A stretch of DNA of 33,000 bases, taken from assembly GCA_021786375.1 (NCBI GenBank), contig JAJYNL010000083.1:1-33000 (forward strand), in the 5' to 3' direction. The notes under the pieces are model-generated. The model saw only the letters and a list, made by a program, of their open reading frames with translations, was not told the origin of the DNA and made no database searches. Shown here piece by piece: positions 1-33,000 of the stretch. The stretch comes from Actinomycetes bacterium. Its GTDB lineage: Bacteria > Actinomycetota > Acidimicrobiia > Acidimicrobiales > Acidimicrobiaceae. Both the position numbers and the translations under genes were made by a program. Within the stretch, counting starts at the first letter, position 1. Every line of letters starts with the position of its first letter.

Positions 1-2
1 CC

Positions 3-467
3 CTGGGAGTGGCTCACGAGGATCATTTCTGGCGGCGGCTGTGCGAGGTTCTCGGCTTGAAGGGAGAAGCCGCACTCTCGAGGGAGGCGCGATTGGCACA
101 AGGGGAGCGCCTTGGGGGTGTGATCGCGGCGGTGGTGGTACAGGATGACGCCGCAACCTGGGAGAAGCGCTTGACGGCTGCAGACGTTCCGTTCGGGCGC
201 GTTCGATCGCTGGATGAGATGCCCCAGCACGGCCAGGCTAGAGCCCGCTCGCTCTTCCCGCCCTTGGCGGATGGGCGGGCCACCGGGCAGATCGGGGTGC
301 GGAACCCGCTGGCCGATCCTGCCCTTGTCGCGCCCGGCCCGGCGCCGGCGCTGGGTGCCGATACCGTGAGGCTACTGGTGCGGGCAGGCCTGGATGACGA
401 TGAGATAGCGGCCATGCTGCGCCGTGGAGCCGCCCGACAGGCTCATGGCTCCGAAACAGAGGGTTGA
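3..467 (+). CDS. CaiB/BaiF family CoA-transferase, C-terminal part (gene starts before the window)
   Basis: The reading frame is open at the left edge, so only about the last 154 residues are seen. They fit the C-terminal region of class III (CaiB/BaiF) CoA-transferases: an FWRRLCEVLG segment, then ADVPFGRVRSLDEM, which matches the family's 'agvP.gpV' strand, a region rich in Pro/Gly, and a closing segment with ALGADTVRLL before the last helix. These enzymes move CoA between carboxylic acids. The catalytic Asp lies in the missing N-terminal part and cannot be checked. The stop lies 13 bases before the carboxylase beta-subunit gene, so the two are probably co-transcribed and the substrate may be an acyl group carboxylated by the next two products. 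The family call is fairly safe; the substrate is unknown. Confidence 0.8.
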   Translation: MGVAHEDHFWRRLCEVLGLKGEAALSREARLAQGERLGGVIAAVVVQDDAATWEKRLTAADVPFGRVRSLDEMPQHGQARARSLFPPLADGRATGQIGVRNPLADPALVAPGPAPALGADTVRLLVRAGLDDDEIAAMLRRGAARQAHGSETEG

Positions 468-480
468 AGGTGGGGGAGAG

Positions 481-1995
481 ATGACTCTGGATTCCGACTT
501 GCGGGCCATGATGGGCTACGCCGAGGCGGGAGGGGACTCCTCTCGCTGGCCGGAGAAGCTTCCGGTTCGCGAAAGGCTCCGGGTGCTGCTCGACGAGGGT
601 AGCTGGATAGAGGATGGACTCTTGGCGAACTCCCGGGCGGAGGGGCTGCCCGCCGACGGTGTTCTGACCGGCGTTGGCGCCATCGAGGGGCGCCAGGTCG
701 CCGTAATCGCCCACGACTTTTCGGTCAAAGCCGGCTCGTGGGGTGCGCTCACCTGCGAGAAGCAGATCCGGATACTCGAGCGCGCTCATCGCGACCGGCT
801 GCCCGTCGTCTACCTGGTTGATTCAGCCGGAGGGCGCCTCACTGATCAGATGGGGTTCTTCCCCGGCCGCCGGGGTGGCTCGGCTATCTTCCACCAGCAG
901 ATACGGTTATCAGGGCGGGTTCCACAGATCTGCTGCCTGCTTGGCCCGTCCGCGGCCGGGGGGGCGTACATGCCCGCCTTCACCGACTGGGTGGGAATGG
1001 TCGAGGGAAACGCCTCCATGTATCTTGCGTCGCCCCGGGTGGCGGAGAAGGTCACCGGGGAGGTGACCACTCTGGAGGAGATGGGTGGGGCGGTAATGCA
1101 CGCGACGGTCTCGGGTTGCGCGGACGAGGTGTTTGCAGAGGACTGGGAGGTCATTGCGGCGGCCAGGCTGCTCTTCGGCTACCTTCCGGCCAACTACACC
1201 GAAGCCCCTCCAGGTGCCGAGGCTCGCGAGCCCGAGATCGCGGATTGGCCCGACGGCCTGGTTCCGAAGGACCCCAATCAGGCCTACGACATCCACGATG
1301 TCATCCGCCGCTTGGTGGACGAGGGCTCGTTCTTCGAGATCAAGGCTTCTTGGGCGCCCGAAATGGTCACGGGCCTCGGCAGGCTCGCCGGGCAAGTGGT
1401 CGGATTTGTCGCGAATCAGCCCCGTGTCCGCTCGGGCGCCATCTTCGTTGACTCGGCGGACAAGGCGGCGCGCTTCATCTACATGTGCGATTCGTTCAAT
1501 ATCCCGCTCGTCTTCTTGCATGACGTGCCGGGCTTTATGGTTGGAGTGGAAGTCGAGCGGCAAGGGATAATCAGGCACGGCGCCAAGATGATCGCCGCGA
1601 TGTCCTCGGCGGAGGTTCCCAAGATCTCCGTGGTGGTTCGCAAGGCGTATGCGGCCGGCTACTACGCGATGTGCGCCCCGGGCTTCGAGCCGCGTGCGAC
1701 GCTGGCCCTGCCGACCGCAACCATCGGGACCATGTCCGCCGAAGCCTCGGCGAACGCCGTCTATGCACGCAAGATCGAGGCGATCGAGGACCCCGCTGAG
1801 CGTGAGTCCTTCATCGCGGCCCGCGTCGCCGAGCAGGCTCACGATACCGACCTTGGCAGAATGGCGAGCGACCTGGTGGTGGACGCAGTGGTGCAGCCGG
1901 CCGATCTTCGCGGCGATCTGATTCGCAGGCTGGAGGCGGCCAAGGGGTGGATACGATCCCCCGAGTCCCGCCACCACCCGGTGTATCCGGTCTAA
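481..1995 (+). CDS. acyl-CoA carboxylase, carboxyltransferase (beta) subunit
   Basis: About 504 residues, the usual length for a propionyl/methylcrotonyl-type carboxyltransferase, which moves the carboxyl group from carboxybiotin to an acyl-CoA. Both crotonase-like halves are visible: the N-half carries [14 protein letters not shown] and a glycine-rich oxyanion region, and the C-half carries [17 protein letters not shown] followed by [10 protein letters not shown] and [19 protein letters not shown]. The ATG at 481 is preferred because a purine-rich GGTGGGGGAGAG run sits directly upstream and because the earlier in-frame starts at 424 and 448 would overlap the CoA-transferase gene. The biotin-carrying partner follows 71 bases downstream. 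The sequence mixes features of the propionyl and methylcrotonyl groups, so the acyl substrate cannot be told from the sequence. Confidence 0.93.
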
Positions 1996-2066
1996 GGATT
2001 CGAGATGGCTTCCCCAGATCGTGGACCAGGGCAGGGCAGGGCGGCGTTGGCGCGGGCGGAAGGTTT

Positions 2067-3821
2067 ATGAACTCGATCAGGCGGGTCTTGGTGGCCAATC
2101 GGGGCGAGATTGCACTGCGGGTCATCCGGGCGGCAAAGGATCTTGGAATCTCCACCGTCGCCGTGTTCGCGGGTCCAGACGCCGACGCGCCATTCGTTCG
2201 GATGGCCGACAGCGCGCTTGACATGGATGGAGACACGCCTGCCACCACCTACTTGGATGCTGCCAAGCTGATATCGGCGGCTTCGACCTCCGGTGCCGAC
2301 GCCATTCACCCGGGATACGGTTTCCTTTCCGAGAGTGCGGAATTTGCGCGGGCAGTCGGCGAGGCCGGCCTGACCTGGATCGGGCCCCCGGAGAGTGCGA
2401 TCCGCATGATTGGCGACAAGGTCCGGGCACGAGCGGTTGCCAAGCGCGTTGGCGCGCCCTTGGCCCCTGGCAGCGATGGTCCGATAGCGAGCGTCTCCGA
2501 ACTTGCCGAGTTCATTGCCGAACACGGACTGCCCGTGGTCATCAAGGCGGCGTTCGGAGGCGGTGGGAGGGGCATGCGTGTGGTCACCTCCGCCACGGAA
2601 TTGGAGCGCCAGTTCGAGGCCGCCCAACGCGAAGCCCTTGCCGCTTTCGGACGTGGCGAGTGCTTCGTGGAGCGCTATCTGGTCAACCCGCGCCATGTGG
2701 AGGCCCAGGTCGTGGCGGACACCTTCGGCACGGTGATCGTCGCGGGCATCCGCGACTGCTCGCTCCAGCGCAGGCACCAGAAGGTGGTTGAGGAAGCCCC
2801 GGCGCCTTTCCTGGCTGAGGAGCAGCGCGCAGCGATCGTGGCATCCGCCAAGCGGATTTGTGCTGAGGCCGGATACGTGGGCGCCGGAACCGTCGAGTAC
2901 TTGGTCGTAGGCGACGGGGGAATCTCGTTCCTGGAGGTAAATACGCGCCTACAGGTGGAGCACCCCGTCACGGAAGAGACTGCGGGCATGGACATCGTTG
3001 TCGAGCAGTTTCGTGTGGCCATGGGCGAGCCCTTGAGCTTGAGCGAGGATCCGCTACCTCGCGGGCACGCTCTGGAGTTCCGTATCAACGCGGAGGATCC
3101 CGCAAACGGGTTTCTTCCTGCGCCGGGACGCATCACCAGGCTTGTGCTACCGGCCGGACCGGGAGTTCGCGTGGATGCCGGTGTCTCGCCAGGCGGGGTG
3201 GTCGATGCGCGCTTCGACTCACTCTTGGCCAAGCTGATCGTGACCGGGCGCGATCGCGACGAGACGATTCGCCGCGCCCGGCGCGCCCTTGGCGAGTTCG
3301 AGATCGAGGGCGTTCCGACTCTGGTTCCTCTTCACCGGGCGATCCTCGAGGAGCCCGACTTCGTCGCCTCCAAAGGCGCGGACTTCAAGGTGCACACGGG
3401 TTGGATCGAGCAGCAGCTGGTGCCCCGGCTCGAACTCGAGCCGGCGTCGGAGCCAAGTGCAGTTGCCTACGTCCGCATCGGAGGTCAACCCATGGCGGTG
3501 CGCCTGCCCGCAGGCGTCGATCCCTCCAGCCTGGCAAGAAAACGGGGTTCCGGGACTGCGGCGCGCCCTGATCATCCCGATGTGGCCGTGGTGGCCCCCA
3601 TGCAGGGAACGGTAGTAAAGGTAGCGGTGTCCGAGGGTCAGGAGGTGGCCTTGGGCGAGCAGCTTTTCTCCATCGAGGCCATGAAGATGGAGAACGCGGT
3701 TTTGGCGCACCGCCCAGGCGTCGTAAAGTTGTTATCGGTGGCGGTGGGCCAAAGCGTTCGCCGTGGCCTGGTTCTTTGCGAGATCGGGGATCCCCCCGGA
3801 GGTGGAGAGCACGCGTATTGA
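2067..3821 (+). CDS. acyl-CoA carboxylase alpha subunit: biotin carboxylase fused to biotin carboxyl carrier domain
   Basis: 584 residues. The N-terminus has the biotin carboxylase opening ([16 protein letters not shown]), followed by an ATP-grasp domain with K160 and a glycine-rich loop at about 163-169, the [14 protein letters not shown] segment and [14 protein letters not shown]. After a linker the protein ends in a biotinyl domain with EAMKMEN, in which K540 is the expected biotinylation site. It carboxylates biotin with ATP and bicarbonate and hands the group to the upstream beta subunit. At 584 residues it is shorter than the ~660-residue propionyl/methylcrotonyl alpha chains, so the region between the BC and BCCP parts is short. 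An ATG at 1947 is also in frame, but the start at 2067 follows GCGGAAGG and matches the conserved N-terminus. It is the second half of a two-gene carboxylase unit. Confidence 0.93.
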
Positions 3822-3837
3822 GGCGGAAAGGTTGCAT

Positions 3838-4860
3838 ATGGGATGGGATGCGTCGGAGATAGAGCTGGTGGCACCGGGTGTTCACCGTGTGCCGCTGCCA
3901 CTTCCCGGCGATGCGCTCAAGGCGGTCAACGTATACGTGGTCGAGGGCGGCGACGGTCTGGTTCTCATCGACTCGGGCCAGTACCTCGGTGAAGCGCGGA
4001 CCAAGCTGGAAGCCGCACTGGCATCGCTGGGGGCCGGCTTCGGCGACGTGCGCGACTTTTTGATCACCCATATCCATCGAGACCACTACACCCAGGCGAT
4101 CGCCCTGCGCAGGGAGTTCGGAACCCGCGTGAGCCTCGGTGCAGGGGAGGCCGTGTCCATAGCAGCCGTGCAAAATCCGGCCACTCCGCCCATGGCCAGA
4201 AATCTGAGTGCTCTCGAACGCTACGGTGCGGATCCCTTGATAGACCTGCTGCGAAGGTCGTCGCCAGGTGACGGCGACGACCTTCGCAGCCTCTTCGAAT
4301 CCCCCGACGCGTGGCTCGAGGACCAGTCGGTTGTCGACCTCTCGACTCGCGCGCTGCGGGTGGTCTCCACTCCTGGTCACACCCGTGGCCACGTGGTCTT
4401 TGTGGACGAGGAGCACAACCTTCTCTTCGCGGGCGACCACGTGCTACCGCACATAACCCCATCGATAGCTTTCGAGCCCGCGCCTCCCGAGAATGCGCTG
4501 GGCAAATATCTTTCCTCCCTCCTTCTGGTGCGGAGTCTTCCGGATGCGCGGCTCCTTCCCGCGCACGGGCCGGTTTCGCCGAGCGTCCACGCGCGTGTGG
4601 ACGAACTTCTCCTTCATCACGAGCGTCGACTGGACGACACGCTAAGAGCGGTCATCGAGGGACGACGCAGCCCGTATGAGGCGGCGCAGGGTCTGCTTTG
4701 GACCAGGAGGGAGCGCCACTTCTCCACCCTGGACCCCTTCAACCAGATGCTCGCGGTTTCCGAGACCAAGGTGCACCTAGATCTCCTGGTCGCCCAAGGG
4801 CGACTTGATGTGGACGTGCGGTCCGGCGTGCTGACTTACCAGCAGCCACCTGCGGCCTGA
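3838..4860 (+). CDS. metallo-beta-lactamase-fold hydrolase
   Basis: 340 residues. The MBL metal-binding motif is complete: T-H78-I-H80-R-D82-H83, then H181 in TPGHTRGH and D200-H201 in LLFAGDHVLP. This is the glyoxalase II/LACTB2-like branch, whose members hydrolyse thioesters or other esters with a dinuclear metal site. The C-terminal ~80 residues (LLHHERRLDDTL onwards) look like the winged-helix-like tail found in LACTB2-type proteins. The ATG at 3838 follows GCGGAAAGG and lies 16 bases after the carboxylase alpha stop, so it probably belongs to the same operon. A role as an acyl-CoA thioesterase in that pathway is an inference from position only. Confidence 0.85.
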   Translation: MGWDASEIELVAPGVHRVPLPLPGDALKAVNVYVVEGGDGLVLIDSGQYLGEARTKLEAALASLGAGFGDVRDFLITHIHRDHYTQAIALRREFGTRVSLGAGEAVSIAAVQNPATPPMARNLSALERYGADPLIDLLRRSSPGDGDDLRSLFESPDAWLEDQSVVDLSTRALRVVSTPGHTRGHVVFVDEEHNLLFAGDHVLPHITPSIAFEPAPPENALGKYLSSLLLVRSLPDARLLPAHGPVSPSVHARVDELLLHHERRLDDTLRAVIEGRRSPYEAAQGLLWTRRERHFSTLDPFNQMLAVSETKVHLDLLVAQGRLDVDVRSGVLTYQQPPAA

Positions 4861-5011
4861 GGCCCATCGGCCCCCGGGGCGCCTTTTCGGCGGCCGTCGT
4901 CCCGTCGGAGGTGGCCAAGGCGTGCAGGGTGGCCATGGTATCGCGGTGGTGCAGGTCGTCCCGGACGCCGCAGGCACTTCTCGTGTGGCGCCGAGACCCC
5001 TTGTGGCCGAA

Positions 5012-5737
5012 TCAGCAGCCTCCGGGGGGACCGGGTGTTCCTGGACCGGTGGCCGGGTTGTCGACTATGCCGATCCTGACCGCTCGCGACTCCGCACCAA
5101 GGTGCACGACGTACCACTGGCCCCGGTAGGAGATGAGCGAGGCGATCCCGATCGAGTGCAGGGTCCCGCCGACCTTGTAGAGCAGGCGTGAGCCAGGAAC
5201 ATTCCAGTAACCCTCCTTGTTGTAGCAGGCTCCCGGACTGATCCAGTGGATGTAGGCGGTTGGCACCTGGACGCCCACGAAAGTGGCGGAAGACCCCTGC
5301 GAGGCGATTAGTGCGTGTGCCGCCTCGATGTCCAGCGCGAACTCGAACAGCAGCCGATGGGCATAGTCGTAGCCGTTGTCGGTCAGGTTCTTGATGGCAA
5401 GGTAGGAGTCCAGCGTCAGGTAGGACTTCAATGCCGTGCCGATGGAATCGTAGGCGATCCCGTTGAAGAGGTCGCGCATGCGGGCCTGGAAGGACGGGTC
5501 CGAGGTGGTGGGAAGCGCGGCAGTCTGGGGGGCAAGGCCAGGGTCGGGAAGCGATGTCGTGGTGGTGGGCACGGTAGTGGCCGGTTGCTTGATCGTGGAC
5601 TTCGCAGTCTTGGCGCGCGTGGTGGTGGGGCTCGACTGGCTCGACTGAGTGCCGCAACCGGCGGTTGCCACACCAAGAACGAGGGCACCGGCGAGCATCG
5701 CAACAGGCCCGATCGATCGCAGTCGCAAGGCGGCCAA
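5012..5737 (-). CDS. putative lipoprotein of unknown function
   Basis: I do not recognise a family. Read from a TTG at 5737, which follows GGAGGA at a good distance, the product is about 241 residues and begins with a short Arg-containing n-region, a hydrophobic segment and a VATAGC lipobox (C28). An upstream ATG at 5785 is possible but would give an unusually long leader. A Thr/Ser/Lys-rich linker follows the cysteine, then a globular part of about 170 residues containing NLTDNGYDYAHRLLFEF and a Trp/Gly-rich end with YRGQWYVVHLG. It should sit on the outer face of the membrane. It is transcribed away from the phosphoesterase lipoprotein gene at 5856, with about 118 bases between them, which is enough for shared or back-to-back promoters. 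It ends convergently with the MBL gene at 4860. Confidence 0.7.
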   Translation of the reverse strand: MAALRLRSIGPVAMLAGALVLGVATAGCGTQSSQSSPTTTRAKTAKSTIKQPATTVPTTTTSLPDPGLAPQTAALPTTSDPSFQARMRDLFNGIAYDSIGTALKSYLTLDSYLAIKNLTDNGYDYAHRLLFEFALDIEAAHALIASQGSSATFVGVQVPTAYIHWISPGACYNKEGYWNVPGSRLLYKVGGTLHSIGIASLISYRGQWYVVHLGAESRAVRIGIVDNPATGPGTPGPPGGC

Positions 5738-5855
5738 TGGTCCTCCGTTCCACTTCTCCGTGTAGACAACGGCGCGGCCGCCCATATTACTTTGCGGAGG
5801 CCGGCCGGCCCAGGCGGGATGTCAGGCTGTTCTCAGGTGCGCGCCGTAGGCTTTC

Positions 5856-6881
5856 ATGTTTATGGGCGTGTCGACTTCGCATCCCCGCAGTCACCGCAGC
5901 GCCGGAGCCGTCCCCATGGTGGGGCTGGTCGTCGCGGTCCTCGTTCTCGCTGGCTGCGGCAACTCCAACGTGGCTGCGTCCACTTCCGCCACCCGCGCAA
6001 CCTCCACCACCACGATTACGCATACGAGCTCCACTTCCGCCTCCACCACCACGACCGCCGCACCGCGCTACGCACACCCGCACGTCTTCGTGATCGTGAT
6101 GGAGAATCTCGGCTACTCGGCCGCCATGGCCACTCCGGCCGATGCGGCACTGGCATCGCGCTACGCCTCCACCACCGATTACTACGCGACTTCCCACCCG
6201 TCCTTGCCCAACTACATATCGCTGCTGGCGGGTTCGACGCTTGGGATCAGCTCGGACTGCGTCAGCTGCTTCGTGAATGCTCCTAATCTTCCAACCGAGC
6301 TATCCGCGGCGGGGGTCAGCTGGGCGGCCTACATGGAGGGTATCCCGGGCCCCTGCTACCTCTCCCCCTATGCGCCATCCGGCCTTTATGCGGGAAAGCA
6401 CGATCCATTCGTATACTTCGACAACATTCGCTCCAACCCGGCGCTCTGCAACCAGATCCAACCGCTTCCGAGTCTGAGCCCCCTGCTCCGCGGCCCCGCT
6501 TCAGGCGTGCCTGACTTCGTATGGATCACCCCGGACATCTGCCATGACGGTCACAATTGCTCCCCGGAGGCGGCTGGGCAATGGTTGACGGGCATGGTCG
6601 CGCAGATCACCGCGAGTGCGGCCTGGCGCTCCGGAGGCGCACTTTACGTGACATGGGACGAAGGAAACGGTGGGGATTATTCGGGCCTCTCCGGCTCCAG
6701 TGTCTCGTCCTCGGGGGGTGGTGGCCATGTGCTCACCCTGGTGATCGAGCCTGGACTGGCACCGGGCACCCGCATCACCAACCTCCTCGACCACTACTCG
6801 CTGCTGAAGACGATCGAGCAGAATTTCCACGTCGGGTTGCTTGGGGCATCCGCCTCCCCGGGATTGGCGACGCTTCCCTAA
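5856..6881 (+). CDS. lipoprotein phosphoesterase (phospholipase C/acid phosphatase-like, PF04185 type)
   Basis: 341 residues. A hydrophobic stretch ends in the lipobox LVLAGC (C34), followed by a long Thr/Ser-rich linker. The catalytic domain starts with HVFVIVMENLGYS, where E83-N84 match the metal-binding 'MEN' of the family, then SHPSLPNYISLLAG (about 113-126), ITPDICHDGHNC and YVTWDEGNGG. These are the marks of the alkaline-phosphatase-fold phosphoesterases that include acid phosphatase AcpA and phospholipase C. The substrate is unknown; it probably acts outside the membrane on a phosphate ester. Two closely spaced ATGs (5856, 5862) exist, with a TAGGCT that could be a -10 element just upstream at 5847-5852, so translation may start at 5862 on a nearly leaderless message. 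Confidence 0.82.
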   Translation: MFMGVSTSHPRSHRSAGAVPMVGLVVAVLVLAGCGNSNVAASTSATRATSTTTITHTSSTSASTTTTAAPRYAHPHVFVIVMENLGYSAAMATPADAALASRYASTTDYYATSHPSLPNYISLLAGSTLGISSDCVSCFVNAPNLPTELSAAGVSWAAYMEGIPGPCYLSPYAPSGLYAGKHDPFVYFDNIRSNPALCNQIQPLPSLSPLLRGPASGVPDFVWITPDICHDGHNCSPEAAGQWLTGMVAQITASAAWRSGGALYVTWDEGNGGDYSGLSGSSVSSSGGGGHVLTLVIEPGLAPGTRITNLLDHYSLLKTIEQNFHVGLLGASASPGLATLP

Positions 6882-7230
6882 GATGGGGCCACTCCGGGTC
6901 CTTGGGACTTCAGGCTTTTCGGCCGGGAGCCCACAGCTGTCTTGTACGAGGCGAAGTTTCAAGTCGGCTTCGAACAGCGCCGACACGCCATCCGAGGTGC
7001 TCGAGCCACACGTTTTGCGGTGATCGACAGTCGAAGCCTTCCCCGGCCGGGGCGGTTCCAGGCAACCAACACCCGTGCCGTCGTCGGGAACTATGCACCA
7101 AACTCGTTTTCATGGCCGGGATCATGCACGCCATCCGCCGCGGGGGACAGTAACCGGCCCCCCGTTGTTCCGGGTGTATTCTCGGCGCAGCCTCTGGGTT
7201 TTCCGGCCTGAGATGCAGGCCCCGGCTTCC
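6882..7230. other. non-coding stretch between convergent genes
   Basis: No convincing gene was found between the phosphoesterase stop and the ROK gene stop. Short open frames are present but have no domain, start signal or plausible amino-acid composition. A perfect 12-base palindrome CCCCGGCCGGGG lies at 7041-7052; it has no loop and no T-run, so I do not call it a terminator. Confidence 0.5.
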
Positions 7231-8124
7231 CTATCGCTGGGGGCTCGAGCCCGCCAGTGCGAGGTGAGCCTGGCTCGCTCCACGCAGGGCCGCGTCGTCA
7301 CCGAGTGCCGCCTGGCGAAGTTCGACCGAAAAGTAGTCGGGTGTGAGCTCGCTCAGGCGGGTTGCGATGCTCTCGGTGACCCCGCCCCCGAGTATTACCC
7401 CGCCTCCGACCACCACCAGCTCGACCGAGAAGAGTTGCACCATGTTGACCAACGCGACGGCGGCGTAGTTCGCGAAGGCGGCCATTTCGGCCATGGCCTG
7501 AGCGTCGCCGGCCGAGGCCTTTCGCACCAAGGCGGCGCCACCCCCCTCGATCCCGAGGGAGGCCGCACGCCGTCCCAGGGCGGTTCCGGAGGCCTCGGCC
7601 TCGACCGAGCCCGCTCCGGACCTCTCGGCCAGCTTTGCCTCGATGTAGCTGTGCCCCAGCTCGGCGATCGAGTAACGCGATCGCAGCAGCCTGCCCCCGA
7701 TCACCACGCCCGCGCCGACGCCGGTCGATATGGTCACGTAGGCCATCGACTCGCGGCCGGCGCCGGCTCCGAGATACGCCTCGCCGATCGCTGCCAGGTC
7801 GGCATCGTTGACGAGCACGGTCTCGGTGCCGATCGCTTCGCCGATCGCGGCAGCCGAGAGCCCTTGGGGGAAGCCCTTGGGGAGGTTGGGCGCGTAGAGG
7901 AGGCTCTGTGCCTCGTAGTCGACGATTCCGGGAACGCCCGCTGCGGCTCGCTCGGCTCTCCCGTGCGGGTCCACCGCCTTCACCAGCCTCTTCAAGCCGT
8001 CGGAGGGACTCTCGAGCGTATCGGTGGCGAGCATTTCATGCTTGAGCAGCTCTCCGTCCGCCGAACAGAGGCCCATCCGGAAGTGCGTACCGCCAATGTC
8101 GATGCCAAGAATCTCACCGCTCAT
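7231..8124 (-). CDS. ROK-family sugar kinase without the usual zinc motif
   Basis: 297 residues, a normal ROK length. The N-terminal phosphate-binding loop is GIDIGGTHFR (D9, G11, G12, T13), the catalytic N106-D107 sits in VLVNDADLAA, STGVGAGVVIGG follows, and ELGHSY carries the sugar-binding E155 and H158. ROK kinases phosphorylate glucose or related sugars with ATP. Where most ROK proteins have CxCGxxGCxE, this one reads ERSGAGSVEAEASG: the family's Glu and Ser-Gly remain but all three cysteines are gone. The start has an excellent GAAAGGAG upstream. It follows the 6-phosphogluconate dehydrogenase gene by 32 bases on the same strand, so glucose or gluconate phosphorylation feeding that enzyme is a reasonable guess. 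Substrate specificity is unproven. Confidence 0.85.
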   Translation of the reverse strand: MSGEILGIDIGGTHFRMGLCSADGELLKHEMLATDTLESPSDGLKRLVKAVDPHGRAERAAAGVPGIVDYEAQSLLYAPNLPKGFPQGLSAAAIGEAIGTETVLVNDADLAAIGEAYLGAGAGRESMAYVTISTGVGAGVVIGGRLLRSRYSIAELGHSYIEAKLAERSGAGSVEAEASGTALGRRAASLGIEGGGAALVRKASAGDAQAMAEMAAFANYAAVALVNMVQLFSVELVVVGGGVILGGGVTESIATRLSELTPDYFSVELRQAALGDDAALRGASQAHLALAGSSPQR

Positions 8125-8156
8125 GCGAGTCGGCTCCTTTCAACCCGCCGTAGGAG

Positions 8157-9182
8157 TCAGGCGCCACCAGACGCCTTCTCCTGGTGGCCGCCGAAACCCT
8201 TGCGCATCGCCGACAGGACCTGGTTGGCAAAGTGGTCGAGGTCCCGAGAGGCAAAGCGGGAGAAAAGCGCGCTGGAAAGCACCGGGGCCGGAACCCCCTC
8301 CTCGATGGCGGCGATGGCGGTCCAGCGCCCCTCACCGGAGTCGGAGACCAGCCCTGAGAAATCATGCAGGTCACCGGAGTCCGCCAACGCCTCCGCCGTA
8401 AGGTCGAGCAGCCACGACGAAACAACGCTTCCTCGCCTCCATACCTCGGCGACGTCGGCGATGTTGAAGTCGTATTGGTAGAACTCGGGGTGTTCGAGCG
8501 GGGCTGTTTCAGCGTCCGCATCCCGCCCGACCATACCGGCGTTCGCGTTGCGCAAGATGTTAAGGCCTTCGGCGAAGGAGGCCATCATGCCGTATTCGAT
8601 TCCGTTGTGGACCATCTTGACGAAGTGGCCACCGCCGCTCGGGCCGCAATGGAGGAATCCCTTCTCCGCTGCGCTCGGATCGCCGGTCCTCCCCTCGGTG
8701 CGGGCCGCGGATTCGAATCCTGGTGCCACCGCTGCGAATATGGGCTCGAGGTGCTGGTACGCCTTGGTGTCGCCGCCTATCATCAGGCAGTATCCCCTGG
8801 TTAGGCCCCAAATGCCTCCGCTGGTGCCGACGTCAAGGTAGTTGATTCCCGCTTTTGCCAGGCTTTGGGCCCGGCGTATGTCGTCGCGATAGTAGGAGTT
8901 GCCCCCGTCAATGACGGCGTCCCCGGCGCTCAGAAGCGAGCCCAACGTGGCGACTGCCTCCTCTGTGATTTTGCCTGCCGGCAGCATCACCCAGACGGCC
9001 CGGGGGGCGTTAAGCTTGGATACCAGGTCGGCTAGGGAGCTGGCCACAATGGCTCCTTGCGCTTGAAGCTCCTTGCCCGGCGCCGGGTTCGTGTCGTAGA
9101 CGACGCATTCGTGGCCGGCGGCCATGATCCGCCTCACCAGGTTGGATCCCATTCGGCCGAGGCCGACCATGCCGAGTTGCAT
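8157..9182 (-). CDS. gnd: 6-phosphogluconate dehydrogenase (decarboxylating), short type
   Basis: 341 residues. A Rossmann GLGRMG (7-12) is followed by IDGGNSYYRDD, the signature VGTSGGIWGL (118-126) and the active-site block GGHFVKMVHNGIEYG containing K189, N193 and E196. The length and the missing C-terminal repeat place it with the short (~300-340 residue) enzymes that are often NAD-dependent, rather than the ~470-residue NADP enzymes. It oxidises and decarboxylates 6-phosphogluconate to ribulose 5-phosphate. The ATG at 9182 has AAGGAG five bases upstream; a GTG directly before it (9185) is too close to that site. It is the first gene of a two-gene unit with the ROK kinase and is divergent from the MBL gene at 9304. 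Confidence 0.92.
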   Translation of the reverse strand: MQLGMVGLGRMGSNLVRRIMAAGHECVVYDTNPAPGKELQAQGAIVASSLADLVSKLNAPRAVWVMLPAGKITEEAVATLGSLLSAGDAVIDGGNSYYRDDIRRAQSLAKAGINYLDVGTSGGIWGLTRGYCLMIGGDTKAYQHLEPIFAAVAPGFESAARTEGRTGDPSAAEKGFLHCGPSGGGHFVKMVHNGIEYGMMASFAEGLNILRNANAGMVGRDADAETAPLEHPEFYQYDFNIADVAEVWRRGSVVSSWLLDLTAEALADSGDLHDFSGLVSDSGEGRWTAIAAIEEGVPAPVLSSALFSRFASRDLDHFANQVLSAMRKGFGGHQEKASGGA

Positions 9183-9265
9183 CACCTCTCCTTCCTGCTG
9201 GAATTCCCAAGCCTACGCCCCGGTACCTCGCTGCAGGAGGCACCCCTTGCCTGGCCTGGTAATCC

Positions 9266-9295
9266 TTGACATGCAAATCCCTTGAAGGGTAGCCT
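9266..9295 (+). promoter_or_regulatory. candidate sigma-A-type promoter for a leaderless message
   Basis: A perfect -35 hexamer TTGACA at 9266-9271 is followed after 18 bases by TAGCCT at 9290-9295, which fits the relaxed actinobacterial -10 (TANNNT). Transcription would begin about seven to nine bases further on, at or next to the ATG at 9304. That would explain why no ribosome-binding site precedes that ATG. This is read by eye and not tested. Confidence 0.5.
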
Positions 9296-9303
9296 GACCC
9301 TTG

Positions 9304-10365
9304 ATGTGCGACGATGCAAAAGGCCATGAGGGAGCCGGCCTCAGCCATCCTCGACAAGCCCCTGGGCCGGCTGTGGACCCGGTGCACCTCGCCCAGGTGG
9401 ACGAAGTCGCGGTCACCGTGCTCGTCGATAATTTTTACGACGCTCTGCTCGAGGCCGGCCCAGGCTTGAAGCGCCCCGGCTTCGCTGCCGGTGCCGCCTA
9501 CTCGGGGCAATTCGAGGGAGGCCGCACCCAGGTGGGCATGGTGGCGGAGCACGGCTTCTCCGTACTCGTTTCCGTCCGTCGCGGTGGAGAGCGATCAACC
9601 ATTCTCTTCGACACCGGTCTCTCGCCGGATGCCATGGTGACCAACGCCGGCCGGCTCGGGGTCGACTTCGAGGATGTGCAGGCCGTGGTGCTGAGCCACG
9701 GGCATTTCGATCACGCGGGAGGCCTGGAGGGTATGGCGCGCCGTCGCGGGCGCAAGCCGATGCCGATGGTGATCCACCCCCTTGTCTGGACCCGGCGCCG
9801 GCTCTCGGTGCCGAGCGGAGCTTTCGAGATGCCGACGCTGTCGCGCAAAGCGCTGCAGGAGGAGGGATTCGAGATCGTCGAGCGGCGCTTTCCCTCACTC
9901 ATGGCGGAGTCCGGGATTCTCATCACCGGCGAGGTGGACCGGACCACTGAGTTCGAGCGAGGCATGCCTCCGGCTCACCAGCACTGGGTGGGCACGGGGT
10001 GGGAGCACGATCCCCTTGTCTTGGACGACCAGGCCCTGGTTGTGAATGTGCGTGGACGCGGACTGGTGGTAATCACGGGTTGTGGGCATGCCGGAGTGGT
10101 GAACATAGTGCGCCATGCCATGCGCTTGACCGGACAGGACCGCCTAGCGGCGCTCTTTGGAGGGTTCCACCTCGGGGGCAGGGCCTTCGAGGCAAACATC
10201 GCTCCCACCGTGGAAAGCCTGGCCGAGATAGGTGCGGAGCTTCTGGTGCCCGGCCATTGCACAGGCTGGCGGGCCCAGCATGCTCTGGCTGCGGCCTTCC
10301 CGCACGCATGGGTGCAATCGAGCGCCGGCTCGGAATTTATTCTGCAGGCGGCGGCTGACTCCTAA
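9304..10365 (+). CDS. MBL-fold metal hydrolase of the COG1237 type
   Basis: 353 residues from the ATG at 9304. The metal site is S-H122-G-H124-F-D126-H127, followed by AGGLEGM, then a late ITGCGHAG and a C-terminal VPGHCTGW with a further His. This arrangement, plus TILFDTGLSPDA upstream, is typical of the COG1237 proteins, which are often annotated by analogy with archaeal 'dihydropterin-RFA-phosphate synthase'; the true activity in bacteria is generally unknown. The first ~27 residues look unlike the family, so a GTG at 9373 or 9382 is a possible alternative start. I prefer 9304 because a promoter-like pair places the transcript start there. It runs convergently into the alcohol dehydrogenase gene with only 13 bases between stops. 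Confidence 0.85.
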   Translation: MCDDAKGHEGAGLSHPRQAPGPAVDPVHLAQVDEVAVTVLVDNFYDALLEAGPGLKRPGFAAGAAYSGQFEGGRTQVGMVAEHGFSVLVSVRRGGERSTILFDTGLSPDAMVTNAGRLGVDFEDVQAVVLSHGHFDHAGGLEGMARRRGRKPMPMVIHPLVWTRRRLSVPSGAFEMPTLSRKALQEEGFEIVERRFPSLMAESGILITGEVDRTTEFERGMPPAHQHWVGTGWEHDPLVLDDQALVVNVRGRGLVVITGCGHAGVVNIVRHAMRLTGQDRLAALFGGFHLGGRAFEANIAPTVESLAEIGAELLVPGHCTGWRAQHALAAAFPHAWVQSSAGSEFILQAAADS

Positions 10366-10378
10366 TCCGCCGGCTTTA

Positions 10379-11422
10379 TCAGAGGTTGGGCGTTATGACC
10401 GCCCGCCCCTCCAGTTTCCCTTCGCGCATGAGGCGGTAGGCGCCAATGGCCTCCTCGAGCTTGAAGCTCTGTACGTGCGATCGAATCAGCCCTGCACGTG
10501 CGAGAGCGATCACTTCCATCAGCTCCGCCCGCGTTCCCCAGTAGGTGCTGGCCATCTCCACTTCGTAGCGGGTTGTGAAGAAGCCGAACGGTGCGCTACC
10601 ACCTGCCAGTCCAACCAAGGAGATGTCTCCGCGGGTGCGGGCGACCTGCATCCCCAGGCTTATGGTCGAATCGGCACCGACCAGATCGATCACTGCTTCG
10701 GCACCTTGACCGTGGGTGATCTCCATTATGTGTGAGCTGGCGTCAGCGCCCATCATTACCGTCTCGTCGGCCCCGAGGTTGAGGGCGAAAGCAAGGGCTT
10801 CAGAGCGGGTGTCGACCACGACGACCTTCGCCGGGCTTACGGCTTTCAGAATCTGCACTGCCATGTGCCCCAGCCCACCCGCGCCGATCACCACGGCGGC
10901 GGAGCCAGGGATCAGCTTATGCAGGGATCGCTTGACGGCGTGATAGGGGGTGAGCCCGGCATCGGTGAGAGGAGCGGCCTCAACCGGATCAAGGTCGCCG
11001 ATGGGAACCAGCAGCCGGTTGTCCGGCACGGCCATCACTGATGCCATGCCTCCGTCCAGGCCCAGCCCACCTCCGCCCGCGCCAATCCGAGCTGCGTTCT
11101 CGCAATAGGTCTCCTCGCCGATGGCACAGCGTCGGCAATGACCGCAGCCCCATGGTCCGTACACGGCCACCTTCTGGCCCATTTCCAGGCCGAATCCGTT
11201 CCTTCCCAGGGCGACTATCTCCCCGGCGTTCTCGTGCCCCAGAGTAAATGGCAGGCCCCACCGGAGCGAGTCCTGGTCGAAGTCGTGCATCAGGTGCAGG
11301 TCGGAATGGCATGCTCCCGCCCCGAGCACCCTTATCAGCGCTCCGGCGGGAGGCAGCTCGGGCTCGGGTACCTCCTCCAGGACCGCTTCGGTCTTCCAGG
11401 CCTTCAGCCTCAGGGCGAGCAT
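10379..11422 (-). CDS. zinc-dependent NAD(P) alcohol dehydrogenase, ADH-A-like
   Basis: About 347 residues, medium-chain dehydrogenase/reductase family. The catalytic zinc ligands are C38, H63-E64 and probably D154 (PLTDAGLTPYHA). The structural zinc site is C93, C96, C99 and C107, and the Rossmann loop is GAGGLG at 180-185. The text closely resembles what I recall of Rhodococcus ruber ADH-A, with VAVYGPWGCG, IGDLDP, the Asp zinc ligand and YWGTRAELM, so secondary alcohols and ketones are likely substrates. GGAGG lies three bases before one ATG (11425) and six before the next (11422); the second is better placed. A start at 11467 is possible but would add a tail unlike the family. The gene is divergent from the FAD oxidoreductase gene. 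Confidence 0.9.
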   Translation of the reverse strand: MLALRLKAWKTEAVLEEVPEPELPPAGALIRVLGAGACHSDLHLMHDFDQDSLRWGLPFTLGHENAGEIVALGRNGFGLEMGQKVAVYGPWGCGHCRRCAIGEETYCENAARIGAGGGGLGLDGGMASVMAVPDNRLLVPIGDLDPVEAAPLTDAGLTPYHAVKRSLHKLIPGSAAVVIGAGGLGHMAVQILKAVSPAKVVVVDTRSEALAFALNLGADETVMMGADASSHIMEITHGQGAEAVIDLVGADSTISLGMQVARTRGDISLVGLAGGSAPFGFFTTRYEVEMASTYWGTRAELMEVIALARAGLIRSHVQSFKLEEAIGAYRLMREGKLEGRAVITPNL

Positions 11423-11566
11423 CATGGACCTCCGATCCCGCGTGGCCACGGACGGGCTACTTCGCAAGCTTTAACCATCGCTCCGCGGCTTGTCAACAAA
11501 AATGGCGCAATGACGACCCAGGTCAGGGTGTCCCTCCGCCACCGGGCTGCTTTAGGCTTGCGAAGT

Positions 11567-11626
11567 ATGCCAGGCTCGGGCATGCTACCGGAGCGGTCGC
11601 ACCCAGCCGGGGCGAAGGCTGAATGA
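11567..11626 (+). CDS. possible 19-codon leader peptide
   Basis: A short frame from an ATG at 11567 ends in TGA at 11624-11626, which overlaps the ATG of the FAD oxidoreductase gene as ATGA. TAGGCT at 11553-11558 could be a -10 element placed eight bases before this ATG, giving a leaderless start. The peptide (MPGSGMLPERSHPAGAKAE) has no run of one amino acid that would suggest attenuation. Its only likely role would be translational coupling to the next gene. The evidence is positional only. Confidence 0.22.
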   Translation: MPGSGMLPERSHPAGAKAE

Positions 11627-13050
11627 GTAGAGGGCGCATGGTTTCACGTTCCAAGCAGGTCCGGATAAGGGAGTCGCTCGCCGATGCAAAGACGATTCCG
11701 GTTTGGCTCGACGACCCTTCGGCTCCCGAACCTCGTGAGCCCCTGAAGAGCCACCGGACCTTTGACCTGGCGGTTGTTGGTGGCGGCTTTCACGGGCTTT
11801 GGACCGCCCTGACCGCCAAAGAGCGCAGTCCCGAGCTCAGTGTCTGTGTCCTCGAAGCGGAGGTTTGCGGAGGCGCCGCATCCGGACGCAATGGCGGCTT
11901 TGCCGCCTCGACGCTTACGCATGGTCCGGGCATAGCCTTTGACCGTTACCCTGCTGAGGCGGAGAAGCTCGAACGCCTCGGCCTTGAAAACCTGAGAGGC
12001 CTGAAGACCGACGCTGATAGGTGGGGTATCGACTGCCAGCTCGAGGAGAGCGGGGAGCTTGAGGTCGCTACCCGTGAGCATGAGATCGTAAATTTGCTCG
12101 AGGGAGCTGACCTGGAGCGGCGTCTGGGCCGCGAGGCCGCCTACTTCGACTCCGAGGCGATCGCCTCGCAGATCCGCTCGCCAACCTACATTGCCGGCCT
12201 GTGGCGCAAGGACAGCACCTACATGCTCAACCCCGCCAGGCTCGCCTGGGGTCTTGCACGAACCGCCGAGGAAATGGGGGTGGAGATCTTCGACTACACC
12301 CAGGTCACCTCGCTGCAGAGTGACGGGCCGGACATGGTCCTCGGGAGCCGTTACGGAAGCGTTCGCGCCCAGCGCGTTGCCTTATGCACCAACGCCTTTC
12401 CGCCGCTTGTCAAGCGGATCGCCGCCTACGTGGTTCCGGTCTACGACTACGCCTTGGCCACCGAGCCGCTCACGCCGGAGCAGATGAAGGAGGTGGGATG
12501 GGCCTCGCGTCAAGGTGTCGGCGACTCGTCCAACCTGTTCCACTACTATCGCTTGACCGCCGAAAACCGCATCCTTTGGGGCGGCTATGACGCGATCTAT
12601 CACTTCGGTGGCAAGGTTGGTCATGAGTTCGAGCAGCGCAAGGCCACCTTCGACTTGCTCGCCCGTCACTTTTACGCGACCTTCCCGCAGCTTCGCGAGG
12701 TCGGCTTCGACTACTCCTGGGGCGGAGCGATTGACACCTGCTCGCGCTTCTTTCCCTTCTTCGGCAGTACCAATCGCGGTGCGGTGACCTATGCCGCCGG
12801 GTTCACCGGCCTTGGCGTGGCGTCGACTCGCTTTGCCGCTCGCGTGATGAACGAGATGATGTTCGGGGACAAGACGGAGATCTCCAGCCTCGAGCTGGTC
12901 CGATCGCGTCCGCTCCCGTTTCCTCCAGAGCCGATGCGCTACGGAGTGATCCAGGCGACCCGTGCTTCCCTGGCAGGTGCTGATAGACGTGGCCGGCGCA
13001 ACGCGTGGCTTAGACTGCTTGATCGAATTGGCCTTGGCTTTGAGTCCTAG
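11623..13050 (+). CDS. FAD-dependent oxidoreductase, DAO/PuuB-like amine oxidase family
   Basis: 475 residues. An N-terminal extension of about 45 residues precedes the FAD-binding strand-turn-helix FDLAVVGGGFHGLWTA (G53, G55, G58), then CGGAASGRNGGFAAS, which is the typical second flavin-contact region of D-amino-acid oxidase and gamma-glutamylputrescine oxidase-like proteins. Near the C-terminus YSWGGAIDT and YAAGFTGLGVASTRFAARV match the family's substrate/flavin region. Such enzymes oxidise amines or N-methyl/D-amino acids and make peroxide. The substrate cannot be told here. The ATG at 11623 has GAAGG four bases upstream; a second ATG at 11638 is possible. The methyltransferase gene follows after 31 bases, probably in the same transcript. 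Confidence 0.88.
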   Translation: MSRGRMVSRSKQVRIRESLADAKTIPVWLDDPSAPEPREPLKSHRTFDLAVVGGGFHGLWTALTAKERSPELSVCVLEAEVCGGAASGRNGGFAASTLTHGPGIAFDRYPAEAEKLERLGLENLRGLKTDADRWGIDCQLEESGELEVATREHEIVNLLEGADLERRLGREAAYFDSEAIASQIRSPTYIAGLWRKDSTYMLNPARLAWGLARTAEEMGVEIFDYTQVTSLQSDGPDMVLGSRYGSVRAQRVALCTNAFPPLVKRIAAYVVPVYDYALATEPLTPEQMKEVGWASRQGVGDSSNLFHYYRLTAENRILWGGYDAIYHFGGKVGHEFEQRKATFDLLARHFYATFPQLREVGFDYSWGGAIDTCSRFFPFFGSTNRGAVTYAAGFTGLGVASTRFAARVMNEMMFGDKTEISSLELVRSRPLPFPPEPMRYGVIQATRASLAGADRRGRRNAWLRLLDRIGLGFES

Positions 13051-13081
13051 TCGAGGCGTGCACGAAGAAGATCGGAGTGAT

Positions 13082-13852
13082 GTGCCAGGCTCGCCATGGG
13101 ACCCTGATCAATACGGACTCTTTTCGGCCGAACGCGAGCAACCCTTTTGGGACCTAGCCGGACTCTTGGAGGCTCGGAAGGGTGCAAGCCTGGTAGACCT
13201 CGGCTGTGGCGACGGGCGCTTGACCGCCGCACTCCATCGGCGAATCGGGGCGGGACGCACGCTGGGTGTGGATTCGTCACCGGAGATGCTTGCACGGGCC
13301 GCTTCGGCCGCCGGCACCGAGGTCTCCTTCACTTCCGGTGACATCGCCACGTGGCATGGGTCCGGTGTGGACATCGTCTTCTCCAATGCGGCCCTGCAGT
13401 GGGTCGGAAATCACACGGCGGTGCTCGGACGGTGGCGAGAATCGCTTGCCCCCGGCGGCCAGCTGGCCGTGCAGGTGCCCAGCAACTGGGATCACGCCTC
13501 GCACCTGGTTCTCACCGAGCTGGCCCGGGAGCACCTCGGGGATGACGCACCTCCTGATCCGGTTGCCGCAAACGTCCTCAAGCCGGAGGAGTATTCCAGG
13601 CTCCTCTACGAACTCGGCTTCAAGCGGCAGCAGGTGAGGATGCAGGTCTACACACACATCCTCCCGGACGCCGAGGCATTGGTGGAATGGATGAAGGGGA
13701 CCTCGATGAACCGTGTCAAAGGGCTGCTTGCCCCCGATGAGTATGCCGACTTCGTCGAGGTATACAAGGCCCGCATTCTCGAGCGGCTCGGCTGTCAAAA
13801 GCCCTTCTTCTATCCTTTCAAACGGATTCTCATGTGGGGATCGCTGCACTGA
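13082..13852 (+). CDS. tam: trans-aconitate 2-methyltransferase-like SAM methyltransferase
   Basis: 256 residues from a GTG at 13082, close to the 252 of E. coli Tam. The N-terminus WDPDQYGLFSAEREQPFWDL matches Tam's 'W.P..Y..F..ER..P...L'. SAM motif I is VDLGCGDG (38-45), followed by GVDSSPEML, then IVFSNAALQWVGNH and LAVQVPSNWDHASH, which are characteristic of Tam. Tam methylates trans-aconitate, an inhibitor of aconitase, thereby detoxifying it. GGAG four bases before the GTG supports this start; a GTG at 13058 is the next candidate, and longer versions would overlap the oxidoreductase gene. It may be co-transcribed with that gene, though a shared pathway is not obvious. Confidence 0.88.
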   Translation: MPGSPWDPDQYGLFSAEREQPFWDLAGLLEARKGASLVDLGCGDGRLTAALHRRIGAGRTLGVDSSPEMLARAASAAGTEVSFTSGDIATWHGSGVDIVFSNAALQWVGNHTAVLGRWRESLAPGGQLAVQVPSNWDHASHLVLTELAREHLGDDAPPDPVAANVLKPEEYSRLLYELGFKRQQVRMQVYTHILPDAEALVEWMKGTSMNRVKGLLAPDEYADFVEVYKARILERLGCQKPFFYPFKRILMWGSLH

Positions 13853-13872
13853 GGCGAGAAGGTGCCCCTGAT

Positions 13873-14676
13873 CTACCAATAGGTCCACACCGCCGTCCCG
13901 ACCGGTGCGAGCTTCTGCGCCCAGATCCAGTCGATCGCCTCGTTGCTCACTCGCACACATCCGTGCGAGGCGGGATACGGGGGTACGAAGGAGTCGCCGT
14001 GGATAGCGAAGCCGCTGTAGAAGAACTTGGGGCGCCACAGCTCGCCAAGCGAGTTGGCGACGAGCCCGTCCTTCTCCCAGATGACGTGAAACTTGCCGAC
14101 GGGGGTGGCCGCGACAGCCCTCTGGCCATCGACGGTGAAGGTGTATCCCCCTCCCGTCGAAGTGTTCAAGGTGTACTCGAGGTGCCCGTCGTCCACGAAC
14201 ATGACGAGGTTCATGCGTAGGTTCACCTCCACCACGTAGCCGCTGGTGCTTCGTGGGCTCGGGCGGACACCCTGGTTCAGGGCGGCCTGGGTCTTTGGCC
14301 CGACCATCCCGTCGACTTGGATCCCGGCTGCCTTCTGAATCGCGAACACCGCCTGTTGGGTGCTGTCGCCGAACACTCCGTCCGGCGTGCCCAGCCAATA
14401 GCCGATGGAGATGAGCCGCTCTTGCAGATCCAACACCAGGGGCCCCTTATCCCCCTCCTGCAGCAGGGCCATGGTCGTGGTGGTCGAGGACGTGATGGGC
14501 GCGGAAGTGGTCGTTGGGGCGGAACTTGTCGTGGGTGCCAGGCTGGTGGGCGACCTAGTACCTGCCGGCACATCCAGACCGGGCGCGGCTCCGCAGCCCG
14601 CCAGCGCTGAGGCCAACGCCGCTACGCCGATAGCGTATGCAAGCCGCCGTAGCCCGGTGTGGCGGCCCATGCCCAT
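13873..14676 (-). CDS. lipoprotein L,D-transpeptidase with peptidoglycan-binding domain
   Basis: About 267 residues. A signal segment ends in the lipobox ALAGC (C28 from the ATG at 14676), followed by a Thr/Ser/Pro linker. Next comes a PG_binding_1 domain (LVLDLQERLISIGYWLG to GPKTQAALNQG), and then a YkuD domain ending in IHGDSFVPPYPASHGCVRVS with catalytic C240 in the SHGCVR motif. It should be attached to the outer face of the membrane and make or remodel 3-3 peptidoglycan cross-links. GTG codons at 14706 and 14688 and an ATG at 14670 are alternative starts; none has a strong ribosome-binding site. It ends convergently with the methyltransferase gene. Confidence 0.9.
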   Translation of the reverse strand: MGMGRHTGLRRLAYAIGVAALASALAGCGAAPGLDVPAGTRSPTSLAPTTSSAPTTTSAPITSSTTTTMALLQEGDKGPLVLDLQERLISIGYWLGTPDGVFGDSTQQAVFAIQKAAGIQVDGMVGPKTQAALNQGVRPSPRSTSGYVVEVNLRMNLVMFVDDGHLEYTLNTSTGGGYTFTVDGQRAVAATPVGKFHVIWEKDGLVANSLGELWRPKFFYSGFAIHGDSFVPPYPASHGCVRVSNEAIDWIWAQKLAPVGTAVWTYW

Positions 14677-14823
14677 GCGTCCACTCACGCTAGGAGGTAT
14701 AAGCACGCGGGGCCGGAGGTATAGAGTACGAGGTCACCTTGTTTGGTACCGCTAGGCACGAGCTCGGTATGCCGTCTGGGCTGCGGAGCTGCAATTGGCG
14801 GCTTCCCCGAGGCGGCTTTGAGT

Positions 14824-15966
14824 ATGGTGGTTGCCGTGGGAATCTACTTCAGAGTCGCTCCGGGTGTGAGGGTGAGGCTTACAAGCTCGGGAGTCAGGAC
14901 GTCAATCGGCCCGCGCGAAGCGCGCGTTCACATCGGCGGCGGGTACCGGCCGGGAGTCTCCACCGGCGCCGGTCCCTTCACTCTTTATCACAGCATTGGC
15001 AGCACCCGTAGGAAGCCGAGCGCTCGCCACGTCGAGGTGTCATCAGTCGCGGCCGCTGCCACGTCTGCCGGCCCTACTCAACGGCCGGCGCAGCGGCAGA
15101 CGGTCTCCGCCAAGGCTGCTGAGGCGGGCCAGATGGCAGCCGCTTTCGAGGCGATAGAGGGACTGCATCGGCACGCCGTTGACCCGGTGACTCCACCTGT
15201 GGCGCCACCGGCCCCGGCGGTGGACGAGGCGGCGATACGCGAGCGGCATCGAGCCGAGGCGCTGCGCGGAATCGGGTTCTGGAAGCACTCTGAGCGCGTT
15301 ACGGCGGAGAAGCAGGCGGCGGCCGATGCGGACGCCGAGATTGCGGCTGAGCATGCCGAACTCGAGCGCCAGCACCAGGCGACGCAGGCCGAGCTGGACG
15401 CGCGCTGGAATGAACTGCTCGCAAATGATTCCGACGTGGTTCTGGCAACGCTGAACGAGGCCTTCGAAAGCGGTGGCATGCATGCCGCGGCCGTCTCGGT
15501 TGAGGGAGCCGAAGCAAGCATCGCGGTGATCCTCCCCGGCGAGGACGTGATTCCGGAGCGGCTTCCCTCGACCACGGCTGCCGGGAACATCTCGCTGCGC
15601 AAGACGACCAAGATCGAGGCCGCAGGCATCTATCTGGCCGCGATATGCGGCCATTCCCTTGCCGCGGTGCGCGAGGCACTTGCAGTCGCTCCGGGCTTGG
15701 CGGCAGTGCGCGTGGTGGCGGTGCGCCATGGCGCCTCAGACGTCTACGGTCATCCGCGATTGGAGTGCATGCTGGTGGCGACGTTCAGCCGGGACTCCTT
15801 GAACGGTATCGACTGGGCCCACGCGGGCTCGATCGACATCATGGACCAATGCGCCACCGACGTGAGCAAGAACTTAGGGAGCCGCACCAAGTCCATCGAG
15901 CCGATCGACCTCTCGGAGGAGCCGGATCTTACGAACCTGGTCAGTTCCATCGACGTCGAGGTGTAG
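14824..15966 (+). CDS. DUF4236 protein with a coiled-coil middle and an unknown C-terminal domain
   Basis: About 380 residues. The first ~58 residues fit DUF4236: GIYFRVAPGVRVRLTSSGV, then TSIGPREARVHIGGG and a final FTLYHSIG strand. A Pro/Ala-rich linker leads to a charged helical segment of about 80 residues (roughly 130-205, with AEHAELERQHQATQAELDARW) that should form a coiled coil. The last ~170 residues form an alpha/beta-looking domain (SVEGAEASIAVILPGEDVIPE; VRVVAVRHGASD; LECMLVATFSRDSL). I know no function for it. The ATG at 14824 has GAGGCGG nine bases upstream; a GTG at 14836 would begin with the conserved MGIYFR-like opening. The promoter would lie in the gap after the divergent transpeptidase gene. 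Confidence 0.75.
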   Translation: MVVAVGIYFRVAPGVRVRLTSSGVRTSIGPREARVHIGGGYRPGVSTGAGPFTLYHSIGSTRRKPSARHVEVSSVAAAATSAGPTQRPAQRQTVSAKAAEAGQMAAAFEAIEGLHRHAVDPVTPPVAPPAPAVDEAAIRERHRAEALRGIGFWKHSERVTAEKQAAADADAEIAAEHAELERQHQATQAELDARWNELLANDSDVVLATLNEAFESGGMHAAAVSVEGAEASIAVILPGEDVIPERLPSTTAAGNISLRKTTKIEAAGIYLAAICGHSLAAVREALAVAPGLAAVRVVAVRHGASDVYGHPRLECMLVATFSRDSLNGIDWAHAGSIDIMDQCATDVSKNLGSRTKSIEPIDLSEEPDLTNLVSSIDVEV

Positions 15967-16096
15967 CCGAGCTATCCGGCCCTAGGGCTCCCCAAGCCCC
16001 TTTTCTCGCCCGGCCGCCGCAGTCGCCGGTCTCGCCGATGCCCAAGTCGAGCGCGAGAAGCTTTACCGGTGAGGATGCTCATATCCCAGGGGTCTT

Positions 16097-16990
16097 GTGC
16101 AGGCGACTAGCGTTTGGCCGATGGAGTTGGGCTCCGGACTATTGCACCTGGCCGGATACCCGTTTGAGGTGCGATACAGCGACGGGTCGCTGGCGCGCGC
16201 GCGCGTGGCCGCGGACATCGCCGCCGACGCCTTTGGCTATTTCCGTCACCTGTTCTCCTGCGTCGAGCCTGACATCGCCATTATCGTTGCCGCCGAGGGT
16301 GATTGGCGGAGCAGGCAACCTTACGGACTGCCGTTCTTCAACGATGCCGCTGGCCAGATCCGTCCCGGGATCGTGGTGATACCGGCCGGCGCCGGAGATT
16401 TTTGGACCGCAATTGTCCGTGACTTGCGATATGAGTCGCCGCGCGGCTATGCGAGATTGCTTGCGACCTACCCCGATGGCGCCGGTGGCCTGGATCTGCA
16501 GTCCTTTTTTGACCTGGTCACGATACATGAGCTCGCCCATGCCTTCGAGGTTCTCGGGGATCTCAGGTTGCCGACCTTTTGGCTGAGCGAGATCTTCGCC
16601 AACCTGGCACTCCATGCCTTCATCGCAGCCAGACAGCCCGGGAGTCTCGGGACGCTCGAAGTGCTCTCGACCGTAGGAGCCGGGAGTCGCCGGCTCAGCG
16701 GCCGGATGCGCGCGGAAGGATTCAGCACGCTCGAGGAGCTCGAGGAGCATTACACGGGTGGTGATCACCCGATGAGCCCCTTGAACTACGCCTGGTACCA
16801 GTACCGCTGGCAGCGCCTTGCGGCCAGGGTGTTCGACGTGGATGGCGAGGAAGGTCTGGTTCGCTTATGGGACTGCTTCCACGGCGCCGATCGTTTCGTC
16901 CCCGGAGATGTTACGACGGCGTCTTTGGCCGCGCTACTGAGGGTCGAGGTAAGTGGGACTCTGGGCCGTGCGGTCCGGCGCTGGCGCTGA
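16097..16990 (+). CDS. putative zinc metallopeptidase (HEXXH)
   Basis: About 297 residues from a GTG at 16097 that follows AGGGG; an ATG at 16121 is the alternative. The core is TIHELAHAFEVLG, with H144-E145-x-x-H148 as zinc ligands and catalytic Glu, followed 17 residues later by E165 in FWLSEIFANL. This HEXXH-x16-E spacing is that of gluzincin-like peptidases, where the later Glu is the third ligand. No signal peptide is visible, so it is probably cytoplasmic. I do not recognise a named family beyond the motif. It lies about 130 bases after the DUF4236 gene on the same strand and may be co-expressed with it. Confidence 0.7.
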   Translation: MQATSVWPMELGSGLLHLAGYPFEVRYSDGSLARARVAADIAADAFGYFRHLFSCVEPDIAIIVAAEGDWRSRQPYGLPFFNDAAGQIRPGIVVIPAGAGDFWTAIVRDLRYESPRGYARLLATYPDGAGGLDLQSFFDLVTIHELAHAFEVLGDLRLPTFWLSEIFANLALHAFIAARQPGSLGTLEVLSTVGAGSRRLSGRMRAEGFSTLEELEEHYTGGDHPMSPLNYAWYQYRWQRLAARVFDVDGEEGLVRLWDCFHGADRFVPGDVTTASLAALLRVEVSGTLGRAVRRWR

Positions 16991-16997
16991 AGCCTGT

Positions 16998-17250
16998 TCT
17001 GCGGAGGAAGGCGGGAATCCCAACTACGAGTGTGGGCTCATGTAGCCATGCGAGCGATGCCCAAAGGTGAACGGTGCCGCTCGGTCATGGCCCCAAGCCG
17101 ATGACTCCCTGAGGGGCTTCGGTCCCTCGCGGGCACGCTGCCACAAGAGCTAAACGGTAAGCGAACAGCGAATACCGCACACTGCACGGGTCAAGTGCGC
17201 CCGACTCGGGTGCTGTGCGACCCAGCGGAAGAGCTTGGCACCCGACTGCA
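16998..17250 (+). ncRNA. possible structured RNA, perhaps a group II intron domain I remnant
   Basis: No gene is supported between 16991 and 17509, but this part is not featureless. A stable hairpin with a UUCG tetraloop (GAGGGGC / GUCCCUC) lies at 17111-17128. A seven-base inverted repeat, CGGGTGC at 17207-17213 and GCACCCG at 17238-17244, encloses 24 bases. Two purine-rich motifs, CCCAAAGGTGAACGG near 17060 and GAGCTAAACGGTAAGCGAAC near 17148, resemble the internal-loop sequences of bacterial group II intron domain I, and GTGCGCCCGACTCGGGTGC near 17195 looks like a group IIC intron 5' end. No reverse transcriptase or domain V was found. The rest, to 17509, shows nothing I can name. The assignment is from memory of motifs and is weak. 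Confidence 0.28.
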
Positions 17251-17509
17251 TTTGAGAACAGATGACGCCATCACACGGCTCCGCATGGCAAGGCCGATAC
17301 CGGCCCTGAGGGCATGGGAGTGGATGGATGTTCTCACGTTGCCAGGACGAGAATGGCCGGGAAGCTGGGCTCTTGGTCGTCCGAGATTGGCCGGGCCGGA
17401 CCCGCCATTATTCTCTGGCAGCGGAGGCTCGTTCGTATCAGCAGCCAGTTAAAACGGGGCTCCCTAGCCAGCGGCGGGACGCGGCCGGCACAGTCGTTGT
17501 GGTTCGGCC

Positions 17510-18127
17510 TCAGTTTGTCGGGCTGGTCAGGGTCCAGACAATTGGCTGGAACGTCTGGAACGTGAGGATCCCACGCGATGCCGTGCTCGGCAAGAGCTTG
17601 GGATATGCCTGTGCCGTGGTACTGAAATTGGGGTTGTAGATGTACACAGCGGTGGCACCCGTGGCGATGGTGAAGCTCACGAGCTTGTTTGTAGCAGTTC
17701 CGAAGTTGACTCCGCTCTGGGGTCCGGTGTATGAGATGGCCTGCCCTTTGATTCGCTCGGTTCCTCCGGCACTGGGGGAGTTGGGGTAGTTGCCGAACTC
17801 GCTGGTGCAATTGACGGGTGTGCCGGTCGCGTCGTTGCAGATCTGCAGGCCGAAGGTCTTGACCGCCTGGCCGCTCGGTGGGGCTACGTCCAGGCCGTTG
17901 GGCCAGCTGCTAATGATGGCCAGGACGGTGTGGTTGACCGCCCCCGGGGCGAAGGTAGCCCTGATTCCGAAGCCGCTTATGCTGCCCCCGGCGGGGGTAA
18001 TCACTGCGGTGGCGAATGCGGATGCGGTGCCTGGTGCACCACTGGCGAACGCGGTTGCCGCCGGTACCGCGGTAAGTGCGCCGACGCTGATGGCTCCGAG
18101 CGCCAGCTTTGATCCAAGGTGTCGCAT
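17510..18127 (-). CDS. secreted protein of unknown function
   Basis: About 205 residues from the ATG at 18127, which has GGAGG six bases upstream. A clear Sec signal peptide (MRHLGSKLALGAISVGALTA... ending near AFA-SG) precedes a Ser/Thr/Gly/Pro-rich mature part with little charge. It contains two cysteines (ICNDATGTPVNCTSEFG) that may form a disulphide, and strand-like stretches such as LVSFTIATGATAVYIYNP. I do not recognise the family. It is transcribed away from the ECF sigma factor gene, and the short gap holds a promoter-like inverted pair that could serve both; it is therefore a candidate member of that sigma factor's regulon. Confidence 0.72.
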   Translation of the reverse strand: MRHLGSKLALGAISVGALTAVPAATAFASGAPGTASAFATAVITPAGGSISGFGIRATFAPGAVNHTVLAIISSWPNGLDVAPPSGQAVKTFGLQICNDATGTPVNCTSEFGNYPNSPSAGGTERIKGQAISYTGPQSGVNFGTATNKLVSFTIATGATAVYIYNPNFSTTAQAYPKLLPSTASRGILTFQTFQPIVWTLTSPTN

Positions 18128-18165
18128 GAGATTCCTCCGTAAGGTTCGAAGCGTTTCCACCTACA

Positions 18166-18192
18166 GGAACGCAGTGACGGGCCGGAGGGTTC
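18166..18192. promoter_or_regulatory. candidate two-way ECF sigma promoter
   Basis: GGAAC at 18166-18170 and GGTTC at 18188-18192 form an inverted pair. On the minus strand the text reads GAACCC, 15 bases, CGTT, which has the shape of a typical ECF promoter (-35 with AAC, -10 with CGTT) and would start a transcript about 30 bases before the secreted-protein gene. On the plus strand GGAACG followed by GTTC after 17 bases could act in the same way for the sigma factor gene, about 70 bases upstream of its start. Autoregulation and a shared regulon are inferred, not shown. Confidence 0.35.
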
Positions 18193-18269
18193 AAGCGAGT
18201 TCGTGATGAACGGCTGCGCCCGAGCTTGCGTTGTAGAAGTAATGACCGCATCTTTCGACGAGGATGTTC

Positions 18270-18812
18270 GTGGGCCGTGGTGAGGCCGACAGTTGCTCGG
18301 CCGTTCCTCCGCTGGCCGAGCGCCTCCTCGTGGCGCTCCACGACGAGTATGCCGGTGCACTGTTTGCCTTTGCATTGCGGCTGTCGGGGGATCGCGAGAG
18401 GGCGGAGGAAGCTGTCGCAGCAGCACTCCTTAGGGCCTGGCAGAACCCCGAAGGAGTCGACGGTAGCCGCGGATCTCCCCGGGCGTGGCTCTTCACTGTG
18501 GTGCGCAACTACTTGACCGACGGTTGGCGGCGGGATGCGGCGCGGCCCCGCACCTCTGGTCCTGAGCCTCTCGATGGCATTGCCGCCTCGGATGAGGTGG
18601 AGCGCGTCGTGGAGACCTGGGCTTTGGCGGACGCCATTGCACGTCTCAGCAACGAGCACCGCGAGGCCCTGTATTACTCCAGTTATCTTGGGCTTTCCGT
18701 GGAGGAGACCGCTGCGGAACTTCGGATCCCGACAGGCACGGTCAAGTCGAGGACCTACTATGCCCTCCGGGCCCTGCGGTCGGTACTTGAAGAGATGGGT
18801 TACGTTCGATGA
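18270..18812 (+). CDS. ECF-type RNA polymerase sigma factor
   Basis: About 180 residues. Region 2 (about 23-92) has LHDEYAGALFAFALRLSGDRERAEEAVAAA and RAWLFTVVRNYLTD, the typical core- and -10-binding helices. Region 4 (about 115-172) has LSNEHREALYYSSYLGLSVEETAAELRIPTGTVKSRTYYALRALR, a helix-turn-helix that binds the -35. Regions 1.1 and 3 are absent, as usual for ECF factors. A GTG at 18270 has AGGA five bases upstream; an ATG at 18264 is in frame but too close to it. The stop overlaps the anti-sigma start by four bases, so the pair is translationally coupled. The closest style is SigK/RpoE-like, but the signal is unknown. Confidence 0.9.
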   Translation: MGRGEADSCSAVPPLAERLLVALHDEYAGALFAFALRLSGDRERAEEAVAAALLRAWQNPEGVDGSRGSPRAWLFTVVRNYLTDGWRRDAARPRTSGPEPLDGIAASDEVERVVETWALADAIARLSNEHREALYYSSYLGLSVEETAAELRIPTGTVKSRTYYALRALRSVLEEMGYVR

Positions 18813-19540
18813 CGAGCCACGACGAAATGCGGCTGTCGCTCGGTTCCTACCTGACCGGTGGCCTCGGGCCTGCGGCACGCGCCGAGGTCGACGACCATCT
18901 CCGCCATTGCGACGTTTGCAGGGCCGAACTGGTGGAGCTCGCTGCATTACCCGGCCTGCTGGGACGCCTCGGTCATGAACAAATAGCCACTCAGCCATTC
19001 GATTACAGCTTGTTGGGCACCGGCCCGTCCCGTTCCAATCCGGCCGAAGCGGCGTTTGCCGGTCCCGGAGACGAGTTGCTCCCCGGGCTGCTGGCCCAGG
19101 CCCGGCGGATCGAGGCCCGGTCTCGCCGGCGTTTGCGCCGCGTGCGCGCCGCGACCGTCGCTTTCGCCGTAGCAGCGGTCGTCGCGGCGGCCTTTGCCGT
19201 GGCGCCAAGCGCGGCTCCGGTGTCGGGAACCAGCTACCGGCTGCGTGCCCAGGCTGTGTCGGCTCGCCTGGCCGGACGCGTGACGCTGGTACGCAAGCCG
19301 TGGGGCACCGAGCTGGCGCTTTATTTGCAGGGCTTGCCGGCCGGGCAGGACTGCGAGGCCGTGGTAACCGGGGTGCACGGGCAACGCGCGGCTATTGGCA
19401 ACTGGTCGGCGACACCGGATCACGTCGCGCAGGTTACGCTCGCCAGCGACATGCAACCGTCCGAGCTGGCTTCGCTGACTGTCCGCACGGTTGCGGGGGT
19501 GCCGCTTCTCAGTGCCACCCTTAGCAAACCTGGCTCGTGA
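18809..19540 (+). CDS. membrane anti-sigma factor with zinc-binding domain
   Basis: 243 residues. The N-terminus has the ZAS motif H30-x3-C34-x2-C37 in VDDHLRHCDVC, which binds the cognate ECF sigma. After a ~70-residue linker with a basic stretch (RSRRRLRRVRAAT) a single transmembrane helix runs from about 111 to 130. The C-terminal ~110 residues (YRLRAQAVSARLAG... LLSATL) should be outside the cell and resemble the small beta-rich sensor domain of anti-sigma-K-type proteins. The ATGA overlap with the sigma gene and the order sigma then anti-sigma are standard. Release of the sigma factor probably follows proteolysis or a conformational signal at the envelope. Confidence 0.85.
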   Translation: MTSHDEMRLSLGSYLTGGLGPAARAEVDDHLRHCDVCRAELVELAALPGLLGRLGHEQIATQPFDYSLLGTGPSRSNPAEAAFAGPGDELLPGLLAQARRIEARSRRRLRRVRAATVAFAVAAVVAAAFAVAPSAAPVSGTSYRLRAQAVSARLAGRVTLVRKPWGTELALYLQGLPAGQDCEAVVTGVHGQRAAIGNWSATPDHVAQVTLASDMQPSELASLTVRTVAGVPLLSATLSKPGS

Positions 19541-20129
19541 ATACCGGGCAGATCCATAAGTCGCTTGAATGAGGTGGTGGCGCGCACGGTCGCACTCCCT
19601 GGTTCGTCGGTTCTTTTCGCAAACTCCAAACCTAGGGACCACCCGTGCGTGCCAGATGAGTGGCCGAAGTTGACCGCGAATTTGCGGGCTTGTCCGGGTC
19701 ACCGCAAGACGAGTACGAATCACTGGGCCGTCCAGCCCCACCAAAGGCCCTTGCCCTCAAGGCGTACCGCGCGGTTGATCTCGTAAACTCGCGAAATTCA
19801 TGCCGGAATTCCCAGTTTCCCCTGCTCCAAGCCGTGAGAAACCGCGGGAGTTGCTGGGCGCCACTCTCAGTGGTGTGATCGGCCTCGCGGGCCCGCATTT
19901 CGACGAGCACGGTCTGGGCGAAGCTTGTCCACCCGCTCCAGTCGCAGCTGCCGACCTCGGCCGCAGAGCGCGAGCGGGTGTTGCGAGCCTGGCCGCAGAC
20001 CGCCACCATGGCCGGCTGCACCACCTCGGTGCTGCTGCGTTCGCTGCAGTTCACGGCGACCGATGCCATTCGCGAGCGTAATGGGGGCACAATGGGAGGA
20101 GCGCCGTTGCATTTCGGCGGCGTCGGAGC
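19541..20129. other. long stretch without a supported gene
   Basis: About 590 bases separate the anti-sigma gene from the second L,D-transpeptidase. Several overlapping frames are open (for example one ending at 20163), but none has a start signal, domain or composition I would trust, and the frame that looks most protein-like (about 19920-20163) may be the worn tail of an older gene. An imperfect inverted repeat, AATTC then GGAATT, lies near 19796-19811. I see no RNA gene. Confidence 0.4.
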
Positions 20130-21347
20130 ATGGCAGCTCGACCGCCCCAGGAGGTCATTCTGAGCACGTTCCAGAAGTACAAGGTGCGACGGGGGCGCAA
20201 CGGTCATATCGCCATCTGGCTGGAGGTCGTCGCCGCCGTCGTGGCCATAGTCGGAGTTACCACCGCCTGGCAGGTCGGCGTAGGACCCTTCGCCAAGGCG
20301 CCGCCGGCTGCGGCTGCCTCTCCCCGTCCCGCCGTGACGGTGACGCCCATGCAGGTGGTGTCCGTGACGCCTGCGCCCGGCTCGTCGACGGCCCCGGGGA
20401 CGTCGCCCATCACCGTGACGTTCTCCGACCGGCTGGCACCCGGCGCAGCCGACCCCGTGCTGATCCCTTCGACTCCCGGAAACTGGGTGCAGTCGGGAAC
20501 CCACAGCCTGACGTTCACGCCCACCGGGGCATACCTGCCGGGCACTCGGGTCACCGTGCACATCCCTGGCGGCGCCCGCCACGGCGAGCTGGCGGTGGAC
20601 GGTGCTCGGCTGGCCAGCCCGGTCACCGATACCTTCACCGTCGGCCCCGGCTCCACCGAGCGGCTGCAGCAGCTGCTGTCGCTGCTCGACTACTCGCCGC
20701 TCACGTGGACGCCGTCCGGCCCGGCTATCGTCGCCAACGACCTGGCGGCACAGCAACAGGCGATCTTCTCGCCGCCGGGCGGTAGCTTCGCCTGGACGAA
20801 CGCAGGCTGGCCGGCGACGCTGACGAGCCAGTGGCAGGAGGGTGCCTACAACGTGTTCACCAAGGGCTTGGTCATGGAGTTCCAGGCCGATCACGAGCTG
20901 ACCGTCAACGGGGTCCCCACGATCGGCTTGTGGAATGACCTGCTCCTGGCGCTGGCCTCCAACCAGGTGAACACCGGCGGCTACAACTATGCGCTGGCCT
21001 CCAAGACCCCCCTGCCGGAGACCCTCACCATCTGGCACGACGGGCAGCAGGTGTTACATTCGCTGGCCAACACGGGCATTTCGGTGCGGCCAACCGGCGA
21101 CGGGACGTTCCCCGTGTACGAGCGGCTGCGCAACCAGACCATGACCGGGACTAACCCCAACGGCACCCACTACTCCGACCCGGTGCAGTTCGTGGCTTAC
21201 TTTAACGGTGGTGACGCCGTGCACTACTTCCCCCGTGCCGCCTACGGGTGGCCGCAGAGCCTGGGATGCGTGGAGCTGCCGCTGGCCCAGGCTGCCCAGG
21301 CATGGTCGTACCTGGCCTACGGGACCCTGGTGACGGTCACCGGCTGA
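20130..21347 (+). CDS. membrane-anchored L,D-transpeptidase with Ig-like domain
   Basis: Up to 405 residues. A single N-terminal membrane segment (IWLEVVAAVVAIVGVTTAW) is followed by an Ala/Pro linker, a bacterial Ig-like domain (VVSVTPAPGSS to TDTFTVGPGS), a middle region and a YkuD domain ending in HYFPRAAYGWPQSLGCVELP with catalytic Cys about 25 residues before the end. This is the architecture of actinobacterial 3-3 cross-linking transpeptidases that lack the SHGCVR form. The ATG at 20130 has no ribosome-binding site. A perfect AGGAGG at 20149-20154 stands five bases before an in-frame CTG at 20160, so translation might begin there, giving a protein ten residues shorter with the membrane segment intact. 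Confidence 0.85.
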   Translation: MAARPPQEVILSTFQKYKVRRGRNGHIAIWLEVVAAVVAIVGVTTAWQVGVGPFAKAPPAAAASPRPAVTVTPMQVVSVTPAPGSSTAPGTSPITVTFSDRLAPGAADPVLIPSTPGNWVQSGTHSLTFTPTGAYLPGTRVTVHIPGGARHGELAVDGARLASPVTDTFTVGPGSTERLQQLLSLLDYSPLTWTPSGPAIVANDLAAQQQAIFSPPGGSFAWTNAGWPATLTSQWQEGAYNVFTKGLVMEFQADHELTVNGVPTIGLWNDLLLALASNQVNTGGYNYALASKTPLPETLTIWHDGQQVLHSLANTGISVRPTGDGTFPVYERLRNQTMTGTNPNGTHYSDPVQFVAYFNGGDAVHYFPRAAYGWPQSLGCVELPLAQAAQAWSYLAYGTLVTVTG

Positions 21348-21372
21348 AGGTTGCCGGAGCGGGGGTTTCGAG

Positions 21373-21387
21373 CCGGGCTGCGCCCGG
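21373..21387. terminator. possible terminator hairpin between convergent genes
   Basis: CCGGGC, a three-base loop and GCCCGG form a perfect short stem about 25 bases after the L,D-transpeptidase stop, between it and the end of the convergent permease gene. There is no T-run, so intrinsic termination would be weak; in high-GC actinobacteria such hairpins without U-tracts are common candidates. Confidence 0.3.
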
Positions 21388-21524
21388 GTGGCAGCGTCGG
21401 AATCGGGGATGCGGCCGCGCGCAACCATCCTGTGGGCGAGCAGCTAACCCTCGACCGGATGCAGCACCGCACACAGGAAGGCCCGCTGGCGGCGGAGGTT
21501 GTCCCGGGCAGGAACGACCGGGCA

Positions 21525-23330
21525 TCAGTCCTTGGCCAGGTGGTACGGGACTCGTCCGACCGCGGCGGTGCTCCGGCGGCGGAGCACGTCGGCGAGGATC
21601 GAGCCGCGCTGGTTCTGTAGGAGCCGGTGCCGCCACTTGCGGGGCTCCACCTCGGGGATGAGGACCATCACCTTACGATCTCGGACCTCGGGCGAGGCGA
21701 GGTACTCGAGCACGGGCGTGGCGATGGACCGGGTGTGCGGGCGCAGGACGACCAGAGGGACCCCGGGCTGCCAGCGGTCCCACGCGACCTGCAGGGTTGC
21801 GGCGCGCTCGTCGTCGAACTGGACGCTGAGCGCCACCACCTCCTGACCGAGCGAGAGCGCCGTGGCGAGCGCGAACTCCGACATGCGCGACACGGTGGCG
21901 ACCATCACGACGATCAGGCGACCCTCCGGCTGCGGTACCCCCGGCGTCGACCCGAGCCCGAGCTCGGCGCCGACGTCGTCGTAGTAGCGGGCGATACGGG
22001 AGAACAAGAAAATGAGGGCGGGGATTGCGATTACCACCACCCATGCTCCGCCGGTGAACTTGGTCACCAAGAAGATGACCGTGGCCACCGCGGTCATCGC
22101 CGCGCCGGTCCCATTCAGCGCCGACCGCGCCCACCAATACGGAGGTCGCTCCCGGTGCCAGTGCCGCACCAGGCCGGTCTGGGAAAGGGTGAAACCGGTG
22201 AACACCCCGATCGCGAACAGCGGGATGAGCGAGTTCGTGTTGGCGTTCACCGCGATCAGCAGCACACCCGCCAGCACGGCGAGGACGACCACGCCGTATC
22301 GGTAGACCGGACGGTCGGCCCGAAGCCCGAACACGTGAGGCACCAGGTTGTCGCGCGCCAGAAGGCTTGCCAGCACGGGCAGCCCGCCGAAGGAGGTGTT
22401 GGCGGCGAGCGCCAGGATGAGCGTGGTCGACAGGTCGACGACGTAGTAGATCGCCCCCCGTCCGACCGACGCGCCGGTGATCTGGCTGAGCACGGTCTGG
22501 CTGGCCTCGGGGGCGATGTGGAAGCGGACCGTGAGCAGTGCAAGGCCGAGCAGCATGGTGCCGAGGATGCCCCCGAGCAGCACCTCGGTGCGCATCGCCC
22601 GCCGAGCCTGCGGGGCCCGGAAGGCCGGCACGTCATTCGCGATGGCCTCCACGCCGGTGAGCGCGCTGCACCCCGCCGCGAACGCCTTGAGCAACAGCAG
22701 CACCCCGACGGCTGCGGCGACCTTGGGGACGACAGCCTGGTGGATGCCGGCGCCCGCCGCCGGGTGGGAGCGGAACAGCCCGGCGACGATGACGACGTAG
22801 ATCCCCGCGATGAACACCGCCGTCGGAAGAAGGAACGTCCGGGCGCTCGTGGCGATGCCGCGCAGATTGAGCGCCGTCAAGAGCGCCAGGAACCCGAGGG
22901 AGATGGCGAGGCTGTCCGGACCGAGGGTCGGGAAGGCCGACACGAGGGCGGCGACCCCCGCAGAGATCGAGACGGCAACGGTCAAGACGTAGTCGACCAC
23001 GAGCGACGCGCCGGCAAGACGGCTCGCCCGGGCGCCCAGGTTGGCCTTGGAGACGGCGTAGCAGCCGCCACCCTCGGGGAAGGCCGCGATGACCTGGCGG
23101 TAGGAGAAGACCAGGATCACGAGGAGCACGACGATGGCTATCGTGATCGGCTCGATCTTGGCCAGCGCGCCCGCACCGGCCGTCGCCAGCACCACGAGCA
23201 TCGCCTCGGGCCCGTAAGCGACCGAGCTGATCGCGTCGAGCGACAGCGCCGGGATGCCCTCGATGCTCGTGATCTGCCCCTTGACGGCACCTTCCCCGCC
23301 CGCACCGGAGTGCGTTCGCTGATCCGTCAT
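21525..23330 (-). CDS. APC-superfamily amino acid/cation permease with C-terminal soluble domain
   Basis: About 601 residues from the ATG at 23330. After a short cytoplasmic start (GQITSIEGIPALSLDAISSVAYGPEA) come about twelve hydrophobic segments, including the APC helix-1 style 'SVAYGPEAML', FPEGGGCYAVSKANLG (the second conserved APC loop), GVEAIANDVPAFR and LARDNLVPHVFGLRADRP. The last ~170 residues are soluble, with strands such as RLIVVMVATVSRMSEFALATA and PLVVLRPHTRSIATPVLEYL, like a universal-stress-type domain. It belongs with the large permeases annotated as 'amino acid transporter' (COG0531); the substrate may be an amino acid or potassium. The ATG overlaps the stop of a possible small gene upstream as ATGA. 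A longer version from 23414 would have a low-complexity leader and is less likely. Confidence 0.85.
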   Translation of the reverse strand: MTDQRTHSGAGGEGAVKGQITSIEGIPALSLDAISSVAYGPEAMLVVLATAGAGALAKIEPITIAIVVLLVILVFSYRQVIAAFPEGGGCYAVSKANLGARASRLAGASLVVDYVLTVAVSISAGVAALVSAFPTLGPDSLAISLGFLALLTALNLRGIATSARTFLLPTAVFIAGIYVVIVAGLFRSHPAAGAGIHQAVVPKVAAAVGVLLLLKAFAAGCSALTGVEAIANDVPAFRAPQARRAMRTEVLLGGILGTMLLGLALLTVRFHIAPEASQTVLSQITGASVGRGAIYYVVDLSTTLILALAANTSFGGLPVLASLLARDNLVPHVFGLRADRPVYRYGVVVLAVLAGVLLIAVNANTNSLIPLFAIGVFTGFTLSQTGLVRHWHRERPPYWWARSALNGTGAAMTAVATVIFLVTKFTGGAWVVVIAIPALIFLFSRIARYYDDVGAELGLGSTPGVPQPEGRLIVVMVATVSRMSEFALATALSLGQEVVALSVQFDDERAATLQVAWDRWQPGVPLVVLRPHTRSIATPVLEYLASPEVRDRKVMVLIPEVEPRKWRHRLLQNQRGSILADVLRRRSTAAVGRVPYHLAKD

Positions 23331-23716
23331 CGCTTGGCCGACGGAACATCCACCGCCAAAGCTCTGGGCACCGCGAGATTGGACTGCACCGCGCGATGAT
23401 AGCATGACCCGCACGCCAACTCGGGGTCAGCGGCCTTCCCGGAGCTCTGGTCTGGTGGCCGATGGCGCATCCCGGCGGAGCGTGCCCGAGCGCGATTCCG
23501 CGCAACGCGACGAGCTGCCCGCGGCAGTGCGCTCGACCGACGGAGTGCTCCGGCGCTGCGCGGCGGTGAAGACGTTCCCATCACCGCAAGCGGCACGACA
23601 ACGGCCGCCAGCACGACAGCAGAAGACACCGCGGCCACCGCCGTAAGTCGCCACCGCGACCGGCCGGTTCCGGCCAACCGCTGGCCGAAGCCGGCTTTCC
23701 TGATCCGCCAGTTCAC
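23327..23716 (-). CDS. possible small membrane protein
   Basis: A 129-residue frame from a GTG at 23716. It has one convincing transmembrane segment (WRLTAVAAVSSAVVLAAVVV) after a basic N-terminus, then an Arg-rich tail that looks less like a normal protein. In its favour, its stop overlaps the permease ATG as ATGA, and TAACAT (a TANNNT -10) stands six bases before the GTG, which would allow a leaderless transcript for both genes. Against it, there is no recognised domain. The remaining bases between 23717 and 23832 hold nothing I can name. Confidence 0.35.
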   Translation of the reverse strand: MNWRIRKAGFGQRLAGTGRSRWRLTAVAAVSSAVVLAAVVVPLAVMGTSSPPRSAGALRRSSALPRAARRVARNRARARSAGMRHRPPDQSSGKAADPELACGSCYHRAVQSNLAVPRALAVDVPSAKR

Positions 23717-23832
23717 AGGCCAATGTTACGCGTCAGCTCAGCGAAGGTGACCGCGGAGGGATCCGGGGTGATGAGGCACGCGACACACGTGCGCACCATC
23801 GAACGGCGTCCGCCGCTGCCCTCGGGTGCTTG

Positions 23833-24075
23833 TCAGGGGCTGATCCTGGTGAGGGTGCCCGCGCCGTCGTTGATGACCCACGCAGTGCCTGCGTAGACGC
23901 CGAGGGTGTCCGGCACGATATTCCCGGTCGCGGGGAGCTGTGCCTTGTCGCTCATGGTCCCAGCCGTGGCAGCGATCTTGGCGAGGAGGCCGGCGTCGGA
24001 CCCGTATGGCGGGGCGCTGCCCAGCGCCCAGACCGATGTGCCGTCGGTGGAGACGAAGGTCATCGGGAGGCCGGT
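23833..24075 (-). pseudogene. 3' fragment of a propeller-like secreted-protein gene
   Basis: About 80 codons that end in a natural stop at 23833-23835. The text reads like the last blades of a repeat/propeller protein: FVSTDGTSVWALGSAPPYG, then AWVINDGAGTLTRISP, the latter being the 'vWV.n.g.gtvtrIdp' pattern of NHL or lyase-type beta-propellers. To the right of about 24075 the same frame turns into antisense of a serine recombinase and loses all sense, so the 5' part of the gene was probably removed when the recombinase piece arrived. Confidence 0.4.
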
Positions 24076-24610
24076 GTCGTCGAAGCCCAAGTCGAGCAGC
24101 TCTACGAGCCCATCCAGCTCCCCAAGCCCTGGCTGAAGCGGCTGCGCGAAGAGCTGAAAGCCGAGATCACCGCTCGCCAACACCGCAACGCCGCCGAGCG
24201 CGAGTTCCTCGTCCGCAAGCTCGCCAAGGCCGAGACGGAGCGGCGCAAGCTCCTCGACGCCTACTACGCGGGCGCCATCGACGTCACCACCTTGAAGGCC
24301 GAGCAGGCCCGCATCGCCACCGACGTCCGCGGTGCTGAAGAACGACTCGCCGCCGTCGCCGCCCACCTGGCCGAGTGGCAGGAGATCCTCGAGGCCGCCA
24401 TGCGCTTCGCCACCAACTGCGCCAGGGGCCTACGCCCGAGCCTCCGCACCCACCCGGCGGCGGTTCAACCAAGCCGTCTCCACCCGCATCGACGTGCGCG
24501 ACGGCAAGATCGCCAACGTCGGGTACCACCCGCCGTACAACATGCTCTTTTCTTCGAGCGAGTTCGAATACGGCGATCTGGTGGTCTCGCCGGGACAGTT
24601 GTCGAACTCT
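24076..24610 (+). pseudogene. serine recombinase, C-terminal remnant with a frameshift
   Basis: From about 24076 the frame reads VVEAQVEQLYEPIQLPKPWLKRL, then a long coiled coil (ERRKLLDAYYAGAIDVTTLKAEQARIA... AEERLAAV) and WQEILEAAMRFATNCA. This is the C-terminal coiled-coil part of large serine recombinases after the zinc ribbon. At 24422-24432 the homology moves to the next frame, as if one base had been inserted, and continues with GAYARASAPTRRRFNQAV and IDVRDGKIANVGYHPPYNMLF, a typical recombinase tail. The resolvase and zinc-ribbon domains are missing. It cannot make an active recombinase and marks an old integration or excision event next to the defence operon. Confidence 0.75.
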
Positions 24611-24721
24611 GGCATAGGCCAGGTGCAGGGTTCTCATACGGATACTTTGGTGGTCCTTGCCCGACTCTTCTCGAACTCGACCCCGTCGCCACTGAAGAGG
24701 GCGCTATCCGCTTACGGCAAT

Positions 24722-25093
24722 TTGGGTCGTCAAGCGCCCTTCGATCGTCGACTGCTACAACCCATCCAACGATCAGTACGACTCAACGACGTCCAAGTGA
24801 AACGCCTCGCCGAAGGCTACAGAGAGGGAGAAACCACCTACGAGCTTGCGGGCCGCTTTGGAGTCGATCGCCGTACGGTCTCGACACGGCTCAAAGAATA
24901 TGGGGTCTGGTTACGCCGCCAATCGCCAACTGATGCGATGGTGGGCGACATGATTCGGCTATATGCCTCGGGACTGGCTGCAGAACAAACAGCCGAACGG
25001 GTCAGCGTTTCAGCAGACACGGTACTCAACCACCTAAGGGCAAGCGGCGTCAATCGCCGCGCACCGGGCAGGCCGCACAAGACGTTGGAGTAA
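24722..25093 (+). CDS. double helix-turn-helix protein linked to the recombinase remnant
   Basis: About 123 residues from a TTG at 24722; the frame is also open back into the recombinase tail, so the start is uncertain. Two HTH units are visible: LNDVQVKRLAEGYREGETTYELAGRFGVDRRTVSTRLKEYGV, and DMIRLYASGLAAEQTAERVSVSADTVLNHLRASGV. Small proteins of this kind are common beside serine recombinases in actinobacteria and resemble the DNA-binding end of Hin-type resolvases. It may control or assist recombination, or be the worn end of a longer protein. It converges on the DUF2130 gene with eight bases between stops. Confidence 0.55.
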   Translation: MGRQAPFDRRLLQPIQRSVRLNDVQVKRLAEGYREGETTYELAGRFGVDRRTVSTRLKEYGVWLRRQSPTDAMVGDMIRLYASGLAAEQTAERVSVSADTVLNHLRASGVNRRAPGRPHKTLE

Positions 25094-25101
25094 CACATCC
25101 A

Positions 25102-26445
25102 TTACTCCGAGTCATTCGAATCGTCAGTTTCCAGCTCGGCAAGCTTGGCTGTCATTGTCGGATTGCCTCTGGTCAGCCTCTTTATGGTCAAGTCGCCAGC
25201 TTTGTTATTCGCGAGCCGGAGATTGTTCTCCGACCCGAGCAGCGCTTCTTTGGTCTTTTGGAGGTGATCGATCGTCTTGTCAATCTCATCGATCGCCGTC
25301 TTGAACTTCCTGGAGGCTAGCTCATAATTCCGCGCAAAGCCGTTCTTGAAAGTTTCGAGCTCCTTCTCAAAGTTCGTGATGTCGATGTTTTGCTCCCGCA
25401 CCTTCGCGAGCTCGGTCTTGTACGCGAGCGTGTTCTGCGCGGCGTTTCGCAGGAGGGTGATAATCGGAATAAAGAATTGGGGGCGCACAACATACATTTT
25501 CGGGTAACGGTGAGACATGTCGACTATGCCACCGTTGTAGAGGTCGTTATCTAGCTCCAGCAGCGAGACGAGCACTGCATATTCACACCCCTTCTCGCCG
25601 CGGTCCTTGTCTAGCTCCCTCAGGAAGTCCTCGTTCTTCTTCTTTGTCGCCGTCGTATCGATCTCATTCTTCATCTCGAACATGACGGAGATGAACTCTG
25701 TGCCGGCCTCATCAAAGTCCCGGAAGACGTAGTCCCCCTTGCTTCCACGGCGAACGTCGGTGTCCTTCTCGAAGTAGGCTCGTGGGAACGCGGTTGCCCG
25801 AAGCCGGTTGAACTCAATCTCGCAGTGCTGCTCAAGGGTTTCACCGACCATCTTGGTCGAGAGCTTTGCCTTCAAGTCGCGTAGACGCTCAATGGCTTCG
25901 TCTCGGTCCCTTATCTGCGTCTCGTACTTGTCCTTGAGGGACTTTTCGAGAAGCTGCCTCTCCAACTCTGCCTTCTCCACGCCACTCTTGAGTTGGTCGC
26001 GCTCCTTCTCGAGCTCGGCTACGGCGTCCTTGACAGCAAGTTGCCTTACGAGTTCAGTCGAATCGAGTTCGGCTCTCAGTCGCTCGACCTCGGTCTCGCG
26101 CTTCGCCGCCTCCGCGGCCAACCTTGCGGCCAGTTCGTCGCGCTCCTTCTCAAGTGCGAACAGGGCATCCTTGATCGCAAGCTGTTGTGCGACCTCTCCC
26201 GACTTCAGTTCCGCCTTCAGTCGTTCGATCTCCAGGTCCTTCTCGGCAGCCCGTGCTTCGGCCTCCCTAACAACCTTCGCTTCGGCAAGCTCTATCTCCG
26301 CCTGGTTCTTCTGTGCTGCGAGCTCTAGGCGATCATGAAGTTCAGCCTCAAACTCGCGATCACGAACCTGCTTCAAGATATCGGCGTAACCCGCCTCGTC
26401 CACCTTGAACGCTTTTCCACAATGCGGGCAGGTGATCTCATGCAT
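25102..26445 (-). CDS. DUF2130 protein: coiled coil plus PD-(D/E)XK-like domain
   Basis: 447 residues from the ATG at 26445. The N-terminus is [20 protein letters not shown], a half zinc ribbon with C6 and C9. A long Glu/Lys/Ala-rich coiled coil runs from about 25 to 205, with repeated blocks of the form [16 protein letters not shown]. The DUF2130 core follows: [22 protein letters not shown] with D238, then FEMKNE with E257 and K259. G-D-x(18)-E-x-K is the spacing of the PD-(D/E)XK nuclease motif, so a DNA-cutting role is plausible but unproven. It ends with a second helical stretch. The start overlaps the stop of the ATPase gene by eight bases and has GGGA upstream; a longer form from 26478 is possible. 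Last gene of the defence operon. Confidence 0.85.
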
Positions 26446-28870
26446 ATTCTGTCCCACTTGTTGGGGTGTCTTTTGCATCACTTTGGTAATCTTGTGCCTC
26501 GCCAACAGCCTGCGCTTCCAGGATCAAGTGAGTAGGCTCAATGCCGACAAGCGCGCAGAGTCCCTCGAAGTGCTCCTTATCTACGACACTCATAAATGTG
26601 AACACGGACGCCAAGACGGGCTTGATCTCATCCGGATTAACAGCCACGTCTGTTTCAGGAGATTCGGCATGCGAGTACCCGTGCGTGAAGCGGGTCAGGT
26701 GGAGACGCAAACCATCGGCGTTGCCTTCATAACCGAGAGCCTCCAGCTGCTCACCAGCGGTTCGCATAGCTTCAGTGAACTTGCCCGCCGTGGTCGGGTA
26801 TTTGAACGCAAGGAATGTCTCCAGCATCCTGCGAAGCACGTTGGGGTACAGCAATAGTGCGTCAAGCTTGGTCTCCATCGAGTCGTCATCGGCCATCGCA
26901 AGATGTGCGCGTACAGAGGTGATGAATGCGTGGTGGTATGCGGAACGGACCTTAAGTCGCGTCTCTTCATTGGGAGGCCATGCAATGAAAGCGGGTACCC
27001 GCTTGTAGGCACCGCCGACCCTCCGATGCGGGGCGACTAGTTCGTAGCAGTTCGAAGTATAGCCCTTGCTGTTGCTCGGCCCGCGCTTGCCGTTTAGACC
27101 GTCAATTTGGATATCCCATTGGCGAAACAACTCGAAGTTATGGGTCAGCAGGAACACTTGCTCGGTGTGTTCCTTGGCAACGGTCTCGGCCCAGATGTAA
27201 GTCGAGATGCCCATGGCCGAGTTGCTATCAAGGCTGGAGACCGGATCGTCAATCACGACGATCGGCTTGCTTTTGGCCGCCTGGCTCTTCTCCTTGACAT
27301 TCTGCAAGAAGTGGATCAGCGTGATGGCTGTGCGCTCACCTGTGCTCAAGTCACGAGCTGGGGCACCGTGACGTGTAATCCGGTAATGCTTCCCATCGGG
27401 CAACAGCTCGAAGCCCAACTCGTTTCGTCCAAGAATGCGGGTCAGTTCACGTGACATCACCTCGGCGCTGGGCAACGGATCGCCCTCGACGTTCTCCAGG
27501 CTCGCAACCTCTTCGTTGTGCTGCTTGATTGTTGATTCAAGGCCGGCCTTCTTCGTAGCTTTCTTCTTGGCGTCCTCAGTCAACTCATTGATGCGATCTT
27601 CTGCTTCTTTCAGCAGGTGCAATTCAACACGTTTTGCTGATTCCTTGACCAACTCTGCGTGCTTGGCCACTCGTTCGTTGTGGTCGGCAACTAGTTGCTC
27701 AAGCTTTGAGCCATCGGTCTTCGGTGATTCGGTGATCTCATACTCGACCTGCCCGACGACATTCGAGCGCTTCTTGTCAAGGGCTCCCAGCAGGCCTGAA
27801 ATCCACTTGCCAAATTCGATCACTTGTTTCTTGGCCGATTCGTGTTCGGTTTTGAAATTCGTCGCCAGGTCATCGAATAACGAGCCAGCCAGTGTGCCAT
27901 CGCCCAGCAAACCCGTCAGCGACGTCTGCATACCCTTGACCTCACGGATGAGCGAGTCGAGCTGGCGCTGTAGGCGCTCGACTTCGTCTGAGAAGTGCTG
28001 CTCGATCCGCCGCTTCCGCTCGTCAGTGAGAATACCCCCACAATAGATACAGATATCTTTGCCTTCGTGAAGATGACGGCCCCGCTCGACCCATGAAACG
28101 GCTTCTTCGTGGTCTATAAGGGTGTCCAGCGCGACTGAAACTGGTGACTCCGATAACAGTCTCTCGGCGTCGGTCCGAAGGTCGCCTCGAACGGTCAACG
28201 AATACGACCTAGGCGTGATTTCGGCCTTGTTATCTGAGTTGACAGTGGCGAGGTCCGCGGTCTTCTTGGCGTCATCAAGCAATGCCCAAGCTTCATGGGA
28301 GCCCGCGAACTTACGTTTTGCTACACCTTGGTTGTAGTTCGAGTTCGATGCGTACTCACCACCAGCCCTGCTGAGCAAGTTGACCACTCCCCGGGCAATA
28401 GTGGTGTACTCATCCTCCAGAGCTTTAGCACTGGTAACGGCTTCGGAGGTGGCTATAGCAAGCTCCTTCGCTGCTACACCAGTCAGTCGTTTGAGTTCCT
28501 CGATGCGCTTTTCGTCTTCAACTGTTTTCTTGCCCAACGTCAGTACGGCCTCGACCTCGGTGTCCCCATCGAAGTTATGGCTGTCCTTGACGTACCTTTC
28601 GCTGAACACAAACACTCGGTCGAACTCATCGATGTGGTTCTGCCTACTGGTGACCGAGCCAGAGCCATCCGGCTTACTCACGGTGATAGAGACGTTGGCG
28701 TACCCACCAGCTTCGGCGTTGATTCCATCCACAGCCCTTGACAGCGAGGTCTTACCGGAGCCATTTTGGCCATAGATCAGGTTGATGCGCTCGAAGTCGG
28801 GAACACTCGAATTCCATCGATAATCCTCGAAGATCCCGCAGCCTTTGATCGAGTCGAAGCGCCTGAGCAT
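26438..28870 (-). CDS. AAA_13 ATPase, PrrC/RloC-like
   Basis: 810 residues from the ATG at 28870, five bases after GGAGG and overlapping the res stop by one base. It is an SMC/ABC-type ATPase split by coiled coils: Walker [10 protein letters not shown] (34-42, K40), ABC signature LSTGE (508-512), Walker [14 protein letters not shown] (D541, D542) and an H-loop LLTHN (H577). Between the two halves sits a CIYC motif (C274, C277) as in AAA_13 proteins, which may bind zinc when two chains meet. The C-terminus has [18 protein letters not shown] (R680-x3-E684) and RFTHGYSH (R727, H730, H734), similar in layout to the Arg-Glu-His anticodon-nuclease site of PrrC/RloC. In PrrC such a nuclease is held silent by a type I system; here the partner would be the type III enzyme. 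tRNA cleavage is inferred. Confidence 0.85.
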
Positions 28871-31836
28871 CACAACCTCCAGTCGCCCGGTACGGAGACC
28901 GCATAGTTCGGTACACCAATCGCTTCAAAGTGCTTACTAGCCGCTTTGATCTTGGCGTTCTCGGTGGGACGTCGCTTCACCTCGTCGAGTGTGGACTTCG
29001 TTTCCCGAATCATATACACGCGGTCTTGCCCGTCCTCGTGCTTGATGATTGCCCAGTCGGGGTTGTAGGGACCGACGGGCGTATCGATCTTGAACTTGCC
29101 AGGTAGTTTCATGAAGAACTTGACATCTTCACGCCCGTCAAGAATCTCAGCGAACTCGCGCTCCGGTGTAGATTCGTAGACAACATAATCAAAGTCCGAC
29201 TTCTCCGGATTCCGCAACTTGTACATCTGGTCTAGGAAGCGATCTTTCTCCTCGAGTCCATCCTTTTGAAGCTCGCGCAACTCGTAGACGTAGCCTCCGA
29301 TCTGCTCGTACTGGATTCCCTCCGTGACGATTTCGGCGAGCACGGCCTGCAGACGTGCCTTGACCATCTGAATGAAGTCGTTCGGGTTGCCGATGAATTC
29401 CGAAAGCCGGCCACAGTCGAGCAGGATATCGATGATCGTCTTGCGGGTCAGCGAAGTCTCCTCCTGCAGCTCGGTGATGATGTCGGGCAAGTCGTAACAG
29501 CCCCTCAGATCGGCGGAACGCTGGCCAGTCTCGATGGCCTTCGCTCCTCCCCGGAGAATCTTCACACCGGCGCGAGTGACCTGAATGCGAAGCGGCTGGA
29601 CCTCGGGCGCTTCCCTTATGGCCTTCACGGTCTTCTTGATCAGGTCATCACGATCGACTGCGACGTGATAAGTCGTGCGCCGAGCGATCTTGTGCCAGAA
29701 CTCCTCGAAGCCAGGATTGGAGAACAGCTCCTTATTGAGGCGACGTGGATGACGCGCGGACTGCGGCTTGACGTAGCGCGCCATGCTGGTACGCCCAATG
29801 GCGTCAGTAATCTCGGCCTCGTAGGGCTTGAAGAAGTCCGGCACATACTCTTTGAGATCAAACCAAAGCTGGCCCGGCTGGTACTTTGCAGTAACCTTGC
29901 CATCCTTGATTAATCCCGACGACTCAAGGGCCTTGTAGAGCTCTTTAGAACGTTCGAAGCCAAAGTATTCGGGTCCATTCGGCTCGATATGTTCCTCGTA
30001 CAGAGCAATTCGGGAGAACTCCTGTGGTCGCACCCGACCGATCTCGACACCCGACTTCTCGTACTCAGTCTGCAGTGACTTGGCAAAGTTCTGATACGAC
30101 TCGTTGGCGACAACGGTTAGTTGGGCGATGCCTTGATCAGCAACGCGCTCTCCGCCCTGATCGACTGGTAAACGCAGACCCCGACCGATGGTCTGGCGGC
30201 GCTCTATCTCCGCACCCATCTCTCGAAGCGTGCAAATCTGAAAGACGTTCGGGTTATCCCATCCCTCGCGCAGAGCTGAGTGACTAAAGATAAAACTCAC
30301 AGGCTCGGCCTGGTCGAGCAGCCGCGCCTTGTCACGCATGATGAGGTCGTATGCATCATCATCGGCCTTAGTTGCCCCCGAAGTATCTTGGAATGTGTCG
30401 GAGGCACCGCGTTTACCTTTAAGAACGGAGAAGTAGCCGCGACGCAGTTCGGCTGGGCTTTGCGGGAACAACTCTTGCCACTGAGGCGACTTGGCTCGCT
30501 CTTCGTGAAACAACTCATCGAACCACTCCACAAACCGGCCGTTGGCATCTATGTTGTTGACTCCCTCCCCCAGGAAATGCTCGACCTTGTCGATGAAGAA
30601 CAGGCTTAACACTTTGATACCACGGCCAGCCAACACCGTCTGTTTCCGGAAATGCTCCTTTATTGTCTCGCGAATCATCTCGCGATAGATCGACTCAGAG
30701 TTGCCACCGATCTCGCCGCCCAGCTGAAGCTGGCCATATTTGTTGATCTCCACGTACTGCGGCTCAATGGAAAGCTCGGTGATCCACCAGCCCTCGTAGG
30801 CGGTGTTCCCCGTGAGGTTGGAGAGTTCCTGGTTCTGCTTAGCCTTGACCACTCTGCGCGAGAGTGAGCCATCAGCGACACGCACGGCGAGTTCCAGTTT
30901 GGCTTCCCACGGGTCGCGCTTGATGTCGACAAGTTTGATGTAGGGCATCGCATCCGATCCCCTTTGTGCAACTTCAGCAACCACAATTTGTTTGACGAGT
31001 CCCATATCGTGCGCGTCAACTGGGTCAAGGCGGTACACAACATTGCGTTGCTTGCGGTGAGTCGCTGAGTATCGGAACGTAGCTAACGGATTAAGTTCCG
31101 CAATCGACGACTGTGACAGCTGCGACTCCATGTTTTGTGGCTCGTCCATGATGACAATTGGATGCGTAGCCTTGAGATAGTCGATCGGGCGAAGGCCATT
31201 CAACTTGTCCCGGTATTGGTGGATGATGCGAGAATTTGCGTCGCCGCGGACCGAATCGATGGTGATGACCATGATCTGCACGTTGGTACTAGTAGCGAGG
31301 CCCTGGACCTCTTCAGCCGACTTGCCCGAGTACACGGTGTAGTCAAACGGATGGGACGGGTAGAGTTCGCGGAAGTGCTGACGCATGAGCTTGATGCTGG
31401 TGGTGACGCCTTCCTTGATGGCAACACTTGGCACAAGGATGACGAACTTGGTGAAGTTGTACGACTTGGCCAACTCGAACATCGTGCGCAGGTACACGTA
31501 GGTCTTGCCCGTACCGGTCTCCATCTCGATATCAAAGTCGAGAGCATCGCCCGCGAGGGTCTCACTCACCTCGAGTCCATTCCTGTCCTGCACACTTTGC
31601 AAATTATGTAGGATCGCAGATTGATCGAGAAGAAGTTGGTTGCCGACCGCGCCCACCTCGGAGTCAATATCAATGCCGAGTCGTGGCTGGGGATCGTTGT
31701 CAAGCGCGATCCGCCCTCGCAGAGTGGTAACAAGTTTCTCGACGTCGTAAGGTTGACCATCGAAAAGCTGGATGACCGACCGGATGGCTTCGAGCTGATA
31801 CTGCTGATTGGGGTCGAATTTGAACTTCATGCTCAT
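28870..31836 (-). CDS. res: type III restriction enzyme, Res (helicase-nuclease) subunit
   Basis: 988 residues, the usual Res length. SF2 helicase motifs are in order: METGTGKT (105-112, K111), a DEPQ box at 231-234, SATH at 257-260, HSALREGWDNPNVFQICTL, and QTIGRGLRLP starting at Q548. The C-terminal endonuclease carries PD at 926-927 and E945-T-K947 (PD-x17-ExK), followed by the typical tail. All catalytic residues I can check are present, so the subunit looks intact. Res cuts DNA after ATP-driven communication between two Mod-bound sites. The ATG at 31836 overlaps the mod stop as ATGA, and the res stop overlaps the ATPase start, so it sits in a tightly coupled operon. Base composition is lower in G+C than the genes on the left of the window. 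Confidence 0.95.
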   Translation of the reverse strand: MSMKFKFDPNQQYQLEAIRSVIQLFDGQPYDVEKLVTTLRGRIALDNDPQPRLGIDIDSEVGAVGNQLLLDQSAILHNLQSVQDRNGLEVSETLAGDALDFDIEMETGTGKTYVYLRTMFELAKSYNFTKFVILVPSVAIKEGVTTSIKLMRQHFRELYPSHPFDYTVYSGKSAEEVQGLATSTNVQIMVITIDSVRGDANSRIIHQYRDKLNGLRPIDYLKATHPIVIMDEPQNMESQLSQSSIAELNPLATFRYSATHRKQRNVVYRLDPVDAHDMGLVKQIVVAEVAQRGSDAMPYIKLVDIKRDPWEAKLELAVRVADGSLSRRVVKAKQNQELSNLTGNTAYEGWWITELSIEPQYVEINKYGQLQLGGEIGGNSESIYREMIRETIKEHFRKQTVLAGRGIKVLSLFFIDKVEHFLGEGVNNIDANGRFVEWFDELFHEERAKSPQWQELFPQSPAELRRGYFSVLKGKRGASDTFQDTSGATKADDDAYDLIMRDKARLLDQAEPVSFIFSHSALREGWDNPNVFQICTLREMGAEIERRQTIGRGLRLPVDQGGERVADQGIAQLTVVANESYQNFAKSLQTEYEKSGVEIGRVRPQEFSRIALYEEHIEPNGPEYFGFERSKELYKALESSGLIKDGKVTAKYQPGQLWFDLKEYVPDFFKPYEAEITDAIGRTSMARYVKPQSARHPRRLNKELFSNPGFEEFWHKIARRTTYHVAVDRDDLIKKTVKAIREAPEVQPLRIQVTRAGVKILRGGAKAIETGQRSADLRGCYDLPDIITELQEETSLTRKTIIDILLDCGRLSEFIGNPNDFIQMVKARLQAVLAEIVTEGIQYEQIGGYVYELRELQKDGLEEKDRFLDQMYKLRNPEKSDFDYVVYESTPEREFAEILDGREDVKFFMKLPGKFKIDTPVGPYNPDWAIIKHEDGQDRVYMIRETKSTLDEVKRRPTENAKIKAASKHFEAIGVPNYAVSVPGDWRL

Positions 31837-32936
31837 GCGGTCCAGAGTTCGATTCCCTTGCTCTTGCATAGTTGGGCGAGGTTCGTCTTCAGTTCATCGT
31901 CGCCTTGGAAGGCATCTTCGAGGATGATGAACTTCCCAGGTTCGGCATCCACAACAGAACGGAGCTGCCCTAGAGTCGGTTTGGTGCGCTCGTCAAGGTA
32001 GGCGATCAGAAGGCCATCGCCAACAGACTGAATCGGCAACCCATCGATTTCCTCGGTCGCGACCTCCTCGGTAAGCGAGTAGCCCTGCTTGAGAAGCACC
32101 TCGGCGAGGAGCGCTCCTGCCGTGGCGTTTTCGACTGCAGAATCGCGCAAGTCGAGAAGGTGCTGCTCCAGCGATCCGGGCTCGACATCACTGAGAACGC
32201 GCCACTTTGAGAAGTTGGTGTCGGACAGTTGGAATGCTCGGAATCCCATATCAAGATGTGTTGCGTCAAGTTGTAACTGGCCAGTGTGCTCGGCAGCTAA
32301 CTTCTCTCCGGCAAGACTGATGCGCCGACGAGCGATTTCCGCGATTGTCTTGTAACCTGCCATTCGTGCGGGAGAAGACTCTGGCGTCGGCTCGGGCAGT
32401 TGTACCATTATGAATCGGCGCGAACCACCATCCTTGGCATTCAGGGACATAACGGCATGCGCCGTGGTAGCAGAACCGGCGAAGAAGTCAAGAATCACGT
32501 CATCAGGGCCCGTCACCATGTCGACTAGCGACTCGATCACTAATTCGTCCTTAGGATAGTCAAAGACACCCTCACCCATTAGATTACGAAGGCGCTTGGT
32601 TGCGGCACGACCGTCCTGATAGAAGACGCTGTAAGCCGCTTCGTACTCAGTATCCTTTAGGTAGCGCTTAAATGTCGGAACTGCGTTTTCATCTACGCCA
32701 AAGACGACACGGTCATTGGCAATATGCTCTTTCAGGACAGCCTCCTGAAAGAGCCATCCCCTAGATGGCGCTTTGACGGGTTTGCCGGTAATTGGATGAA
32801 GCACGTCGTAGTTTGGGCCGCCGCCGCCAGGCCACGAGATGTTGTCCGGGAAATACACACCTCGAACATCAATCTTCGAATAGTGACTGTTGCGTTTTGC
32901 TTCGTCCGAGTCGGAGCTATGCGGGAATCTTGTGTA
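31833..32936 (-). CDS. mod: type III DNA methyltransferase, Mod subunit; C-terminal part only
   Basis: The readable frame gives about 367 codons. It shows the middle and end of a beta-class N6-adenine methyltransferase: PDNISWPGGGGPNYDVLHPITGKPVKAPSRGW, SVFYQDGRAATKRL and the SAM-binding motif LDFFAGSATTAHAVM. The catalytic DPPY motif, which precedes these in the class, is not seen. Homology appears to extend upstream of the only start codon (GTG 32858) through KRNSHYSKIDVRG to about 32930, but a TAG at 32937-32939 stops the frame. So the gene is either cut off there, or disrupted by a nonsense or frameshift change with the rest beyond the window. A fragment starting at 32858 would lack catalysis. 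The 61 bases beyond the TAG, to the window edge, hold no part of Mod I can recognise in any frame. Confidence 0.8.
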   Translation of the reverse strand, partial: YTRFPHSSDSDEAKRNSHYSKIDVRGVYFPDNISWPGGGGPNYDVLHPITGKPVKAPSRGWLFQEAVLKEHIANDRVVFGVDENAVPTFKRYLKDTEYEAAYSVFYQDGRAATKRLRNLMGEGVFDYPKDELVIESLVDMVTGPDDVILDFFAGSATTAHAVMSLNAKDGGSRRFIMVQLPEPTPESSPARMAGYKTIAEIARRRISLAGEKLAAEHTGQLQLDATHLDMGFRAFQLSDTNFSKWRVLSDVEPGSLEQHLLDLRDSAVENATAGALLAEVLLKQGYSLTEEVATEEIDGLPIQSVGDGLLIAYLDERTKPTLGQLRSVVDAEPGKFIILEDAFQGDDELKTNLAQLCKSKGIELWTA

Positions 32937-33000
32937 CTAACCCCGCAGGGCGGAGGCTTTGGAAGCTGGTGGCAAAAGGCTTTCGATCCGGCTGAGAATC

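Follow-up and report, generated by a model that had tools for sequence, protein, structure and literature searches.

A rare type III restriction operon variant carrying a predicted RloC-type anticodon nuclease and a DUF2130 protein

The window (the whole stretch of 33,000 nucleotides analyzed here) carries four minus-strand open reading frames, which profile searches and reading of the frames assigned, in order of transcription, to a type III methylase (mod), a type III restriction subunit (res), an AAA_13 ATPase, and a DUF2130 protein. A short repeat follows at the contig end.

25102..26445, minus strand: DUF2130 protein, 447 aa (PF09903, 303.7 bits; start placed by the 8-base overlap and the alignment of homologues)
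26438..28870, minus strand: RloC-type ABC ATPase and predicted anticodon nuclease, 810 aa (PF13166 AAA_13, 488.6 bits; PADLOC PDC-S06, 421.1 bits; motifs)
28870..31836, minus strand: Res, type III restriction subunit, 988 aa (PADLOC REase_III, 856.1 bits; match to EcoP15I Res; motifs)
31833..32936, minus strand: Mod fragment, C-terminal half only (homology over 31836-32912; motif I present, DPPY half absent)
32915..33000, minus strand: repeat of ~86 bp at the contig end (two more copies on contig C91)

Consecutive genes overlap by 4 bases (mod/res, ATGA, with the Res start at 31836), 1 base (res/ATPase, TGATG, with the ATPase start at 28870), and 8 bases (ATPase/DUF2130, ATGCATGA, with the DUF2130 start at 26445); the program-made list of open reading frames uses earlier starts, with which the overlaps become 37, 4, and 68 bases. 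The preliminary description of four genes joined on one strand by overlaps of 4, 1, and 8 bases therefore holds for strand and junctions, but mod is present as its C-terminal half and not as a whole gene. The GC content of the operon is 0.55, against 0.655 in the remaining window. The overlaps, the gene order, the RloC motifs, the intact Res frame, the truncated Mod, and the differing GC content can all be read from the sequence as assembled.

Res carries the motifs TGTGKT, DEPQ, and PD...ETK, and its matches to PADLOC REase_III and to RE_endonuc (112.5 bits) indicate that both the helicase motifs and the endonuclease domain are present; the Res of EcoP15I (4zcf) matches it at an E value of 4.8e-56 over positions 78-620 of the 999-aa open reading frame. 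For mod, the 341-aa open reading frame (from 32858) covers only positions 286-616 of the 621 in the type III methyltransferase profile, and when the whole open frame is taken, the match to the Cryobacterium Mod sets in at position 32912, residue 283 of 652. Motif I (DFFAGSA) is retained and DPPY, found at residues 125-147 in all five relatives checked, is absent. The missing DPPY half was sought across the assembly (estimated to be 95.3% complete) and was not found; a match on contig C26 was ruled out as the other half, being a separate complete methylase in surroundings of 0.64-0.65 GC. Since Mod is without its catalytic half, the type III part is probably broken, and defunct, as assembled, so that the working type III guard proposed earlier for this genome is not borne out. 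The ~86-bp repeat abuts the mod break point, and its two copies on C91 flank a GmrSD-type gene. A structured element at this repeat was considered and dropped, all three copies folding no better than shuffled sequences (z of 0.22, 1.01, and 0.96). Because the contig ends at position 33,000, an assembly artifact at this end is possible; in that case the organism itself may carry a complete mod.

The ATPase was initially called PrrC/RloC-like, and its motifs now place it specifically as RloC-type, likely a tRNA-cutting suicide enzyme. As an RloC it would be expected to excise the wobble nucleotide of the anticodon. All the ABC motifs (Walker A, signature, and Walker B) are present, and toward the C terminus R680-x3-E684 is followed, after 49 residues, by S733-H734 (810-aa numbering). 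This agrees with the published definition of RloC, R-X3-E-X36-52-H near the C terminus, often with Ser before the His, and with the published size range of 658-897 aa (PMC2610378). In an alignment of 49 of the 81 RloC rows, R680 and H734 are invariant, as are C274 and C277 of the putative CxxC zinc hook, which lies between Walker A and the signature motif, and E684 is conserved in ≥90%. The CxxC insert is mostly helical in the structure model, and so is the C-terminal region, where RloC would have its HEPN domain, while the fold matches, to Rad50/SMC heads, span residues 1-645 only; solved PrrC or RloC structures were not among the fold matches listed, which carries no weight as an absence. 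A profile search returned mainly Rad50, SMC, AriA, and ABC-transporter ATPases, plus some coiled-coil matches, and searches with RloC alone found no match in PDB sequences or, with the single protein, in viral_contigs.

The DUF2130 protein exceeds the PF09903 cut-off of 26.7 bits by far and consists of an N-terminal CPHC, a long helix (model residues 30-216), and a PD-(D/E)XK-like core. Its active-site pattern would be D238 and E257-x-K259; G237, D238, E257, and K259 show no variation across 15 rows, among them the divergent one of L110. These residues and the modeled core bear out the proposed PD-(D/E)XK likeness, whereas the fold matches to Can2 (7.7), EcoT38I (7.5), the Bax1 complex (7.2), and McrBC (7.1), all with Z <8, and the best Foldseek E value of 0.18 are only suggestive of a coiled-coil PD-(D/E)XK protein. 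A PDB sequence search with DUF2130 alone gave no match, the profile search gave weak coiled-coil-type matches only (best E value, 0.024), and in the literature searched three papers name DUF2130, none with a title on defense.

In the best 80 of at least 308 genome loci matching RloC, the gene lies in a type III operon at 3 and has type I genes on the same strand at 19 (2 of these called from an HsdS-type match alone), several overlapping hsdS or hsdR. Another 56 have no Res or Hsd neighbor according to the Res/Hsd profiles, 12 of them with <5 kb of flank on one side and three (L100, L133, and L156) with a Mod-type methylase nearby; linkage to restriction-modification (R-M) genes would thus not be required for RloC. 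For comparison, Davidov and Kaufmann (2008) reported linkage to type I or III R-M in 8 of 73 cases (PMC2610378). On a tree of 81 RloC proteins (the window included), type III linkage changes label three times, all forced by starred branches, and these changes may be gains or losses. Judged from these sequences, RloC-type genes occur in type III operons of several unrelated lineages, in keeping with the proposed tie between the ATPase and a type III core. In the nearest relative, from Cryobacterium (L083), the order is mod-res-rloC, and res and rloC again overlap by 1 base (TRATG). DUF2130 had no match in this Cryobacterium draft genome, so it appears to be optional. The alignment does not uphold a common anticodon nuclease function for every AAA_13 protein linked to type III genes: the catalytic His is missing at the aligned position in L346, L369, L290, and L365 (L365 also being without the Arg), and a loose R-x3-E...H pattern with a different His appears in L295 (on the L346 contig), L265 (on the L369 contig), L290, and L365.

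The order mod-res-AAA_13-DUF2130, originally proposed as a conserved unit, was seen only in the window; it was not found in the same 80 RloC genome loci, in the best 80 of 88 RloC loci from IMG/VR, or in the 79 distinct loci among the best 80 of 124 Res loci from IMG/VR. Two unrelated loci do carry all four families on one strand in other orders, namely, L110 (Polaromonas) and the IMG/VR contig L346 (mod-res-DUF2130-AAA_13), which supports the co-occurrence of the four families but not the proposed order. Within a 396-genome sample of the phylum, no genome but that of the window has two of Res, ATPase, and DUF2130 within 30 kb. On the refuting condition set earlier, occurrence beside res in this genome or a few close relatives only, the outcome is intermediate: the ATPase-res pairing is not confined to close relatives of this genome, and DUF2130 together with such an ATPase and res is very rare, not unique. 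The operon is a real but rare variant of the known coupling between RloC and restriction, not a fixed new system.

We consider it reasonably probable that this is a horizontally acquired defense operon in which an RloC-type nuclease is coupled behind a type III Res and a predicted DUF2130 nuclease behind RloC, as suggested by the RloC definition, the recurrent type III linkage, the Cryobacterium junction, the type I loci, and the GC content. RloC would be latent, restrained by its own ATPase/zinc-hook domain, until it senses DNA ends, e.g., from Res cleavage or phage-induced breakage; once fired, it would cut tRNA and translation would stop. Coupling to Res would mean that a suicide enzyme is co-expressed with an enzyme making or fighting DNA breaks, and DUF2130 would be an optional accessory, most likely DNA-acting, possibly together with the ATPase. 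With the type III part of this genome probably defunct as assembled, any action of RloC and DUF2130 would be independent of it.

The strongest competing reading, which we regard as a serious possibility without favoring it, is that DUF2130 is a widespread, mostly solitary gene caught downstream of the island and functionally unrelated to RloC and Res. In chromosomes DUF2130 is mostly solitary: as raw counts, without a matched random background, R-M genes lie within 5 kb at 0 of 17 phylum-sample, 0 of 15 Pseudomonadota, and 3 of 20 Bacteroidota/Bacillota loci (3/52), and an OLD/RloC-like ATPase at 0, 1, and 0 of these, respectively (1/52), by which we rejected linkage to R-M as a general chromosomal rule. 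The Cryobacterium genome without a DUF2130 match fits this reading as well. Against it stand the 8-base coding overlap with rloC, the two other loci with all four families, and the mobile contexts, where (again as raw counts) an R-M gene or an OLD/RloC-like ATPase gene lies within 5 kb of DUF2130 at 10 of 24 loci, in 7 cases on the same strand and no more than 100 bp away.

It is unlikely, in our estimate, that the locus is a decaying remnant, with recombination at the repeat having cut mod and the rest of the operon being lost. Half of mod is gone, and it breaks off at the repeat whose other copies flank a second defense gene, but the Res, RloC, and DUF2130 frames are open with their motifs present, and the contig end may be unreliable.

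Somewhat doubtful, too, is a role for DUF2130 as the nuclease that cuts DNA alongside an SMC/OLD-type ATPase, the two forming a Rad50-Mre11-like module that plugs into R-M operons, in the window with RloC as the ATPase. The two genes are adjacent on the same strand in the window and in L041, L165, L166, and L168 (overlap to 2-base gap), and further same-strand pairs occur in L045 (92-base gap), L193 (23-base gap, ATPase second), and L346 (14-base overlap), although L165 is a near duplicate of L168, and L041, L165, and L178 themselves supplied the ATPase queries. The long helix and PD-(D/E)XK-like core of DUF2130 would suit such a partner; the single chromosomal ATPase neighbor and the low Z values speak against it. 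Extended further, the pair would be a portable break-sensing module repeatedly entering type I and III operons, with DUF2130 cutting DNA for SMC/OLD/RloC-type ATPases; this we hold to be improbable, but if true, DNA and tRNA cleavage in the window would both be triggered by one sensor, the ATPase also being a predicted anticodon nuclease.

A PrrC-like guard, in which the type III complex silences RloC until phage inhibition of Res or Mod frees it, also seems improbable: the coupling resembles prrC within hsd loci, and type III linkage at three places of the tree and the 1-base junction shared with Cryobacterium would fit, but Mod is truncated as assembled, most RloC loci sampled (56 of 80) have no Res or Hsd neighbor, and DNA-break inducers switch on the RloC of Acinetobacter baylyi even in an R-M-deficient host (PMC3874168). 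The suggested release upon antirestriction finds no support here.

Predicted RloC-type anticodon nucleases thus occur in type III operons at three places of the tree, beside the commoner type I linkage, and one pair of related loci shares the 1-base overlap of res and rloC. DUF2130 stands out as a family of predicted coiled-coil nucleases whose genes, in mobile elements, can lie next to those for R-M and ATPases. Both the RloC-type III coupling and the role of DUF2130 are directly testable.

Compared with known systems, the Res match and the mod-res order are those of EcoP15I-like type III R-M, from which the window differs in a Mod without its DPPY half as assembled. The ATPase matches the PADLOC candidate PDC-S06 over its full length. 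We take the "S" in that numbering to stand for single-gene candidates, whereas the window gene stands in an operon. Like PrrC, it combines an anticodon nuclease domain (here predicted) with an ABC ATPase and is encoded in association with an R-M operon, but PrrC proteins are described as having 341-416 aa, no zinc-hook insert, and type Ic loci (PMC2610378, PMC3874168), and the window ATPase, at 810 aa, contains an insert bearing CxxC. That RloC can be linked to type III systems was already documented by Davidov and Kaufmann (2008), whose sections cited here do not mention a DUF2130 partner (PMC2610378). Closest is RloC of Geobacillus kaustophilus and A. baylyi, with which the ATPase, judged by the published definition and not by direct alignment, has in common the ABC motifs, the CxxC, R-x3-E-x49-H with a Ser preceding the His, and the size; in the window, the predicted RloC sits behind a type III res and overlaps a DUF2130 gene.

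The four minus-strand genes that close the window have a GC content of ca. 0.55, compared with 0.655 in its first 23.5 kb, and were assigned to families with Pfam and PADLOC as follows.

Features at the right end of the window
32915-33000 (contig end), minus, repeat of ca. 86 bp adjoining the broken mod
31833-32936, minus, mod, type III methylase subunit (N6_N4_Mtase/MTase_III)
28870-31836, minus, res, type III restriction subunit (ResIII/REase_III)
26438-28870, minus, rloC, ATPase of 810 amino acids (AAA_13/PDC-S06)
25102-26445, minus, DUF2130 protein (DUF2130)
23830-25093, plus, beside the operon, overlapping open frames, one with an HTH_23 match

The junction overlaps of 4, 1, and 8 bases in the preliminary description hold when downstream start codons are taken and become 37, 4, and 68 bases under the starts of the mechanical ORF list. 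Part of the plus-strand frames we take to resemble the C-terminal region of serine recombinases, without a profile hit, and they are perhaps a mobile-element remnant.

PMC2610378 defines RloC by R-X3-E-X36-52-H, a CX2C hook, and a length of 658 to 897 amino acids. By its sequence, the window ATPase (Walker A, CxxC, signature, and Walker B motifs, and R680-x3-E684-x49-H734, with a serine preceding the histidine) fits this definition. Its proposed PrrC/RloC-like character was borne out, the motifs being specifically of the RloC type. In an alignment of 49 of the 81 RloC rows (all 81 were used for the tree), R680, H734, both cysteines, and core ATPase residues were invariant, and E684 was conserved in at least 90% of the rows. 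Within residues 1 to 645, the structure model (mean pLDDT, 85.2) matches Rad50/SMC heads (5da9, Z 16.2, 252 aligned, rmsd 3.7), and the C-terminal domain is helical; PrrC and RloC nuclease domains are described as HEPN in PMC3710099. The catalytic histidine is kept at the aligned position in the window, L083, L095, L110, L045, L274, L098, and L103 and missing in L346, L369, L290, and L365. Judging from these alignments, the RloC nuclease residues are not kept by all such restriction-linked ATPases. The proteins of L346, L369, L290, and L365 are zinc-hook ATPases of the AAA_13 family encoded in type III operons.

The methyltransferase family and the reading frame of mod proved real, but the gene is only half present. 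Alignment of the frame to other Mods starts only at about residue 283, motif I is present, and DPPY, which lies at residues 125 to 147 in 5/5 relatives checked, is absent. Mod homology ends at about 32912. The absent half was sought in the assembly and not found; a weak match on contig C26 was ruled out, being a separate complete methylase. The truncation is true of the sequence as given, and the contig end may be misassembled. Three copies of the adjoining repeat were found in the assembly altogether, the other two (both 77% identical) flanking a GmrSD-type (DUF262) restriction gene on contig C91 (locus L217, 2838-2924 and 5784-5866). The repeat may serve defence genes as a site of recombination.

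RloC loci were collected in one genome scan, and their neighbors were identified by profile searches (Res, Mod, HsdR, HsdM, HsdS, and DUF2130), the profiles being seeded from the window and plasmid L044 and extended on the collected loci. Among the best 80 of 308 relatives, type I genes lay on the same strand in 19/80 loci (two through an HsdS-type hit alone) and on the opposite strand in 2/80, and type III Res was present in 3/80. The profiles found neither Res nor Hsd in the other 56/80, of which 12 have <5 kb of flank on one side and three a Mod-type methylase nearby. On the RloC tree, built by a quick method and rooted at its midpoint, with a long branch leading to L110, the type III label of L083, L095, L110, and the window requires three changes, all forced by starred branches; gains and losses of the linkage are indistinguishable from these changes alone. 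The nearest RloC relatives of the window suggest an actinobacterial host. The res/rloC junction is a 1-base overlap in both L083 (TAATG) and the window (TGATG). Within 6 kb of RloC-type IMG/VR loci (best 80 of 88), Res was found in 4, type I genes in 11, and neither in 65; immediately downstream of two of these 65 (L265 and L277) lies a helicase-DUF4391 pair, with mod and res coming next on the L265 contig. With Res as the anchor, AAA_13 lay no more than 6 kb away in 3/79 IMG/VR loci (L338, L346, and L365; 79 distinct among the best 80 of 124), the L365 match being weak and L338 and L346 sharing contigs with two of the four Res-positive RloC loci.

Gene order in comparison loci
L083, Cryobacterium: SNF2 helicase-mod-res-rloC; RloC 62% and Res 68% identical to the window
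L095 (890-12280), Verrucomicrobiae MAG: helicase-DUF4391-one small gene-mod-res-rloC, then AAA_23 ATPase
L110, Polaromonas MAG, type III case of the RloC genome set: DUF2130, two other genes, RloC, Mod, then Res, all on one strand
L346 (2475-16655): helicase-DUF4391-...-mod-...-res-DUF2130-AAA_13, the last two genes overlapping by 14 bases
L041 (3119-15531): helicase-DUF4391-OLD-DUF2130-mod-res
L369 (1623-13048): extended type III operon
L171: mod-res-DUF2130, 12-base gap, type III by PADLOC
L178: hsdM-AAA_15-hsdS-hsdR-DUF2130
L045: DUF2130-AAA_13, ahead of a type II system

An extended type III operon recurs in L095, L041, L346, and L369, with an SNF2-type helicase, DUF4391 (a Pfam match in L095, by similarity in the others), mod, res, and an interchangeable RloC-type or OLD ATPase in varying position. 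Locus L213 (10586-17505) has the type I order hsdR-hsdS-ATPase-hsdM with a DUF2130 gene adjoining on the other strand; this ATPase is PrrC-sized (357 amino acids) and matches the RloC profile weakly (26 bits).

The DUF2130 protein was modeled from a 15-row alignment (mean pLDDT, 74.2; pTM, 0.36) in which G237, D238, E257, and K259 are invariant; all four also occur in the L110 protein, 25% identical. A helix (30-216) precedes strands 224-227, 239-244, and 250-256, then a helix and more strands, and D238 and E257-x-K259 sit at strand edges, an arrangement that we read as a putative PD-(D/E)XK core. The 12 best rows of the VIA fold comparison (Z 7.7 to 6.3), including Can2, EcoT38I, Bax1, McrBC, BstEII, and BsaWI, are all known as PD-(D/E)XK nuclease structures; other folds (WspR, EutV, RNA polymerase subunits) enter from rank 13. 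With every Z <8 and a best Foldseek E of 0.18, these matches are supportive, not proof.

Besides the window, all four families were found together in L110 and L346. The sole DUF2130 neighbor in the 80 RloC genome loci (best 80 of 308) belongs to a type III locus (1 of 3), and the sole one in the 79 Res IMG/VR loci to a locus with AAA_13 (1 of 3), each coincidence having a chance of about 0.04 (3/80, 3/79) in a pattern noticed after the fact. Since its DUF2130 and ATPase are both divergent and the aligned histidine is missing, L346 represents convergent company and not a unit of orthologs. No match to DUF2130 was obtained in the draft genome of Cryobacterium. In the literature searched, with most subscription journals and all preprints outside its coverage, we found no description of an RloC-DUF2130 neighborhood and no paper on DUF2130 with type III restriction, DUF4391 with helicase and restriction, or PF13166 with restriction.

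In a sample of 396 genomes of the window's phylum, its own included, DUF2130 occurred in 29, the ATPase in 5, and Res in 47 (many being short helicase matches). No pair of these lay within 30 kb outside the window's genome, the nearest being DUF2130 and Res about 37 kb apart in genome G249. At E 1e-20, DUF2130 was found in 15/299, 5/239, and 25/238 genomes of the phyla of the Polaromonas MAG, the Clostridium MAG, and Mucilaginibacter, the first and last counts including the positive center genome, left out of locus inspection. R-M genes lay within 5 kb of chromosomal DUF2130 in 0/17 loci of the window's phylum (28 other genomes matched), 0/15 of the Polaromonas phylum (14 genomes), and 3/20 of the Mucilaginibacter (16) and Clostridium (4) phyla, and an OLD/RloC-like ATPase in 0/17, 1/15, and 0/20, respectively. 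Near mobile DUF2130 (8 plasmid records picked by eye from 60 and all 16 IMG/VR loci), R-M genes were found in 3/8 and 3/16 and an ATPase in 2/8 and 4/16 within the same distance; these mobile-versus-chromosome counts stand without a random background. One or the other was present in 10/24 loci, in 7 of the 10 on the same strand and within 100 bp. The ATPase queries (L041, L165, L178) and type I seeds (L044) come from DUF2130 loci themselves and match by construction; with three ATPase self-matches removed, 9/24 were still linked, L165 and L168 being near copies. DUF2130 has an OLD-type ATPase gene as its direct neighbor, the two overlapping or separated by up to 23 bases, in L165 (8106-11410), L168, L166, L041, and L193, from IMG/VR contigs, one plasmid, and one chromosomal contig; the call relies on Pfam AAA_15 and an OLD-like TOPRIM in L041 and L166 and on similarity in the others.

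The composite abortive-infection unit proposed earlier, with the ATPase guarded by a type III core, finds no support in the window, where it is weakened because mod is only half present; it may hold in relatives whose mod is whole, such as L083. We infer every functional step of the mechanism proposed here. On the reading that we favor, RloC would be a latent anticodon nuclease, kept under control by the ATPase and zinc hook that it carries and co-expressed with Res, and DUF2130 an optional accessory acting on DNA. DNA ends would trigger RloC, as PMC3874168 reports for other RloC. Linkage of RloC to restriction is not new in principle, since association with type I or III systems was already put at 8/73 in 2008 (PMC2610378).
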